Origin: Emticicia sp. CRIBPO
GTDB taxonomy: Bacteria; Bacteroidota; Bacteroidia; Cytophagales; Spirosomataceae
Reading direction: 5' to 3'
Assembly: GCF_009905725.1 (NCBI RefSeq)
Contig: NZ_JAAAKV010000006.1
Span: forward strand, 124,001 to 188,000
Length of the DNA: 64,000 nt
Shown here: positions 1-64,000 of the stretch, in pieces
How positions within the stretch are numbered: position 1 is the stretch's first letter
Layout: every line of letters begins with the position of its first letter
Translations under genes and position numbers: made by a program
Notes under the pieces: model-generated
Database searches by the model: none
Told to the model about the DNA's origin: nothing
The model's input: only the letters and a program-made list of their open reading frames with translations

Positions 1-480
1 TTTGGTATGGCCTCAGTGCTGTATGAGCAGGAAAGATATTACGAAGCCATTCATTTTATCAAAAAAGCCATCAAACTCAATGATTTCAACAGCGAGTTCT
101 GGTTGTTGTTGGGAGATAACGAATCGAAACTGGGCAATGTGGTTTCAAGCCTGGAAGCCTACAGCAAGGCCGTTGACCTGGACCCGATCAATCCCGACAT
201 CTGGCTGAACTGGTCTGTGGTTTATTTTGAGCAGGGCGATTTCGGCAAGGCTTTCGATATCATTTCAGATGCCATTGAAGAACTGCCGAATGACGCAGAT
301 CTTTTTTACAGAGCCACGGTTTACCTGATTTATGACGGCAAGTATAACGATGCTTACCGCTATCTTCAGGATGGTCTGATCCTGGACTATGAAGGACATG
401 AGCAGATTTATGACTTCTTTACCAACCTGGACACCCAGAAGGCCCTGCAAAGGATCATCGATCAGTTCAGAAAAGACTAA
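1..480 (+). CDS. TPR-repeat protein, C-terminal part (5' end outside window)
   Basis: The reading frame is open from the first base of the window to a TAA at 478-480, so only the last ~159 residues are visible. They show tetratricopeptide spacing: helix pairs with a GD/GN turn and a closing proline in the pattern AVDLDPINPDIWLNW, then a divergent pair near the C-terminus. TPR solenoids are protein-interaction scaffolds; the partner cannot be told. The stop overlaps by 4 bp the stop of the convergent DUF1835 gene. The ATG at 7 is an internal methionine, not a demonstrated start. Confidence 0.85.
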   Translation, partial: FGMASVLYEQERYYEAIHFIKKAIKLNDFNSEFWLLLGDNESKLGNVVSSLEAYSKAVDLDPINPDIWLNWSVVYFEQGDFGKAFDIISDAIEELPNDADLFYRATVYLIYDGKYNDAYRYLQDGLILDYEGHEQIYDFFTNLDTQKALQRIIDQFRKD

Positions 481-1229
481 ACGCCCTGAGCCCGTAAACG
501 GTCATATATGGCCTTTACCTGGGTGTCGCCGAAGCCGTAAATACCTTCTTCGAGAAAGAAATATGAAAATAAGTGATGGAAATCCGATGTGCGGGTTTCC
601 ATTATTTTTTTAACCGTTTTTTCGGGTCTGCCCAATCCCCCATCGGCAGAAAAACGCTCTGCGTGAGCCTCCACCACTTCAGCAAGGAGGTTGAATCCTT
701 CAGACGCCTGAGCAGCGAGTTTTTTCAATGTTTCAAGATCGCCCGACTGATAGGCACCCCATAGCTGACGGCCCTGTGAAAGGTCTTCAGCAGTCAACCT
801 CTTCCTTTTGGCAAAAGCCTTGTGCAGCAAAGTGACATCCGGAAATCCGAATCCCCTCCAGTGGTTTTCACCTTCAGGAATCTCCGGAAAAACCCGGTAA
901 ATCTTTAAATCGTCCGGCCCGGCGGCAATCAGCGAAAACACAAACCAAAGATTAGCCTGGCAGAAAAGATCGTCTTCAAACCACAGGTTTATTTCTGAAC
1001 CCGCCGCGATCCTGAGTATCTTCTCAAATTCAGGTACTACGCCTTCATAATAGCTTTCCTCTCTTTCTTCAAAAGTACCGGAGATATAGGCCGCCCGGCT
1101 TTTGAAGAACGCAGGAAGATCTGCCCCCGACAAGTCCCCGTCTATCAGGCATTCGCGGCAGACAATCACCTCGCCTTCTAAAGGAAACTGGTAAGCCAGG
1201 GCATCACCGTTGAGAATATGGTAAATCAT
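477..1229 (-). CDS. DUF1835 domain-containing protein
   Basis: A 250-aa soluble protein. It begins MIYHILNGDALAYQF, matching the start of the DUF1835 family (xxHILNGDSLA pattern). The middle has WFEDDLFCQANLWF, another family hallmark, and the C-terminus YGFGDTQVKAIYD fits the DUF3658-like tail often joined to it. The family has no firmly established function. ATG start at 1229. It is convergent with the TPR gene, overlapping by 4 bp, and no operon partner is evident. Confidence 0.85.
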   Translation of the reverse strand: MIYHILNGDALAYQFPLEGEVIVCRECLIDGDLSGADLPAFFKSRAAYISGTFEEREESYYEGVVPEFEKILRIAAGSEINLWFEDDLFCQANLWFVFSLIAAGPDDLKIYRVFPEIPEGENHWRGFGFPDVTLLHKAFAKRKRLTAEDLSQGRQLWGAYQSGDLETLKKLAAQASEGFNLLAEVVEAHAERFSADGGLGRPEKTVKKIMETRTSDFHHLFSYFFLEEGIYGFGDTQVKAIYDRLRAQGV

Positions 1230-1525
1230 ATGTTTGTAAGATAAGTGAATACACCGGAAAATAAACCTGCTTTATTTTTAAACAAAAATAGCGGTTAAGT
1301 ACTTTATTACCAAAGGCTGTTCTGCGTGTTTTCTCTTTGGCTTTGTCAACTCCCGTAAGCCGGAAAGCCGGAGAGATTTTTACATTTATCCGGGGCAAAA
1401 TCGCAAGATTCATCTAAGATTTCCGAAGTTTTTTCATATATATATCACCGCGGATTGAAAAATATGATATCCGTCATAAAACAAGAGCAGTAAATTCTCT
1501 TACTTTAACAAAAAAGTAAAAATAA

Positions 1526-1783
1526 ATGAAGGCTTACGACAAATTAATCAGGAAAGGGGAAGATAAAGTCACTTTTGTTTTGAGGCTGGTGACCTTCGCT
1601 CAGAACAACATTTACCTTAAAAAACATTATAAAGTTTTAACCCCGGAAGAAATCTGTACCACGATTATCCGGTATAAACTCGTTGACCTGTTCGATTCCC
1701 ACAAACCAGGGTTCAGGATGACCTTCAGACACGAAAATATTAATGAACTTATCGGCCAGTCCGAAAGGAGCCACAATAAATAA
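1526..1783 (+). CDS. Small hypothetical protein (85 aa)
   Basis: I do not recognise this gene. It encodes a basic 85-aa protein without a signal peptide or membrane segment. The ATG at 1526 follows an A-rich leader typical of Bacteroidota starts, and the composition (alternating charged and hydrophobic residues, no low complexity) looks like a real protein. It converges on the secreted hypothetical at 1837-2253. A shorter open frame on the opposite strand (1637-1879) seems less protein-like. Confidence 0.5.
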   Translation: MKAYDKLIRKGEDKVTFVLRLVTFAQNNIYLKKHYKVLTPEEICTTIIRYKLVDLFDSHKPGFRMTFRHENINELIGQSERSHNK

Positions 1784-1836
1784 CAGTAAGCCATTCCGAG
1801 CCGGTTTGTCTTCTGAATGATCAGACAAGAAATCGG

Positions 1837-2253
1837 CTACTCCGATTTCTTCATTCTTGAAAACGGGAAACCGTTGCACCCCTTCCTGGGATTCTTCCTG
1901 TCGGCAATCACCACGGCTTCAGCAGCCTTGTCGTCCCTGGCGTTGTAAGCAGACAAACAGAAACCCCAGAGGTAAGGACTCATATTTTCAAAAGTCATGT
2001 AATCAATACGGGTGTACAGCCCTCCTTCTCCGGGATTAGCTCCATCATTTTTTGCAATGAGATATTGCCCTTCCCGGTTCCATCTGATCACGTGATACTT
2101 TGTTTTGGGCAATTGGGTCCAGACAGAATCATTAATCACATAGCGGATTCCATAGTCATCAGAAAAGCTGCCCTTCAGCATTTCAGGGGCTTTTTGTCCG
2201 TAGGCAGAAGTTAAACCGGAGAGAATAAAAACAATAAACAGCAGCTTTTTCAT
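1837..2253 (-). CDS. Secreted hypothetical protein
   Basis: About 138 aa from the ATG at 2253. That start gives a clean signal peptide (MKKLLFIVFILSGLTSAYGQ, cleavage likely after YGQ), whereas the longer open frame from 2295 adds 14 residues that would spoil it. The mature part has a WNREGQYLIAKND segment and ends in a basic tail. Family not recognised; an exported small beta-rich protein is the best description. Confidence 0.65.
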   Translation of the reverse strand: MKKLLFIVFILSGLTSAYGQKAPEMLKGSFSDDYGIRYVINDSVWTQLPKTKYHVIRWNREGQYLIAKNDGANPGEGGLYTRIDYMTFENMSPYLWGFCLSAYNARDDKAAEAVVIADRKNPRKGCNGFPFSRMKKSE

Positions 2254-2381
2254 GTGATGATTTGAAATTGATAATCGCAAAAATATGAAATTCATCCGCT
2301 TTAACCGCTGATAATAACCATTCTGCCCTCTAAAAAAGCCCTGTTTTCCTCACTTCTCAACTTTTTCTCCCAATGTTAGCA

Positions 2382-2407
2382 TTGTATTATTAAAAAATTT
2401 ATCTTTG
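2382..2407 (+). promoter_or_regulatory. Candidate Bacteroidota promoter for the GMC oxidoreductase operon
   Basis: TATCTTTG at 2400-2407 matches the -7 consensus TAnnTTTG exactly. A TTG at 2382-2384 lies 15 bp upstream, shorter than the usual 19-21 bp, so the -33 element is uncertain. It is 34 bp before the ATG at 2442. Confidence 0.4.
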
Positions 2408-2441
2408 TAAAGGTATAAAACAAAAAAATCTTAAAATCATC

Positions 2442-2957
2442 ATGAAAAGGCGTTCTGCTTTAAAAAATCTATCTGTAGCATTCGGAGGGCTGCTTAGTCT
2501 TCCTGCCTGGGCCTCCGGCTGGTCTCCTGAAAGCGTGCAACACTCCTCTCTTCTCAATGTGGATGAAGAGGCCCTGTTAGCTGAAATTGTTGAAACAATT
2601 ATTCCTGAAACCGATACTCCCGGGGCGAAATCCCTTAAAGTACATCAGTTTGCCTCAAGGATGATCAAAGATTGTTATGATGCCGAAGCACAAAGCAACT
2701 TTAACAAAGGACTTGTGCTGATCAATGAATGGTCTGAAAAGGCTTATCAGAAGCCTTTCGCCGGACTTACACCTGCTCAGAAAAAAGAGATATTTGTAAA
2801 CATGAGTAACTCTGCCGACCCGGCAGCCAAAAAATTCGCGACGATGATCAAGCGGCTGACCATTCAGGGATATACCAATTCGGAATACTATATGGTGAAT
2901 CATCTGAAATTTAACATGGCCCCTGGTTTTTATCATGGCTGTGTGCCTGTGCAATAA
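2442..2957 (+). CDS. Gluconate 2-dehydrogenase subunit 3 family protein
   Basis: 171 aa with an exported N-terminus (MKRRSALKNLSVAFGGLLSL), resembling a twin-arginine type leader. The rest has the family layout of the small subunit of flavin-dependent dehydrogenases: LLAEIVETIIPETDTPGAKS near residues 47-66, then helical segments ending in a Tyr/His-rich tail (NSEYYMVNHLKFNMAPGFYHGC). In characterised relatives the small subunit helps export or maturation of the large flavoprotein. It lies 37 bp upstream of the GMC oxidoreductase, so the two are almost certainly co-transcribed and form one complex. Confidence 0.85.
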   Translation: MKRRSALKNLSVAFGGLLSLPAWASGWSPESVQHSSLLNVDEEALLAEIVETIIPETDTPGAKSLKVHQFASRMIKDCYDAEAQSNFNKGLVLINEWSEKAYQKPFAGLTPAQKKEIFVNMSNSADPAAKKFATMIKRLTIQGYTNSEYYMVNHLKFNMAPGFYHGCVPVQ

Positions 2958-2994
2958 TCAACCCATCCTTTTTTAAATTAAAATATTCGTTATC

Positions 2995-4713
2995 ATGTCA
3001 TTTATAAATATTGATTCTGTCAAAGACAGAACCTTCGACGCCATCGTGATCGGATCGGGCATCAGCGGCGGCTGGGCTGCCAAAGAACTCACCGGCAAAG
3101 GACTTAAAACGCTGGTTCTGGAGCGTGGCCGTGACGTCAAACATGTCACTGATTATCCTACCACAATGATGAACCCGTGGGAGTTTGAACACCTGGGGCA
3201 GATTCCAAAGGCCATGAAAGATGCCAATCCCATTGCCAGCCGTTGTTATGCTTTCAATGAAGATGCCGCTCATTTCTTTGTGAAAGACAATGAGCATCCT
3301 TATATCCAGGAAAAGCCTTTTGACTGGATCAGGGGCTACCAGGTTGGCGGCAAGTCGCTGATGTGGGCCAGGGGCACACAAAGATGGTCGGACTTCGATT
3401 TTAACGGCCCGGCCCGCGACGGCTTTGCGGTCGACTGGCCTATCAGGTATGCTGACATTGCTCCGTGGTATAGTTATGTGGAAAAGTTCGCAGGTATTTC
3501 GGGCAACAAAGACGGGCTTGCCCAGCTGCCTGACGGCGAGTTTCTGCCTCCTCACGAGCAATCGTGCGTTGAAAAGCACTTTACCGGCCAGATGGCCAAA
3601 CATTATAAAAACACCCGCCCGGTTATTATCGGCCGCTGTGCCCACCTGACCCAACCTAAGCAGATCCACTTCCAGCAGGGAAGAGGACAATGTCAGAACA
3701 GGTCTTTGTGCCAGAGAGGCTGTCCTTATGGCGGTTATTTCAGCAGTAACTCTTCTACGCTGCCATGGGCTGCCAAAACCGGCAAACTGACCCTTAAACC
3801 GGACTCTGTGGTGCATTCCATCATTTTTGATGAGAAGAAAAACAAAGCTTCGGGCGTCAGGGTAATTGATGCCCATACCAAGGAAATGACGGAGTATTAC
3901 GCCCGCATCATCTTTGTCAATGCGTCTACCCTGAACACCAACCTGATCCTGATGAACTCCAAATCAAGCCGTTTTGAAAACGGGCTGGGTAACGACAATG
4001 GCTTACTGGGCAAATACATAGCCTTCCATAACTTCAGAACCACCATTTCTGCAGAATATGAAGGATTGCTTGATTCAACCACTGAGGGCATCAGACCTAA
4101 CGGCAGTTATATCCCGAGATTCAGGAACCTCCACAAACAGGAAACCGACTTCCTGAGAGGATATGCGGCCGGATTCAGCGGAAGCCGGGTTACTTACAAC
4201 GACCAGTCGGGCGTAGGAGAAGAATTAAAGGCCGGCTTGTTTGACAAAAAATACGGCAACTGGCGTGTAGGCTCACATATGATGGGCGAGACGATCCCGA
4301 AAGAAAGCAATTTCGTAGAACTTGACGGTGTTCAGAAGGACGCCTGGGGTATTCCTTTGCTTAAGGTTTCTGTTGCTTATGATGATAACGATGAGAAAAT
4401 GATCAAGGATTTCCATGAGCAGATGTCTGAAATGCTGACCGTAGCCGGTTTCAAAAACATCAGGACCAATGACAAACCGGATAAAGCTCCGGGGCTTGAT
4501 ATCCATGAAATGGGTGGCGTAAGAATGGGTAAAGATCCAAAAACTTCGCTGTTGAATAAATGGAACCAGCTGCATGCCTGTCAGAACGTTTTCGTGACTG
4601 ACGGAGCCTGTATGACTTCTAATTCTACGCAGAACCCGTCGCTGACTTTCATGGCTATCACTGCCAGGGCTGCGGATTATGCAGTGAAGGAATTCAGAAA
4701 AGGAAATATCTGA
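2995..4713 (+). CDS. GMC-family FAD-dependent oxidoreductase (large subunit)
   Basis: 572 aa. Residues ~14-45 form the FAD-binding Rossmann motif (VIGSGISGGWAAKEL, then LVLERG). The GMC C-terminal domain carries the HEMGGVRMG segment (~residue 503) and STQNPSLTFMAITARAADYA, which hold the family's active-site His/Asn. A Cys-rich stretch (QCQNRSLCQRGCPYGGYFS, ~residues 233-251) is typical of gluconate/2-keto-gluconate type members. Family enzymes oxidise sugar alcohols or sugar acids; the substrate here is unknown. It has no signal peptide of its own, consistent with export alongside the upstream small subunit. A strong terminator follows. Confidence 0.9.
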   Translation: MSFINIDSVKDRTFDAIVIGSGISGGWAAKELTGKGLKTLVLERGRDVKHVTDYPTTMMNPWEFEHLGQIPKAMKDANPIASRCYAFNEDAAHFFVKDNEHPYIQEKPFDWIRGYQVGGKSLMWARGTQRWSDFDFNGPARDGFAVDWPIRYADIAPWYSYVEKFAGISGNKDGLAQLPDGEFLPPHEQSCVEKHFTGQMAKHYKNTRPVIIGRCAHLTQPKQIHFQQGRGQCQNRSLCQRGCPYGGYFSSNSSTLPWAAKTGKLTLKPDSVVHSIIFDEKKNKASGVRVIDAHTKEMTEYYARIIFVNASTLNTNLILMNSKSSRFENGLGNDNGLLGKYIAFHNFRTTISAEYEGLLDSTTEGIRPNGSYIPRFRNLHKQETDFLRGYAAGFSGSRVTYNDQSGVGEELKAGLFDKKYGNWRVGSHMMGETIPKESNFVELDGVQKDAWGIPLLKVSVAYDDNDEKMIKDFHEQMSEMLTVAGFKNIRTNDKPDKAPGLDIHEMGGVRMGKDPKTSLLNKWNQLHACQNVFVTDGACMTSNSTQNPSLTFMAITARAADYAVKEFRKGNI

Positions 4714-4759
4714 TTCCTGCTTTTTTCGACCCAAATAAATTCCCGGGTATATAACAGAC

Positions 4760-4798
4760 AGCCTGGTATCTCTTTAAGGGGTACCGGGCTTTTTTTTA
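4760..4798 (+). terminator. Rho-independent terminator after the GMC oxidoreductase
   Basis: Arms at 4760-4770 and 4780-4790 pair over 11 bp with two G-T wobbles and are followed by eight T (4791-4798). Confidence 0.85.
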
Positions 4799-4932
4799 GG
4801 GCCTGATCACACGGAGCTCTCAGCCAAAATCTATTTAAACTGAATATTTACTGCCACATAATATCAGAAAAATTACATTTTTAGTTTAATTTTTAATAAA
4901 CTTGCACCCTTGACCCGAGCTTTGGAAGCAGA

Positions 4933-5490
4933 TTGGAAAAATCAGAAAATGAATATTGGCTGTCCTTTCAGAAAGGAGACGAGGAGGCTTACACCTGTCT
5001 TTATCGCCTTCATGTAAAAGCTATGTTCAGGTATGGCATGAGCCTCGTTCCGGCCTCTGAAGCCTTTGTTTTTGACTGTATCCATGATGTTTTTACTGAA
5101 TTGTGGATAAAAAGAGAAAAACTGAGTGCCCCTGACAATGTCCGCTTTTACCTGTTAAAGGCCTTAAAAAACCGGGTACTCCATCTGCTTGAAAGAAAAG
5201 AGAAGCCTTCTAAAAATCTTGAATCGGTAGATTTTGATGACTTGTGGGCTGATTACTCGCCGGAAGACATTATGGTGCTGGGAGAAGAAAGCCAGTATCG
5301 CCAGGAGCTGATCAAAAAACTGATCGGGCAGTTGCCCCACCGCCAGCAGGAAGTGCTGCGTCTTCGTTTTGTGGAATCCCTCGATTTCCAGGAAATTGCC
5401 GACCTCATGAGCATCAACCGCCAGTCGGCCCAGAACCTCACCCAGAGGGCTGTTGAAAAAATGCGGGGCTGGATTCTTAAGCATGAATAA
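4933..5490 (+). CDS. ECF RNA polymerase sigma factor (SusC/FecR-linked)
   Basis: 185 aa sigma-70 of the Bacteroidota extracytoplasmic-function type. Region 2 spans ~residues 20-90 (FDCIHDVFTELWIKRE) and region 4 ~residues 125-180 (LPHRQQEVLRLRFVESLDFQEIADLM), the helix-turn-helix for the -35 element. The frame has a stop at 4897 and no ATG before the TTG at 4933, so the start is TTG. It heads the array sigma, FecR, SusC, SusD. By family precedent FecR would hold this factor until the SusC transducer signals substrate, after which it transcribes the susCD genes. Confidence 0.88.
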   Translation: MEKSENEYWLSFQKGDEEAYTCLYRLHVKAMFRYGMSLVPASEAFVFDCIHDVFTELWIKREKLSAPDNVRFYLLKALKNRVLHLLERKEKPSKNLESVDFDDLWADYSPEDIMVLGEESQYRQELIKKLIGQLPHRQQEVLRLRFVESLDFQEIADLMSINRQSAQNLTQRAVEKMRGWILKHE

Positions 5491-5574
5491 ATCAGCCAGC
5501 CTGGTCTCTGAAAAACAATCAATTAAACAATTTCAAGAAATAATTTAAAATTAGTAAGTATATAATGCAACTTT

Positions 5575-6708
5575 TTGTCATCTACTGTCAAAAATGCTAA
5601 TTCATTGAAAAATTCCGGCGAAAAATACTCTGCTTTATCTTTTGTAGGGAATGATGGTTTCCTGAAACATCAGCTTGCTCCTACTGCCGAATCTTCTGAC
5701 TATTGGAATCAATGGCTTGAGCATCATCCCGATGCCCGTGAAGGCTGGGAAGAAGCCCGCTACCTGGTAGAGGCGGTAAGAACAGGCCTGAGTGATTATG
5801 CCCGCACTTACCTTTCTGAAGAAGCCGAAGCCTATCTGCTGGAAAGAATTCTCAAAACCAATGCCGAAGCATCGCCTGATGAAGAACCTGTGCTGACCTG
5901 GTGGAAAAACAAGTGGCTGGTGAGTGCCGCTGCCGTTCTGGTTATCGTGGCCGGGTTTATATTCTTCATTAAAAATAAACAACCTCAATCGCTTTATACT
6001 GAACAGCTGGTAGAACTGGGTGAAAAAATCACGGAGAAAGTCAATGATTCATCGCAACCGGAGTTCTTTCAGCTTCCTGACGGCTCGGCCATCATACTGG
6101 CACCGAAAAGCCGCCTGAGTTACCCTGCCGATTTTAACAACGAGACGCGTACCGTCTATTTGTCGGGTGAAGCCACTTTTGACATCATTAAAAATCCTTC
6201 CAAACCTTTCTATGTTTACGCCAATGAGCTGGTTACCAAAGTATTGGGCACCCGGTTTCATGTCAAAGCCTTTGGTGATGAGAAAGATGTCGAAGTCACT
6301 GTACAACAAGGCAAAGTGAGTGTGTACAGAAACGAAAAGAACGACAACCAGGACCTTGAAGGTGTTTTATTATTACCTAACCAGAAAGTGACTTTCGAAC
6401 GCATCACCGAACAATTCAGGAAAACCATTATTCCTGAACCGCTGATGGTCGAGAAAAACGAAAAGATCGCCCCTGCGATCAGCTTTGTCTTTGATGAAAC
6501 ACCCGTAACGGAGGTTTTTGAAAGGATCAAACAAGCTTACGAAATTGACATTGTGTACGACAAGGATGTGCTTGTCAACTGCCAGCTGACAGCCATCCTG
6601 ACGGAGGAGCCTTTGTTTCAGAAGCTGGATGTGATCACCCAGTCTATCGAAGCCAGATATGAAATGGTGGAAGGCAAAGTGGTGATTTCTGCCAAAGGGT
6701 GTCAGTAA
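5575..6708 (+). CDS. FecR-family anti-sigma factor
   Basis: 377 aa. The cytoplasmic N-terminal part (~1-115) contains the FecR N-terminal pattern (YSALSFVGNDGFL, then WNQWLEHHPDAREGWEEA). One membrane segment follows at ~residues 119-135 (WLVSAAAVLVIVAGFIFFI), then a periplasmic FecR domain (LPDGSAIILAPKSRLSYP, GTRFHVKAF, VTVQQGKVSVY) and a C-terminal DUF4974-like end (FDETPVTEVFERIKQAYEIDIVYD). The only plausible start is TTG at 5575, since the frame has a stop at 5563 and no ATG until far inside. It lies 84 bp after the sigma gene it should control. Confidence 0.88.
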   Translation: MSSTVKNANSLKNSGEKYSALSFVGNDGFLKHQLAPTAESSDYWNQWLEHHPDAREGWEEARYLVEAVRTGLSDYARTYLSEEAEAYLLERILKTNAEASPDEEPVLTWWKNKWLVSAAAVLVIVAGFIFFIKNKQPQSLYTEQLVELGEKITEKVNDSSQPEFFQLPDGSAIILAPKSRLSYPADFNNETRTVYLSGEATFDIIKNPSKPFYVYANELVTKVLGTRFHVKAFGDEKDVEVTVQQGKVSVYRNEKNDNQDLEGVLLLPNQKVTFERITEQFRKTIIPEPLMVEKNEKIAPAISFVFDETPVTEVFERIKQAYEIDIVYDKDVLVNCQLTAILTEEPLFQKLDVITQSIEARYEMVEGKVVISAKGCQ

Positions 6709-6945
6709 GACCTGAACAGTACGACCGGATTACCTGATATAAAATATTGCATTTTACTAAACAATAACCTGAAACTCAAACCAAACCTGCAGACAAGTAT
6801 GACAAAAATCTATTAAACCATTTTCTTCAAAAAAGCCAACGGTTCTTGCACAACCATTGGCCCAAAATTCATCCCGGACAAATCTGCCCGGCAGGGAATT
6901 ATTTATTCTAATTTTTCAACCTACATCGAAAAATCATCTAAAAGT

Positions 6946-9900
6946 ATGAAAAAAACTAAACATTTACTCTTCCAATGTATGAAAGTTTCGTTGGTACAAT
7001 TGTTCTTCATCTGCTTGTTCGCGGGGGTTTCCTGGGCCAATAACGCGGGTGCACAGGAATTACTCAACCGGAAAATCAGTCTGATCGTTGTGGATGAGAA
7101 AATCAAGTCGGTACTTTCTTCTATCGAGAAAAGTGCCAATGTGAAATTCTCTTACAGTCCGCAGGTGATCAACTCCAACAGAAGGATTAGCTTCAAAGCA
7201 CAAAATTCTTCCCTGGGTGAATTACTCAATCAAATGCTTACCCCGCTGAACATTGTGTACAGTGTGGCAGGCAATCAAATCATACTGGTTCAGAAATCAA
7301 AAGGACAGAAGTCGACCCAAAGCACTATGAAGGCCGTCGAAGAAGGCTCTGATATCAATGTGCAGGTGGCAGACCAGTCGGTGTCGGGAACTGTTACTGA
7401 TGTGGCCGGAGAAAAACTTCCGGGTGTCAGCATTTCAGTAAAAGGAACCACCCGCGGCACCAGCACGGATGCGGATGGTAAATATAAGATCACCGTTCCC
7501 GATGAGAAATCCGTGCTTGTGTTTTCTTTCGTGGGATTTACTTCCCAGGAAATTGTGGTCGGAAACCAGACCGTACTTAATATTTCGCTTAAATCTGATG
7601 CCAAGTTACTTTCAGAAGTCGTAGTGGTAGGTTATGGCGTTCAGAAAAAAGCGAACCTTACCGGTGCTGTTGACCAGATCACCAGCGAGGTGTTTGACAA
7701 CAGACCGATGACTAACATCAACCAGGGTCTTCAGGGTGTTTTGCCTAACCTTAACATCAAGATGATGGATGGTAAACCGAACCAGGCTCCGAGTTTCAAC
7801 ATCAGGGGTACCACTTCAATCGGACAGGGCGGTAGTGCACTGGTACTGATCGATAACGTCGAAGGTGACCCGAGTCTGATTAACCCGAGTGACATTGCCA
7901 GCATTACCTTGCTTAAAGATGCGGCCTCTGCTTCTATTTATGGTGCCAGAGGTGTATTTGGCGTGGTCCTCATCACCACCAAAAGCCCGAGTGCAGGTAA
8001 AACAAGTGTGACTTACTCCACCAACTACTCGTCGAAAAGACCTACGGCTGTACCCAAATTTGTCAATGACGGTTACCTCTGGGCTTCCATGTTTGCCGAA
8101 TCGTTTGTGAACAGGGAGGGCAGCTTTCCTCAGAACGTCAACAAAACGCTCAAGTTTTCGCAGGCTTACCTGGCCGAACTGAAAAGGCGATCTGAAGTAG
8201 GCGGTCTGCCTGACACGGAAATAGACCCTGTAACAGGCGAGTATGTTTACTATGCCAGCACAGACCATTACAAGGAACTGTACAAAGACAGATTCAATGC
8301 GATTGAACATAACCTGTCGATTTCAGGCAGCAGTGAAAAGTCAAGCTACCTGCTAACCGGAAGATACTACGGACAGGATGGTTTGTTCAGATACAATTCT
8401 GATGATTATAAAATATTCAACTTCAGCGGAAAAGGCTCTGTACAGCTTTATCCATGGCTGAAGGTCAATAACTTCTCGCAGTTTTCAGACATGTCGTACT
8501 ACAACCCGCTGAACGTAGGTGAAGGCGGCGGTATCTGGAGGAATATTGCAGATGAAGGCCACCCGATGTCCCCGATCTTTAACCCGGACGGTACATTGAC
8601 GGCTTCTTCTGCCTACACTGTCGGTGACTTTATTTATGGTAAAAACGGTATTGACCAGAACAAGAGGGTTTTCAGAAATACCTCGGGATTCGCGATGAGT
8701 TTCCTGAAAGATAAATTCAGAATCAAAGGTGACTTTACCATTCAGAATACGGACAATAACGACACCCGTAAAAGAGTGCCGGTACCTTTCAGTTCCAAAC
8801 CGGGTGTAATTTCTTATGTGGGAACGACCACCAATGACATCACTGAGACATTCAGAGAAACCACTTATATGACAACCAACCTTTACTCGGAATATGAGAA
8901 CACTTTTAAAGATGATCATTATTTCAAATTCATGGTCGGTTACAACTATGAGCAATCGAATCTCAAAAGAATTCAGGCCCAGAGAAACGGTTTGATTTTC
9001 CAGGATGCGATGGACCTTAACCTGGCCCTGGGGCAATCGATCGTGACACAGGGCGGATGGGAAACCTGGAAGATCATGGGTGGGTTTTCAAGGCTTAACT
9101 ATGCTTACAAAGACAGATACCTCTTCGAAGTAAACGGCAGATATGACGGTTCTTCAAAATTCCCGGCCAATCAGCGGTATGCGTTCTTCCCTTCATTTTC
9201 TGCGGGATGGAGACTTTCCAAGGAGTCATTCTGGAAACTGTCTGAGCGTATTGTTTCCGACTTAAAAATAAGAGCCTCTTACGGTTCGCTGGGTAATGGT
9301 AACATCGGCTCCTATGTGTACCAGGAGCAATTCAATATTGCCCAGTCAGGATTGATATTGAATGGCGTAAAACCTCAGTATACCAATAACCCGACGGTTT
9401 TACCGGAAGGACTGACCTGGGAAACGGCTACGACCAAAAATATCGGTATCGACTTGTCGATGCTATCCAACCGTCTGAATTTTGTCGGAGATGCTTACAT
9501 CAGAAATACCACGGACATGTTTACCGTAGGTCTGACCCTTCCGGCGGTTTTCGGAGCCACGGCACCTAAAGGCAATTATGCCGATCTTGAAACCAAAGGA
9601 TGGGAAATGATGCTGTCGTGGAGAGATAAGTTTATGGTAAATGCCAAACCTTTCAATTACGATGTCAGGCTTACCTTGTCGGATTATTCGGCGGTGATCA
9701 CCAAATATAACAACCCTCAGAAACAACTGAGTGATTATTATGAAGGTCAGAAACTGGGCGAAATCTGGGGTTATACCACAGCAGGATTTTTTACTTCTGC
9801 CGAGGACATTAAAAACAGTGCCAGCCAGAGTTTGTTCAGAACGGCGGCCAACGGACTGTGGTTTCCGGGAGACATCAAATTTGCCGACACCAACGGAGAC

Positions 9901-10512
9901 GGCCAGATCACTCCGGGTACCAGCCGCCTTGAAAATCCGGGCGACAGGTCTATCATCGGTAACAGTACACCAAGATATACCTATGGCGTAATGCTGGGAG
10001 CGGACTGGAACAACTTCTTTTTCTCCTCTTTCTTCCAGGGGGTGGGTAAGCAGGACTGGTATCCAAGCTCTGAGGCCAACATTTTCTGGGGACAATACAA
10101 CAGACCTTACGGAGATATCCCTGTAAGTCAGCTGGGCAACATCTGGACAGAAACGAATCCGAATGCTTATTTCCCGAGATATGTTTCAAGACTGGCCAGT
10201 AATGCCAACGGTACGCTGATTCCGCCTCAGACCAGGTACCTGCAGAATGTGGCTTACCTCAGGCTTAAAAACATCCAGCTGGGTTACAACATCCCGCGTC
10301 ACCTGACTTCTAAAATAGGATCGAACGCAGCGAGAATATTCGTTTCGGCAGAAAACCTGTGGACTTATTCACCGCTCTACAAAATCACGAAGGACCTTGA
10401 TGTGGAAAGTGCTGTGCCGTCAGATCAGGTGTTGACTACCTCTAATAACGGTGACGGTTACAACTACCCGATGATGAAAAGCTTTACCTGTGGTTTATCT
10501 ATTACATTCTAA
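6946..10512 (+). CDS. SusC/RagA-family TonB-linked outer-membrane protein with STN signalling domain
   Basis: 1188 aa. Order: signal peptide (~1-37), STN domain (~48-110), carboxypeptidase-regulatory-like beta domain (~145-220, GTVTDVAGEKLPGVSISVKG), plug domain (~225-345, starting LSEVVVVGYGVQKKANLTGA), and a beta-barrel ending in a terminal aromatic (GLSITF). SusC proteins import oligosaccharides or other large nutrients with their SusD lid, powered by TonB. The STN domain marks it as a transducer that can signal to the FecR/sigma pair directly upstream. The ligand is not predictable from this sequence. Confidence 0.95.
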   Translation: MKKTKHLLFQCMKVSLVQLFFICLFAGVSWANNAGAQELLNRKISLIVVDEKIKSVLSSIEKSANVKFSYSPQVINSNRRISFKAQNSSLGELLNQMLTPLNIVYSVAGNQIILVQKSKGQKSTQSTMKAVEEGSDINVQVADQSVSGTVTDVAGEKLPGVSISVKGTTRGTSTDADGKYKITVPDEKSVLVFSFVGFTSQEIVVGNQTVLNISLKSDAKLLSEVVVVGYGVQKKANLTGAVDQITSEVFDNRPMTNINQGLQGVLPNLNIKMMDGKPNQAPSFNIRGTTSIGQGGSALVLIDNVEGDPSLINPSDIASITLLKDAASASIYGARGVFGVVLITTKSPSAGKTSVTYSTNYSSKRPTAVPKFVNDGYLWASMFAESFVNREGSFPQNVNKTLKFSQAYLAELKRRSEVGGLPDTEIDPVTGEYVYYASTDHYKELYKDRFNAIEHNLSISGSSEKSSYLLTGRYYGQDGLFRYNSDDYKIFNFSGKGSVQLYPWLKVNNFSQFSDMSYYNPLNVGEGGGIWRNIADEGHPMSPIFNPDGTLTASSAYTVGDFIYGKNGIDQNKRVFRNTSGFAMSFLKDKFRIKGDFTIQNTDNNDTRKRVPVPFSSKPGVISYVGTTTNDITETFRETTYMTTNLYSEYENTFKDDHYFKFMVGYNYEQSNLKRIQAQRNGLIFQDAMDLNLALGQSIVTQGGWETWKIMGGFSRLNYAYKDRYLFEVNGRYDGSSKFPANQRYAFFPSFSAGWRLSKESFWKLSERIVSDLKIRASYGSLGNGNIGSYVYQEQFNIAQSGLILNGVKPQYTNNPTVLPEGLTWETATTKNIGIDLSMLSNRLNFVGDAYIRNTTDMFTVGLTLPAVFGATAPKGNYADLETKGWEMMLSWRDKFMVNAKPFNYDVRLTLSDYSAVITKYNNPQKQLSDYYEGQKLGEIWGYTTAGFFTSAEDIKNSASQSLFRTAANGLWFPGDIKFADTNGDGQITPGTSRLENPGDRSIIGNSTPRYTYGVMLGADWNNFFFSSFFQGVGKQDWYPSSEANIFWGQYNRPYGDIPVSQLGNIWTETNPNAYFPRYVSRLASNANGTLIPPQTRYLQNVAYLRLKNIQLGYNIPRHLTSKIGSNAARIFVSAENLWTYSPLYKITKDLDVESAVPSDQVLTTSNNGDGYNYPMMKSFTCGLSITF

Positions 10513-10523
10513 TTCTTACAAGT

Positions 10524-12290
10524 ATGAAAATTCATAAAATCATTCTTATACTCATCACTCTTTTTGTAATTGGTTGTGATCTGGAGGAAGTTCCTGTGTC
10601 GACGTCGTCCAAGGGCCCTATTTTCGGCAGCGAAAGCGGGCTGGCTTTATATACCAATTCATTTTATACCCTGTTTAACGGCAAAAACATGCACCGGGCA
10701 GATGCCATGTCTGACTACCTGGCCAGACGCGACAGCCCGGCTTTCATTACCGAGGGTAACTACAGTGCACAGGTAAGCACAGGCTGGTCATGGTCTGATC
10801 TGAGAAATATCAACTACTTTATTCAGAACTGTAATGATCCGGCTGTCCCTGTGGCAGTCAGAAACAATTACCTGGGGATAGCCAAATTTTTCAGGGCCTG
10901 GTTTTATTTCGATAAGGTAAAAAGATTCGGCGATGTGCCCTGGATCGGCAAACCGCTGGATATCAAAGATGTGGATCTGCTTTACAAAGAGCGTGACTCA
11001 CGTACTGTTGTGATGGACTCGGTACTGGCTGACATCGACTTTGCCTGTCAGAACATCACCAGTAATTCTGAAAACACCAGGAGCCTTGTGACCAAATATG
11101 TAGCTTATGCTTTCAAATCCAGGGTAAGTTTGTATGAAGGTACTTTCAGAAAATACCATACCAATCTGAACCTGGGTGGCACCGTTCCGGGACTGTTGAA
11201 CCAGGCGGCTGTAGCAGCTAAAAAAGTGATGGACGAATCAGGCTATAAATTGTACGAGGGCTCGGGTACAGACAAGTCTTACCGCCAGGTGTTTACCAGC
11301 AGTGCCCCTGTAGGCACAGAGGTGATGCTGGCCGCCATTTGTGACCTGGCCCTGGCCAACCTTAATGATGCCAACTGGTACTGGACCAGTGGTACTTACG
11401 GAGACAAGGCAAGTTTCATCAGGACGTTCATCAATACTTATCTGAAGGTGGACGGAACACCATATACCAACGATCCGGCATATAAAACCATGTTGTTTAA
11501 AGACGAAGTAAAAGGCCGCGACAGAAGGTTACAGCAGACCATCCGTATGGGAGATTACAAAAGGCTCAATGCAGGGGTGCAAACTCCGGCTCCGCCGCTG
11601 TTTTCTTATACCTTTACCGGTTATATGCCGATCAAATGGTCACTGGATGATGCTTATTATGATACAAGGGACCTTAACATCAATTCGATATCTATTTTCC
11701 GCTATGCAGAGGTATTGCTGAATTATGCAGAAGCCAAAGCAGAGTTGGGCACACTGACCAATGAAGACTGGACAGCGACCGTCGGGGCATTAAGAAAAAG
11801 AGCGGGGATTACCGGAGGTCTGACCGCCAAACCGACTGTGGTTGACACTTATCTTCAATCCAAGTATTTCCCTCAGATCACCGACCCGGTGGTGCTGGAA
11901 GTAAGACGTGAAAGAGGTATTGAGTTATGTCTTGAGGGCTTCAGATTTGACGATATCGTCCGCTGGAAAAGAGGTGAACTGATGACCATGGAATGGAACG
12001 GCATGTATGTTCCGGAACTGGACAAACCTATGGACCTGAATGAAGACGGTATCCTGGATGTGGCTTTCTACAAGGTATTACCTGCCAAAGTCACCGGGGT
12101 AACTTATATCGAGGTGTCACCTCTGATCGCCGGAAAACCGAATTCGCAGTTGCTCAAAGACGGCAATTCAGGTGAATTGACCTGGCTGAACAACATCCCG
12201 AGGAAATGGGAAGAAAGGAACTATTACTATCCTATTCCCCAGGCAGATATCATCACCAATCCGAAGCTGAAACAAAATCCGGGCTGGTAA
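10524..12290 (+). CDS. SusD/RagB-family nutrient-binding lipoprotein
   Basis: 588 aa. The N-terminus MKIHKIILILITLFVIGCDLEE is a lipoprotein signal with acceptor Cys at residue 18. The SusD signature appears as FRAWFYFDKVKRFGDVPW (~residues 128-145) and the C-terminal block RRERGIELCLEGFRFDDIVRWK. The protein ends in the family NPKLKQNPGW pattern. It starts 11 bp after the SusC stop, as expected for a complex whose SusD lid closes over the SusC barrel at the cell surface. Confidence 0.95.
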   Translation: MKIHKIILILITLFVIGCDLEEVPVSTSSKGPIFGSESGLALYTNSFYTLFNGKNMHRADAMSDYLARRDSPAFITEGNYSAQVSTGWSWSDLRNINYFIQNCNDPAVPVAVRNNYLGIAKFFRAWFYFDKVKRFGDVPWIGKPLDIKDVDLLYKERDSRTVVMDSVLADIDFACQNITSNSENTRSLVTKYVAYAFKSRVSLYEGTFRKYHTNLNLGGTVPGLLNQAAVAAKKVMDESGYKLYEGSGTDKSYRQVFTSSAPVGTEVMLAAICDLALANLNDANWYWTSGTYGDKASFIRTFINTYLKVDGTPYTNDPAYKTMLFKDEVKGRDRRLQQTIRMGDYKRLNAGVQTPAPPLFSYTFTGYMPIKWSLDDAYYDTRDLNINSISIFRYAEVLLNYAEAKAELGTLTNEDWTATVGALRKRAGITGGLTAKPTVVDTYLQSKYFPQITDPVVLEVRRERGIELCLEGFRFDDIVRWKRGELMTMEWNGMYVPELDKPMDLNEDGILDVAFYKVLPAKVTGVTYIEVSPLIAGKPNSQLLKDGNSGELTWLNNIPRKWEERNYYYPIPQADIITNPKLKQNPGW

Positions 12291-12299
12291 TCCCATCAG

Positions 12300-12330
12300 A
12301 AAGTAAACCTGCCCTGTGCAGGTTTACTTT
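12300..12330 (+). terminator. Hairpin terminator after susD
   Basis: A perfect 12-bp inverted repeat (12300-12311 with 12319-12330), 7-nt loop, followed by a T-rich stretch. A GTG in the loop region (12316) would extend the next gene, but lying inside the hairpin makes it an unlikely start. Confidence 0.85.
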
Positions 12331-12354
12331 TCATTTATTCAACCTTACAATCTC

Positions 12355-13242
12355 ATGGACAGAACATTAAAACTCCGGGATTTTGTCAGCGACAAAGTCC
12401 TCAAATATCTTATTATCGGTATCCTGGCTTTGATTTGTGCCTGTTTCGAAGCGGGGGCACAGATCCGGGTGATGTCTTTCAACATCCGTTATGACAATAA
12501 CGGGGATGGCATTAACCAATGGGCCAACAGGAAAGAACACGTCAGCGAACTGGTCCGCTATCACGGAGCTGAGATCGTGGGAATGCAGGAAGTGCTCATC
12601 AATCAGCTGAAAGACGTACATGCGGCCCTCCCGGAAATGGCCTGGATCGGCAGAGGCCGTGATGACGGGAAAGAAGCCGGAGAATTCTCCCCGGTCCTTT
12701 ACAACAAAAACAGGTTTACACTTCTCAAAACCGAAACCTTCTGGCTGAGCGACAGCAGCAGCAAGGTGGGCTTCGGCTGGGATGCTGTTTGCCGGAGAGT
12801 GGTCACCTACGGCCTCTTCAAAGACAAAAAATCAGGCAAGGAATTCTATTTCTTCAATACCCACTTTGACCACCGCGGACAGGTAGCCAGAAGGGAAAGT
12901 GCAAAACTGGTGCTGAAAAAAATCGCAGAAATAGCCGGTAAAAAACCGGTGATCCTGACGGGTGACTTTAACGCAAGACCTGACTCGGAGCCTATCCGGA
13001 TCCTGATGGATGAGCAAAACCCCGACAGGCTGACTGATTCAGAAAAAATCACAAAAACTCCTCATTACGGCCCGTTCAGCACCGTAAACGGATTCAAAGC
13101 CGAAGCTCCGGACGTACACATTGATTATATTTTTGTTAAAAACGGCTTGTCTTGCCTTAAACATGCCACCCATACCGAAACCTGGGAAGGGCGATTCCCT
13201 TCCGATCACTTTCCTGTAAGTGCAACACTTGTGCTTCCATAA
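12355..13242 (+). CDS. Secreted endonuclease/exonuclease/phosphatase-fold protein
   Basis: About 295 aa from the ATG at 12355. A hydrophobic leader (YLIIGILALICACFEAGAQ) precedes the EEP fold: MSFNIRYDNNGD, GMQEV (metal-binding Glu), FNTHFDHRG, LTGDFNARP (Asp/Asn metal and catalytic site) and the C-terminal SDHFPV (catalytic Asp-His). These are the expected active-site motifs, so the enzyme is probably active as a metal-dependent phosphodiesterase or phosphatase. Such proteins are common in Bacteroidota nutrient loci. A terminator separates it from susD, so it may have its own promoter or depend on read-through. Confidence 0.88.
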   Translation: MDRTLKLRDFVSDKVLKYLIIGILALICACFEAGAQIRVMSFNIRYDNNGDGINQWANRKEHVSELVRYHGAEIVGMQEVLINQLKDVHAALPEMAWIGRGRDDGKEAGEFSPVLYNKNRFTLLKTETFWLSDSSSKVGFGWDAVCRRVVTYGLFKDKKSGKEFYFFNTHFDHRGQVARRESAKLVLKKIAEIAGKKPVILTGDFNARPDSEPIRILMDEQNPDRLTDSEKITKTPHYGPFSTVNGFKAEAPDVHIDYIFVKNGLSCLKHATHTETWEGRFPSDHFPVSATLVLP

Positions 13243-13307
13243 GCTGACCGGTGTCCTGGTTACACTTCATCCTGGTTCATCATAGAACGGTTAATTGATA
13301 AATGCAA

Positions 13308-13340
13308 AGAGGTCGCTTCGTTTGAGGCGGCCTCTTTTTG
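13308..13340 (+). terminator. Rho-independent terminator
   Basis: Arms AGAGGTCGC (13308-13316) and GCGGCCTCT (13327-13335) pair over 9 bp with one wobble and are followed by a T run. Confidence 0.85.
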
Positions 13341-13460
13341 ATTTTAATATTTTATTGAAAAAAAGTTTTTACATTATGTCCAAATCCTTCCGACCGGTTC
13401 GTCATTAGGGAAATAACATGAATCGTTCATCCTTTTTTAACATCTTAAAACGCTATTTCA

Positions 13461-13853
13461 ATGGAAAAGATCAGTACCAACACCAATGCCCTTAACTGGT
13501 TCGAAATACCGGTAAGCGACACGGCAAGAGCCAAAAAGTTTTACGAAACCATCCTCGACATCACGATGGAAACCCAGACGATGATGGGCATGGAAATGAC
13601 GTTCTTCCCGTACGATCCGCAATCGGGAAAAGTTTCGGGAGCTTTGGTAAAAGGCGAAATGCATGTTCCGGGAGCTGTCGGGGCCGTCGTTTACCTTAAC
13701 GCCAACCCCGACCTTCAGCTGGTCACAGACAGGATTGAAGCTGCCGGGGGCAAAATCATTATGCCGAAAATGCACATCAGCGAAGACGTGGGCTACATGG
13801 CCTTTTTTACAGACACAGAAGGCAACCGCATGGCTTTACATTCAGGCAATTAA
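13461..13853 (+). CDS. VOC-family (glyoxalase/bleomycin-resistance fold) protein
   Basis: 130 aa, one VOC module pair: LNWFEIPVSDTARAKKFYE at residues ~10-28 and the closing GYMAFFTDTEGNRMALHS at the C-terminus. The usual first metal His is replaced by Trp/Phe here, so metal-dependent catalysis is doubtful. It opens a run of small genes leading to an ECF42 sigma factor and lies 25 bp before the DGPF protein gene. Confidence 0.88.
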   Translation: MEKISTNTNALNWFEIPVSDTARAKKFYETILDITMETQTMMGMEMTFFPYDPQSGKVSGALVKGEMHVPGAVGAVVYLNANPDLQLVTDRIEAAGGKIIMPKMHISEDVGYMAFFTDTEGNRMALHSGN

Positions 13854-13878
13854 TCGGTCCGTTTAAACTCCTAACAAA

Positions 13879-14232
13879 ATGGCAGAATACCTTTTAATAT
13901 TCCGTGGGGGCGATGCCGCCAGAACGGAAGAACAGAAATCGCCTGAAAAGTGGCAGGCACACATGCAAAAGTGGATGCAGTGGATGACTAAAATCACAGA
14001 AGACGGGAAATTCGTCGGTGCCCAGCCTCTTAAAAATGCCGGGAAAGTGGTGACAGGAACAAATAAAGTGGTAACAGACGGTCCTTTTGTAGAAGGAAAG
14101 GAAATAATCGGCGGTTACCTGATCTGTAAAGCAGAGAGTTTTGACGAAGCTGTTGAAATGGCTCAGGGATGTCCTGTCCTCGAATACGACGGCCTCGTGG
14201 AAGTCCGGGAACTGGGTCAGATGGGCATGTAA
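13879..14232 (+). CDS. YCII/DGPF-domain protein
   Basis: 117 aa with the diagnostic DGPF motif (VVTDGPFVEGKEIIGGYLI, ~residues 65-84). The fold is a dimeric ferredoxin-like barrel, but the biochemical role is unsettled. DGPF genes are the recognised neighbours and targets of ECF42 sigma factors, and one of those is encoded 1.5 kb downstream (15726-17006). That supports a joint regulon. Confidence 0.9.
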   Translation: MAEYLLIFRGGDAARTEEQKSPEKWQAHMQKWMQWMTKITEDGKFVGAQPLKNAGKVVTGTNKVVTDGPFVEGKEIIGGYLICKAESFDEAVEMAQGCPVLEYDGLVEVRELGQMGM

Positions 14233-14362
14233 GCAATGCCCCTTGCGGACGTTTTCTGTAGGGGGCATTTACTTTGGAACGACTTGTCAAAGGTCTTATA
14301 AAAATCAGACGGTACCTGCAGCCGCTTTAATATTATACTTCCGATAAATGTTCCGCGACCTG

Positions 14363-14393
14363 TTGGTTCTTCCTTCAATATGTTATAAGTTTG
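14363..14393 (+). promoter_or_regulatory. Bacteroidota housekeeping promoter
   Basis: TTG at 14363-14365, 20 bp spacer, TAAGTTTG at 14386-14393, an exact match to TTG-N19/21-TAnnTTTG. The ATG of the TfoX-N gene is 24 bp further on, so this gene and those after it have their own start point. Confidence 0.75.
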
Positions 14394-14416
14394 AACCCTG
14401 AAATCCTATTTTTAAC

Positions 14417-14764
14417 ATGGCTTATAATGAACAGCTGAACAACAGAATCAGGGAAGCCCTGGCAGAAATGCCGGTGGTGGAAGAAAAACTGATGTTCGGA
14501 GGCGTATGTTATATGGTCAATGAAAAGATGTGCATCGGCGTGGTGGGCGACGAAATGATGTGCAGGATCGGTGAAGAAAACTACGAAAATGCCCTTGAAA
14601 AACCCGGCTGCCGCGAGATGGTTTTCACCGGCAAACCCATGAAAGGGTATGTCTATGTCGGAGAAGAAGGCATAAAATCTGCACGGGACTTTAACTACTG
14701 GATCCAGCTTTGTCTTGATTACAATCCACTTGCAAAATCCTCAAAAAAGAAAAAATCCAATTAA
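14417..14764 (+). CDS. TfoX N-terminal domain protein
   Basis: 115 aa matching the isolated TfoX-N domain (LNNRIREAL..., EEKLMFGGVCYMVNEKMCIGVVGDEMMCRIG, PMKGYVYVGEEG). The C-terminal TfoX domain is absent and a Lys-rich tail replaces it. Full TfoX regulates natural competence in Gammaproteobacteria, but stand-alone N domains have no proven role. Transcription probably starts at the promoter 24 bp upstream. Confidence 0.88.
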   Translation: MAYNEQLNNRIREALAEMPVVEEKLMFGGVCYMVNEKMCIGVVGDEMMCRIGEENYENALEKPGCREMVFTGKPMKGYVYVGEEGIKSARDFNYWIQLCLDYNPLAKSSKKKKSN

Positions 14765-14792
14765 TAATTTCTAATAAATAAACAATCAAAAA

Positions 14793-15227
14793 ATGGCACA
14801 AGTAAATCCTTACCTGAACTTTAAGGGCAATTGCGAAGAAGCATTTAATTTTTACAAATCTGTTTTCGGGGGTGAATTCCCATATGTCGGAAGATACAAA
14901 GACATGCCGCCTGCAGAAGGATCACACGCTACCGAAATTGACGGGAATAAGATCATGCACATGTCTTTACCCATCAGCAAAGAAACCACCATTATGGGCA
15001 GCGATATCGGCGGAGAGTGGGCACAGAATACTGTTTTCGGAGACAACATGCAGCTGTCTGTCAACGCAGATACAGAAGAAGAGGCTCACCGGATTTTCAA
15101 TGGTTTGTCAGCCGGAGGGCGTGTGAATATGTCGCTTGAGAAGACCTTCTGGGGTTCATTATTCGGTATGTTTACCGATAAATTCGGCATCAACTGGATG
15201 ATTAACTATGATTACAATCAAAAATAA
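14793..15227 (+). CDS. PhnB-like VOC-family protein
   Basis: 144 aa. The start (VNPYLNFKGNCEEAFNFYKSVFGGEF) and the end (FWGSLFGMFTDKFGINWMINYD) are those of the PhnB/3-demethylubiquinone-methyltransferase-like VOC group. No enzymatic role is established for the group. It lies 28 bp after the TfoX-N gene in the same direction, so it belongs to the same transcript. Confidence 0.9.
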   Translation: MAQVNPYLNFKGNCEEAFNFYKSVFGGEFPYVGRYKDMPPAEGSHATEIDGNKIMHMSLPISKETTIMGSDIGGEWAQNTVFGDNMQLSVNADTEEEAHRIFNGLSAGGRVNMSLEKTFWGSLFGMFTDKFGINWMINYDYNQK

Positions 15228-15281
15228 TAAATTTTCACGAGGCAGTTAATACCTGCCTCGTGATTAAAACCTGATCAACCT

Positions 15282-15683
15282 ATGACCGGAACAAAAGAAA
15301 ATCCCTGGAAATTGAAAACCCCTCCGGGAACCTCAGATTATGAGATGTACAGAGACGTCAATAAAGAAGGCGTAGAAGTCATTGTCTGTGTAGTGGGTAA
15401 AACCATTTTACATTACGACGGCCGCTGTATCAACGACCTTCACCAGATGCTGAAAGAGCATGGCGACTGGATGGACCTTGGCGGAGCCGATGAACAAAAA
15501 CCAGCCAAAGAAGGTACTGTTGAAGCCTGGGGAAGGTCAGAAAGCAATCCTGTGGGCGGATGGTACGGCCTGAAAAAAGGTCTTCGTGGCCGTTTCGGGG
15601 TTTACCTGCCGCCGTTGATGGAAGTTCTGGGTCTGGCAGAAATCACCCATGATGCCAAAAATAACAAGATGAAAGCCCTGTAA
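15282..15683 (+). CDS. Conserved hypothetical protein of the ECF42 gene group
   Basis: 133 aa, soluble. It contains VIVCVVGKTILHYDGRCI (~residues 26-43) and a Gly/Trp-rich block, WGRSESNPVGGWYGLKKGLR (~residues 80-99). I do not know a named function. It resembles conserved proteins that accompany VOC/DGPF genes in Bacteroidota, but that is from memory rather than a search. It is 54 bp after the PhnB-like gene and 42 bp before the sigma gene. Confidence 0.7.
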   Translation: MTGTKENPWKLKTPPGTSDYEMYRDVNKEGVEVIVCVVGKTILHYDGRCINDLHQMLKEHGDWMDLGGADEQKPAKEGTVEAWGRSESNPVGGWYGLKKGLRGRFGVYLPPLMEVLGLAEITHDAKNNKMKAL

Positions 15684-15725
15684 TTTCACGACTAAGAAAC
15701 CCGGACTACCCTAAAGCCTGAACCA

Positions 15726-17006
15726 TTGAATTCTGAATTCGATATCACCAAACTGACCGATCATCTTTTCAGGCGGGAAGCCGGGAAAATGGTGGCCGTG
15801 CTGACCAGGATTTTCGGAACAGAAAACCTTGATATTTCCGAAGATGTGGTTCAGGATACTTTTATGAGTGCCTTACAGATATGGGCTTTAAAAGGTATAC
15901 CGGATAATCCCTCAGGATGGCTCTTCAGGGTAGCCAAAAATAAAGCCATTGATGTCCTGAGAAAAAACAGGTTCTCACAGCATTTTGATTTCAGCGATCC
16001 TGAAAAAACACTGCTTCAGTCTGAATATACCCTGACCACCGTCATTGAAAAACTATGGCGTGATGATGAAATACAGGATGATTTGCTGCGGATGATGTTT
16101 GCCTGCTGCCACCCGGATATTTCGGAGGAAAACCAGATTACCCTGATGCTTAAATCCCTCTGTGGTTTTTCAAGTTCCGAAATTGCCAAGGCTTTTCTGA
16201 CTTCTGAAGATACCGTTTCCAAGAGACTTTACCGCACCAAAAATATCTTCAGAGAACGGAAAATAAAACCGGAATTTCCCGAACCCGGCCAGATCAAAAA
16301 CCGCACGGAGGTGGTCTTACGGACCATCTATCTCATTTTCAATGAAGGGTATAATGCCACGCATACCAGTAACATCATACGTAAAGACCTCCTCGAACAA
16401 TCGATGTACCTCTGTGGCTTACTGGTTGATAACCCCGTTACGGCCCTGCCCGAAGTATTTGCAGCCAAAGCCCTGATGTGCTTTCATAGTGCAAGAATCA
16501 ACGGGCGTCTGTCTGACGAAGGCGAAATCATCCTGCTGGCCCAGCAGGACCGGAGTAAATGGGACCAGGACCTGATCAGGCAAGGCAATGACCTGATGAA
16601 CCAGGCGGCTTTTGGCGACAGGATCAGCACGTATCACGTTGAGGCGGCCATTGCTTATGAGCATTGTATAGCCGGTACATTTGAAGCCACCAACTGGACA
16701 AATATCCTCCACTATTATGATATGCTGACGGCCATGCATCCCAGCTCTGTCATTTTGCTGCACAGGCTTACCGTTATTTTTAAGGTCTTCGGAGCCCAGC
16801 GGACCCTGGAAGAAATTGAATCATCCGGCTTTAAAGAGGAATGGAAGAAAAACTATCTTTTTCACAGCCTGATGGGGGATATTTACAGCACTACCCTTCC
16901 CGAAATATCTGCATCACATTACGACCAGGCCAGCCGGATGACACAATCGGAAGCAGAAAAGAAACTGCTGCTGAGGAAGAAAGAAGCCCTCGAGAACAGG
17001 AATTAA
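15726..17006 (+). CDS. ECF42-type RNA polymerase sigma factor with long C-terminal extension
   Basis: 426 aa, more than twice a normal ECF sigma factor. Region 2 (LDISEDVVQDTFMSALQIWA) and region 4 (~residues 110-165, LCGFSSSEIAKAFLTSEDTVSKRLYRTK) are followed by DUF6596 and a helical TPR-like tail (RTIYLIFNEGYNATH, AIAYEHCIAGTFEATNW). This is the layout of the ECF42 group, whose C-terminal extension is required for activity in Streptomyces members. No anti-sigma gene is adjacent, as usual for this group. Start is TTG at 15726. The linked DGPF gene supports the call. Confidence 0.9.
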   Translation: MNSEFDITKLTDHLFRREAGKMVAVLTRIFGTENLDISEDVVQDTFMSALQIWALKGIPDNPSGWLFRVAKNKAIDVLRKNRFSQHFDFSDPEKTLLQSEYTLTTVIEKLWRDDEIQDDLLRMMFACCHPDISEENQITLMLKSLCGFSSSEIAKAFLTSEDTVSKRLYRTKNIFRERKIKPEFPEPGQIKNRTEVVLRTIYLIFNEGYNATHTSNIIRKDLLEQSMYLCGLLVDNPVTALPEVFAAKALMCFHSARINGRLSDEGEIILLAQQDRSKWDQDLIRQGNDLMNQAAFGDRISTYHVEAAIAYEHCIAGTFEATNWTNILHYYDMLTAMHPSSVILLHRLTVIFKVFGAQRTLEEIESSGFKEEWKKNYLFHSLMGDIYSTTLPEISASHYDQASRMTQSEAEKKLLLRKKEALENRN

Positions 17007-17035
17007 ACCCGGTTTTACGCCATCACCCAACGAAA

Positions 17036-17956
17036 TCAGGGCAACTCAAATCTCTGGAAAAAATCCCAGATCAGGTCATTGGCATTGATTACTTCTGAAG
17101 GCGGGTCAGCCTGTTTCCTGACCTGAACAGAACCCGGCCATGAATGGCCGCCATCATCCGTCAGGTAATATTCCACACTTATTTTATCCTTACAATCAGG
17201 CCAGATGATGTGCCGGTAGCCTTGTCTATTTTCTGTTTGTTTGTTGAGAGAACAACCGGCTTTTGAAGCCCAGAACTTAAGGCCGTCTTCTACCGGAGGA
17301 TAGTAATACCCGGCAATTCCCACTCCACCCTCGTACGGAACCCTCTCATCCAACACCGAATGCAGATGCAGAACAGGCATGGATCTTGAGGACTGACACG
17401 TCCCTGACAGGTTCATTGTTCCGCTGACCGGGGCAATGGCGGCAATCTTCTCCGGAATTTCACAAGCCAGTCTGTAAGCCAGCATGGCCCCGTTAGACAT
17501 GCCCGTTACATATACTTTTTTAGGATTGATCTTATAATGGGCAATTAGTTCATCTATCAGGTTTCTGATAAATTTCACATCATCGATGTTCTTTTCCATG
17601 GCATAATCGCAGCATTTCCCCGCATTCCAGGTGCGTAAGCCTAAGATCCCGTTGCTCTGAACACCATCCGGATAAACAACAACAAAGCCGGCCTTATCTG
17701 CTTTTTTTGTAAAACCGTAGTGCTCTTCAAATTGTAAGCCGCTTCCTCCTCCGCCATGAAGGCCAATAACCAGAGACCGCTGGGCGGCATCATTATAATA
17801 GCCCGGAGGCAGATTCAGAATGTAAGTCCTGGAAATACCGTCTACATTCAATGATTTATTAAAGCGATAAACCTTTTCGTCTTCATTCATTTCGGCACAG
17901 GCCGAAAAAGACAAAAAGGAAACAAAAAGCACCAGCAACTGATACGTTGATTTCAT
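17036..17956 (-). CDS. Secreted PHB-depolymerase/feruloyl-esterase-like alpha/beta hydrolase
   Basis: About 306 aa from the ATG at 17956 (a GTG at 17965 would add three residues). The leader MKSTYQLLVLFVSFLSFSAC looks like a lipoprotein signal. Catalytic motifs: GLHGGGGSG (oxyanion region), GMSNGAMLAYRLA (nucleophile Ser in G-x-S-x-G), the LDERVPYEGG Asp region and DGGHSWPG (His). This matches the LpqC/PHB depolymerase family, which covers esterases of polyesters, acetyl groups or feruloyl groups; the substrate is open. It is convergent with the ECF42 gene. Confidence 0.9.
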   Translation of the reverse strand: MKSTYQLLVLFVSFLSFSACAEMNEDEKVYRFNKSLNVDGISRTYILNLPPGYYNDAAQRSLVIGLHGGGGSGLQFEEHYGFTKKADKAGFVVVYPDGVQSNGILGLRTWNAGKCCDYAMEKNIDDVKFIRNLIDELIAHYKINPKKVYVTGMSNGAMLAYRLACEIPEKIAAIAPVSGTMNLSGTCQSSRSMPVLHLHSVLDERVPYEGGVGIAGYYYPPVEDGLKFWASKAGCSLNKQTENRQGYRHIIWPDCKDKISVEYYLTDDGGHSWPGSVQVRKQADPPSEVINANDLIWDFFQRFELP

Positions 17957-18083
17957 ATTGACCACTTATATGATTGCTGACCAAATCACCCTTCAGACGA
18001 ATGACGGCAGCTGTAATAATGATTGGACGCTTTAAAAGAAAGAAGGTTTAAAAACAAGTCTGTTATATTTCTGCAGTAAGATC

Positions 18084-18755
18084 CTATTTCTGAAAATCTC
18101 CGTGGTTTTTTTCCAGGTATTCATTAAAATCAGCGACACAATATTCCACATCCCAGGCCTCGAAATCTGACGGATGGTGGGTAGTGCTTATTCCGATGAC
18201 CTTCAGACCTGCTCCCTGAGCTGAGATTACCCCACCCTGAGAATCCTCAAAAACCAGCGTGTCTTCAGGATCCACTTCCAGGTTGGAAAGTACCCTTTCA
18301 TAAATTTCCGGGTGCGGCTTGCCATGATTGACCTGGTCGCCGCCGATGATGACGTCAAAGTATTCCCGCACCTTGAGGTTATCCAGTATAAAGTCAATAT
18401 TGTCAACATTACCCATCGTGGCAAGGGCTACTTTAATGCCGTTTTCTTTGGCTTTCTCCAGCATTGTACTGAAACCTGCCACTTCTTCAATCTTGTCTTT
18501 GTACAACTGACGATAGGTTTCTTCTTTCTCAAAACCCAGTTCCCTCACCTTCTCTTCCGGAAGGTCGTCTCCAAAAAACCTGACGATCATTTCTTCGATA
18601 GTTCCGTGATTCTGGGCATGAAAATCTTCCACGTTGGAGAGTTTGTTGTATTTCTTAAGAAAGCTCAGCCATGCTTCGTGGTGGTAGGTGATGTTGTTGA
18701 CAATGGTGCCATCCATGTCAAAAATGAATGCTTTGATCATAGGTCTGTTTTTCAT
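18084..18755 (-). CDS. HAD-superfamily hydrolase, beta-phosphoglucomutase-like
   Basis: 223 aa. Motif I FDMDGTIVNN (Asp13 nucleophile, Asp15), a cap with YHHEAW after it, motif II ALATMGN, motif III Lys in GKPHPEIYERV and motif IV FEDSQGG are all intact. This is the subclass IA cap arrangement of sugar-phosphate phosphatases and beta-phosphoglucomutases, and sequence alone does not separate the two. Start could also be Met6 (18740). It stands alone between the esterase and the DUF892 gene. Confidence 0.9.
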   Translation of the reverse strand: MKNRPMIKAFIFDMDGTIVNNITYHHEAWLSFLKKYNKLSNVEDFHAQNHGTIEEMIVRFFGDDLPEEKVRELGFEKEETYRQLYKDKIEEVAGFSTMLEKAKENGIKVALATMGNVDNIDFILDNLKVREYFDVIIGGDQVNHGKPHPEIYERVLSNLEVDPEDTLVFEDSQGGVISAQGAGLKVIGISTTHHPSDFEAWDVEYCVADFNEYLEKNHGDFQK

Positions 18756-18860
18756 TGGTTGTTACTGGATTTAAATATAAACATTCAAAGCTGATTTGCG
18801 GTCGGTGGAACGGAACAAATCCGGGCATTTCTTCGAAATTGTGACGGCTATACCCTGAAT

Positions 18861-18907
18861 AAAAAAACTGCCCGGACCCCGGGTTTTGTTCCCCAAATCC
18901 GGACAGT
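18861..18907 (-). terminator. Rho-independent terminator of the DUF892 gene
   Basis: On the minus strand the 10-bp arms (18898-18907 and 18867-18876, one wobble) enclose a further CCCC/GGGG pairing and are followed by seven T (18861-18867). Confidence 0.85.
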
Positions 18908-18913
18908 GTGCAT

Positions 18914-19438
18914 TTACAAAGCTTCTTCCAGTGCCGATTCGTTCACAAATCCTTCCGCGATTTTAGTCAATGACACATCTGCATTCTTTTCTTCCTCCAG
19001 CGTCTGTTCCAACAGCTTTTGTGCTTTGCTATGTGACATAACCCCGGCAAGCGTTTTCAGCGTTCCGTAAGAAGCTACCTCATAGTGCTCGATTTTCTGA
19101 GCTGCCGCTATCAGGGCTGCATCCCTGACCATCGTTCCTTTTTCTGTATTTTCAATCAATTCATGGGCTTCATTCACAAGCCCTTCCATAGCAGGACATC
19201 TTTTCCCTTTAGCTTTTTCTCCGACTGAGCTAAAGACCTGCTCCAGCCTGGTTACCTGGTTTTCTGTTTCTTTCATGTGATCTTCAAATGCCGTTTTAAG
19301 CTCATCTGAAGTGGCCTCCTTAACCATCTTCTTCAGGTTTTTCACGAGATATTTCTCGGCCCAGTAAATATCCTGTAACTGTTCGATAAAGAAAGAGTGG
19401 AGAGCATTGTCCTCCATGTTTGGCTGGCTGGTTTTCAT
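18914..19438 (-). CDS. DUF892 (YciE/YciF) ferritin-like protein
   Basis: 174 aa, all-helical. FFIEQLQDIYWAEKYLVKNL (~residues 16-35) and later HYEVASYGTL and EEEKNADVSL give the Glu/His carboxylate-bridge residues of the ferritin-like fold. YciF proteins are stress-induced in enterobacteria and their exact role is undetermined. It has its own terminator and 247 bp of upstream sequence, so it is monocistronic. Confidence 0.92.
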   Translation of the reverse strand: MKTSQPNMEDNALHSFFIEQLQDIYWAEKYLVKNLKKMVKEATSDELKTAFEDHMKETENQVTRLEQVFSSVGEKAKGKRCPAMEGLVNEAHELIENTEKGTMVRDAALIAAAQKIEHYEVASYGTLKTLAGVMSHSKAQKLLEQTLEEEKNADVSLTKIAEGFVNESALEEAL

Positions 19439-19685
19439 GGCGTTTAAATTTTAATGTTGAAAAATCATTCTTAACTAAAAGTCAGTGATTCAGTACAACA
19501 TAAGATTAAAAAACCGTTCCTTGCATACATTACCCATTGATTATCAACCACAAAAGAAATCAAAAAACAGCTTTCACAGCTCCTCAGGGCCGTTTTATTT
19601 TTTATGCCGGACAAAATCCTCTTTACTCCGGCGGGGCAATGTGAGTAGCTGTTTCAATAAAATGTAGAATTAAGTGGACGGGGAA

Positions 19686-20792
19686 TTAAACCCCTATATC
19701 CACCAGCGTGTAAGTGGTACTTCTTCCTCCCGAATCTTCTTTCACCAGAACGCCCTGATCTATCAGGTTCCGGATGTCGCGGAGGGCCGTATCCTGGGAA
19801 GACTTCGTTATTTTTGCCCATTTGGAGGTATTGAGTTTTCCTTCAAATCCGTCCAGCAGTTTATTCAGCATCATTTTCTGACGCTCATTGATCTGCTTAT
19901 CTGCGAATAAAGTCCAGTAAGCAGATTTATTCAGTACCATGTTCAGGGTTTGTTCTGTAGCCAGCAAAGCCCGGTCAAGACAATGCAGGAACCATTCCAG
20001 CCAGGCCGTAATGTCCAGGTCTCCTTTCTGTGTCTTTTCAAGTATATCATAATATTTAGCCCTCTCCAGCCTGATCTGGGCCGACATACTGTAAAACCGT
20101 TGCCTGCTTTCGTCCGAACGGGCCAGTTGCATATCGGCGATCGTCCGGGCTATCCGGCCATTGCCATCGTCAAACGGATGTATCGTCACAAACCACAAAT
20201 GAGCGATTGCCGCTTTTATGACGGGATCGTTGTCGTCATTGTGATTAAACCAGGTCAGAAACTTATCCATTTCTCCGGGAACCAACCCGGCATCGGGGGC
20301 TTCAAAATGCACTTTTTCACGGCCCATGGGACCTGACACCACCTGCATAGGCCCGGTGGTGTGATCCCGCCAGTTTCCGGTGATGATCTTCTGCATTCCG
20401 CTTCTTCCTCCCGGAAAAAGGGCGGAATGCCATCCAAAAAGTCTTTCGTCTGTTAACCGGTCTGAAAAATGCTGGGTAGCGTCCACAAGCATCTCAACCA
20501 CTCCTTCCACATGCCTGTCTGCGGGGATCAGGCCTGCCACTTCTATCCCCAGCCTTCTGGCTATGGAAGACCTCACCTGTTCAGGCTGAAGTATCTCTCC
20601 TTCTATTTCGCTTGACTTGATGGCTTCCAGTGTGAGGGTCTGCAAAACCGCTTCTTCTCTTAAAGTAAACCCGAGACTTTCCATCCTGCCGATGAGTTTC
20701 CCCTGCCGGTGTCTGACTGCCGCTAAAAGCCGGCCGGCTATTTCATTGTCCCACACAAAGCCGGGCCACCCTCTTTCCTTATAGATATACAT
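19686..20792 (-). CDS. Fic-domain AMP/NMP transferase with N-terminal inhibitory motif and C-terminal wHTH
   Basis: About 368 aa from the ATG at 20792; a TTG at 20807 lies inside an operator palindrome and is less likely. Residues 1-75 match the DUF4172 N-terminal domain. S60-SEI-E64-G65 fits the (S/T)xxxE(G/N) auto-inhibitory motif, placed N-terminal as in class II Fic proteins. The Fic core has the complete active site HPFDDGNGRIAR (His205 to Arg216). The last ~80 residues (KWAKITKSSQDTALRDIRNL) look like a winged helix. Such proteins modify a target by nucleotidylation and may regulate their own gene, which the upstream palindromes support. Confidence 0.92.
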   Translation of the reverse strand: MYIYKERGWPGFVWDNEIAGRLLAAVRHRQGKLIGRMESLGFTLREEAVLQTLTLEAIKSSEIEGEILQPEQVRSSIARRLGIEVAGLIPADRHVEGVVEMLVDATQHFSDRLTDERLFGWHSALFPGGRSGMQKIITGNWRDHTTGPMQVVSGPMGREKVHFEAPDAGLVPGEMDKFLTWFNHNDDNDPVIKAAIAHLWFVTIHPFDDGNGRIARTIADMQLARSDESRQRFYSMSAQIRLERAKYYDILEKTQKGDLDITAWLEWFLHCLDRALLATEQTLNMVLNKSAYWTLFADKQINERQKMMLNKLLDGFEGKLNTSKWAKITKSSQDTALRDIRNLIDQGVLVKEDSGGRSTTYTLVDIGV

Positions 20793-20796
20793 AAAT

Positions 20797-20821
20797 ATTC
20801 TCCGCAATATATGCGGTGAAT
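20797..20821 (-). promoter_or_regulatory. Palindromic operator immediately upstream of fic
   Basis: Arms ATTCTCCGCA (20797-20806) and TGCGGTGAAT (20812-20821) form a 25-bp inverted repeat with one mismatch around a 5-bp AT spacer. It ends 5 bp before the fic ATG, where it would block both initiation and ribosome access. Confidence 0.7.
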
Positions 20822-20830
20822 ATACTTCTT

Positions 20831-20924
20831 ATTCTCCGCAAGAACAAATAAAGCTTGTGTTTTCAAGCATTTTCTTTACCTATTCTCCGCAATTTATACG
20901 GACATTAAAGCACTTATCTCCGCA
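20831..20924 (-). repeat. Further copies of the fic operator half-site
   Basis: The decamer ATTCTCCGCA recurs at 20831-20840 (half-site) and 20882-20891, the latter with a degenerate partner arm at 20897-20906 after the same 5-bp spacer. A related TATCTCCGCA is at 20915-20924. All have the same orientation and lie between fic and the next gene upstream. Confidence 0.75.
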
Positions 20925-20958
20925 AACCATACTTCTGCATCCAACCGCCGGAAGATAT

Positions 20959-21453
20959 TCAGAAGTTTAACATCAACTCCTGAGCAACTTTTCTGAACTC
21001 CGGCAGCGAGGTTTTCGAAGTGATTTTATTGACTTTCATTCTCAGTATCTTGTTGCCTTTCCGGGCAAAGATCAGGTAGAAATTGCGGCCGTCGGAATGA
21101 TAAAAGGCTTCATCTCCGAAGTTGTTCATTTTTTCAAATCCCGGGCTTTTTTCATTGGAAAGAGATATCCCCCGGTAGGTTTTCCAGGCTTCGGATTCAC
21201 TGTTATAATCCTCATATATATAGGCAAAAGCACCGGTTTTGTCAGAAGCATGATCAAGGGACCTGGCATGAAACTCACTTTTACTGACATAGACCTCCAC
21301 ATTCGAGGTGTCTCCGGAGAGCGTCGTAAGAGCGGGCTCACCCAGTATCCTTTCCACCTGCTGCAAGGTGATGAGCACCGGTTGGCCGTGTTTCTGAGCC
21401 ATGACACCGTTTCCGCACAGCAGCACAACGATAATAAACATGAGATTTTTCAT
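20959..21453 (-). CDS. Secreted hypothetical protein
   Basis: 164 aa with a signal peptide (MKNLMFIIVVLLCGNGVMAQ). The mature part has ITLQQVERILGEPALTTLSG, which resembles the start of small lipid- or metal-binding exported proteins, then FAYIYEDYNSESEAWKTYRG and GDEAFYHSDGRNFYLIFARKG. I recognise no named family. Its 3' end precedes the fic operator array; no other partner is evident. Confidence 0.75.
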   Translation of the reverse strand: MKNLMFIIVVLLCGNGVMAQKHGQPVLITLQQVERILGEPALTTLSGDTSNVEVYVSKSEFHARSLDHASDKTGAFAYIYEDYNSESEAWKTYRGISLSNEKSPGFEKMNNFGDEAFYHSDGRNFYLIFARKGNKILRMKVNKITSKTSLPEFRKVAQELMLNF

Positions 21454-21518
21454 AGGTTTGTTATTTTTTGTTTAAAATCTGACTTCCGATTAAAGCCGCC
21501 ACCGGCTTCTTATGGGTT

Positions 21519-21732
21519 TCACCGATCGGCAACATGGTTTCTGCACCTGGTTGCCCTCCAAAGCGGTGATATGGTGCAATACCGACTCTTTTTTTGCCTC
21601 TGTTTCTTCTGCCTGATCACCTTCTGAACGGCTTTCAGGAAGCGGTCGAACAAGACAGGTTTCAGCAGGGAATCCACCACGTCAAATTCATAACCTTCCA
21701 GGGCATGTTCGCTGACATATGGTACAAGGTTA
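21519..21732 (-). pseudogene. Remnant of a LytTR-type response regulator (receiver domain end)
   Basis: Reading the minus strand from about 21732 gives [20 protein letters not shown] followed by [18 protein letters not shown]. This is the beta5/alpha5 end of a LytTR-family receiver domain (usual form: [21 protein letters not shown]). The conserved Tyr before LLKP is Ser. After KKQRQKK the similarity stops and the frame closes at 21519. There is no start, no phosphorylation site and no DNA-binding domain. It is a decayed fragment, not an intact gene. Confidence 0.75.
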
Positions 21733-22035
21733 TTTTAAATCTTTCATTCATAAGCCGAAGTTAAATACAATTTGCAAGCTCTGTAAAATTAATCGTATAA
21801 AAACCTTCTGAAGATGGCTAAACGCTCAGCGTGGACTGACCAACCGCCTATCCTGCTCCCACTGACCAATCTGCCACACCAGGAAGCCATTCTGTCAAAT
21901 GACTTTCCTCAGGATATTGGTTCATGTTCTTCATTATGAAATGGGAATTCTTTTACCCGCAGTTTTAAGAAATAGTAACTTATCTGTAAAAATGTTACCG
22001 TAAAATAAGATTATAAAAAATCAGGGGGGCGTGGT
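21733..22035. other. Intergenic stretch without recognisable gene
   Basis: About 300 bp between the LytTR remnant and the promoter of the next gene. I see no further regulator fragments, repeats or RNA genes in it. Confidence 0.5.
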
Positions 22036-22066
22036 TTGTAAATCTCCCTGAAAATCCGTAATTTTT
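22036..22066 (+). promoter_or_regulatory. Candidate promoter
   Basis: TTG (22036-22038), 20-bp spacer and TAATTTTT (22059-22066, one mismatch to TAnnTTTG), 29 bp before the ATG at 22096. Confidence 0.45.
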
Positions 22067-22095
22067 AAACACAATATATTAAATATCAACACCCT

Positions 22096-22761
22096 ATGTC
22101 TAAGAAAACAATGATAATCATGATGGTCTCATCAGTAATGATGGTGGCTATTCCTGCTCTGGTTTACGTTTTCGATCAGACAGGCAAACGGGAAATTGCC
22201 TCACAATCTACGGTACTCTTCAAAGGTGATGTTGTAAACACTGGCAAACAGAATAGTGGTTCTTTTGAAGACGAAAAAAGTATCAGGGCAGCTTTAAAAA
22301 GGAAAAACAGGAGCCTCTATCTGCACTCGTTCAAACGGACAAAGGATTCCTCTCAGAAAGGGAAGATTTATACTTACGGCAAGATACAGCCGTCTTATGA
22401 TGAAAACTCTTTCCATACTTACATCCTGGAAAAGGACGATCGGGTTTCCTTACACCTGGTGGCCCAATCCAAGACCAAAAGAGGCCTGATGCTGGATCAT
22501 ATCAGCTTTACATTTGACGAGGACATCATCGAATATTACCCTTCCAATACCTTCGTCAGGGATGAAACCAAATTCGGGATCATTGAACGGGGAGACATTG
22601 TCGTCACCTCTTCTGAACATATCATTCTCTCTAAAATTGCCAGTGCCACAGTCACCAAAGTGAAGTTCGTAGGAGAAAAAGAAGAACTAACCATCGATTT
22701 TTCAGAAGAAGACAAACACGCCATCGCCAGAACCCTGAGCGTTTTTAATGAGATTAAGTAG
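22096..22761 (+). CDS. Hypothetical protein with N-terminal membrane anchor
   Basis: 221 aa. A single hydrophobic segment (~residues 5-26, MIIMMVSSVMMVAIPALVYV) is followed by a Lys/Arg-rich region and a beta-rich C-terminal half containing HISFTFDEDIIEYYPSNTF and VTKVKFVGEKEELTIDF. It is either anchored facing the periplasm or secreted. I do not recognise the family. It is monocistronic and convergent with the secreted protein gene at 22865. Confidence 0.7.
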   Translation: MSKKTMIIMMVSSVMMVAIPALVYVFDQTGKREIASQSTVLFKGDVVNTGKQNSGSFEDEKSIRAALKRKNRSLYLHSFKRTKDSSQKGKIYTYGKIQPSYDENSFHTYILEKDDRVSLHLVAQSKTKRGLMLDHISFTFDEDIIEYYPSNTFVRDETKFGIIERGDIVVTSSEHIILSKIASATVTKVKFVGEKEELTIDFSEEDKHAIARTLSVFNEIK

Positions 22762-22787
22762 ATGAATAAAGGAAAAGGGAGAAAGGA

Positions 22788-22819
22788 GGATGGAGAAGGG
22801 AATTATTCATTCTCCATCC
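22788..22819. terminator. Inverted repeat between convergent genes
   Basis: Perfect 10-bp arms (22788-22797 and 22810-22819) with a 12-nt loop, between two converging genes. No T run follows on either strand, so a terminator role is only likely, not shown. Confidence 0.45.
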
Positions 22820-22864
22820 TTCCCGTCCGCCCTGGTGGTCACGCCCGGCGGGCTTTCTCCTTAA

Positions 22865-24298
22865 TCAGTTATAAATAAAGAATCCTGACACCTTCTCCGC
22901 AGATTTATTCGGTGTTATCCTGACCCAGTGGGCCGAGAAAGCATCCGGGAATTCATGGTGTTCGTATCCGTTGGCTCTTACTTTGATGGTTTTGTAAGTG
23001 CTCCAGGTGTTATTTCCCAAAATATCCACCTCCACTTTAAACTCAATCTCCTGGTTTGACTCATGCTTCAGATGCAGCACTTTTTTGTCAAAGCCTGTCA
23101 TCAGATAAGGATCTGAAGCCAGTCCGGCTTTCACCGGTGACTCATACCACGGACCACCCCAGCCCTTAGGCTTACCCATCTGCCACAATTCGTCGATATT
23201 ACCAAACCACAGTCCGGACTGCGGCTGACCATTGCTCCGGTCGTTCTGGTCACTTGCCATCACGAAAAGACCTTTCCAGAAAACAAAATCCGGCACCAGC
23301 CTCAGGTGATTGGCGATCGGACGGATACCCATGATATTGCCGCCGTAAGTTAGCGTAGGTAATTCATAAAAAATGCCGTGTACGTCCATCAGGTAACGCT
23401 CCGTCTGGGCTTCCCTGATCCGCATCCATTCGGTGTTCCAGGCATGGTCATAAGCATAACTGGCCTTGGGCAGTCTGTAGGTTTTCCAGACACCGTGCTT
23501 ATAAAACTTCAGGATCACAGAGGCCTTGTCCCATCCCGTGGCATAGATCACATCGCCGTAGGTAGCATTGGACCAGTGTTTTCCGGCCACTTCCACATAG
23601 GGGTTCTTATCCAGGATCGTCCATTTTTTACCGTCCCACTGCCCCAGTCTTCCGTCGGCCTGTTTACCCAGGTAATCGTTTTCGTAATAAGAGTTATTGG
23701 CTACGATCACTTTACCCGCCTGGGTGAACGCCCCTTTGAAATGCAGGTAAGCGGTTTTCGGTATCTCCAGTTCTTCGGCCACGTTGGCCACCAGTTTTGA
23801 TTTTAATGAGTACACATTGGTCTCAAACAGCAAGCCTTCCATCGTCAGGAAATAAACCATAGAGTCAGGCTTGGTCAGGTGATCAATGGTCGCCGTCAGT
23901 CTGTGCGTCTTGATGTCATCAATGATCCTGACCCTTCCCAACGTGTCGATGGCATAGGGCCCGATGATGGCCTGGTGCGAAGGGTTATGGATATGACGGT
24001 TGGCATAAGTCCCAGTATAACTCAGCGGGTGTTTCTGCATGGTCATGTCTTCCGAGATTTCGTAAAGCCCCAGACCTGTGCCCCTGATATGAGCCACATA
24101 GCCTACCGCCCAGAGCTTGTTGGCCCAGGGCACCAGGGCACCGATACCTGCTTCTGAACGTTCCTTGTATCCGCTGGACACCGTTAAATTCGGGAAAACC
24201 CCTTTGATTTCTATAGGTCTCTGCTGGGCAAATGAGGTGATGGTAACCGTCAGGGCAACAGCCAGGACCTGAACAACTTTTGAAAAATTGATACGCAT
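22865..24298 (-). CDS. Large secreted hypothetical protein linked to SusC/SusD
   Basis: About 477 aa from the ATG at 24298, which is followed by a signal peptide (INFSKVVQVLAVALTVTITSFAQ); the longer open frame runs back into susD. The body has repeated short beta motifs (GLGLYEISEDM, GPYAIDTLGRVRIIDD, YFLTMEGLLFETN, RLGQWDGKKWTILDKNP) suggesting a beta-propeller. The C-terminal ~100 residues (VLHLKHESNQEIEFKVEVD, HWVRITP) resemble an F5/8-type carbohydrate-binding sandwich. It starts 23 bp after susD and is probably the substrate-handling surface partner. Enzymatic activity is unknown. Confidence 0.75.
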   Translation of the reverse strand: MRINFSKVVQVLAVALTVTITSFAQQRPIEIKGVFPNLTVSSGYKERSEAGIGALVPWANKLWAVGYVAHIRGTGLGLYEISEDMTMQKHPLSYTGTYANRHIHNPSHQAIIGPYAIDTLGRVRIIDDIKTHRLTATIDHLTKPDSMVYFLTMEGLLFETNVYSLKSKLVANVAEELEIPKTAYLHFKGAFTQAGKVIVANNSYYENDYLGKQADGRLGQWDGKKWTILDKNPYVEVAGKHWSNATYGDVIYATGWDKASVILKFYKHGVWKTYRLPKASYAYDHAWNTEWMRIREAQTERYLMDVHGIFYELPTLTYGGNIMGIRPIANHLRLVPDFVFWKGLFVMASDQNDRSNGQPQSGLWFGNIDELWQMGKPKGWGGPWYESPVKAGLASDPYLMTGFDKKVLHLKHESNQEIEFKVEVDILGNNTWSTYKTIKVRANGYEHHEFPDAFSAHWVRITPNKSAEKVSGFFIYN

Positions 24299-24321
24299 GA
24301 TTAATATTTTATGGTTAAGTG

Positions 24322-26037
24322 TTAATAACCCGGATTCTGGGTAATATTCGGATTGATCTGAATTTCTGCGGTCGGAATCGGCCACAGGTATTGCCGGTCG
24401 TTCCAGGTACAAGGGACAATGTTTTTAATGAGCCCTGTTTTTTCCATTTCGCTGAAGTCAGGAATACCATCTTCATCGATTTTCGGGGTTCCGGCAAAAA
24501 ACCACAGGCCTTTACTGACCACTTTAGCTACCAGCTCTGTAGGGTCAAGCATCCCGTAAATAGGCCTTCCGAGTACCTTCCCGGCCAGTTTCCAGCGGAC
24601 GATGTCCATATATCTTAAACCTTCGGAAGCCAGCTCAACGCGTCGTTCCATCCGGATGGTCCTTCTCAGTTCCGTCTGATTGGTAGTCGTTACAGCCGGA
24701 TAAGAGCCTGTCGCCGTCAAAGCCACCTTATAAGCCCTCGCCCTCACCGCATTGACGGCGTCCAGCACCGATTTGTCAATCTCGTTCAGCTCGGTTTTCG
24801 CCTCAGCATACATCAGCAATACATCGGCATAGCGGATTATGATCTGTTCAGGTTCTATCATCCTGCCGTTGCTGAGCCATGAATCATCAATTCCCTTTTT
24901 CCAGACCAGGCCGTTGAACGAAGCAAACTGGGCATTGGCACGGTTGTCATTGTTGGTCACTTTGGTATTGGTGCTCAGCCTTGTCACCGTCAGGGCGGCA
25001 GGATGCGGGTCGTAAATAAAGCCCAGGTGCGGCTGTCCGAATTCCACAATCGTAGCGGTGCAGCGGGGGTCCCTGTTTTTAAAGGGGTTTCTCGGATCAT
25101 ACAGCGGCGACTTGTCAATTGTCAGACCATCTGTACACAGATAAGAGCAAAACAGGTCCCAGGTAGGATTCAAAGCCCCGAAACCGCCGGAGTTTCTTGT
25201 GATTTTATCCGAAGTCGGCCCGATCGTCACCTTTGCTTCTATTGACCTTGGAATACCGAAAACGGTTTCCTTTGAATTTTTTGTCGTTTGAAGAAACAAG
25301 TTGCCATAGTCGGGATGCAATGAAAACACACCGAGGTCCATACAGGCTTTGGCAGCCTGGGCTGCGGTCTTAAAGTCGCTCACATAAAGGGCCAGACGGG
25401 CTTTCAAAGCATACGCCGATCCTTTGGTCACACGTCTCACCGCCGATGTGGCATAATCATTCGGCAATGCCGCCGAAGCAGCATCAAAGTCTTCATATAT
25501 CTTGGCCAGTACCGTCTTCTTATCTGTTCTTCCTTTGGTATATGCCTCTTCTATGCCGATGACCTCATCGCTGTACACCACATCACCGAAGTGCGTCACC
25601 AGGCGGGCATATTGGGCCGCCCGGTGAAAACGGGCCTCAGCCAGGTAGACGTCCAGTTTGGATTGGGCTACTTTTGCCTTCGTTTCTGCACTGTTCAGGG
25701 CTGCAATGGCCCTGTTGGCCCTGGCGATGGCTTTATAGCTGTTCTTCCAGAGGTTGGTGGAAGTAGCCCACTGGCTCGTCACCGTTCCGGCCTTGATCGG
25801 AGTAAGCGTCGTCCTGTAAAATCCGTCATCAGAAAGGTAATTCACATCCAGGTTGTCTTCGTCCAGTGTCCACCAGTCCAGGCGGTACAGGTCATTCAAA
25901 GCCAGCTGTATTTCAACTTCATTTGAGTACCACTTCTCAGAAGAAGGCTGGGCAAGGGGATACAGATCCAGTGAGTTTTGGCAGGAAGAAAAAAACAGGA
26001 CCCCTGCGGCGATTGCTTTTAATATATATTTTTTCAT
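24322..26037 (-). CDS. SusD/RagB-family nutrient-binding lipoprotein
   Basis: About 571 aa from the ATG at 26037 (the longer frame overlaps susC). Lipoprotein signal MKKYILKAIAAGVLFFSSC with acceptor Cys19. SusD marks: EARFHRAAQYARLVTHFGDV (~residues 135-154), RYADVLLMYAEAKTELNEI, RMERRVELASEGLRYMDIVR and the terminal NPNITQNPGY. It is the cell-surface lid of the SusC transporter encoded just upstream, with 22 bp between them. Confidence 0.95.
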   Translation of the reverse strand: MKKYILKAIAAGVLFFSSCQNSLDLYPLAQPSSEKWYSNEVEIQLALNDLYRLDWWTLDEDNLDVNYLSDDGFYRTTLTPIKAGTVTSQWATSTNLWKNSYKAIARANRAIAALNSAETKAKVAQSKLDVYLAEARFHRAAQYARLVTHFGDVVYSDEVIGIEEAYTKGRTDKKTVLAKIYEDFDAASAALPNDYATSAVRRVTKGSAYALKARLALYVSDFKTAAQAAKACMDLGVFSLHPDYGNLFLQTTKNSKETVFGIPRSIEAKVTIGPTSDKITRNSGGFGALNPTWDLFCSYLCTDGLTIDKSPLYDPRNPFKNRDPRCTATIVEFGQPHLGFIYDPHPAALTVTRLSTNTKVTNNDNRANAQFASFNGLVWKKGIDDSWLSNGRMIEPEQIIIRYADVLLMYAEAKTELNEIDKSVLDAVNAVRARAYKVALTATGSYPAVTTTNQTELRRTIRMERRVELASEGLRYMDIVRWKLAGKVLGRPIYGMLDPTELVAKVVSKGLWFFAGTPKIDEDGIPDFSEMEKTGLIKNIVPCTWNDRQYLWPIPTAEIQINPNITQNPGY

Positions 26038-26059
26038 GATAATCAACTTTAAGTATTTC

Positions 26060-29000
26060 TTAAAAACCAAGGGTAAAACCACCGATCACTGTCGTCACAA
26101 TGCCTATGCCCTCAGGATCTGACCCGGTCGGGTACTTGTTTATGCTCAGCACATCCAGGGCCGACACATAAAAACGCACACCATTGGACATGATCTTGCT
26201 GGTTACTTTCTGAGGAAGGGTGTAGCCCAGCGTGATGTTTTTCAGACGGAAATATCCGCCGTTAAAAAACCAGAAGTCAGACATCGCCCTGTTCAGGCCT
26301 TTGTTGGTTTCCGTATATCTCGGGTATTTGGCCGCCAGGTTTTGCTCCGGTGTATTGTACATACTCCAGGTATTCCCACCATCCAGGTACACCGGAAAAA
26401 GACCCCAGTTGGCATTATTATAATCGGTATAATCCATCATATTGGTATTCTGGAAGCCCACGCCCTGGAAAGTAAGGCCGAAATCAAAGCCCCTGTACCC
26501 CAGTTTTACGTTACCGCCATAAGTCCATTTAGGAAGAGAACCACCCAAAAACACACGGTCATACTCCGGTGAGATTTTGCCGTCAGGTACCCCGGCAGGT
26601 CCGCTGATGTCTTCGTATTTCATATCCCCTACTTTCACATTGCTGCTCAGTTTAGCAGAGTTGTTGACATCTTCCTGGGTCTGGTAAATGCCCAGTGAAC
26701 GGTATCCGTACCACTCGTCAAACTCGCTGCCTTGTTTTTTGATGCGGTCACCCAGGAACTCCGTACCGCCCAGGTCACCCATGACCGACTTGAACTGCGA
26801 GAGATTCACAGAAGCAGAGTATTTAAGTTCGCCGAGTCTGTCTGTCCACGAAAGGTCGAAGTCAAAGCCTTTGGTCGACATCTTCCCGGTGTTCTGGTTC
26901 GGGTTTTCAAAGCCCACGAATATCGGGATCTGAAGAGCCAGGAGCATGTCTTTGGTCTGTTTGAAATAAACATCCCCCGTAAAACGCAGACGGTTGTTCA
27001 GGAAATTGGCGTCTACCCCAAAGTCGGTAGACTCTGTCTTCTCCCATGAAATATTTTGGATAGCATACTGCACCTGTGCCGCAGTCTGCTGGGAAGTCAC
27101 CACATTATTCTGATAGAACAAGGCATTGCTGAAGTTCATGATGCCCACAGAAGGGTAATTACCGATCCTTTCATTACCCAAAGCCCCCCACGAAGCTCTC
27201 AGTTTCAGGAATGAGACCACATTCTGTTTTGCCAGGAAACCCTCCTCGCTGAGCACCCAACCTACCGATACGGAAGGAAAAACACCCCAGCGATAGTTTG
27301 AATTAAACCTTGAAGAACCGTCCCTTCTGATATTGGCTTGTAACAAATACTTGTCTTTGTAACCATAAGTCACCCGGCCGAAAAACGAGCGGTAAGCTGT
27401 TTCAAACGCTGTTCCGAAGTTATCCCTTAAGGTGATAGGACCCTGGTCCAGGTAAGGATAGGTGTCAAACAGGTACTGGTCTCTCGAAGCCCCCATAGAC
27501 TCGCCTTTGAAATAATAGTTTTCATACCCGGCTAATCCGGTGATGTCATGCCCTTTGAAACTTTTCGCGTAATTGGCCAGCAACTGGGTAGTCAGGCTGT
27601 AGTTGGTCACCCTGTTTTCATCCAGCCTGGTCGTAATGCCTCCGCCTCCGCCGTTGTCGATCAACGTCGTAATGTATTGATTAGGGTCTGTCGGAGAGAA
27701 CACGTCTACCCTCTTGTTGAATTTTTTCTGCTGGTTAAAATCAAAAATCGGGGCCAGGACGGCAGAAAACTTCAGGCCTTCAAGCGGCTTAATATCCAGG
27801 GCAATCCTGCCGCCAACCTGGTTATACCAGTTCCTGTCTGTTCCGCCATACTTCACTTTACCGTAGATGTTGTCCCCGGCTTTGCCGTCGGCCACTCTCC
27901 CGTCGGCCCATTCAGCCGGATAAACCGGTGAGGCAATCCTGATGTTCTGTAAGGGGCTTGGTACGGCAGGGTCCGTGCCTATGGTCCGTTTGAAATTGAA
28001 ATCCAAAGTCCCGCCTATGAGTTTATTGATCGTAAAGTCATTGTTAGACCTTGCGAAAATCCTGTTGTAGTTTTTGTTATCATAAAACCCGCCTACCTTT
28101 TCATACCTCAGGGAGGCATTCGACTTCACAAATTTGGAGCCTCCGATCACACTGATGCTGTGGGCTTCACGGCGGGCCACTTTGTTCAGGGTCATCGCTA
28201 CCCAGTCGGTATCCGGATACTTGTCAGGATCAGCCCGGTGTTTCTCATTATACCCGTCAAGCAGCTCTTTGGTATAAGTCGGATACTTGTTCGCTCCGTT
28301 TCCGGCGTCGTTCCAGCGGAGTTCATTGACGAGCTCCATGTACCTCAGGGCTCCCATTCTTTCGGGAAGTTGCGTAGGCGTATCGAATCCGTTTTCATAG
28401 CTATACTGAAGAGAAGCCTGGTCTGTTTTGGCTCTTTTGGTCGTGATCAAAATGACGCCCGAAGCGGCCCTTGATCCGTAAATTGAGGCTGAAGCAGCAT
28501 CTTTCAGCACAGTAAGGTTTTCTATATCGTTGGGATTGACCTGGTTCACATCACTCACCGGCACCCCGTCCACAATCACCAGCGGATCTGAATTACCAAT
28601 CGTAGTCACCCCCCTGATCCGTATGGTGGCACTCCCCATGGCTCCGCTGCTGCCGTTACGGGTCACCAATACGCCCGACATACTGCCTTGCAAGGCCTGC
28701 GAAACCTGGGTCTCCTTACGCTCCTTGAACATCTCATTGTCTATTGATGAGACGGCCCCCGTAATGTCCTTTTTCTTTTGCGTTCCGTAACCCACCACGA
28801 TGACCTCGTCAAGGGCCTTCGTATCCACTTTCAGGCTGACATTCAGGTTGGTTTTGTTTCCGACCAGGATCTCCTGCACTTCATATCCCACAAAACTGTA
28901 GACCAGCACGGCCTTCTCGTCATTGACCAGGATAGAATAATCCCCGTTACTGTCGGTATTGACACCACGGTTGGTGCCTTTGATGACCACACTCACGCCC

Positions 29001-29479
29001 GGAAGACCGCCACCATTCTCAGCGTCAGTCACCTTTCCTTTTATCGTAATGCCGGCGATACTGACCAATATCGATCCACTGGTCCTTTCAATGTTCTCAC
29101 TCAGCTTTTTTTCTTCTTTCTGATATCTTAATATGATCTTCTTGCCTGCCAGGCGGTATTTGATATGCAAAGGATCAAAGAAGTTATCCAGCAGGTCCTT
29201 TAATGTTTTATTCTGAACCGTCAGAGATACTTTACGGTCGGCTCCTATAGCGGTAGAACTGTAGACAAATTTCAGGTTGGCTTCCGTTTCGATTTCAGCC
29301 AGAACAGACTTGAGCGTTTTTTCTCCCGTCTTGATAGAAATCCTCTTTTCCAACACCTCCTGAGCACTCAGGTCCTTCGCATAAGCCATCCCGACACAGA
29401 GCAGGGTCAGGAATATTTGGGCCACTGATATTCTCATAATTTTGAGGAATATTCCATTCTTTTGTAATTTTATTTTCAT
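26060..29479 (-). CDS. SusC/RagA-family TonB-linked outer-membrane protein with STN domain
   Basis: About 1139 aa from the ATG at 29479, which gives a credible signal peptide; an upstream frame to 29575 adds 32 residues without one. Order: signal (~1-37), STN domain (~42-110), carboxypeptidase-like beta domain (~140-210, KGTNRGVNTDSNGDYSILV), plug domain (~215-335, beginning LDEVIVVGYGTQKKKDITGA), then the barrel ending GGFTLGF. As in the first locus the STN domain and the adjacent FecR/sigma genes mean substrate-responsive autoregulation. Its barrel is clearly different from the first SusC, so the ligand is probably different. Confidence 0.95.
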   Translation of the reverse strand: MKIKLQKNGIFLKIMRISVAQIFLTLLCVGMAYAKDLSAQEVLEKRISIKTGEKTLKSVLAEIETEANLKFVYSSTAIGADRKVSLTVQNKTLKDLLDNFFDPLHIKYRLAGKKIILRYQKEEKKLSENIERTSGSILVSIAGITIKGKVTDAENGGGLPGVSVVIKGTNRGVNTDSNGDYSILVNDEKAVLVYSFVGYEVQEILVGNKTNLNVSLKVDTKALDEVIVVGYGTQKKKDITGAVSSIDNEMFKERKETQVSQALQGSMSGVLVTRNGSSGAMGSATIRIRGVTTIGNSDPLVIVDGVPVSDVNQVNPNDIENLTVLKDAASASIYGSRAASGVILITTKRAKTDQASLQYSYENGFDTPTQLPERMGALRYMELVNELRWNDAGNGANKYPTYTKELLDGYNEKHRADPDKYPDTDWVAMTLNKVARREAHSISVIGGSKFVKSNASLRYEKVGGFYDNKNYNRIFARSNNDFTINKLIGGTLDFNFKRTIGTDPAVPSPLQNIRIASPVYPAEWADGRVADGKAGDNIYGKVKYGGTDRNWYNQVGGRIALDIKPLEGLKFSAVLAPIFDFNQQKKFNKRVDVFSPTDPNQYITTLIDNGGGGGITTRLDENRVTNYSLTTQLLANYAKSFKGHDITGLAGYENYYFKGESMGASRDQYLFDTYPYLDQGPITLRDNFGTAFETAYRSFFGRVTYGYKDKYLLQANIRRDGSSRFNSNYRWGVFPSVSVGWVLSEEGFLAKQNVVSFLKLRASWGALGNERIGNYPSVGIMNFSNALFYQNNVVTSQQTAAQVQYAIQNISWEKTESTDFGVDANFLNNRLRFTGDVYFKQTKDMLLALQIPIFVGFENPNQNTGKMSTKGFDFDLSWTDRLGELKYSASVNLSQFKSVMGDLGGTEFLGDRIKKQGSEFDEWYGYRSLGIYQTQEDVNNSAKLSSNVKVGDMKYEDISGPAGVPDGKISPEYDRVFLGGSLPKWTYGGNVKLGYRGFDFGLTFQGVGFQNTNMMDYTDYNNANWGLFPVYLDGGNTWSMYNTPEQNLAAKYPRYTETNKGLNRAMSDFWFFNGGYFRLKNITLGYTLPQKVTSKIMSNGVRFYVSALDVLSINKYPTGSDPEGIGIVTTVIGGFTLGF

Positions 29480-29657
29480 TACTTTTGATTGTTTTTGATA
29501 GATTTTCAGGAATTTAGACAAGAACATCCCCGGCATCTGCGAGAACAGATGTATGAATCTTCCGGGAAAGTACAAGTCGGTGGTGGAGCAAGCACTGCCG
29601 ACTTATTTTTTGAGGTTTTGTTTAGTTTCTCTTCATAGTCAATTCGGGTTTTAGGGT

Positions 29658-30719
29658 TTATTTACAGCCCCTGGCATAGATCACGATCTGCCCGTCGGCA
29701 ATCTCGTAGCGTGCCTGGATCGTCTCACAAATAATATCAATTTTGTCATACAATGGTTCGTTTCCGAAAGTGGCTGTCAGGTTGCATTTGTCCAGCAGCT
29801 CGCTGTCAAACACAATTTTCACCCCGTAAGCCTGCTGAAGTTGTGTAAATACGACAGGAATAGGCGTCTCATTAAAATCAAAATTCTTGTTTTCAGGAAT
29901 AACCGACAGGATCACGGGCTTTTCCACCAGCGTTTTGACCAGTTTGCCCCTTTCTTTTTCAAAAACAGCTTTCTGATTGGGCGTCAGTAAAATCTGCTCA
30001 GGATGGTGATTGTTCTTCACATCGGCCTTTTCCTGCTGATATACCGTCACCTGACCTGTTCTGACTGCCACCGAGGTGCTGGCCTCCTGGTGATAAGCCC
30101 TGATGTTAAAACTCGTACCGAGTACCTTGGTCACCACCCCTCCGGCATACACCAGGAAAGGATGCTGAGGGTCTTTCTGCACCTCAAAAAAAGCTTCGCC
30201 CGTCAGGTTCACCGTCCGGGTCAGGCGTCCGAAATCCCTCGCCACCTGTAGCTTACTTCCCGTTTTCAGGGTCACCACCGTCCCGTCGCTCAGCTTCAGG
30301 CTGAGGGGCTCTTTGCCGTTATTTTCCGTTTCGGTAGATTGTGAAAGTACCGGTTTCTCATCGCTGATCGCCGTTTTGATCTCTTTCCTGCCGAGAATCA
30401 GGGCCATGGCCAGCAACACGGTTACAGAAGCGGCCACCCTCACCCAGGTAAGCTGATACCACCTGGTCCGGGCCGATGAGGTCTGGAGCAGGATATTTTC
30501 AATCCCCTCTTTAATTTTAGCTTCCGGTATGCTGATTTCTTCTATCTCAGAAGCTACCACCAGCGACCGGGCCTCTTCCACCACTGTTTTCTTTTCAGGA
30601 TGGTCTGCCAGCCAGTCTTCCCAGAAGTGGTTTTCCTCTGATAATGTGCCCAACACCCACTTTCTGAAGTGCAGGTCCTGGACAAAGTCTTCCAATTGAT
30701 ATTTGTTGATATTTTTCAT
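29658..30719 (-). CDS. FecR-family anti-sigma factor
   Basis: 353 aa, ATG at 30719. N-terminal cytoplasmic part (YQLEDFVQDLHFRKWVL, FWEDWLADHPEKKTVVEEA), membrane segment at ~residues 92-106 (VRVAASVTVLLAMALIL), periplasmic FecR domain (LSLKLSDGTVVTLKTGSKLQ, GTSFNIRAY, VAVRTGQVTVYQ) and a DUF4974-like C-terminus (FNETPIPVVFTQLQQAYGVKI). Both copies in the window end in a GC-K or GC-Q tail after VI.A(R/K). It should sequester the sigma factor encoded 60 bp upstream. Confidence 0.92.
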   Translation of the reverse strand: MKNINKYQLEDFVQDLHFRKWVLGTLSEENHFWEDWLADHPEKKTVVEEARSLVVASEIEEISIPEAKIKEGIENILLQTSSARTRWYQLTWVRVAASVTVLLAMALILGRKEIKTAISDEKPVLSQSTETENNGKEPLSLKLSDGTVVTLKTGSKLQVARDFGRLTRTVNLTGEAFFEVQKDPQHPFLVYAGGVVTKVLGTSFNIRAYHQEASTSVAVRTGQVTVYQQEKADVKNNHHPEQILLTPNQKAVFEKERGKLVKTLVEKPVILSVIPENKNFDFNETPIPVVFTQLQQAYGVKIVFDSELLDKCNLTATFGNEPLYDKIDIICETIQARYEIADGQIVIYARGCK

Positions 30720-30779
30720 TGTTTCGTTTGAATGTTAGCCCCTGTGCTGTTAGAGACAAAAACCGTCCGGGAATCCTGA

Positions 30780-31400
30780 TTACAGGGTCATTAAAAATGA
30801 AATAACGGTACTCATGACCCAGTTTTTTCTTAACAACCGCAGAGCTTCATACACCAGGTTGACCGCCGAGTGGTGATTAATGGTCATGATCTTCGAAATT
30901 TCGTCATACTCCAGCTCCTGGTAAAACCTGAGATACAAAGCCTCCCGCTGTCTTTTACTGAGGGTAGCCAGATGGCTTTTCAGTTGCACCAGCGTCTGAT
31001 GCTCTATTTCGTTTTTGATCAGGTAGGATTCTATATTGAACTGCACTTCAATGTCATGTTCATCTTCCAGGTCTGTCACGTTTTTATGCCAGAAACTCCG
31101 GTCTTTTTCTTTGAATAAACGCCTGCGGTAGGAAGAAATCAGGTAGGCTTTTACGGAATGGGGCGTATCGAGCGACTCCCGCCTGTTCCAGAGGTCTATG
31201 AAGAAGTCCTGGAGACAGTCCTGGGCGAAATCGCTGTTTCTGACCAGTCTGTTTCCGTAGTTGAGCAAGGCAGGATAATATTGATTCAGAAGATTTTCGA
31301 ATGCAGTCCTGTCACCTGATTGAAAGGCTTGCCAGGTTTTGGTATCGGTCTGAGCTTTGGGCTCTTGCATCGGAAAAATATTTGCAGAATAAATATCCAT
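30780..31400 (-). CDS. ECF RNA polymerase sigma factor (SusC/FecR-linked)
   Basis: 206 aa, ATG at 31400 (a second ATG at 31370 is possible). Region 2: FENLLNQYYPALLNYGNRL and FAQDCLQDFFIDLWNRRESL. Region 4: LSKRQREALYLRFYQELEYDEISKIM followed by the recognition helix NHHSAVNLVYEALRLLRKN. Same order as the first locus (sigma, FecR, SusC, SusD) but with an ATG rather than TTG start. It is divergent from the phospholipase-like gene at 31727. Confidence 0.92.
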   Translation of the reverse strand: MDIYSANIFPMQEPKAQTDTKTWQAFQSGDRTAFENLLNQYYPALLNYGNRLVRNSDFAQDCLQDFFIDLWNRRESLDTPHSVKAYLISSYRRRLFKEKDRSFWHKNVTDLEDEHDIEVQFNIESYLIKNEIEHQTLVQLKSHLATLSKRQREALYLRFYQELEYDEISKIMTINHHSAVNLVYEALRLLRKNWVMSTVISFLMTL

Positions 31401-31726
31401 TTTTTAACGTCAGAAAACAATTAATTTTTAAGGCTTTTTGCAATATTCCCGGTAAAAATAAAATATTACATAGGTATCAACAGAGAGGCAGCCACCTCTC
31501 CGGAATCCTGAAAAAATATCAACTTTTTTTTCTTAAATGTGAAAATTTCCGGAAACCGGGCCCTCAATTCACCTCACTTTTTCAAAAACTTCGCAAAAGG
31601 TAGCATTTGACCATAAAATAAAATCCTGTTACCACTTAATAAATATGCTTTGGTTTACTCCTCTTCTTCTTCCAAAATTTGCAGAAGGTATACGCCTTGA
31701 AAACTAATTTTAAACATAACAACACC
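31401..31726. other. Divergent promoter region
   Basis: 326 bp between the sigma gene (minus) and the phospholipase-like gene (plus). It is AT-rich and must hold both promoters, but I find no clear TTG/TAnnTTTG pair in good register and no repeat. Confidence 0.4.
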
Positions 31727-33688
31727 ATGCCAGGTCCAGCATTACACCACATGATTGCAGACAGGTTGAAAGCACAGATCTCTCTCAATCAAGGTCTCGG
31801 GGAAAACATGACCCCGGCCGATTACGCCGCTCTACAAAACCTTTTGGCTGACCCCAAAAACTTGCCTTACCTCTTCTTCGGAAGCCAGGGGCCCGACTAC
31901 CTCTTTTTCAACACCAAAGACATGCCCGGCCCCATCGGCGACATCGCCGAGTTCTATTTTGAAGTGGTCGATTTCATCGAAGAATTTAAAAAGACCCTGC
32001 TTGCTGTAGTCCCTCAGCCGGTGCTCGATGCCCTCGAAGCTTTCGATGAGGCCGTCGACGAGGTCATTGAAGACTCCGCCCTCCTCAGCGAACTGCAGCA
32101 GACTTTTGACGACATCAACAAGCTGCTCGACGGATTCGCCGCCACACTGATCGAGATGGTCAAGAAGTTCGTCTCCGAGTTCAACCTCTTCGACCTGGTC
32201 TCGCACCCTTACCGCGACGGCGTGGCCAGCGACGAAAAATGGTGGTGGTTTGACGCCCTGCACTACCGAAAAACCGGGAAATTCGCCGAGGCCCTTCTGA
32301 AAGCCACCGACGGCGACCCCAACAGCCCTTTGAGGTTATACGCCCTCGGGTATCTTACGCACTACTGTGCAGACACCGTCGGGCACCCTTATGTCAACCT
32401 CGTGTCGGGCGGGCCTTACCGCTCGCATGCCCAGAGGCACAAAACCGGCGAAAACTACCAGGATGTTTTCAATATGAACAACGTGACCGGGCAGGACTGG
32501 AACCGCTCTGCCATTCATGCTTTCTATAATTTTAATTTTACGGGACCCATCGACACCGAAAACGAAGAACCGGATCCGTTTACCGTACTGCCCGACGACC
32601 TGGCCGAGATGATCGCCAAGACCATCCAGCAGGTGTACCAGGAAGACGCCGACGCAGAAGCGGAATATGGCCCGAAAATCACGGCCGAAGACGTCAACAA
32701 TGCCTACAGGATTTACTATAAATGGCTGCGGAGCTCTACCGACACCGGTACACTGCCTCCGCCTGTCCCCTATTCGTTCTCGGCTGAGCTCCTGGAAGTC
32801 TGGGAGAAAACCATGGACAACCTCGGCGACGCCGGAGATTTCCTCGAAGACGCCGTTGATGAAGCGGGCGACTGGGGTATCCTGAGCATCTTCCTCATCC
32901 TGGCGGCCCTCATCATCGCTGCCGTCATGGCCGCAGGGGCTTTGGCCGACGGTATTGCAGGAGCCATCGCCACGCTGGGCACTTCCACCATCCGTGCGGC
33001 AGCTTGCCTGATCTACGAGCAGGTGTACAATGCCTACCAGACCTTCAGACTGGCCGTAGCCATGAACGGCCTGGCCTTCCCGATGCAGGAGCACCTGAAC
33101 GATCCGAGGCTCACGCAGTTTGCCAATCCGGCCAACCTCGACCCGACCGGTGTCAATGCCGTGCCGTTTGTGCCGCACCTGCCTTTGCTCAAATTCGAAC
33201 CGCAAAGCGTGGAAGAGACCCTTTTCAACCAGGAAAGACACCTGGTTTATCCGTTTACGCTTAATGAAAAAGAACACGTGATGGGCATGCTGAGCAGCTA
33301 TCTGAACCAGCCTTCCACCCACTATGCGTTCGGCAAAATACCTTTTGAGCCGAAAGACATCCTGGATAAACTGGCTGGACTGACCCCGAGTTTTAACCCT
33401 ATTGCGAACGACGACGGCACACAGCTCAAAGCCCTGCTGCTGGAAAGAGGCAGCCTCGGCAATGCCATGATCCTCATCGAAAAATGCTTTGAAAGATTCA
33501 GTAAAGGCAAAAAGCTGATTGATTTTAACCTGGATGGCGACAGGGGCTATTCTTATCTGTGCTGGACACAGAAACAGTCCTCTACGCCTGATGCCCCCGA
33601 TTTCCCGAAAGAACTCAGGGTGAATGTGCCCGGCGGAGACCCTTCCGACGACAACATCAACGTCAAATTCAATTTCTTAAAATCTTAA
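31727..33688 (+). CDS. Zinc-dependent phospholipase C-like protein with C-terminal membrane-like region
   Basis: About 653 aa from the ATG at 31727 (start PGPALHHMIADRL; a 16-codon upstream extension is unlikely). The N-terminal ~300 residues match the zinc-dependent PLC family: HH near residue 7, FGSQGPDYLFF, then LGYLTHYCADTVGHPYVN with His212, Asp216 and His220. Acidic helices fill residues 95-150. A hydrophobic Ala/Leu-rich stretch at ~383-425 may enter membrane or form a helical hairpin. There is no signal peptide. The gene is much richer in GC than its surroundings and 12 bp separate it from the CARDB-like gene. Function in the cell unknown. Confidence 0.75.
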   Translation: MPGPALHHMIADRLKAQISLNQGLGENMTPADYAALQNLLADPKNLPYLFFGSQGPDYLFFNTKDMPGPIGDIAEFYFEVVDFIEEFKKTLLAVVPQPVLDALEAFDEAVDEVIEDSALLSELQQTFDDINKLLDGFAATLIEMVKKFVSEFNLFDLVSHPYRDGVASDEKWWWFDALHYRKTGKFAEALLKATDGDPNSPLRLYALGYLTHYCADTVGHPYVNLVSGGPYRSHAQRHKTGENYQDVFNMNNVTGQDWNRSAIHAFYNFNFTGPIDTENEEPDPFTVLPDDLAEMIAKTIQQVYQEDADAEAEYGPKITAEDVNNAYRIYYKWLRSSTDTGTLPPPVPYSFSAELLEVWEKTMDNLGDAGDFLEDAVDEAGDWGILSIFLILAALIIAAVMAAGALADGIAGAIATLGTSTIRAAACLIYEQVYNAYQTFRLAVAMNGLAFPMQEHLNDPRLTQFANPANLDPTGVNAVPFVPHLPLLKFEPQSVEETLFNQERHLVYPFTLNEKEHVMGMLSSYLNQPSTHYAFGKIPFEPKDILDKLAGLTPSFNPIANDDGTQLKALLLERGSLGNAMILIEKCFERFSKGKKLIDFNLDGDRGYSYLCWTQKQSSTPDAPDFPKELRVNVPGGDPSDDNINVKFNFLKS

Positions 33689-33700
33689 AACATTACAGCT

Positions 33701-34840
33701 ATGTCACTTGAAAATCTGAAAAAAGCCAACGAATACATCAGGCAGCTTCAAAAGCAGCGGGAAGAAAAAGGCCCGCGGCTGAAACAAGCCCTCGCCGGGG
33801 AAATGAGAAGATCGCCGGTAAAAGAACGCAAACCACCACGTGAATTCAAAGACAGTTCCTTTCTTTATATCCGCTCGTATGATTCCGACAACGGCTCCCG
33901 TCCGGGTCTGAATGTGGCCTACTGGAGATCGCCCGATGTCCGGGTGGCCCCGGTCTCGTCGCTGAACTCCTACACCACCGAACTCGAGGCCGGAAAAGCC
34001 TACAGCATCAGGTGTGTGGTGCACAACCGCGGCGATCTGATGGTGCCTTCGGCCAATGTGGAGTTTTACCTCGTTACCCCAAGCCTGGGTTTCGACACCC
34101 GATTTGCCCGCAAACTCGGTATGGCCTCCACCTGGGTCGACTGCTACGGTTCGGCCGAGGTCAGCATCCCTTATACCGTACCGGCCTCTGACGCAGGCCA
34201 CAAATGCCTGTTTGCGAGGGTGTTTTCCTTCTCCCCGCTCGACATCCCGGTGCACACCACCAAGCTCGACCCGAGGGAAGACCGTCACATCGGCCAGCAA
34301 AACCTCAACATCGCCGCCCAGGCCAGCCAGATGATCATCAATCTGCTGCACATGCCTGTCGGACAAATGGGCATCGAACTCCGCCCGCTGAGCCGCGAGG
34401 CCGTACTGGCCATCAGGCACCCTTCGGCCGCTGATTTCAACATCCTTGAAGGAGAGAAGTTCACGCCGTTCATCGGCAAGTTCAAGTTCGGTTTTGCTGA
34501 AAAAATCAGGACGGGCAAGATGGAAGTCAGAAACGGCTCCACCCACATCGAGTTCAACGGCGAAGGCAAGTTCGGTCTCGACGAACAAAAACGGATGCAT
34601 GCCCGCATGAAAGGCGTTTTTGAAGCCATCAATTCCGGTAAGGCCAAATCATCGCAGTTCAGAAAAGAGCTGGCGGCCCCTCGTGAAATGAACCTTGAAA
34701 ACACCATGACCCCGCTCAAATTCCAGATCCCTGACATGGGACTGAAAAAAGGCGACATGGCCGGTTTCGAGATCATCTCCACCAACAAAGTCACCGGCGA
34801 AGTCACCGGCGGCATCACCCTGCTGGTCATCGGTAAATAA
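33701..34840 (+). CDS. CARDB-like domain protein, partner of the phospholipase-like gene
   Basis: 379 aa, no signal peptide. A basic coiled N-terminus (~1-45) precedes a CARDB-like beta sandwich: LEAGKAYSIRCVVHNRGDLM (~residues 90-109) and VEFYLVTPSLGFDTRFA. The rest includes LNIAAQASQMIINLLHMPVG and ends TNKVTGEVTGGITLLVIGK. CARDB sandwiches are usually extracellular adhesion modules, so absence of an export signal is odd. GC-rich like its neighbour and certainly in the same operon. No specific function recognised. Confidence 0.65.
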   Translation: MSLENLKKANEYIRQLQKQREEKGPRLKQALAGEMRRSPVKERKPPREFKDSSFLYIRSYDSDNGSRPGLNVAYWRSPDVRVAPVSSLNSYTTELEAGKAYSIRCVVHNRGDLMVPSANVEFYLVTPSLGFDTRFARKLGMASTWVDCYGSAEVSIPYTVPASDAGHKCLFARVFSFSPLDIPVHTTKLDPREDRHIGQQNLNIAAQASQMIINLLHMPVGQMGIELRPLSREAVLAIRHPSAADFNILEGEKFTPFIGKFKFGFAEKIRTGKMEVRNGSTHIEFNGEGKFGLDEQKRMHARMKGVFEAINSGKAKSSQFRKELAAPREMNLENTMTPLKFQIPDMGLKKGDMAGFEIISTNKVTGEVTGGITLLVIGK

Positions 34841-34857
34841 AAACAATCTGTACCATA

Positions 34858-34892
34858 CATCCCCGTAAGCCTCACCAGGTTTTACGGGGATG
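34858..34892 (+). terminator. Rho-independent terminator
   Basis: An 11-bp stem (CATCCCCGTAA at 34858-34868 with TTACGGGGATG at 34882-34892) and a T-rich tail, closing the two-gene GC-rich operon. Confidence 0.88.
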
Positions 34893-34928
34893 CTTTGTTT
34901 TCCGGCCTCTGCGTTCAATACAAAAAAC

Positions 34929-34974
34929 CATTAAGAAGTAAAGGCCATTAAGAAGACATGAAGTTAATCGACGA
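34929..34974 (+). repeat. ATTAAGAAG-type repeat, divergent copy
   Basis: Diverged copy of the 46-bp element also at 35742, 41787 and 49377 (consensus ends AATCGACGAT). Confidence 0.65.
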
Positions 34975-35080
34975 TACTTCGTCGCAGGAGATTGCCACGA
35001 AGGCATCACCTCGAGGAATAATTTTACGCTGTAAAAAAACAATATATAGTGCCGTTCAGTAATCGATGTTGGCCATTCTG

Positions 35081-35280
35081 GATGTCCCAGAGGGACAAAA
35101 TATCTGTAAAAAGTGACTTCAACTATGAATTAGCATCCCGGAGGGATGGAATATTTGTGTAAGCTCTTTCTCAGACATATTAAATCCCTCTGGGATTAGA
35201 TCAGGTGCAGGAGTTGTTTTATTACAGATATTTGATCCCCGCCCGACTTGACCGTCAGGTCGGGCGGGCCTCCGGGATAA
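35081..35280. repeat. Palindromic intergenic repeat with nested GC hairpin
   Basis: Built from several short hairpins: TGTCCCAGAGGGACA at 35083-35097, CATCCCGGAGGGATG near 35133, AATCCCTCTGGGATT near 35182, and a 14-bp stem with a 3-nt loop at 35238-35268 (one wobble). The outer parts share ATATCTGTA/TACAGATAT, so the whole can fold as one long imperfect hairpin. It resembles the REP/MITE-like elements common in Bacteroidota intergenic regions. Confidence 0.65.
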
Positions 35281-35379
35281 TAATGAATCTATAGTAAGAT
35301 TATGGAAAAACGTCAATGGTAGCGGTAGTCGAGAAGCATGCCCCAACGTTAAAAGTTCAGCACAAAATAGAAACCTTGT

Positions 35380-35432
35380 GATAACGGTTCTCGGCAGCTA
35401 CGCTGGCAAACTTCGAACTCGCGTTCTCATTT
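35380..35432 (+). repeat. GATAACGGTTCTCGG repeat, copy 1
   Basis: A 53-bp element, identical in its core to 35601-35653 and nearly so to 49429-49481. It contains a short GAACTCGCGTTC palindrome. Confidence 0.8.
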
Positions 35433-35525
35433 CCCGAAGGGTCGGGACAGGTTATGCTCGAACTGACAACGGGGGACGCTCAAACTGACAAGATAGAGGA
35501 GTCCAAACTGACATGCACTTATGTC

Positions 35526-35547
35526 ACCTCGAGCGGAGTCGAGAGGT
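35526..35547. repeat. Short hairpin (ACCTCGAG...CGAGAGGT)
   Basis: Inverted repeat with a 2-nt bulge around GCGGAG. The sequence type recurs widely in Bacteroidota intergenic DNA; only one copy seen here. Confidence 0.5.
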
Positions 35548-35600
35548 AACCCAAGCCAACATTTCAGTAGGAAAGTTGTGCACTAATCCTGTGCATGTCT

Positions 35601-35653
35601 GATAACGGTTCTCGGCAGCTACGCTGGCAAACTTCGAACTCGCGTTCTCATTT
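35601..35653 (+). repeat. GATAACGGTTCTCGG repeat, copy 2
   Basis: Direct repeat of 35380-35432, 221 bp downstream. Confidence 0.8.
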
Positions 35654-35741
35654 GTGCTCGAACTGACAAACTAATGAACATCCAGCGGATCGCCGCCCGA
35701 ACCAAAATTCTCTGTTTGAGTAAAGCTTAGAATTAAATCAA

Positions 35742-35787
35742 CATTAAGAAGTTAAGCTCATTAAGAATACATTAAGCTAATCGACGA
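35742..35787 (+). repeat. ATTAAGAAG-type repeat, left copy of the island-flanking pair
   Basis: Nearly identical to 41787-41832. In both cases the same AAAGAAATAAATAAGAG stretch and a hairpin element follow, so the repeated unit is over 200 bp. Confidence 0.85.
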
Positions 35788-35822
35788 TAAAAGAAATAAA
35801 TAAGAGTGAATTATCCATTGAA

Positions 35823-35906
35823 AAAATTCTCTGTCTGAGCAAAGCTGTAAATTCCCAATGTTAAAAATTTAGCATCTAATTTACAGATTTGTGAGTTAGA
35901 ATTTTT
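35823..35906 (+). repeat. Covarying hairpin element, copy A
   Basis: Outer arms AATTCT/AGAATT, inner 9-bp arms CTGTAAATT/AATTTACAG, and a partly paired CCCAATGTTAAA loop. See copies B, C and D. A T-run hairpin terminator follows 28 bp later. Confidence 0.8.
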
Positions 35907-35933
35907 GCTGCTTTTTTGCGGAACGCCGCCCGG

Positions 35934-35961
35934 TTACTTTTTTTCAGCCAAAAAAAAGTAA
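35934..35961. terminator. TTACTTTTTTT-type terminator hairpin after copy A
   Basis: An 11-bp perfect stem (TTACTTTTTTT with AAAAAAAGTAA) and a 6-nt loop, symmetrical enough to act in both directions. Confidence 0.6.
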
Positions 35962-36006
35962 GGCAAATACATTGCTAAAATACCTAGCTACATTTCCATT
36001 CGATAA

Positions 36007-36037
36007 TTGCTAAATTGCAACCAATTTTATACCTTGG
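36007..36037 (+). promoter_or_regulatory. Candidate promoter of the XRE regulator gene
   Basis: TTG (36007-36009), 20-bp spacer and TACCTTGG (36030-36037, one mismatch to TAnnTTTG), 22 bp before the ATG. Confidence 0.5.
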
Positions 36038-36059
36038 ACCAAAAAAACAAACAACAAAT

Positions 36060-36488
36060 ATGACACATACAACAAAACCATTCCGCATTCATGAAGGCCG
36101 TAATATCAAACGTTTCCGTGAGATGCTCGGGATCAAACAGGAAGCCCTGGCCTTTGAACTCGGCGACGAGTGGAACCAGAAGAAAGTCTCTATCCTCGAA
36201 CAAAAAGAGATCGTAGAGCAATCCATCCTGCAACAAGTATCAGACGTACTCAAAATACCGGTAGACGCATTTAAGAACTTTGATGAAGAGCAAGTGATTA
36301 ATATTATTTCGAATACTTTTAATACCCACGATCAGTCAAGTGGGATGAATCTATACCCGACAATCAATGTCAACCCCGTTGAAAAGTGGATGGAAGCCGT
36401 GGAAGAAAACAAAAAGCTTTACGAACGTTTACTGGCGAGCGAAAGGGAGAAGGTGGCTTTGCTGGAAAGGTTGTTGGGGGAGAAATAG
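36060..36488 (+). CDS. XRE-family helix-turn-helix regulator with C-terminal coiled segment
   Basis: About 142 aa from the ATG at 36060, which follows the promoter and begins THTTKPFRIHEGRNIKR. The HTH lies at ~residues 13-70 (RNIKRFREMLGIKQEALAFE, KKVSILEQKEIV). A linker (VINIISNTFNTHDQSSG) leads to a helical, charged end (WMEAVEENKKLYERLLASER). This architecture is frequent in Bacteroidota, typically in repeat-rich neighbourhoods; the target is unknown. It lies between repeat copy A and the AT-rich operon but has host-like base composition and its own terminator. Confidence 0.88.
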   Translation: MTHTTKPFRIHEGRNIKRFREMLGIKQEALAFELGDEWNQKKVSILEQKEIVEQSILQQVSDVLKIPVDAFKNFDEEQVINIISNTFNTHDQSSGMNLYPTINVNPVEKWMEAVEENKKLYERLLASEREKVALLERLLGEK

Positions 36489-36511
36489 TAAGATATTCAT
36501 ATTATGCTAAT

Positions 36512-36545
36512 AAAAAAGGGAGTCTGGTGAGGATTCCCTTTTTCT
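36512..36545 (+). terminator. Terminator after the XRE gene
   Basis: AAAAAAGGGA (36512-36521) pairs with TCCCTTTTT (36535-36543) across a short loop and continues in T. Confidence 0.75.
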
Positions 36546-36890
36546 TTACCTGCTTACGTTTCTGTGACAGAAAGAGGCTTTAGCAGGTCTGTGTGTTACA
36601 AAGTTAGGAGGAAAATTTGAAATTACTATAACCTGCAACTATTATAAAAGGGTAAAGACGAAATAAGTGATTTCAAAAAATACCACTCTCTATATGCGTT
36701 GAAAAGGAAATCCGGATAACCCTGCTTTTTTGTTTATAAAGTTTAAAAACAATTTTAAAACGCACACTTAAAAATTGTAGATACTCCATTGCTTTCACCA
36801 ATTTAAAAATTACCAAGCCTTTTCGTATAATGTGATTTTTTTATTCTAGATTTACATATAATGTTTTCTATCTCAATTAATTAGATAAAG
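36546..36890. other. AT-rich leader of the candidate defence operon
   Basis: 345 bp with no gene. The base composition shifts to AT-rich here, marking the left edge of the island. It should hold the promoter for the genes starting at 36891, but no full TTG/TAnnTTTG match is present. Confidence 0.5.
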
Positions 36891-37286
36891 ATGTCAGATT
36901 ATGTCAGTTATATAAAGAGAAACACAAAACCTGTCGAAGATATTAATGATGACTTTATTAATTCTTTTAAATGGCTTTCTAAAGAAATTTATGGAGGTAA
37001 AGCTCCGTTGAAATCAAACTCTGTCCAATTCATAATTATAAAAATTCTGGACAGATATGGAAAAACTTATGACATTCAAAAAAGGGATCACTTTGACGTT
37101 TATGTTGTGGGAGAATTTCGAAAGACTTTTACACCTGTTTTGAGGGTAGCACAAGCATTTGCAGATTTTTACCTTGAATTCGGATCAATGCCAAATATAA
37201 TTCCTATTCCTAAGTTGATTTTACAACAAAACAATGATATACTTTATAAACTTAAAAATGGAGTTTTGATCTATGAAAGAAGATGA
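36891..37286 (+). CDS. Hypothetical protein, first gene of the AT-rich operon (131 aa)
   Basis: 131 aa, soluble, not recognised. It has a basic N-terminus (YVSYIKRNTKPVEDIN) and alternating hydrophobic segments (VQFIIIKILDRYGKTYDIQK, FTPVLRVAQAFADFYLEFGS) compatible with a small helical or winged-helix fold. ATG at 36891. Its end overlaps the next gene by 14 bp, so the two are translationally linked. AT-rich codon choice differs sharply from the flanking genes. Confidence 0.75.
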   Translation: MSDYVSYIKRNTKPVEDINDDFINSFKWLSKEIYGGKAPLKSNSVQFIIIKILDRYGKTYDIQKRDHFDVYVVGEFRKTFTPVLRVAQAFADFYLEFGSMPNIIPIPKLILQQNNDILYKLKNGVLIYERR

Positions 37287-37680
37287 AATATATTTAGAAA
37301 TAGCTAAGAGGTATATCAAGAGTTGCGACCACCTCATCAACAATGGAAGCAATCTTCAAGAAGTTATCGGCTTTAAAGCATATCATGCTTTTGAAAGCCT
37401 TGGTGGAGCATTTAATTCACATTATGGCCTACATATTCCTAAAGGCCATTTAAAAAAGATTAATGCATTTGTAACAAACTCAAGGCACTGTAAGTATGTT
37501 ACCTGTCAAAGTATTGCGACTGTTTCGATGCTTTTGTCAAGCAACAGAAATAAATACTTATATCCAGAAAATGTGGGAGGGGTATTTAAGAGTCCCCAAG
37601 ACCAACTTTCAATGACTGATGCAAAATTAATCGTTTCTAGAGTAAAAGGCATTTTAAAGAATATTGACAAATTGATCTAA
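37273..37680 (+). CDS. HEPN-like small helical protein (135 aa)
   Basis: 135 aa. The layout resembles HEPN proteins: IYLEIAKRYIKSCDHLINNG, FKAYHAFESLGGAFNSHYG, a basic KGHLKKINAFV helix, then RNKYLYPE and a last helix (LSMTDAKLIVSRVKGILKNI). In ribonuclease HEPN toxins an R-x4-6-H motif sits in the late helix; here that place reads RNKYLY, so the His is a Tyr and RNase activity is doubtful. HEPN proteins are frequent in toxin and defence loci. The assignment is by pattern only. Confidence 0.55.
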   Translation: MKEDEIYLEIAKRYIKSCDHLINNGSNLQEVIGFKAYHAFESLGGAFNSHYGLHIPKGHLKKINAFVTNSRHCKYVTCQSIATVSMLLSSNRNKYLYPENVGGVFKSPQDQLSMTDAKLIVSRVKGILKNIDKLI

Positions 37681-37763
37681 ACCCTAATTAAAGGAATAAC
37701 CCTTTGCATCTTCATATTAGTTTTTTAATTTATTGTGATTCAGTGTTTTTTATTGCCTAGCAT

Positions 37764-40700
37764 ATGAGTAAAGTTGAAAGAAATGATCCATGTCCTTGTG
37801 GAAGTGGCAAGAAATTCAAAAAATGTTGTATCGATATTCTTGGAAATGGATATAAATATAAAATTGAAAACACAGGACAATCAAAATTTACTGAATACCT
37901 TAAAAATCATGAATCAGGACACATTCTTGATTCAATTACCTCTCTCCAACTGATTCCAGAAAACTATGGTAAAAATTGCAGAATAGAAAAAATGGCAATT
38001 GAAGCCGTAAAAAATCTAAGACATGGAAATTCAGGAAACATAAATGATTTAAATTCAATAATTAAAAATTACCCTAGAGATTTTGAGGAGGATGCTCCTG
38101 AAGATTTATTTACTGACAATGTTCAATTCGTTGGAGGAAATTATATTGTAATGCCTGGAATCAATTCTTACTCAGTAGAAATCTTCACTAATTTATCTGA
38201 AAGCATATTTAAGAGTAAAAACGATTTTTCTAAAGAATTTAAAAATGAAATTTATGAAGGAGTAGCTTTGATCCTCAACTTGGGAGCGGTTTTGTTTGAT
38301 AAAGCTAAATTAGATCGTAATCTATTTGTAGAAAACTATGAAAGTAAACTAAGAACCCAAAAACCGTTGTTACATCTTCATTTCACAAAAGATGAGATAT
38401 TAGACATTTGCGAGGAAAATAATATTAATCCTCAAACAATCGATCATTTTGTGATTGACCCTAATGCTTCAGAATTTTTACACGACCAATCCTATTTATC
38501 TCCGTTACTTTTTAAACCCCTTGTTAACTTTGATGAAAAGTATTTTATGATACTCCCATCTTGTCAGATGTCAGCAATTAATGGATACATTCTACAGACC
38601 GCAAAGAAATATAATGTGCGAGACATTTTGCGAAACTTATGTCAACAACGGACTTGGATGGATATTTGGTCAGCCTGTGAAAAAATGGGATGGTTTTTAA
38701 CGAGTATAACTTTGCCAGAAGAGAAAAATAATATTTGTATCAAAGAAGGCGTTTTCGAATTGACAGAGAATATGCTTTGCTATGTTTGTTATGTTTATCC
38801 CAATGAACTAAAAAATGTTTATGAATGGTTCGAAGAAGAAAACGAAGATCTGCTGAATGAGGCCTTTCTAAATGAGAGAATTGATGATGTGATAACCAAA
38901 CTCAAAAAAGAACTAAGTGAATGCCAATTTCTTACTTTAGTTCTAACAAATACAATGGGCGGCGTGGCTGTACTTGAAGTTAATGATCCTCTAGAGGAAG
39001 AACAGAGAGTATCATTTAATGTATTTGATTTCTTACATTTAGCATACTCAGGTGAATTGGGAAAATTTGACTTGTGGAAGTACGGTAAAGTGTATGAATC
39101 TACATCTAAAAAAATAAAAATACTTTCACTCTCATCAATTGATGCTTACGCCACCTATAAGAACAACGGAGAATCATTTTACCTTTCAGATCAAGCCAAC
39201 TTTAATTTTCTTTCAATTACACCTGGCAGTGGAGCTAATTTTGTTCGTCAAGCAAAGATAAATTCTGACCTACATGGAGTTTTAAGTCTAATTAATGGAT
39301 TTTTTGGATTTCAATCTGTACGAAGATACGGAGATCATGCTCCAATTTATAAACCTATTTTTAATCATGTCCCATTTGAATTATTATTAAAATCTTATGA
39401 TTGTCCCATATGGATTCAAAACTTCCAAGCTAAGAGTGAAAACGATGTTGGTTTTGTTGAATTTACAGTCGACGCTGTGTGCTTTTGGTTGGATAAAGTA
39501 CAGCCTGCATTAGGTAAGAAACTCAACCTGATTTCACCGTTACTTAATATTGTACTCGAGTTTGAAGATATAATTTTTGATGCTTTTTCATTTAATCTAG
39601 TGGATTCAAAGGAGCCTTTTGATTTTAAGATGGTAAGCTCTTTTTCAAACTATACTTTAACATATAAGGTACCAAAAGTCATTCAAAAATTGTTCATTGG
39701 TGGAGACAATTCTGGAGAGAGAATTTTGATGAGTGAAATCCTCAGAGGATTCAATTCTATTCCAAATTTAAATATTCCTGATAGCTTTATTGAAGAAAGC
39801 CTAAACGCTTATATGCCCCTCGGACAAGCAAAAATGATCCTGATTTTTGATACCCGTAGAGATATGCAACTAGATACTCGATGGCTTTTACCGCCACTCT
39901 ACATTAGCGATGCAGAAGTAAACTTATTGCTTGATAATTTGCCAGATATAATAGATGTACCGAGACCAATTTCGAAAAATTTTGAATCTGTTGATGAAAA
40001 GAAAAGGTTTTGCAATAAGGTTGTTACAAGTCTTGTCCGTCATCTAGTATCAAGATTGAGCGAATTTGACAACAATAGTCTTTTAAGAGATTTGATGTGT
40101 GTAAATGAAAGTTTAATTCAAGATAGTAAGTATAGCAAACTAAAAACGTCTGCACAAATTCATTGTTTTGGGAATAATCAGGAGATATTGAAAAAAATTT
40201 TCAAAAAAGAAAAAAACCTTCTTCATTCATCCATATCGACAAGATGTCTAATTGAGTTCATTGTTCTAAATCCAGCTACCGGTAAACGCAAGCCAAGTTT
40301 TGATCACCTGGATGAGCTATTGACAATAATGAATATAATTATTAATTACGGAATGCTTAGCGACACTCTTCATTTCGGAATGGATGATCCTGAAATAGTT
40401 TTATTACCTTCAGGCAGAATCGGAATATCAAAAGAGTTTTATGATGACAAGTTACAGCCGTTCCAGCAAGACAACATAATCGAAAATATAGAAACGCAAT
40501 TAGAAATATTTTCAAGTCAATTTGATATTTACAGCACTCCGTTAAAGGAAAACGAAGGTACAGACACCTATTTTGAAAAAGTAAATGAAGCTTTTTTGCA
40601 TGATTGGGGTGTTAAGTACGACGATCTAACGGCGATTTGCTTATGGGCTGCCGAAGAAGCGACAGCTCAAGGGAGTTCAGTAATTTCTATGCTAGAGACT

Positions 40701-41510
40701 GAGTTGATTACTAAACTCAACAAAATTGGTATTCCATTAAATCAACTTGAAGCTGGATTGAAAAAGCTCAGTTTTAAATATAGAGAGGGAGTAATAAGTG
40801 ACGGCAACGGATATACCAATGTAGATTATTTCCCTTGGAAGTATAATAGAGAATTTAGCTATGCAAGAAAACCTTTTATTGTATTAGAAACTGAAGAAGG
40901 CAGAGGTTATTTCTGGGGAATGAGACATTGCATCTCGGCAGGCAATAGTCTCCATTACCTCCTGAATTCCGGAAGACTATCTGATAGCGGATCAAAAATA
41001 AAAAGCCTTCTTGGAGAAATTAATAGAGTAAATGGAAAAAAATTCAGAAATGATGTTCTAAAATGGATAAAAGATAACACAACTTTACTTGTGTGGGATT
41101 ATGAGCTAACTATTAAACCTGGCGGTCATTTTAATGCGGATAAAGACTATGGAGATTGTGATATCATGGCGTATGACACTATATCAAATCAAGTTTATAA
41201 TATAGAGTGTAAAAGAACCGAACAAGCTAGAAATATTCATCAAATGAAAAATGAAATGGATGACTATATTGGAAGACCAGGACAGAAAAAAAAGATAGCA
41301 AAACATGAAGAAAGAGACAATTGGCTAAAAGCAAATATAAATCAGGTTAAAGATTTTGTTAATGCACAAGAACAACCAACAGTAACATCACTTATCATTA
41401 CTTCGGAATTAATACCAACTAGATACCTTAGGTCTGAAGAAATCGCTTTACCAATTTTAAGTTTCCGTGAATTAAAAAAAAAGGGACTTCGAGCATTAGA
41501 AGAATGCTAA
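37764..41510 (+). CDS. Giant SEC-C / PD-(D/E)xK nuclease-like protein (1248 aa)
   Basis: 1248 aa, no signal peptide. The N-terminus has a complete SEC-C zinc motif: Cys10, Cys12, Cys21 and Cys22 in DPCPCGSGKKFKKCC. The next ~950 residues match nothing I recognise. Residues ~1050-1110 (ERG-type RGYFWGMRHC, LLNSGRL) lead into a nuclease-like core: GDCDIMAYD (Asp1131/Asp1133) and IECKR (Glu1148, Lys1150), the D-x(n)-ExK pattern of PD-(D/E)xK enzymes such as restriction nucleases. SEC-C motifs in large proteins probably mediate protein or nucleic-acid contacts. AT-rich like its two upstream partners, 83 bp after the HEPN-like gene. Candidate defence effector. Confidence 0.8.
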   Translation: MSKVERNDPCPCGSGKKFKKCCIDILGNGYKYKIENTGQSKFTEYLKNHESGHILDSITSLQLIPENYGKNCRIEKMAIEAVKNLRHGNSGNINDLNSIIKNYPRDFEEDAPEDLFTDNVQFVGGNYIVMPGINSYSVEIFTNLSESIFKSKNDFSKEFKNEIYEGVALILNLGAVLFDKAKLDRNLFVENYESKLRTQKPLLHLHFTKDEILDICEENNINPQTIDHFVIDPNASEFLHDQSYLSPLLFKPLVNFDEKYFMILPSCQMSAINGYILQTAKKYNVRDILRNLCQQRTWMDIWSACEKMGWFLTSITLPEEKNNICIKEGVFELTENMLCYVCYVYPNELKNVYEWFEEENEDLLNEAFLNERIDDVITKLKKELSECQFLTLVLTNTMGGVAVLEVNDPLEEEQRVSFNVFDFLHLAYSGELGKFDLWKYGKVYESTSKKIKILSLSSIDAYATYKNNGESFYLSDQANFNFLSITPGSGANFVRQAKINSDLHGVLSLINGFFGFQSVRRYGDHAPIYKPIFNHVPFELLLKSYDCPIWIQNFQAKSENDVGFVEFTVDAVCFWLDKVQPALGKKLNLISPLLNIVLEFEDIIFDAFSFNLVDSKEPFDFKMVSSFSNYTLTYKVPKVIQKLFIGGDNSGERILMSEILRGFNSIPNLNIPDSFIEESLNAYMPLGQAKMILIFDTRRDMQLDTRWLLPPLYISDAEVNLLLDNLPDIIDVPRPISKNFESVDEKKRFCNKVVTSLVRHLVSRLSEFDNNSLLRDLMCVNESLIQDSKYSKLKTSAQIHCFGNNQEILKKIFKKEKNLLHSSISTRCLIEFIVLNPATGKRKPSFDHLDELLTIMNIIINYGMLSDTLHFGMDDPEIVLLPSGRIGISKEFYDDKLQPFQQDNIIENIETQLEIFSSQFDIYSTPLKENEGTDTYFEKVNEAFLHDWGVKYDDLTAICLWAAEEATAQGSSVISMLETELITKLNKIGIPLNQLEAGLKKLSFKYREGVISDGNGYTNVDYFPWKYNREFSYARKPFIVLETEEGRGYFWGMRHCISAGNSLHYLLNSGRLSDSGSKIKSLLGEINRVNGKKFRNDVLKWIKDNTTLLVWDYELTIKPGGHFNADKDYGDCDIMAYDTISNQVYNIECKRTEQARNIHQMKNEMDDYIGRPGQKKKIAKHEERDNWLKANINQVKDFVNAQEQPTVTSLIITSELIPTRYLRSEEIALPILSFRELKKKGLRALEEC

Positions 41511-41603
41511 TCTCCTTTTTGACTAAATTAATACGTCATTCTACTATAGACCAGATCGTAATAATTCCTCAAAATACCTCTAAGGTCGGAGCAGTGTAAT
41601 TCT

Positions 41604-41771
41604 ACGTTCGAGCGATGTAAACTTACGTTGGAGCGACGTAAACTTACGTTGGAGCGGCGTAACTCTACGTTGGAGCGATGTAACTTTACGTTGGAGCGGC
41701 GTAACTCTACGTTGGAGCGATGTAACTTTACGTTGGACCGATGTAACTTTACGTTGGACCGATGTAACTCG
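41604..41771. repeat. Tandem array of eight 21-bp palindromic units
   Basis: Units begin ACGTTGGAGCGATGTAACTTT, at 41604, 41625, 41646, 41667, 41688, 41709, 41730 and 41751, with a degenerate ninth before the first. Neighbouring units create TTACGT...ACGTAA palindromes. Units alternate between GATGTAACTTT and GGCGTAACTCT forms. There are no spacers, so this is not CRISPR. Confidence 0.9.
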
Positions 41772-41786
41772 CGACCTGATGATAAA

Positions 41787-41832
41787 CATTAAGAAGTTAA
41801 GGTCATTAAGAATACATTAAGCCAATCGACGA
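41787..41832 (+). repeat. ATTAAGAAG-type repeat, right copy of the island-flanking pair
   Basis: Nearly identical to 35742-35787 and in the same orientation, at the other side of the XRE gene and AT-rich operon. Confidence 0.85.
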
Positions 41833-41882
41833 TAAAAGAAATAAATAAGAGTGAATTATCCAGCGGATCGCCGCACCGGTGA

Positions 41883-41966
41883 AAAATTCTCTGTTTGAGT
41901 AAAGCTGTAAATTCCCAATGTTAAAGGTTTAGTACCTAATTTACAGATTTGTGAGTTAGAATTTTT
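41883..41966 (+). repeat. Covarying hairpin element, copy B
   Basis: Inner arms CTGTAAATT/AATTTACAG as in copy A; the loop differs (TTAAAGGTTTAGTACC). Same orientation as A. Confidence 0.8.
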
Positions 41967-42010
41967 GCGAAACGTCGCACCGGCGGCTTTTTTTACGGAA
42001 CGCCGCCCGG

Positions 42011-42038
42011 TTACTTTTTTCTCTGCCAAGAAAAGTAA
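42011..42038. terminator. TTACTTTT-type terminator hairpin after copy B
   Basis: TTACTTTT and AAAAGTAA arms with a 12-nt spacer, the counterpart of 35934-35961. Confidence 0.55.
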
Positions 42039-42079
42039 AGACGACGAAAAAGAATAAAAAACCAATGAACATCCAAACC

Positions 42080-42162
42080 AAAATTCTCTGTTTGAGCAAA
42101 GCTAAAAATTCCCAATATTAAATTTTCAGCACTTAATTTTTAGATTTGTGAGTTAGAATTTT
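42080..42162 (+). repeat. Covarying hairpin element, copy C
   Basis: Outer arms AAAATTCT/AGAATTTT and inner arms CTAAAAATT/AATTTTTAG: two stem positions changed relative to A and B with matching changes in the partner. Confidence 0.8.
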
Positions 42163-42175
42163 GAATGTTTTTTTG

Positions 42176-42199
42176 TTACTTTTTTTCGAAAAAAAGTAA
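42176..42199. terminator. TTACTTTTTTT-type terminator hairpin after copy C
   Basis: An 11-bp perfect stem with a CG loop, 14 bp after copy C. Confidence 0.6.
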
Positions 42200-42266
42200 G
42201 GCGAAGAAAAGGGTACGCGAAGAACAAGCAAATCTAGGAACTAGTATATCGTCATAACAGCCCCCC

Positions 42267-43364
42267 TTAAATCTTTATAAACTCTACTCGCCGGTTTTGT
42301 GCTTTGCCTTCAGGGGTTTTGTTGTCGGCAACGGGCTCGCTTTCGCCCTTACCTTCCGTCCTGATCCTCTCACTGATGATGCCCAGACTGACCAGTTTCG
42401 CTTTTACGGCGTCGGCTCTCTTTTTACTTAGCACCAGGTTTTTTGCCTCTTCCCCGTCGCTGTCGGTATGCCCGACGATCTTCAGGTTGATGGTGGCGTT
42501 TTCTTTCAGGCCGTCAGCCAGTTGTCTGATGATCTCCATGCTGTTGGGGGTGATGACATCGCTGTTGGTCGCAAACTGGATGGCTGTGGTGCTGACGCTC
42601 CCGTTTTCCATCAGGTCTTTGATGACCTGGCTGCGGTGGTCGATGCCCGCTTCGGCTATCACGACATTGGAAATATAGAAATAATTAAGCTTGCTGTCTG
42701 CACTGCCATGCGTGCTGGGACAAAAGAAAAATGAATTGCGGAACAACGGATTGAAAGCCGTAGGCATGTCCACCATCTTAACGCCGTCCACATACAGCCT
42801 TATCCTGGTTTTGTTGACCGTGACGGCACATTTGATGACTTTGTTCAGGGGTGTTTTAAAATCCACAGACTGTAAACCCGGCTTGTTGTTCCCATTGTTT
42901 TTGGTGCCGAACTTCAACCCGTCAGCAATGCCCTTGTTCGTACTGTGAAACGAAAACACCACGCCCTCTTTCGGGCTCAGCAAGTTACTTATCACAAACG
43001 GCTTGGTTCCAAATCCGAAGCTTGCCATCCGGATGGGCACGTCACCCGGAACGATGAGGTCAAACTCTACCGTGAAATGCTCAGGCAACGGTTTTGTTAA
43101 TTCGGGATTGACCACAGCCCCGTCACTGATTTTCAGGAAACTGTTTTCAAATCCTTTCAATTTTCTTACTTCACCGCTTTTTGTGCTGTTCCATCTGGCA
43201 GGGAAATCACCTGCGGCATCTTTTGAAAAATTATCCGTGAATATATTTCTCGTACCAGCCACAAAACCGGTTTCATTTTCTGTTTGCAGTTCTTCTTCCA
43301 GTGACGACTGGGCCAGGCCATTAAAAGAAAAGCAGACGGCCATCAGTACGATCATCTTTTTCAT
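42267..43364 (-). CDS. OmpA-family outer-membrane-linked protein
   Basis: About 365 aa from the ATG at 43364 (three extra codons are possible upstream). Signal peptide KKMIVLMAVCFSFNGLAQ. Residues ~60-230 form a beta-sandwich (FSKDAAGDFPARWN, FTVEFDLIVPG, VKMVDMPTAF) resembling a LamG-like jelly roll. The C-terminal ~115 residues are a peptidoglycan-binding OmpA domain (KIVGHTDSDGEEAKNLVLSK, GKGESEPVADN, RRVEFIKI). It would anchor the outer membrane or its neighbours to peptidoglycan. Last gene of a five-gene minus-strand run of secreted proteins. Confidence 0.9.
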   Translation of the reverse strand: MKKMIVLMAVCFSFNGLAQSSLEEELQTENETGFVAGTRNIFTDNFSKDAAGDFPARWNSTKSGEVRKLKGFENSFLKISDGAVVNPELTKPLPEHFTVEFDLIVPGDVPIRMASFGFGTKPFVISNLLSPKEGVVFSFHSTNKGIADGLKFGTKNNGNNKPGLQSVDFKTPLNKVIKCAVTVNKTRIRLYVDGVKMVDMPTAFNPLFRNSFFFCPSTHGSADSKLNYFYISNVVIAEAGIDHRSQVIKDLMENGSVSTTAIQFATNSDVITPNSMEIIRQLADGLKENATINLKIVGHTDSDGEEAKNLVLSKKRADAVKAKLVSLGIISERIRTEGKGESEPVADNKTPEGKAQNRRVEFIKI

Positions 43365-43374
43365 ATGCATCATT

Positions 43375-44127
43375 TTATTTTTTTATGTACTCATAACCGC
43401 TGACGGCCCCGCTGGCCGAAATACGCTTGACGGCATAACCGTCGCTGTTGTATTCATAAGTGTAAGTATAAACTGTGCTGATCCCCGCGGCATTGGTATA
43501 GGTGTCGGTGGTGAAATTATTGACACTGTTGACGGCCACAGAAAAGCCCGGAACAAAGGCAGACTGGGCAGATTTTTTATCATCAAACCCGCTGTAAACA
43601 TCCCTGAACGAAAGGACGTTGCTGCTGTTGAACCGTTCTCTTTTCACAACATTATTACCATCAGACGATAAAGTATAAACATCTGAAAACTGCAGCACCC
43701 CGGCCCCGTTTTTATAGGAAACGGTCACCTGGGTGGGTGTATACTGGAAGGTATAGGAGGACGTTACTGCCCCGTTGCTGACGTTAGTTTCCTCTTCATA
43801 TTCCATTTTACCCTCGCTGTTATACACATTCCTGATTTTCAGATCTGCCCTGGCGGCATCCTTGTAATCAATGACGGCCCCGGTAACACGCCCTTTGGCA
43901 TCCAGTTCCTTCACCAGGAAGCTAAATGAAGGGTTGCTGCTTTCATTGCTGCTGGCAAATGCCACCCCGGTAAGATTGTTCTTTTCATCGTAAGTCCAGG
44001 TGCGGGTGCCTGTACTCTGAAAGATCTCTTTCGTTAAATAGATTTTCTGTGGTTCGGGATCCTCCCCTTTCTTTTTGCAGGAGAATATGGCCAGTGCAAG
44101 GCAAATGATGATTATACTTCGTTTCAT
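43375..44127 (-). CDS. Lipoprotein with YD-repeat-like beta structure
   Basis: 250 aa with lipoprotein signal MKRSIIIICLALAIFSC. The body alternates short strands of the type YDEKNNLTGVAF, YNSEGKMEYEE, FQYTPTQVTVSY and YEYNSDGYAVKRI, resembling YD/RHS-like repeats or DUF4595-like lipoproteins. It starts 46 bp downstream of the PLAT-like gene and ends 10 bp before the OmpA gene start. Function unknown. Confidence 0.75.
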   Translation of the reverse strand: MKRSIIIICLALAIFSCKKKGEDPEPQKIYLTKEIFQSTGTRTWTYDEKNNLTGVAFASSNESSNPSFSFLVKELDAKGRVTGAVIDYKDAARADLKIRNVYNSEGKMEYEEETNVSNGAVTSSYTFQYTPTQVTVSYKNGAGVLQFSDVYTLSSDGNNVVKRERFNSSNVLSFRDVYSGFDDKKSAQSAFVPGFSVAVNSVNNFTTDTYTNAAGISTVYTYTYEYNSDGYAVKRISASGAVSGYEYIKK

Positions 44128-44173
44128 TGTATGATTTTTTTATGATTTAAAAGCTTTGTGTTTTGACCGGGGA

Positions 44174-45091
44174 CTAAAACCTGAAGGTCTTCTTTCTCGT
44201 GTCTCCGGTAAAGTGATGCACCGGCTTACCCTCTTTGTCCAGTATTACCGTTTCCACGCCATTGACCACGATTGTGACTTTAAACTTATCGAGGTACCAG
44301 TTGTCTGCAGCAAAACCGCCTCCTCCGGTGTGCCGCACGTCAATACTTTCAATGTTATGGATGTCGGTATTCGGGGGTAATATTTTCTGGTAATTCGTGG
44401 TTGAAAAATTCCTCCAGTTACGGCCGTTATTTACGTTAGACAACATCGTGACATCCGCCGAATTCCTGTACCTGATCACCATGTCCACATTGTCATCACC
44501 TCCTCGGAGGTCATCGCCGCCCGTTCCAAAGAGGGCTTTCAGGGTGATCGTGGGCAAAGTTTCCGAACCCGAAACAAGCACGGGAGCAACAACGGCAAAA
44601 GACTTTGAATAGCCCTTTTCCTGTCCGTCGGAAGGCCCCCTGTTTTCATACACAAACCGGAACAAAGCCTTTCCGCCTGTGCCTTGCTGATTAACGATAT
44701 TATAAATAAGGGTACTCCCACCTCTCACGATATTCGCTGTGGCCACCAGCTTTTGCAGATTCCAGTTATCTGCTACGGAAGCCTCCAGGTTATTCAGAGA
44801 AGCCCCTGCCCTGCGGTGAAGCTGTATTTCTTTAATTTGAGTAACGATAGTCGTCTGATCCAGTGCCACCCTTATCCTGCGTACAGAATTATTAGGCCAG
44901 GTCGCTCTGCCGTTGGCATTCAGCATGACGACATCGGGTTTGCCTTGTATCAGGATGCGTATCTCAAGGCCGTTCTGAAAGTCACGGTGGGCTAAGTCGT
45001 CAGCACCTGTCGTGATTTCCAGCTCTACAAAACTTTGTGCCTTACTGATCACAGAGCATGCCATCAGGATCACTAAAAGAGTATTTTTCAT
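44174..45091 (-). CDS. Secreted protein with two PLAT-like domains
   Basis: 305 aa with signal peptide MKNTLLVILMACSVISKAQ. Two copies of one module: TTGADDLAHRDF (27-38) through ADNWNLQKLVAT (107-118), and TGGDDLRGGDDNV (190-202) through ADNWYLDKFKVT (262-273). The pattern (TGGDD opening, ADNW-x-L/D-K-x-x-V-T closing) resembles PLAT/LH2 beta sandwiches, which bind lipids or proteins. This is pattern-based inference. Third gene of the secreted-protein run. Confidence 0.75.
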   Translation of the reverse strand: MKNTLLVILMACSVISKAQSFVELEITTGADDLAHRDFQNGLEIRILIQGKPDVVMLNANGRATWPNNSVRRIRVALDQTTIVTQIKEIQLHRRAGASLNNLEASVADNWNLQKLVATANIVRGGSTLIYNIVNQQGTGGKALFRFVYENRGPSDGQEKGYSKSFAVVAPVLVSGSETLPTITLKALFGTGGDDLRGGDDNVDMVIRYRNSADVTMLSNVNNGRNWRNFSTTNYQKILPPNTDIHNIESIDVRHTGGGGFAADNWYLDKFKVTIVVNGVETVILDKEGKPVHHFTGDTRKKTFRF

Positions 45092-45116
45092 TGCATTATT
45101 TATTATAAACCCCTGC

Positions 45117-45944
45117 TTACTTTTTATCAGAAAACTGCATCACAAAATCCTGCCTGCAGGTTTTGCCGTTAAGCGAATATTTAACCCCGATACTCACAGA
45201 CCTGAACTTCCCTTCCACCTTCGGAACGATCGGCTTATCGGTCTCAAACTGGGCCTGGAAAGGAGCCTCTCCCCTGAGCCCTATAGCCAGGGCAGGGTTT
45301 AAAACTGCGTCCATCAGCGTGATGGATTCAACTGCCAGGCTGCATTTTGATTTGTTGTAGACGTTGGTATTTAAAACATAAGCATTCTGCCCCTGGATCA
45401 GACTTTTCCTGACAGAAACTGACCCGGCCACCAGGATACTGTTAATGCCATTCTCAGCCACACAATCACACTGACGGGGTTTTGGCCTGACATTGATGAC
45501 CGTTTCCCTGTAACATACCTGGTCCCTGATCAGACCTGGGTCAATGTCTGTCCTCGAAACGGCAGTTACTTTAAGCGTAACCCTGTAGGCCCTGTCAGAC
45601 CTGGGAAAGGCATAAGAAAACTGAGGGGCTGTTTCGGAAGACTGTTCGTGTACATAACGCCTGTCGGTTTGGTCATAAACCGAGATGAGGTAGACGTTCT
45701 TACAGGTGGGTTTCAGATTGGGGGTATTCACAAACTTAAACCAGACTTCCCTTTCCGCTTCTGGGCTTATTTCAATGCCGTTGGCCAGGTTAATCACATT
45801 AAAATTGATGGTAGCGGTAGTTTTACCACTGGCGTGCAGGTAGTTGACCGGGGCGTTTTCATCTGTAAAGCAGCCGCAACGCTGGGCATTTACCATAGTT
45901 GTTGAGAAACAAAGGGCGAGAAAGACAATGACGGTTGTTTTCAT
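45117..45944 (-). CDS. Secreted Cys-containing hypothetical protein
   Basis: 275 aa, signal peptide MKTTVIVFLALCFSTTMVNAQ. The mature protein begins RCGCFTDENAP and has a mid-protein RQCDCVAENG, so two Cys pairs may mark the starts of two similar halves: VNYLHASGKTTATINFNVIN and INSILVAGSVSVRKSLIQGQ sit at equivalent places. I recognise no family; an internally duplicated beta-rich exported protein is likely. Confidence 0.7.
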   Translation of the reverse strand: MKTTVIVFLALCFSTTMVNAQRCGCFTDENAPVNYLHASGKTTATINFNVINLANGIEISPEAEREVWFKFVNTPNLKPTCKNVYLISVYDQTDRRYVHEQSSETAPQFSYAFPRSDRAYRVTLKVTAVSRTDIDPGLIRDQVCYRETVINVRPKPRQCDCVAENGINSILVAGSVSVRKSLIQGQNAYVLNTNVYNKSKCSLAVESITLMDAVLNPALAIGLRGEAPFQAQFETDKPIVPKVEGKFRSVSIGVKYSLNGKTCRQDFVMQFSDKK

Positions 45945-45969
45945 TTTTGTATTGGTTTTAGTGGCTAAA

Positions 45970-46938
45970 TCAGTTGAGCGGTGTAGTGGTATCGACCCTG
46001 AAATGCACCCTGATGTTATGGCGACCTACCTCACCGGTAGCGAAGATGTTTGCCCCCTCAGGAGCCCCTGCGGTCGTCAGATACGGCCCCACGACCAGCT
46101 GGCGGCCCAGGGCGGCATTGGCATAGGTTGGTATATCGTTGAGATTGATGACGACGCTTCTGGCCCCGTTCATTTTTTCATTCCATGTAAAATCAGTGGC
46201 TAAATCACTTTGTTTGTGGGCAGATCCCAGGTCGGTGTCTACGAGGATAAAAATCCGGCCTTCATTGAATGCTTTCTCGCTGACAATGAACTGTTCCCAC
46301 TGCCTGCCTCTGCTAAGCGGGGAGATCACCGGGTCCAGGATGACGGGGACGGGGCTGTTATTGAACACGTAATTGGTTAACCTGCTGATGGTTCGCGGAG
46401 GGTTCGAAAAAACCAGGGCAGAGTAGCCGTTGTAAGCTGCAATATGACCACGATTGATATGGGCTCCGGGAATCATCTCTCCGTCAGACGCCTTTTTCTC
46501 CTGCACCCTCAGGGTCACATTTCCATAAAACTTAGTACAGTCGTTGTTATGGACATTAGAGGAAATTCCGTTAAAACCGACACTGATGCTCTTGGCTTTC
46601 TGCACCTCCACCCCGCATATCTTGTAAATGCCTTTGGCATTGGAATTGGGAATTTGTCCGTAAACCGTTACTTCAGGGTTAAATTCCGCACAACTTTTGA
46701 CGATGGCCACATAACCGGGAGCCACCTTGATGGATGTGCGGGTTGAATTCGTAAATTCAGGAGAGGCCGTTGCCGGATAATAAGTCTTTTTATTTCCCTG
46801 GAAATCGGGCTGGTCATAGATCTCTACCCATCCGGCAGTCAGGGCCTGGCCCGCACCGGGGATTCTTGAAATCTGAGAGAATGCACCGTAATTCAGGCAC
46901 AGCAGCAGGAAAAGGAGGCACTTGAGGTTTTTCATCAT
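45970..46938 (-). CDS. Secreted protein with beta/gamma-crystallin-like motif
   Basis: 322 aa, signal peptide MMKNLKCLLFLLLCLNYGAFSQ. Residues ~37-90 have the crystallin Greek-key pattern (WVEIYDQPDFQGNKKTYYPA, then TSIKVAPGYVAIV). In microbial relatives such motifs bind Ca2+ or stabilise secreted folds. The C-terminal half (VFNNSPVPVILDPVISPLS, DIPTYANAALGRQLVVGPY) is unassigned. First gene of the five-gene run; 200 bp separate it from the kinase on the other strand. Confidence 0.75.
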   Translation of the reverse strand: MMKNLKCLLFLLLCLNYGAFSQISRIPGAGQALTAGWVEIYDQPDFQGNKKTYYPATASPEFTNSTRTSIKVAPGYVAIVKSCAEFNPEVTVYGQIPNSNAKGIYKICGVEVQKAKSISVGFNGISSNVHNNDCTKFYGNVTLRVQEKKASDGEMIPGAHINRGHIAAYNGYSALVFSNPPRTISRLTNYVFNNSPVPVILDPVISPLSRGRQWEQFIVSEKAFNEGRIFILVDTDLGSAHKQSDLATDFTWNEKMNGARSVVINLNDIPTYANAALGRQLVVGPYLTTAGAPEGANIFATGEVGRHNIRVHFRVDTTTPLN

Positions 46939-47139
46939 TTTTTGGGTTTTGTAGTATCTGTTTTTGTTGGAAATAAGTAAGGTTTGTTGCCTGCCGGTAG
47001 CTTTCAGCCGCTTGATGAATACATTGAAGTGTTGCCGGTGGCTATGACTTTACAAAGGTGGGCCGTAAAAAAACAAGAGTAAATACCATAATAAGGTGAT
47101 TTTTTATGTAGATTCGGGGATGAAATAGATCCAGATCCT

Positions 47140-48456
47140 ATGACATTGACACTTCCCCACCTTTTTATGATTTCGTTTCTGAGTGTATTGCTGTTTCAAT
47201 GTGCATTCAGCATTGTTCAGTTGAGCATTCACAAACGCCGCGAGTATTTTTACTACACTTTATATTTGTGGCTGCTGTTCGTTAACTTTTCAGTAAACTT
47301 TTACTTTACCTTATACCCCATTCCCGACTGGGAGGTTAATTACCTGCGGTCTTTTTTTGGTCTGCCGGTCAATTATCTCATTTATGTCTTTTACCTTCTT
47401 TTTATTTACGAGTACCTCCAGCTTCCCGACACCGCTCCCAGGTTTGCCAGGGAAATCATCATATTCGTTTATTTCAATTTATTCATTTCGGTCATCACAG
47501 GTGTGTTCTTCTGCCTGTACCCGCAATGGCCGCAGGGAATCATCATTCCCTTGTTATTCATCTCATTTTTAGGTATTCTTTACCCTATTCTCAGAGTCTG
47601 GCAGCAAAGACTGAAACTCTACCGTTATGTCCTTATCGGTTGCACCGTCCTGGCAGTCGGCTATCTGTGCAGTTTTATGTTGTCTATTTCCAACGGCTAT
47701 ATGGGCACCTCCTATGACACCGATTTTCCTACTTACATTGGTGTGCTGGTCGAAATATTCTATTTTAACTATGCCCTTCAGTACAAGACCAACTGGCTGG
47801 AGAAGCAGATATTATTAAAGGAAATTGAAAACCAGAAAAACATTGAAGAAGAACACCGCAGGCTGTCGGCCGACCTGCACGACGAAGTAGGCAGCACACT
47901 CAGCAGCATTCAGATCATGAGCGTATTGTCCGAAAAACAGCTGCAGAAAAACCCGAAAGAGGTGGAAAGGTTGCTTAATCTTATCACTTACCAGTCAGAC
48001 AAAATGAACCACACCCTGAGTGACATTGTCTGGGGTTTGCGAACCGATGTTGATAAAATCGAAGACCTGAACGCCCGGATGTATGAGGTGTTGACTTATA
48101 CCCTGGAGTCGGCAGATATTGCTTACAGCATCACCCCGCTTACGAGCGGAGCCCATAAGCAACTGACCTCCCTCCAAAGGCGTAGTATTTTGCTGGCTTT
48201 TAAAGAGGCCATCAACAACATTCTGAAATACTCACACGCCAAAAACGTGACCATCAGTCTGGAAATCGTGGCGGGGCAGTTCATTCTTACGATCAAAGAC
48301 GACGGTGTCGGATTCGAAGTGGAGCAGGACTTGTGGACCGGAAACGGGTTGAGAAACATGCAATACCGCATGCAGGAAATCGGGGGAGCGTGTGAAATAA
48401 TTTCCAGAAAGACACTGGGAACCACCATCACTTATACTTTTCCCCTGGCCGGTTAG
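47140..48456 (+). CDS. NarX-type membrane sensor histidine kinase
   Basis: 438 aa. The N-terminal half has about six membrane helices (residues ~8-30, 37-58, 75-95, 105-127, 133-152, 162-182). A short coiled linker precedes the HisKA_3 dimerisation domain, with phospho-acceptor His247 in ADLHDEVGSTLSS. The HATPase domain has AFKEAINNILKYSHAKN and DGVGFEV...GNGLRNMQYR. It should phosphorylate NarL/LuxR regulators. The nearest, at 48453-49103, is convergent and overlaps its stop by 4 bp, which is unusual for cognate pairs. Confidence 0.92.
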   Translation: MTLTLPHLFMISFLSVLLFQCAFSIVQLSIHKRREYFYYTLYLWLLFVNFSVNFYFTLYPIPDWEVNYLRSFFGLPVNYLIYVFYLLFIYEYLQLPDTAPRFAREIIIFVYFNLFISVITGVFFCLYPQWPQGIIIPLLFISFLGILYPILRVWQQRLKLYRYVLIGCTVLAVGYLCSFMLSISNGYMGTSYDTDFPTYIGVLVEIFYFNYALQYKTNWLEKQILLKEIENQKNIEEEHRRLSADLHDEVGSTLSSIQIMSVLSEKQLQKNPKEVERLLNLITYQSDKMNHTLSDIVWGLRTDVDKIEDLNARMYEVLTYTLESADIAYSITPLTSGAHKQLTSLQRRSILLAFKEAINNILKYSHAKNVTISLEIVAGQFILTIKDDGVGFEVEQDLWTGNGLRNMQYRMQEIGGACEIISRKTLGTTITYTFPLAG

Positions 48457-49103
48457 ACAATCTTATGGGCCATGGCTTTGTACACTGCTTCTGTAGCACT
48501 GTTGACCTGTAGTTTTTTATAAATCTTCTTGATGTGCGTCCGTACCGTTTCGATAGAGATAAAAAGCTCCCCGGCAATCATCTTGTAGCTTTTCCCGAGC
48601 ACCAGCAATCGTAATAATTCTACTTCCCGCTTACTCAGATTCTCATCATTATGGGTCGCTATGCTGGTGTTTTTGGGAAACAACTGCAGTATTTTTTTGG
48701 CTACAGAGCTGGTCATCGGGGCCCCGCCGTCAAAAACATCCTTGATCATTTCTATGAGCATGTCGGGTTTTGTTTTTTTGAGGATATAGCCCGAAGCTCC
48801 GGCACAGATGGACTGATAGATATTGTCATCGTCTTCAAAAACCGTGAGCATGATGACGGGCAGGTCATAAAACACCGAACGTATGATTTTGACGGCCTCT
48901 ACGCCATTGATGCCCGGCATATCAATATCCATCAGGATCAATGCGGGTTTTAGAAGCTCTATGTCTTTCAATACATTCCTGGGATTGGGAAAGGAGGCCG
49001 ACACTTCGAAGGTTTCATCCAGAACCAATAAACTGGCGATGCTGTCCCTCATCATTTCATTATCGTCATAAATGATTATTCTGTGTGCCGGTGTATTATT
49101 CAT
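48453..49103 (-). CDS. NarL/LuxR-family response regulator
   Basis: About 216 aa from the ATG at 49103; the upstream extension lacks receiver character. The receiver domain has phospho-acceptor Asp59 in ILMDIDMPG and Lys in ILKKTKPDM. The LuxR HTH has NLSKREVELLRLLVLGKSYK followed by ETVRTHIKKIYKKLQVNS. It is convergent with the kinase at 47140 and strongly similar to the regulator at 63259-63888, so they are paralogues. A repeat-rich gap lies upstream. Confidence 0.93.
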   Translation of the reverse strand: MNNTPAHRIIIYDDNEMMRDSIASLLVLDETFEVSASFPNPRNVLKDIELLKPALILMDIDMPGINGVEAVKIIRSVFYDLPVIMLTVFEDDDNIYQSICAGASGYILKKTKPDMLIEMIKDVFDGGAPMTSSVAKKILQLFPKNTSIATHNDENLSKREVELLRLLVLGKSYKMIAGELFISIETVRTHIKKIYKKLQVNSATEAVYKAMAHKIV

Positions 49104-49376
49104 GAGAGGGTATGCCTGGTCTGCAGAAGGTTTTCCTGATGAACCGGCAATAAGATTAAATATTAACAATCTGAACTTACAATCAAATGTAATAAACAAT
49201 TGAATTTAATCCCATACCATATTCGTGGTATTCTGACCTGAATTAGATATTGAAAGCTGACTTTGAGCCAGAACTGACAAAGACGACGAAAAAGAATAAA
49301 AAACTAATGAACCATCCTGCGGAACGCCACCCCGGTGAAAAATTCTCTGTTTGAATAAAACTGAGAATTAAATCAA

Positions 49377-49422
49377 CATTAAGAAGTTAAGCTCATTAAG
49401 GATACATGAAGCCAATCGACGA
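49377..49422 (+). repeat. ATTAAGAAG-type repeat, fourth copy
   Basis: Same element as 35742 and 41787, here followed directly by the GATAACGG repeat rather than by a hairpin element. Confidence 0.8.
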
Positions 49423-49428
49423 CTTTGT

Positions 49429-49481
49429 GATAACGGTTCTCGGCAGCTACGCTGTCAAACTTCGAACTCCCGTTCCCGTTT
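49429..49481 (+). repeat. GATAACGGTTCTCGG repeat, copy 3
   Basis: Matches 35380-35432 and 35601-35653 with a few substitutions, same orientation. Confidence 0.8.
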
Positions 49482-49592
49482 GTGCTCGAACTGACAGGGA
49501 TGGGGAGGGCTCAAACTGACAATATAAAGAGACTCGAACGAACAAAGAGGAAGACGAAGAAAAAGAATAAAAGACTAATGAACATCCATACC

Positions 49593-49675
49593 AAAATTCT
49601 CTGTTTGAGCAAAGCCTAAAATTCCCAATGCTAAAATCTAAGCACTTAATTTTAGGATTTGTGAGTTATAATTTT
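49593..49675 (+). repeat. Covarying hairpin element, copy D
   Basis: Inner arms CCTAAAATT/AATTTTAGG: again different from A/B and C yet fully paired. The outer arm has one mismatch (ATAATTTT). Confidence 0.8.
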
Positions 49676-49688
49676 GAATGTTTTTTTG

Positions 49689-49712
49689 TTACTTTTTTTC
49701 AAAAAAAAGTAA
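49689..49712. terminator. TTACTTTTTTT-type terminator hairpin after copy D
   Basis: TTACTTTTTTT and AAAAAAAGTAA arms around CA, placed 13 bp after copy D as in copy C. Confidence 0.6.
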
Positions 49713-49784
49713 GGCGAGAAGAGGTATAGCGAAGAAAACGATATTCGAAGAAAAAACATGATTCTGTACCCCCTTTAAAAAACT

Positions 49785-49816
49785 AAACACTCTCCTCAGA
49801 AACTAAGGGAGTGTTT
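49785..49816. repeat. Twin hairpin 1 (loop CAGAAACTA)
   Basis: Stem AAACACTCTCCT/AGGGAGTGTTT with one bulge; same stem type and loop core as 49899-49929. Confidence 0.7.
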
Positions 49817-49898
49817 ATCGTCAACTCCTCAAAACCTACTCTGAGAGTTAAAAACTAATATCTTATTCAAAACCGATTGGTCAGTCTTCCGGATTTAA

Positions 49899-49929
49899 AA
49901 CACTCTCCCCAGAAACTGGGGGAGTGTGT
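49899..49929. repeat. Twin hairpin 2 (loop AGAAACT)
   Basis: Stem AACACTCTCCCC/GGGGGAGTGTGT. The bases next to the loop differ from hairpin 1 but still pair. Confidence 0.7.
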
Positions 49930-49940
49930 CTTTTAACCTT

Positions 49941-49964
49941 TTAACTCTCCTGTTGAAGAGTTAA
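49941..49964. repeat. Small hairpin TTAACTCT/AGAGTTAA
   Basis: Perfect 8-bp stem with an 8-nt loop just after the twin hairpins. Confidence 0.6.
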
Positions 49965-50323
49965 CAAGCCCCTAAAAATGACTCATCTGTTTCTTAACAC
50001 TGATTTCCTGATCCAATAAGCGACATGCCGCAATTTACCCCGCTGCCCGGTGTCTCAGACGTACCGGACGGTGTTACACGGTCTCTGACCGCCGGCATCT
50101 TCCGCTTTCCCAAAAGTTGAGTACAAACATGACAATAAAAAATAAAATTAGCCCAATGCCCTTATCAGCACGCTGAATGACGGTTTTCTGATGCTTAATT
50201 TAATCTCTCCGTACCATGCGAGGCAATTGTATCGCGGTAGATACAGAGATAGGAAGCGAAAGAAGTCAATTATCTAAAGAGCAGGAAAGATATGCATTAG
50301 CTAAACTCATCCACTCCGATGCC

Positions 50324-50343
50324 AGACGTTGCCTGCAACGTCT
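50324..50343. repeat. AGACGTTGC hairpin
   Basis: Perfect 9-bp palindrome AGACGTTGC-CT-GCAACGTCT. This type recurs in many Bacteroidota and cyanobacterial genomes. Confidence 0.7.
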
Positions 50344-50390
50344 CTACAATTCAAACACTCAATCACTCCCGCCCGTGTGGAGCTCAGACT

Positions 50391-50457
50391 AGCATTCAAT
50401 CATTCAGTCATTCAGTCATTCAATCATTGAAGCATTCATTCATTGAAGCATTCAAAA
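50391..50457. repeat. Low-complexity ATTCAGTC/ATTCATTG repeats
   Basis: Roughly 8-bp imperfect tandem units directly before the LytTR regulator stop. Confidence 0.7.
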
Positions 50458-50461
50458 CTAC

Positions 50462-51232
50462 TCACCTCCCCAGCCAGTTCTTAAACTCGGAGATGCGGTC
50501 AATGCTGACATAAACTTCTTCTTTTAGCGAGGGGGCCAGCTCCAGTTTGAGCTTTGAGGCAGAAATAGCGTGAATTGAGGATATGGCGTCGAGAGAAACC
50601 AGTATGGACCTGTTGACCCGGAAAAACCGGGCCGGATCAAGCATCACAGACAGTTTGTCCAGGCTGTAATCCATGGCATAGTGTTTCCCTTCATAGGTTT
50701 TAAAAAACGTAGCCTTTTGTTCGATCAGGAAATAAGCAATTTCGCTGGTTTTTACGCTAAAAAGCTTAGGTCCTGCAGAAATCATAAAACGGTCTTTGTA
50801 AGCTTCCCGGGCGGTTTGCTGGGATAATAATGCTTTCAGGTTAGCCAGATCACCGGAAGTCTTTTTGTCTTCGTTCAATCTCCTGAATTTGTCCAGGGAA
50901 CCGGCCAGCTCACCCGGATCTATGGGTTTAAGAAGGTAATCCACGCTGTTGGTTTTAAAAGCCCTCAGCATGTATTCATTAAAAGCAGTGGTGAAAATAA
51001 TGGGAATAAACAGGTTCTGCTGTTCGATAATTTTAAAGCCCAGGTCGTCTTCCAGGTGGATATCGAGAAAGATGAGGTCCGGCTGGTCATTCAGAGGATT
51101 TTGCAAATAACGTACACTTTCACGAACCGAGGCAATGATTCCGATGACCGTTATCGACGGATCATACGAGATGATCAGCTTTTGTAACCTTTGAGCACTC
51201 AGGGATTCATCTTCAATGATGAGGACTTTCAT
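50462..51232 (-). CDS. LytTR-family response regulator
   Basis: 256 aa. Receiver domain with Asp57 in FLDIHLEDD and the LytTR receiver end (TTAFNEYMLRAFKTNSVDYL, LKP). The LytTR DNA-binding domain occupies ~residues 145-255 (YFLIEQKATFFKTYEGKHYA, FFRVNRSILVSLDAI). It overlaps by 20 bp the kinase gene encoded just upstream, so they are translated together and form a pair. The decayed copy at 21519-21732 belongs to the same family. Confidence 0.93.
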   Translation of the reverse strand: MKVLIIEDESLSAQRLQKLIISYDPSITVIGIIASVRESVRYLQNPLNDQPDLIFLDIHLEDDLGFKIIEQQNLFIPIIFTTAFNEYMLRAFKTNSVDYLLKPIDPGELAGSLDKFRRLNEDKKTSGDLANLKALLSQQTAREAYKDRFMISAGPKLFSVKTSEIAYFLIEQKATFFKTYEGKHYAMDYSLDKLSVMLDPARFFRVNRSILVSLDAISSIHAISASKLKLELAPSLKEEVYVSIDRISEFKNWLGR

Positions 51233-52310
51233 ACATGAGGGGGATTTCGACTTTAAAAATACTATGATCCTGGATAACCTTCACTTCTTTATTGATAGAC
51301 AGCCTGTAGCGGTCCCTGATGTTATTTAAGCCCAGTCCGGTGGTTGCCCCTTCCAGGTTCCTTTTTTGCAGAAGGTTACTGACCACCAGCACCTCGTTTT
51401 CGATGTATATCCTGATGATCAGCGGGTTTTCCACAGACATCCTGTTGTGTTTTACGGCATTCTCTACCAGGAGCTGAAGGGTGAGCGGAACAATATAAAT
51501 CCGGTTGATCTCAGCCTGATCCAGGTTTACCTGCAACTGGATTTTATTCTCAAATCTCGTATTCAGCAGATACATGTAGGTTTCCAGGAAATCAAGTTCT
51601 GCAGATAACTTGATCTGTTCATTATCAGCCTGCTCCAGGATATAGCGGTAGGCAGCAGAAAGCCTGCGGAGAAACTCAACAGACTTCTCGCGGTTCGTTT
51701 CTACCAGGGATGAAAGCACACTCAGGTTGTTAAACAAAAAATGCGGGCTTACCTGGCTTTTCAAAGCCAGCAGGTTGGCCCTGATGTTTTCTTTTTCCAG
51801 ACGTTCGGAGTTGATATTAACCTGTTTTAATCTTTCCTGTACCTGGTTTTTGATGCTCAGATAATAAGCCCCCATCAAAGCCAGCACGGTTATGCCGTTA
51901 TTCGACCTCCGCTTCACCAGCAGGGCTTCCCGGCCCTGGCTTGGCCTGATCATATCGGGATAAAAGGTAGACTCCATCCAGTTCCAGAAAATATGGAAAA
52001 AGGAATTAAAAACAGTAGCCAGGAACATCGCCGCGATCAGGGCAATCAACTGGTTAATAAACCTGAGTTCAAACAGTTGTTCTTCTCCCGTCAGCTTTCT
52101 CTGTATCCAGTCGATCACATAAATCCAGAGCGTAAAGAATATCACCGTTACCAGCAGTTCCATAAACCACAGCGGCAACTTTTTCTGTACAATCAGGAAG
52201 CTGTATTCGTTGACATTGATGTAGATCCTGGCCGGTACATAAATCGCCGCCAGGGTAAATCCCAGTCTCAGTTTTTGATTGGTATACAGCAGGTTAAATA
52301 ATGACGGCAT
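51213..52310 (-). CDS. LytS-like sensor histidine kinase (His_kinase family)
   Basis: About 365 aa from the ATG at 52310; a TTG six codons earlier is less likely. About four membrane helices within residues 15-155, then a coil and the His_kinase domain with His190 in SQVSPHFLFNNLSVL. The ATP-binding part has LQLLVENAVKHNRMS and GLGLNNIRDRY. This is the kinase of the LytTR regulator in the same operon. Confidence 0.93.
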   Translation of the reverse strand: MPSLFNLLYTNQKLRLGFTLAAIYVPARIYINVNEYSFLIVQKKLPLWFMELLVTVIFFTLWIYVIDWIQRKLTGEEQLFELRFINQLIALIAAMFLATVFNSFFHIFWNWMESTFYPDMIRPSQGREALLVKRRSNNGITVLALMGAYYLSIKNQVQERLKQVNINSERLEKENIRANLLALKSQVSPHFLFNNLSVLSSLVETNREKSVEFLRRLSAAYRYILEQADNEQIKLSAELDFLETYMYLLNTRFENKIQLQVNLDQAEINRIYIVPLTLQLLVENAVKHNRMSVENPLIIRIYIENEVLVVSNLLQKRNLEGATTGLGLNNIRDRYRLSINKEVKVIQDHSIFKVEIPLMYESPHH

Positions 52311-52514
52311 AATGTTTTGCAAAACCAAAGCTACAAAAAAAGTGATTTATTTCCATGCCTGGTGTCAAGTCCTTAATTATGGCAGATTAATACCGCCAAT
52401 TGATGCTATACGTTCACTTTGACTAAAAAAACAATCCTTTTTTTTATTTACATTTGTTGTATTATCCCTGTAATCATTATCAATATCCTGTTAAACATTA
52501 TTCTTTGAAAACCG

Positions 52515-55196
52515 ATGGCCATGAGATTTTTTTCGATCTGCTTCTTATTTTCTGTTTTAGCCTTTAACTCGTTTGGTCAAAAACCTGAAAGCAACCGTTT
52601 TACCAAAGTAGTCCTGGCCCAACGCCTCGAGGAACCCATGCAGTTTCAGATCCTGAAAGACGGCCGCGTGCTTTATGCCGAAAGAAAAGGGAAAATTAAA
52701 GTGTATGACCCTAAAACCGGCGAGCTGAGCCTCGTGGCCGAATTTGAAGTCAGCACCAAATATAAAAATGATGCCGGTGAAGTCAGTGAAGGCGAAGACG
52801 GTATGCAGGGGGTCATCCTTGACCCTGATTATGACAAAAACCACTGGATTTATATTTACTATTCCCTTGCTGGCGATGACCCGAAAAACCTGCTGGTGAG
52901 ATATGAATGGCATGGCAAGGAACTGGTGGAAAGCTCCAGGAAAGTATTACTGGAAGTGGTCGTACAGCGAAAAGAATGCTGTCATGTAGGCGGCGGGATG
53001 GTCTTTGACAAAGATAAGAACCTGTATCTGACGACCGGGGATAATACTTTTTCACGGGCCTCTGACGGGTTTGCCCCACTGGACACCAGACCGGGCAAAT
53101 CACCGCAGGATTCGCAGAAATCATCACCCAATACTAATGACTTAAGAGGAAAGATTCTCCGTATTCATCCTGAAAACGACGGTTCTTATACCATTCCTAA
53201 AGGCAATATGTTTCCTCCGGGCACACCGCAAACCAGGCCGGAGATCTATACCATGGGCAACCGCAACCCGTGGCGTCCTACGATCGATTCCAAAACAGGC
53301 TGGTTGTATTGGGGTGAAGTGGGTCCGGATGGCTCCAGGGATGATCTTGAAAAAAGAGGGCCGCAGTCATACGACGAGTTTAACCGGGCCAAAGGCCCCG
53401 GCTTTTATGGCTGGCCTTATTTTGTCGGCGATAACAAAGCTTATGTAGATTATGACTTCGCGACCAAAGTGTCAGGAAAACCTTTTGATCCGGAACACCC
53501 GGTCAATAACTCTCCGAACAGCTCAGGACTGAAAGAACTTCCTAAAACTGTTCCTGCATTTATCTGGTATTCAAAAGCCGTAAGCAAGGAGTTCCCGCTG
53601 ATGGAAAGCGGCGGCAACAGTGCTGTGGGCGGGCCGGTATTCCGCAAAGACGACTTTAAGGGAGCCAAGCGTGTGTATCCTGACTACTATGAAGGCAAGT
53701 GGTTCATCACCGACTGGGTTAGAGGCTGGATCAACGTGGTGGAAATGGATGAAAACGGCGAATACAAAGGCATGGAGCGTTTCCTTCCCGACATGAAACT
53801 GAAAGGCCCGATCGACATGAAATTTGGCCCTGAGGGCGATTTATATGTGCTTGAATATGGCAACGGCTACTTTAAAGACAATCCCGAAGCCCAGCTGATC
53901 AGGATTGAATACAATGGCGGCAACCGCAAACCACAGGTAGAAGCTGCTGTGAGCAAAACCGCCGGGGCTGTTCCTTTGCAGGTAAGTTTTTCTTCTGAAG
54001 GCACCAAAGATTTCGACAAAGACGAGGTACTGCAATACAATTGGGCTATCACCAGGAACGGTGCCGCGTTTAAAAATATCAAAGAGGCCAATCCTTCGGT
54101 CACTTTCACTACGCCGGGCACTTACAAAGCCACTTTGACGGTAACAGATAAAATGGGAGCTAAAAACACCAAATCTGTAGTCATTAAAGCAGGTAATGAG
54201 CCGCCGGTGGTCAGATTTGACATCACCAAAGGCAACTCCAGTTTCTTTTTCCCCGGAAAAAGTATCGGTTATGAAGTTACCGTCAATGACAAGGAAGACG
54301 GTAGCCTCGCCAATAAAAAGATATTACCGGGCCAGGTTTCGGTCAGTACCAACTACCTTTCTGAAGGTTTTAACCTGACCAAAATTGCCCAGAAACAGCT
54401 GAGTGTCGACGCCTCTGCCCAATACGCCACGGCGATTTCGCTGATCAACAAAGGCGATTGCAAAGCCTGCCACGCTGTAAAAGAAAAGATGCTCGGGCCG
54501 TCATTTACGGATGTTGCTCTCAAATACAAAGGTAACACGACGGCCATCAACACCATTTCGAGGAAGATCGTCAACGGCGGTTCAGGCACCTGGGGCGACG
54601 CCTCCATGCCTGCCCACCCTACCCTGGCCGACAGCGACGTCAAGTCTATGGTGAAATACATCCTGAGTTTGGCAGAAGCCCCGAAACCAGCCAAAACACT
54701 TCCGGTGAAAGGCAGCTACGTCACGGAAATTCCAAAAGGCGATAACACGGAAGGCAGTTTCATTTTCAGAGCGGCCTATACTGACAAAGGCACCAAAACC
54801 GCTGCAGCCCAGTCGTCAGAAATGACCGTTGTCCTAAGACATCCGCTCGTACCGGTTTCTTTTGCCGACCAGGCTAAGGAATTCGGTTTCAGCAATGACA
54901 GCACCGTGGCCTTCGTTAAAAACCCGGGTGCTTATCTGAAATTCAAGGCAACCGACCTGACAGACATCCGGCAGATCGAGATTGTAAAATCAGTGGGCAG
55001 AGCCCCGGCCACGCCCCCTTCAGGCACTATTGAGGTACACGCGGGCTCGCCTGAGGGTAAACTGCTGGGTAAATTCTCCGGTGAATACGCCGACAAGATG
55101 TTGATCGATGTTCCGGCAGGTTCAGGCGTAAATGACTTGTATTTTGTCTTTACGGGCGACGCGATCAGGATCAGGTCGTTCCGGTTCGTGGAATAA
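52515..55196 (+). CDS. Multidomain glucose/sorbosone dehydrogenase-PKD-cytochrome c-CBM protein
   Basis: 893 aa, signal peptide MAMRFFSICFLFSVLAFNSFGQ. Residues ~30-465 are a PQQ-type sugar-dehydrogenase propeller (VLAQRLEEPMQFQILKDGR, CCHVGGGMVFDKDKNLYLTT, NRNPWRPTIDSKTG, LYVLEYGNGYF). Residues ~478-555 are a PKD domain (PLQVSFSSEGTKDFD). A cytochrome c follows (haem site CKACH, Cys649-His653; axial Met698 in ASMPAHP). The C-terminal ~150 residues resemble a CBM6-type sandwich. The enzyme likely oxidises a sugar at the periplasm or surface and passes electrons to its own haem. ATG at 52515. Confidence 0.92.
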   Translation: MAMRFFSICFLFSVLAFNSFGQKPESNRFTKVVLAQRLEEPMQFQILKDGRVLYAERKGKIKVYDPKTGELSLVAEFEVSTKYKNDAGEVSEGEDGMQGVILDPDYDKNHWIYIYYSLAGDDPKNLLVRYEWHGKELVESSRKVLLEVVVQRKECCHVGGGMVFDKDKNLYLTTGDNTFSRASDGFAPLDTRPGKSPQDSQKSSPNTNDLRGKILRIHPENDGSYTIPKGNMFPPGTPQTRPEIYTMGNRNPWRPTIDSKTGWLYWGEVGPDGSRDDLEKRGPQSYDEFNRAKGPGFYGWPYFVGDNKAYVDYDFATKVSGKPFDPEHPVNNSPNSSGLKELPKTVPAFIWYSKAVSKEFPLMESGGNSAVGGPVFRKDDFKGAKRVYPDYYEGKWFITDWVRGWINVVEMDENGEYKGMERFLPDMKLKGPIDMKFGPEGDLYVLEYGNGYFKDNPEAQLIRIEYNGGNRKPQVEAAVSKTAGAVPLQVSFSSEGTKDFDKDEVLQYNWAITRNGAAFKNIKEANPSVTFTTPGTYKATLTVTDKMGAKNTKSVVIKAGNEPPVVRFDITKGNSSFFFPGKSIGYEVTVNDKEDGSLANKKILPGQVSVSTNYLSEGFNLTKIAQKQLSVDASAQYATAISLINKGDCKACHAVKEKMLGPSFTDVALKYKGNTTAINTISRKIVNGGSGTWGDASMPAHPTLADSDVKSMVKYILSLAEAPKPAKTLPVKGSYVTEIPKGDNTEGSFIFRAAYTDKGTKTAAAQSSEMTVVLRHPLVPVSFADQAKEFGFSNDSTVAFVKNPGAYLKFKATDLTDIRQIEIVKSVGRAPATPPSGTIEVHAGSPEGKLLGKFSGEYADKMLIDVPAGSGVNDLYFVFTGDAIRIRSFRFVE

Positions 55197-55304
55197 GCGT
55201 CTTAAGAATAATCACAGAACATCCGCCTGATTTCAACGCGGATGTTCCTGCATTTTGAGTATTGCCATGATTTTAAAATATCTATTCAATCAAATTCTGA
55301 ACTT

Positions 55305-56663
55305 ATGAAACTTCAATTCACTCTCCTCTTTCTCCTTGTTGCCCTGCTGGGTGCGGCCCAGGTCCCGGTTGATTCCCGATCCAGGGAAATTGTCCTGAAG
55401 AATGTGGCTGTTATTCCGATGAGCACCGAAACGGTCCTGGAAAACCAGACCGTGGTGGTTAAAAACGGCTTCGTTACGGCCATCGGCCCGAAAGTCATTT
55501 ATGATAAAAATGCCCTGGTGATTGATGCCAAAGGGAAATACCTGATGCCCGGCCTGGCCGAAATGCACGCCCATGTGCCGCCTGTGGATGAAATAGAACC
55601 GATTAAAGAGGTGCTCCTGCTTTTTGCGGCTAATGGTGTTACGACCATCCGTAGCATGTTGGGCCATCCGCTGCACCTGGAAGTCCGCAGTAAAATAAAA
55701 TCAGGGGAAATCCTCGGACCAAGACTCTACACCTCAGGACCGTCATTCAGCGGCGGAAGTGTCAAAACACCCGAGGAAGGTATAGAAAAAGTTAAAAATC
55801 AGAAGAAGGCAGGCTATGATTTCATGAAAATGCATCCCGGCATCACCAAAGCGAATTTTGAGGCGATCGTGAAAACCGCGAAAGAAGAGAACATGCCGTT
55901 TGCCGGACACGTCTCTTTCGGTGTGGGTGTGAAACGCTCTGCCGAAGCCGGATACGCCACCATTGACCACCTCGACGGAATGGTTGAATACCTGCTGCCA
56001 CGCCTGGATACCCTTACAGAGCAGGAAACAGGTCTTTTTTGCGTAAACGTGGGCCATAACGCCGACCTGTCGAAACTGAACGAAGCCTTGAAAATCGTCA
56101 AAGATAATAACGTATGGTTTGTGCCTACCCAGACCCTGGCCGAGCACTGGCAGTCACCGACGCGTTCGGTGCAGAGCCTCCTCGCCGCTCCTGAAATGAA
56201 GTATATGAGTAAATCTGTATTGGATGGCTGGGCTAGAGCCAAAGAAAACACGATGAAAAATCCCGGGTACCACCCGGCTTCTGTGCTGAAGTTTATTGAT
56301 GTAAGAAGAAAAATCATCCTGGAATCGCAGCGTCAGGGAGTTGGTCTGCTACTCGGCTCAGATGCTCCGCAGGTTTTCAGTGTACCCGGCTTCTCAATCC
56401 CTCACGAACTGGCTTACCTTGTTGAATCAGGACTTACCCCATACCAGGCCCTTTACACCGGCACTGTCAATGTCGGCAAATTCCTTAAGCAGGATAACCT
56501 GGGTGTCATCAAAGCCGGAGCGGTGGCAGACCTTCTTTTGCTGGATGCCAATCCATTAAAAGACATCAAAGCCGTGAGTGCCATCAGTGGTGTCATGCTG
56601 GACGGCCGCTGGCTGACCAAATCTGACATTGATAATATTCTGATAAAACTGGTTAAGAACTAA
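55305..56663 (+). CDS. Secreted amidohydrolase (imidazolonepropionase-like)
   Basis: About 452 aa from the ATG at 55305, which has a signal peptide (KLQFTLLFLLVALLGAAQ). Metal-site motifs of the amidohydrolase superfamily are present: MPGLAEMHAHVPP (HxH), DFMKMHPG (bridging Lys region), AGHVSFG and IDHLDG (His), and LLGSDAPQ (Asp). Closing KAGAVADLLLLDANPL is the usual return strand. Relatives act on peptides or cyclic amides; substrate unknown. 108 bp downstream of the dehydrogenase, possibly co-transcribed. Confidence 0.92.
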   Translation: MKLQFTLLFLLVALLGAAQVPVDSRSREIVLKNVAVIPMSTETVLENQTVVVKNGFVTAIGPKVIYDKNALVIDAKGKYLMPGLAEMHAHVPPVDEIEPIKEVLLLFAANGVTTIRSMLGHPLHLEVRSKIKSGEILGPRLYTSGPSFSGGSVKTPEEGIEKVKNQKKAGYDFMKMHPGITKANFEAIVKTAKEENMPFAGHVSFGVGVKRSAEAGYATIDHLDGMVEYLLPRLDTLTEQETGLFCVNVGHNADLSKLNEALKIVKDNNVWFVPTQTLAEHWQSPTRSVQSLLAAPEMKYMSKSVLDGWARAKENTMKNPGYHPASVLKFIDVRRKIILESQRQGVGLLLGSDAPQVFSVPGFSIPHELAYLVESGLTPYQALYTGTVNVGKFLKQDNLGVIKAGAVADLLLLDANPLKDIKAVSAISGVMLDGRWLTKSDIDNILIKLVKN

Positions 56664-56688
56664 AAACAAGCACTGAAAAAGTCATTTA

Positions 56689-56727
56689 TCCTTGTAAATC
56701 TAAATCAGGGTTTTAGATTTACAAGGA
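56689..56727. terminator. Strong hairpin between convergent genes
   Basis: A perfect 16-bp stem (56689-56704 with 56712-56727) with a 7-nt loop, between the amidohydrolase and VOC genes, likely terminating both. Confidence 0.85.
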
Positions 56728-56764
56728 TGATTTGTTTCAGAGGTACAATATTTCCGCAAAACCA

Positions 56765-57154
56765 TCACTCCGTGATCTCCACATGATTACCTTCCGGGTC
56801 CAGCACGACGCTCTCATAATAACCGTCACCCGTGGTCCTGGGCTCGCTATCAATGGTGTAGTGGTCTGCCCTCAGACGTTCCGTGAGGCTGTCTACAGTC
56901 TGTTTATCTCCAACTGAAACCGCGAAATGGGTGATGCCTTTCGTAAGCCCGCGGTTGGCTGACGCCTCTTTAATGTCTGTCTTGTGCATGATTTCAAGAC
57001 GTGTTCCGTTTTCGCCGAAAGAGAGAAAATAGGAAGAGAAACCCTTCACCGCATTGACGTACTTTTCGCCGCTGCTCATGTTGAAATAGGTGCAGTAAAA
57101 CTGCCGCATGACTTCCAGATCGTCTACCCAAATCGCTAAATGTTCAATTTTCAT
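56765..57154 (-). CDS. VOC-family glyoxalase-like protein
   Basis: 129 aa with full VOC metal residues: His5 (KIEHLAIWVDDLEVMRQFY), His in ITHFAVSVGD and the terminal Glu in NHVEITE. It resembles glyoxalase I-type enzymes of Bacteroidota. Its ATG overlaps the stop of the MFS transporter gene by 4 bp, so it is translated from the same mRNA. Confidence 0.92.
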   Translation of the reverse strand: MKIEHLAIWVDDLEVMRQFYCTYFNMSSGEKYVNAVKGFSSYFLSFGENGTRLEIMHKTDIKEASANRGLTKGITHFAVSVGDKQTVDSLTERLRADHYTIDSEPRTTGDGYYESVVLDPEGNHVEITE

Positions 57155-58329
57155 GATGTTTGTTTTCGTTTGTTAAACCAATAAGCGACACCGGTTAAGA
57201 ATAATAATGCGGCACTGAATCCCAGGGCAAGAGGCAGATTAAAATAGTGGGCGATAAACCCGATGATGGCAGGCCCGGCCAGCTGCCCGGCATAGCCCAT
57301 CGTGGTAATGGCCGGAATAGCCACCGAAGCAGGCACGCCTTTCAGACGGCCCCCTTCACTGAAAAACACAGGAACGATATTGGCAGCCCCGATACCCAGC
57401 AACACAAATCCCAGCAGGGAAACAGGCACCCAGGACACTGTAATGGCTAAAAACAAGCCTGCCGCAGCAACAAAACTTCCCCCGATAACGATCTTTTTTT
57501 CGCTCAGACGATGAACGAGCCCGTCTCCCAGCAGACGCATCGTGGCCATAGCCAGCGAAAAGGCGGCATAACCCGCCCCGGAAAATTCCTCATCCACACC
57601 CAGGCTTTCCTTCAGAAAAAGAGCACTCCAGTCGAGCATAGACCCTTCTGACAAGAACACAGCAAAACACATAAAGCCAAGAAAAATGACACTTCCCCGC
57701 AACCAACTGAAGTTTCCCTTAGCTTCAGTTTTCTGACCATCACCCTGAGCTTCTTCTTTTTCCATTGAAGCATCCAAAAGGGAACCATATGTTGTGATAA
57801 TAATTAAAATAATAAGAACAGAAATACTGACAGCGGCCGTCAGGACAGGCAATCCGAGTTCCATCAGAGAACCCAGCCCCAGCGAACCCAGCAAGCCGCC
57901 TACACTGAACAATCCGTGCATAGAAGACATAATGTGTTTACCATACCGGTTCTGCACCTGCACGGCGTGTGAGTTCATCGCCACATCGAGTGTGCCCACA
58001 GCCGCACCGAAAATGAACAAAGCCACAGACATATACCAAACAGAAGAAATGATGATTAAAAACGGCAATACAAGTGCGATCATCAATGCCGAAACAGCCA
58101 TCACAATCCGGCTTCCGAATTTATGGGACAGTATCCCGCCAACAGGCATCATCGTAATGGCTCCCGCACCCAGCAGCAAAAGAAGAAGCCCGAGGTTGGC
58201 CTCATTCAACTCTAATCTCTCCTTCGCTATCGGCACCATCGGTGCCCAACTCGAAATCCCTAAACCGCAAACCAGGAAAATAGCACTGGTCGCTATTCTT
58301 GCTTTTTGTATACTATTTGTTTCAGACAT
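57151..58329 (-). CDS. MFS transporter
   Basis: 392 aa with 12 predicted membrane helices. Loop signatures: GGILSHKFGSRIVMAVSALM after helix 2 and DGLVHRLSEKKIVIGGSF in the second half. Closest in pattern to the YbjJ/FucP-like group of sugar or drug/proton transporters. First gene of a two-gene operon with the VOC protein, divergent from a DeoR-type repressor across a 36-bp palindrome, which suggests the repressor controls it. Confidence 0.9.
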   Translation of the reverse strand: MSETNSIQKARIATSAIFLVCGLGISSWAPMVPIAKERLELNEANLGLLLLLLGAGAITMMPVGGILSHKFGSRIVMAVSALMIALVLPFLIIISSVWYMSVALFIFGAAVGTLDVAMNSHAVQVQNRYGKHIMSSMHGLFSVGGLLGSLGLGSLMELGLPVLTAAVSISVLIILIIITTYGSLLDASMEKEEAQGDGQKTEAKGNFSWLRGSVIFLGFMCFAVFLSEGSMLDWSALFLKESLGVDEEFSGAGYAAFSLAMATMRLLGDGLVHRLSEKKIVIGGSFVAAAGLFLAITVSWVPVSLLGFVLLGIGAANIVPVFFSEGGRLKGVPASVAIPAITTMGYAGQLAGPAIIGFIAHYFNLPLALGFSAALLFLTGVAYWFNKRKQTS

Positions 58330-58344
58330 GTTTATTGTTTTGAT

Positions 58345-58380
58345 TTTGCAAATAAATGCAATTTTGCATATATTTGCAAA
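58345..58380. promoter_or_regulatory. 36-bp palindromic operator between MFS and DeoR genes
   Basis: Two 18-bp arms, TTTGCAAATAAATGCAAT (58345-58362) and TTTGCATATATTTGCAAA (58363-58380), complementary at 16 of 18 positions. It begins 16 bp before the MFS ATG and ends 19 bp before the -33 of the DeoR promoter. Confidence 0.8.
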
Positions 58381-58398
58381 TAATAATTATTGCCGGTC

Positions 58399-58430
58399 TT
58401 GTAAAAAACAGGCCGCTTATGTTAATTTTG
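58399..58430 (+). promoter_or_regulatory. Promoter of the DeoR-family gene
   Basis: TTG (58399-58401), 21-bp spacer and TAATTTTG (58423-58430), an exact TAnnTTTG match, 33 bp before the ATG at 58463. Confidence 0.7.
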
Positions 58431-58462
58431 TCTGACATAAAAGCCCCTGGTGGCATTTATCT

Positions 58463-59212
58463 ATGCTCAAGGAAAAGCGATTTGATTACATCCTGGAAAA
58501 ACTAGACAGAGACGAACTTGTTGATTATAAGTCGCTTGCTGCGGACCTCGGCATTTCGGAAGACACTGCCAGGCGGGATATACAGACTTTACACAAACAT
58601 GGCCTGCTTTCCATTGTATCGGGAGGGGCCGTTAAGCGTTCGAAAAATCCGCTGAGTTTCCAGGACAGGACCAGTTATCTCACCGAAGGAAAAGACGTCA
58701 TTGCCCTCAAAGCCCAGCAGTTTATAAGGAACGGACAAACGATCTTTATGGATGGCGGAACGACCATCTGTGCCATTGCTTCCAGGTTTCCGATGGATGC
58801 GTCGTTCAGGGTGGTGACGAACAACGTCGCCTTAATTCCTGTCCTGTCCAATTATCCGGGCATTGAAGTGGTAGTGCTGGGTGGTCTTTATAATAAAACC
58901 GTACAGACCAATTTCGGGATATACACTTACAGGGAAGTGGCTTCCTACAGGGCAGATCTGTATTTTATGGGCACTTGTGCCGTTGACAGGAATTCAGGAG
59001 TAACCGCCTCGCTCAGCGAAGAAGGAGAAATAAAAAAGGTGATGCTGGCCCAGTCAGCCAAAAACATTGCCATCAGCAATGCCGAAAAACTGAACAGCAC
59101 CTTCCACTTCAGGGTGTGCGACACAAAAGACATCGACGTGCTGATTACCGACCTGCCCAGCAATGACCCTAAGCTGGATCATTACCGGGGTATCGGAGTA
59201 GAGCTGGTGTAA
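58463..59212 (+). CDS. DeoR/GlpR-family transcriptional repressor
   Basis: 249 aa. Winged helix at residues ~1-57 (LDRDELVDYKSLAADLGISE, DTARRDIQTLHKHG). The DeoRC effector domain (~75-235) has the phosphosugar-binding IFMDGGTTICAIASRFP and VVTNNVALIPVL, YFMGTCAVDR. The family senses phosphorylated sugars and represses neighbouring transport genes. The adjacent palindrome (58345-58380) is the probable binding site. Confidence 0.93.
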   Translation: MLKEKRFDYILEKLDRDELVDYKSLAADLGISEDTARRDIQTLHKHGLLSIVSGGAVKRSKNPLSFQDRTSYLTEGKDVIALKAQQFIRNGQTIFMDGGTTICAIASRFPMDASFRVVTNNVALIPVLSNYPGIEVVVLGGLYNKTVQTNFGIYTYREVASYRADLYFMGTCAVDRNSGVTASLSEEGEIKKVMLAQSAKNIAISNAEKLNSTFHFRVCDTKDIDVLITDLPSNDPKLDHYRGIGVELV

Positions 59213-59250
59213 ATAGCGATCTTCTGGAAGAATTATTTTTATAAAATGAA

Positions 59251-59274
59251 GCATGATGTCTCTTATCATCATGC
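59251..59274. terminator. Candidate terminator hairpin after DeoR gene
   Basis: 8-bp stem GCATGATG/CATCATGC with an 8-nt loop; no T run, so uncertain. Confidence 0.35.
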
Positions 59275-59389
59275 CCCATACCTCAGTCAAAAACCCCACA
59301 TTTTTGAAAGATGAAAAGTGTGTGTCATTTATATTCAGTTCAACGGTCTGATCTGATAAAGTGTAAAGCGATCAGGTTCATAATTTTGC

Positions 59390-60673
59390 CTAAGGAATAA
59401 ACACCCTCGCCTTAAACTTACCGCTGGCAGAAGCCTGTGGACGAAACTGTGCACCAACCCCCACATTAATCAGGCTGAAAGTACCTTCTACCCGTCCGTT
59501 TTCCATTTTTGTGATGATTACGCTGCCTTCGCTGGGACGTAGCGGTGAATCAACAGAAGGGAGATACATACTGGTGTAGGCAGTTCCGGGCGGCATAAAA
59601 TGGAAATGGGTGCCTGTATTGGAAAGGTCAAAAGCATAACTGCCCACACCTCCGGTCCATGTCAGCAGGAATTCACCTCCTCCCTCATCCTCGGGGTTAG
59701 ACATCAGGTACCTCGATCCCATCTTTGTTACCGGAGTTACAGGAAATTTAACAGGAGAACCGCCATTAATACTGAGCTCTACCCAGCTGTCGCCCATGAT
59801 CGTGATACTGGACAGCAGGTGAAGATTGCTTGCCGACGGAGCATTCAACTCCAGTTTGACGGTTGCGAAACCAGTTCCGTTGACCGAAGCAGGTGCCTGG
59901 TACTCTACAGCCTGTCCCGTTGACCGGGTCAGATTACCCTGCCCGGTCAAAGTCCATGACTTTATAAATTTTGAAGGCAGCGGAGCAGCGGTACCGACCG
60001 GATAGCCGGGTTCATTGTAAGGCCCGTTCGGATTGTTGACCAAAGGCACAAACAAGTTATCCCAATCCGCTTCGGTAAATATCAGGGCACGAATGCTTAA
60101 TTTGTTACCCGTTTCGACTTCGGCTTTATAAGGTGAAAGCGAGATTCTGTTCATCAGGGACCAGTCGCTGAAGTGCGTCGTCTTGAAACTTAACGTCTGG
60201 CCGGCTGTATTAAGACCGTGTGCCCCTACAAACTTCCAGACGCCGTCGTCCATCTGGTAGGCAAAGCCCAGAGTCTGCAAAAGACCGATACTGTCTGCCT
60301 GGGCAGCCCATGATGAAGTGATGGTAACGGGTTTGGCAAAAACCTGTCCGTGAGGCAGCAAGCGGTAAGACTTGCCGATACCCGCAATATTGGTATTGCT
60401 GACAGGCTCAATGCTCACCGTGGTGGCGGCAGTCAGTGCCCCCTGCGGAATATCAACGGTGAGACTCCCGTCCGACGATTGTAACTGCCCGCCTTCAGGG
60501 CCGATTTTCTTGGCAACAGGAGTTCCCTTACTTGTTCCTTTCGGCCGGACCAGCGGCGTGATCTCAGGTGATTGATCAGGTTCGGCGTTGTTTTCATTTT
60601 CACAGGCAGTGAAGAGAGAGATGCTGCTGATAATCAGTAAGGAAAAATAAGTTTTTTTAAGTAACAGTTTCAT
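59390..60673 (-). CDS. ZU5-like domain lipoprotein
   Basis: 427 aa, lipoprotein signal KKTYFSLLIISSISLFTAC. Residues ~55-100 show the ZU5-like start (IGPEGGQLQSSDGSLTVDIP, then GALTAATTVSIEPVSN). Later beta-rich parts (YKAEVETGNKLSIRALIF, WTLTGQGNLTRSTGQAVEYQ) are unassigned. Likely a cell-surface protein; function unknown. First of three lipoprotein genes on this strand, each in its own short interval. Confidence 0.8.
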   Translation of the reverse strand: MKLLLKKTYFSLLIISSISLFTACENENNAEPDQSPEITPLVRPKGTSKGTPVAKKIGPEGGQLQSSDGSLTVDIPQGALTAATTVSIEPVSNTNIAGIGKSYRLLPHGQVFAKPVTITSSWAAQADSIGLLQTLGFAYQMDDGVWKFVGAHGLNTAGQTLSFKTTHFSDWSLMNRISLSPYKAEVETGNKLSIRALIFTEADWDNLFVPLVNNPNGPYNEPGYPVGTAAPLPSKFIKSWTLTGQGNLTRSTGQAVEYQAPASVNGTGFATVKLELNAPSASNLHLLSSITIMGDSWVELSINGGSPVKFPVTPVTKMGSRYLMSNPEDEGGGEFLLTWTGGVGSYAFDLSNTGTHFHFMPPGTAYTSMYLPSVDSPLRPSEGSVIITKMENGRVEGTFSLINVGVGAQFRPQASASGKFKARVFIP

Positions 60674-60947
60674 TGATTTGTAATTATTAAATATTAAAAG
60701 TGATGTCAGGAAGGTTCATTGTTACGCACGTGTTTCAGAACCTGCAACTTTACACGAACACCCGGATTTAAGGTCCCGGGCAACCGGATAACCAGTCTGT
60801 TTCAAACCGCATTCCACGCTTTTTCAGCCGCTTTGAAGCTGATATTAACTACGGATTCGGCTGCTGTGCAGGAAAGAAAGATGCCGGTACTTGCGGTATC
60901 CGGGAAACGCATCAACACGACAGAACGGCCTCCGGCGTTGTCTGCCC

Positions 60948-61517
60948 TCACCGCCCGTCTCTGCAGCTGATTTGCCAGTCCCGTGTAAATTCCCTCGCTT
61001 CTTCCAATTGCGTAAGAATCTCCCGGAAACCCCGCTCACTGACTATAAGTCCTGCCTGAAAAGCCCTGGCAAAACTGACCATGTCTTCCATGGAATGGCA
61101 TATTCCGGCGGTGGTGTAAGCGGCATAGGTCTGTGGGTCGCAAACTCTAGTCACCGGGCTTTCGCTGACAAAATAGCTTTCGATCATTTTTAACGGAGCC
61201 ATAATACGGGTATTTATAATCTGTTCATAAAGCAGTCTGTAAAAGCTTTCTGCAGCTGTTGAAAGACAGACAAACCCGTCTTGCTCTACGAGATATTCCT
61301 TCTCCTTGCGATAAGAAGCGATTACCTCTCCTTTCCGGACCATGGCCCGGGCGAAGGGAGCTTCAAAAGGGAGTTTTGCTGAAGCTTTCTTTACCAGTCC
61401 AGCCACCTGGCTTTCCGGCACTTTGAGATCGGTTGCTGGTTCGTCGTGATATTCACAGGCTTGTAATGAACCCACCAGTATTATTGCGACGATGCATCTC
61501 AACAATGAATTTTTCAT
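60948..61517 (-). CDS. Lipoprotein of unknown function
   Basis: About 189 aa from the ATG at 61517, giving lipoprotein signal KNSLLRCIVAIILVGSLQAC (the longer frame overlaps the next gene's coding end). The stretch CHSMEDMVSFARAFQAGLIV has a faint resemblance to the STxxDMxxFxRALLxGxLL helix of serine beta-lactamase-like hydrolases, but the SxxK active site is not visible, so activity is unlikely. 31 bp after the 509-aa lipoprotein gene. Confidence 0.6.
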   Translation of the reverse strand: MKNSLLRCIVAIILVGSLQACEYHDEPATDLKVPESQVAGLVKKASAKLPFEAPFARAMVRKGEVIASYRKEKEYLVEQDGFVCLSTAAESFYRLLYEQIINTRIMAPLKMIESYFVSESPVTRVCDPQTYAAYTTAGICHSMEDMVSFARAFQAGLIVSERGFREILTQLEEAREFTRDWQISCRDGR

Positions 61518-61548
61518 AATTTGTTTTTTAGCTTTTTCAAAATTTACC

Positions 61549-63078
61549 TCAGTACTCAAAAGTCGTCCGGATGGTGTAGACATCTGCCTTTGTCGTGTAG
61601 GATCTGTATTTGGTCAGCAGTTCCTTCGGATAACCCTCTGCATCATAGGTGTATTTAAAATCGTAAGCTATGATTTCAGGATGTGCCCCTGTCCAGGTTT
61701 TCCACTGAACGGCCATGTTGTGCTTCGGAAGATGATTCAGAAATAAGTCAGGAATGCCCAGGTGAACGTAAGGGTTGATCAACCTGTCATAGTTGTAAAG
61801 CCCCTCTTCCAGGTTGCCGTGCCTTGAGAACTTATCCGCAAGTACACCCCCGGCATGCATGGTTTTGCTGTAATAACCGGTGTAGTCGCCATGTTCGTAG
61901 GTATACACCACATCCGCACGGTAGTCCTGCTGATGACCGGACCAGGTTTCAAGCGGGAAATAATGAACGACTGCCCTGGTCAACAAAGCCCCTTTCTTTT
62001 CTTCCATGCCGGTGAGCTTTCCTTCAGCATTGTATTGTGCGGACATTGTTTTTACCAGCCGGCTATTCTCATCGTAGCTCAGGATACCTGTGATCTTATT
62101 GTTGGTGTATTCGTACACATCCTTTTGTACCACATAGTTCGACATGTCCGGACGCTTGCCCAGCACCTGCTTCTGTTTCAGTTGCCCGTTCGGGTGGTAT
62201 TCATAACTGGTTTTAGTAAGCGGAGAGGAAGTTGTGTTTACTACCTTGGTTTCAAATACCGTCTTCAGTTTTTTTGCGGGTCTTTCACCGCCCATGGTGT
62301 ACACCATATTTTCTTTAATCTGCCCCTTCGCCAGGGTAAATTCGTCTTTGATACCCCATGTTAAAATAGAAAGCTGGTGTTTTACCGCCTTTCCTGAAAG
62401 ACTGACAGCCTGCTTGCCTCCGGCCAGGGAATAGGCATGATACGTCATTTCGTTCTTAACATCCCAGCTTCTCACCACGAGCTGGGTAGGGATACTGTCA
62501 TACACCACCTCTCCGATTCTGATGACCGGGTGAACAAAAATCTGCTTATCTGAATCCGGGTCTGTCTGGGGTTTGCCGAAGGTGCCTTCAGGATATCCGA
62601 AGCCGGAAGCTGCGTCGGAAACGGCAACGGGAAGTACTTCCAGCCTGACCTCCTTCAACGTGTTTTCATCCAGTGTCAGGGCAATGCTAAGCGGTTTTGT
62701 TACCATCAGAGCTTTCGGAGAACCCGCCACAGGCGTAGCAAACCGGGCGACTTCCTCCCCATCAGTGATAACCAGCTTTCTGATTACAAACGATCCTTTC
62801 GGTAGTTTAACGACTGCCGTGGTATATTGCCGGTCAAAAACGACAGCAGCAGACAGATTCACAACCGTGCCCTTTGCACTCTCTACAGCAAGAACCGCGG
62901 TGAGGTTATTCGGTACATCCCGGTATCCGGTCATATTTTCAAAGACAATCCTGAAGCTTCTCTGCGAAGTGGTATCCTGCGGAGGTGTGCCTGTGCCAGG
63001 CAAATCGACGATATCCGTTTTACAGGAAAAAACAACAAACAGTAACAATAAGAAGGCAAAAAATACATTAGTTTTCAT
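61549..63078 (-). CDS. Large lipoprotein with YD-repeat-like C-terminus
   Basis: About 509 aa from the ATG at 63078; lipoprotein signal KTNVFFAFLLLLFVVFSC. The N-terminal half has beta-sandwich-like strands (FRIVFENMTGYRDVPNNLTA, VVNLSAAVVFDRQYTTAVVK). The C-terminal half repeats TSYEYHPNGQLKQKQVL, DVYEYTNNKITGILSYDENS and KYTYDAEGYPKELLTKYRSY, a YD/RHS-type pattern also seen in the lipoprotein at 43375-44127. Surface role unknown. Confidence 0.7.
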   Translation of the reverse strand: MKTNVFFAFLLLLFVVFSCKTDIVDLPGTGTPPQDTTSQRSFRIVFENMTGYRDVPNNLTAVLAVESAKGTVVNLSAAVVFDRQYTTAVVKLPKGSFVIRKLVITDGEEVARFATPVAGSPKALMVTKPLSIALTLDENTLKEVRLEVLPVAVSDAASGFGYPEGTFGKPQTDPDSDKQIFVHPVIRIGEVVYDSIPTQLVVRSWDVKNEMTYHAYSLAGGKQAVSLSGKAVKHQLSILTWGIKDEFTLAKGQIKENMVYTMGGERPAKKLKTVFETKVVNTTSSPLTKTSYEYHPNGQLKQKQVLGKRPDMSNYVVQKDVYEYTNNKITGILSYDENSRLVKTMSAQYNAEGKLTGMEEKKGALLTRAVVHYFPLETWSGHQQDYRADVVYTYEHGDYTGYYSKTMHAGGVLADKFSRHGNLEEGLYNYDRLINPYVHLGIPDLFLNHLPKHNMAVQWKTWTGAHPEIIAYDFKYTYDAEGYPKELLTKYRSYTTKADVYTIRTTFEY

Positions 63079-63258
63079 GGCTTTAACGGATACAAAAATT
63101 TTAGGTCCGGACACAGCGATTCCCTGACGGAAATCTCATCCGAAAAATGATTCAGTTTAATTTTTAACATGTTTTCAGGGCTTGTAAAACCCTCCCGGGA
63201 AATTACCTGAGCCGGTAAAGGCACTGACTTATCTCAACATACGCTTTCAGCAGAAAAC

Positions 63259-63888
63259 TCACACGATACGGTTCTTCAGGGCTTTGACTACCGCCTCACT
63301 CTTGGAGTTTACCTGCAGTTTCTCATAGATATTCCTGATGTGTGACCGGACGGTATCGATCGATATATTCAGGTCGGCCGCCACCATTTTATAGCTGTTG
63401 CCATCTACCAGCGATTTCAAAACGCCTCTCTCTTTTTCAGTGAGGCCATAGTTGATATCACCCGGCAACATTCCTGCAAACATCTGCAAGACTTGTGTCG
63501 CAATAGAGGAATTCATAGGTGCCCCTCCTTCATATACATCTTTTATGGCATTGACGATGGCAGAGGGCGTGCTTTTCTTTAAGATATAGCCGTTGGCACC
63601 GTAACGGATGGCATCGTAGATGTTCCTGTTGTCATCAAAAACCGTCAGCATGATAATTTTCACGTGCTGGTTCTTTTTACGGATCATGCGTACGCCTTCA
63701 ATGCCACTGGCACCCGGCATGTCAATGTCCATCAGCACTACATCGGGCTTAAGCAGCATCACATCTGCCTGGGCTGCTTCACAGTTGGCAAACTTACCGA
63801 TTACCGCAAACTCGTCGGTCTGATCAAGCAGCATGCCCATTGTTTCGCGGAACTGCTCAGCATCGTCGTATAAAAGAACCCTTATCAT
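63259..63888 (-). CDS. NarL/LuxR-family response regulator (paralogue)
   Basis: 209 aa. Receiver with Asp54 in VLMDIDMPGASGIEGV and ILKKSTPSA; LuxR HTH LTEKERGVLKSLVDGNSYKM, DTVRSHIRNIYEKLQVNS. Both halves closely follow the regulator at 48453-49103 (shared LLKP, LMDIDMPG, IMLTVF, GYILKK, GGAPM, SYKM, KLQVNS). No kinase is adjacent within the window, so it may be an orphan or served by the kinase at 47140. Confidence 0.93.
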   Translation of the reverse strand: MIRVLLYDDAEQFRETMGMLLDQTDEFAVIGKFANCEAAQADVMLLKPDVVLMDIDMPGASGIEGVRMIRKKNQHVKIIMLTVFDDNRNIYDAIRYGANGYILKKSTPSAIVNAIKDVYEGGAPMNSSIATQVLQMFAGMLPGDINYGLTEKERGVLKSLVDGNSYKMVAADLNISIDTVRSHIRNIYEKLQVNSKSEAVVKALKNRIV

Positions 63889-64000
63889 AAGAATATCAAC
63901 TTAATATTTTAAATCACTGTCAACGGTCCGGGTTTAATAAAGTCGCTGAAAATCTTTTGTAAGCCCTTCATTGTCTTGACGATACAAATATCGTACATGC

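Follow-up and report, generated by a model that had tools for sequence, protein, structure and literature searches.

A putative Upx-like nuclease with an N-terminal SEC-C motif in an AT-rich island of Emticicia sp. CRIBPO

Upx is a single-gene anti-phage protein and is said to have first been published by Gao and others in 2020. PMC12629846 treats Upx as an anti-phage system and places it almost exclusively at one island hot spot of Pseudomonas. No mechanism for Upx was found in the parts of the literature available, and the literature search returned neither a description of a SEC-C-bearing Upx nor an experiment on such a member. SEC-C is a small zinc module, and its motif, CPCGSGKK...CC, occurs in the SecA C-terminus, in YchJ and in PADLOC E2 and PDC-S12. 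A solved chain of 1272 aa, 9wuf_A, carries the name 'Restriction endonuclease'; a paper on the PDB entry 9wuf was not found in the literature. Small DNA-binding genes beside varied defence genes are represented by BrxR, CapW, RptR and CapK/CapS, and PMC9122601 gives 48% co-localisation for BrxR.

The 1248-residue protein (P0004) of the locus described here makes it a SEC-C-bearing variant of the Upx-like kind, located in a foreign island. We consider it probable that the island is a horizontally acquired defence cassette and that P0004 is its working part, a nuclease that would protect the host against phages. Two small genes (P0002 and P0003) precede the nuclease gene, and a small HTH gene (P0001) stands before them.

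Layout and composition of the island

The window is the whole stretch of DNA analysed, 64,000 nucleotides of contig NZ_JAAAKV010000006.1, and all positions refer to it (Table 1). The island (36491-41510) is ~5 kb long and AT-rich, with a GC content of 0.324 in a 47% GC window. Outside the island, 94 windows of 5 kb have a mean GC of 0.466 and a minimum of 0.432, bearing out the statement of an earlier note that this DNA differs in composition from its surroundings. The three open reading frames (131, 135 and 1248 aa) and the 14-bp overlap reported in that note proved exact; the HTH gene, which is part of the locus context, was left out there. P0002 and P0003 lie on the same strand as the nuclease gene, 83 nt separate P0003 from it, and low GC is common to the three. 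Among 1000 dinucleotide shuffles of 36491-37763, in which ATG ORFs of 130 aa or more were counted, at least one such ORF arose in a single shuffle and two arose in none. Thus, P0002 and P0003 are very probably genes, and of foreign origin.

Table 1. Positions of the features of the locus in the window
Feature	Position	Strand	Basis
Small HTH gene, P0001 family	36060..36488 (about)	+	PADLOC HTH_VI; genome copies; upstream block
Orphan gene P0002, 131 aa	36891..37286	+	Shuffle test; without convincing homologue
Orphan gene P0003, 135 aa, 14-bp overlap with P0002	37273..37680	+	Without convincing homologue
Upx-like nuclease gene (putative) P0004, 1248 aa	37764..41510	+	PADLOC and NCBIfam Upx models; profile against 9wuf_A
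SEC-C motif, residues 6-22	37779..37829	+	PF02810
PD-(D/E)xK-type core (predicted), GDCD (1130-1133) to IECK (1147-1150)	41151..41213	+	Invariant residues; 9wuf_A
KHxxRxxW (1180-1187), conserved, 3' of the nuclease core	41301..41324	+	Alignment of 10
Left dispersed repeat	35690..35970	+	28 matches in genome
Right dispersed repeats, two copies	41782..42205	+	81% and 73% identity to left copy
21-bp tandem array, 8.7 copies, shortly 3' of the nuclease gene	41588..41770	.	Tandem Repeats Finder

The flanking repeats pointed out earlier are real. A search of the genome with the 281-bp repeat gave 28 matches on several contigs, often clustered, including a third place in the window (49339-49715) and places on contigs C1, C4, C8, C12 and C34. 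The repeats are thus members of a dispersed family, which rules them out as specific att sites. An exact 54-bp direct repeat, with a spacing of 221 bp, was also seen at 35379-35432 and 35600-35653. Repeat-rich ORFs that resemble the 21-bp array by eye are found at two relatives' loci (L186, 4414-4725; L004, 7505-7819). An Rfam search of 33000-45000 at gathering scores gave zero matches, and neither the promoter scan (29 against 23.7 expected, sd 4.9) nor the terminator scan (3 against 3.0 expected) gave a signal.

The Upx-like protein and its relatives

P0004 matches the PADLOC Upx model (PDLC02221) with an E-value of 1.2e-39 and the NCBIfam model Upx_antiphage (NF042954) with an E-value of 5.6e-53. 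The latter match scores only 179.5 bits, where 1900 are required for an equivalog. This places P0004 far from the proteins that define the Upx name, and it is therefore filed as Upx-like rather than as Upx; the equivalog cut-off was exceeded in none of 291 genomes of the order. Judged by homology, P0004 is a distant full-length relative of Upx, and the assignment of the putative nuclease to this family is well supported. The likeness comprises homology over most of the length of the models (1271 and 1240), a C-terminal nuclease-type motif and the organisation as one large gene; apart from the low score, the differences are the N-terminal SEC-C motif and the two orphan genes upstream. The earlier view that the combination matched no known system was thus wrong for the main gene. 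The proposal that the locus is of a defence type gained support, both from the Upx homology of the large protein and from its context.

A profile was built from six members (alignment A3: P0004, L002, L003, L004, L005 and L119), all six of which are matched by both Upx models. The profile aligns with 9wuf_A over profile positions 43-1234 (E 1.7e-70) and covers nearly the whole chain; the alignment stops short of the SEC-C part of the profile. Since the A3 members match both the chain and the Upx models, 9wuf_A itself is presumably of the Upx type. Comparison of P0004 with its closest relative over 1245 codons gave a pN of 0.262 and a pS of 0.829 (saturated), showing that P0004 is under purifying selection with strong constraint.

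Alignment of ten sequences (A4: P0004, L002-L005, L119, G613, G728, G679 and G447) showed that G1130, D1131, D1133, E1148, C1149 and K1150 are invariant in all ten, the window's own included. K1180 and R1184 are likewise invariant, and H1181 and W1187 are nearly so. The GDID, IECK and KH..R motifs conserved in 9wuf_A align at the same places (A5 profile). These residues, GDCD at 1130-1133 and ECK at 1148-1150, uphold the PD-(D/E)xK motif that had been noticed earlier: a C-terminal motif of this type is present by sequence comparison, and the domain probably adopts the corresponding fold. Pfam searches at the cut-off gave zero nuclease matches in P0004 or the other A4 members. A weak Pfam match to DUF234, which we take to be PD-(D/E)xK-like, appeared in two of the ten (best E 0.0026).

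The SEC-C motif reported in the 1248-aa protein was confirmed by PF02810 (E 5.5e-10, 39.4 bits against a cut-off of 20.4), and it is the sole Pfam domain seen in P0004. The match of P0004 to the SecA, YchJ, E2 and PDC-S12 kind is confined to the motif region. PF02810 matches nine of the ten A4 members, and SEC-C is N-terminal in nine of the twelve family proteins compared (the window's included), counts that are biased towards SEC-C-bearing relatives by the queries, including SEC-C, from which L002-L005 and L119 came. G613, G728 and G679 came from the search with the Upx model, and SEC-C is present in all three as well. The three proteins in which it is absent are G447 and two Deinococcus plasmid proteins. 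The tree does not group the SEC-C members into a single clade: the two Deinococcus proteins are placed between them on long branches, and this placement is weakly supported. The comparison would add a SEC-C-bearing Bacteroidota group to Upx and names candidate active-site residues for it.

Full-length relatives are few. The best 80 of 88 places in a scan of genome contigs with the nuclease included four full-length matches, and the others matched the N-terminal SEC-C part only. L002 is full-length with 58% identity to P0004, and L003, L004 and L005 have 25-27% identity in the best segment. The fifth relative, L119, came from 395 genomes of the phylum, at least three of which, own genome included, have a match that extends past the N-terminal part, as judged from the matches listed. 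The Upx model matches five of the 291 order genomes, namely the own genome, the new G613, G728 and G679, and G028, whose gene is that of L004; two congeners displayed in this search have no match to the model. In the viral contigs, 35 loci match the SEC-C end only, and zero Upx-like bodies were found. In the tree, the nearest gene to P0004 is from a Cyclobacteriaceae MAG, and those of G728 and L004, from its own family, are further off. Because the nearest relative lies outside the family, horizontal transfer of the gene is likely. In the empty-site comparison with congeners, the left flank gene was matched in the own genome only, among the matches listed, and the right flank gene is one of a family that was matched many times.

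Two relatives have restriction neighbours. The G447 gene, which lacks SEC-C (L207, 5926-9741), directly precedes an HsdR gene (PDB match, 4e-31), and a type I methyltransferase lies about 4.6 kb from the Upx-like gene of G492 (1.3e-129). Other relatives have integrase-, recombinase-, HNH- or methylase-like neighbours, as read by eye from ORF lists. A 1344-aa neighbour in G613 has zero PDB matches. More type I restriction genes were seen by eye upstream in L207.

The small genes and the reading of the island

P0002 matched zero families at E-values up to 1 in Pfam, PADLOC and NCBIfam and gave one weak PHROGs line (E 0.029). P0003, which the earlier note had called HEPN-like, matched zero families at the same threshold in these four collections, HEPN profiles included, and its matches in the PDB were no better than E 0.5; that reading is not supported. 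P0003 does contain a formal R-x6-H string (R13-H20, read from the sequence) near its N-terminus. HEPN domains usually carry their R-x4-6-H in another place. Neither small gene had a match in another genome at an E-value of 0.001 among 149 relatives or 395 phylum genomes, and nothing was found in the viral contigs, plasmids or phages searched. Weak matches (E 0.006-0.1) were obtained in 15 of the 389 others among 390 order genomes. Of three such loci inspected, two had the match on the opposite strand or in other frames of an evident longer gene, and one had it among overlapping ORFs; all 15 weak matches were treated as chance.

According to the favoured reading of a defence cassette built around the nuclease, the large N-terminal and central region of P0004 would recognise some feature specific to phages. 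Cutting, presumably of DNA, would fall to the C-terminal PD-(D/E)xK-type domain with D1131 or D1133, E1148 and K1150. P0004 could thereby restrict or abort infection with no methyltransferase partner. The SEC-C tip probably docks the protein onto nucleic acid or a partner. P0002 and P0003 would be translationally coupled accessories or passengers, dispensable for the nuclease, and the HTH gene would mark the site or perhaps control it. A housekeeping or repair nuclease that acquired SEC-C, rather than an anti-phage effector, is very improbable. SEC-C is known in SecA and other ordinary proteins, and the surroundings of L004 are, by eye, ordinary metabolic genes with no look of an island; however, the patchy occurrence in the phylum and order genomes counted above, the foreign base composition and the restriction neighbours of G447 and G492 argue against such a role.

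The place of the small genes in the cassette is less settled. P0002 and P0003 may regulate the nuclease, sense for it or restrain it in a genuine three-component system in which the trio is rare. The shared strand, overlap, short gap and common low GC are consistent with this, as is the improbability of the two ORFs by chance. However, the flanks fetched for the nine other A4 genes, some of them clipped at contig ends, contain no homologue of either small gene, those of L002, the 58%-identical nuclease, included, and convincing homologues are absent from the sampled genomes. We regard a three-component system as improbable, though less so than a housekeeping role. The three-gene operon put forward earlier is thus not supported as a conserved system, and the trio may still be a local one. 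The earlier note had named failure to co-occur elsewhere as a point against its proposal; such failure was found for the trio, and the defence reading of the nuclease is untouched by it. Alternatively, P0002 and P0003 could be a small module in their own right, for example a pair of the toxin-antitoxin type, carried as further cargo of the island; this is unlikely too, yet the better candidate of the two. Overlapping small gene pairs are a usual toxin-antitoxin layout, and cargo at other copies of the HTH gene varies by site, with HepT and a nucleotidyltransferase-like partner at one of them (L266). On the other side stand zero matches to toxin, antitoxin or HEPN models and the position of the R-x6-H string of P0003, which is unlike the HEPN place. 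Taken with the nuclease-centred cassette, P0002 and P0003 are best seen as probable cargo or accessories of the island.

The HTH gene and its copies

The listed ORF of P0001 begins at a TTG (36015), and an ATG (36060) comes after a conserved upstream block; the ATG is most likely the start. P0001 matches PADLOC HTH_VI (E 6.3e-7) and reaches only 15.8 bits against 23 for Pfam HTH_3. Nothing better than E 0.32 was found in the PDB, and zero WYL matches were found in Pfam or PADLOC at E-values up to 1. The small HTH protein thus differs from BrxR and CapW, which are WYL proteins according to PMC9122601 and PMC9122588. It also differs from CapS, given as STAS-like in PMC13373217, and from RptR, which binds TAGCTA according to PMC12255303. 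A literature search covering defence regulators and Spirosomataceae returned no description of the P0001 family.

The own genome has five nearly full-length copies of P0001 (including L242 and L244-L246) and one short piece. Matches at an E-value of 0.001 occur in 22 of 99 genomes, own included, 12 of them strong (E < 1e-20), and a single genome can hold as many as 11. Four of the five own-genome copies have the upstream block, TTGCTAAATTGCA...ATACCTTG, in common, with the repeat adjoining the gene, and copies have spread within genomes together with this block. Four of the five full copies adjoin the dispersed repeat as well as AT-rich DNA in which genes for restriction or immunity lie. In the window this DNA carries the Upx-like nuclease gene; by Pfam, the cargo is N6_N4_Mtase and HNH at the C12 copy, HSDR_N at the C4 copy, and RelA_SpoT, NACHT with NA-iREase2, and SMC_N at the C8 copy. 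The C3 copy, which is without the repeat, has a beta-lactamase-type protein. In all, 40 HTH loci were fetched, representing 43 of 48 strong matches; the five on short contig ends were excluded. Ten cargo proteins from relatives included prok_STING with CAP12 TIR, AbiH, DndB, HNH_2, HepT, PDDEXK_1, DUF2971 and a methyltransferase by Pfam. Zero Pfam matches were obtained for two of these ten and for three of the ten own-genome cargo proteins, all twenty being hand-picked, mostly for low GC, so that they do not give a rate.

We tentatively propose, with somewhat less than even confidence, that P0001 is a copy of an undescribed small-HTH family that marks, heads or controls interchangeable defence cassettes in Spirosomataceae. 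As a regulator, P0001 would silence recently arrived immune genes until the cell is infected; alternatively, its site would be a landing hot spot. The HTH gene is not in general a strict operon head: cargo points towards it at C8, and DndB, PDDEXK_1 and HNH_2 do so at L251, L254 and L267. These orientations count against the cassette reading, as do the many copies in relatives whose neighbours are ordinary genes, response regulators and hydrolases among them. If the proposal holds, the family offers a sequence handle by which immune genes as yet unknown could be found in this part of the Bacteroidota, and the neighbours of any next copy would be candidates, P0002 and P0003 included.

One family, DUF1016 (YhcG), was tested for association with the HTH gene. 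Of 20 DUF1016 genes from 11 genomes (22 rows, with two genes in two pieces and one gene scoring under the cut-off), six are located downstream of an HTH copy at a distance of no more than 3.5 kb, against 0.05 expected from length alone. The binomial probability of 9e-12 is still small when multiplied by 24736 Pfam models, and it is not independent, because DUF1016 was picked as the most frequent family and the genomes were picked for the HTH gene. Both may simply favour variable regions. GC in the 2 kb downstream of the HTH gene averages 0.431 versus 0.478 at 8-12 kb (n 37, p 0.0013) and is lower by more than 0.05 at 16 of the 37 loci; it is not lower than that of the upstream DNA (0.451, p 0.17), a further result against the cassette reading. 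In PADLOC, 182 models were hit by 148 downstream proteins and 17 by 87 far proteins, counts of models rather than proteins, and 24 of the best 25 of the 182 belong to one candidate system, PDC-S02, with at most six proteins. The sets comprised 148 of 159 downstream ORFs and 87 of 91 far ORFs. L276 and L277 were dropped from both, and L243, which is the window's own locus, from the downstream set. The far set also has defence matches (AbiD, Druantia and WYL).

At L265 (6430-8392), two genes come directly after the HTH copy, one for a 335-aa protein that Pfam does not match and one for TIR-STING; the former is a candidate for a partner cyclase. HepT (Pfam) and a nucleotidyltransferase-like partner (by eye) stand beside the HTH copy at L266. 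An SMC-like protein (Pfam) of 579 aa at L246 (10720-12456) is related to one of 577 aa at L259 (6434-8164), and both genes lie beside HTH copies.
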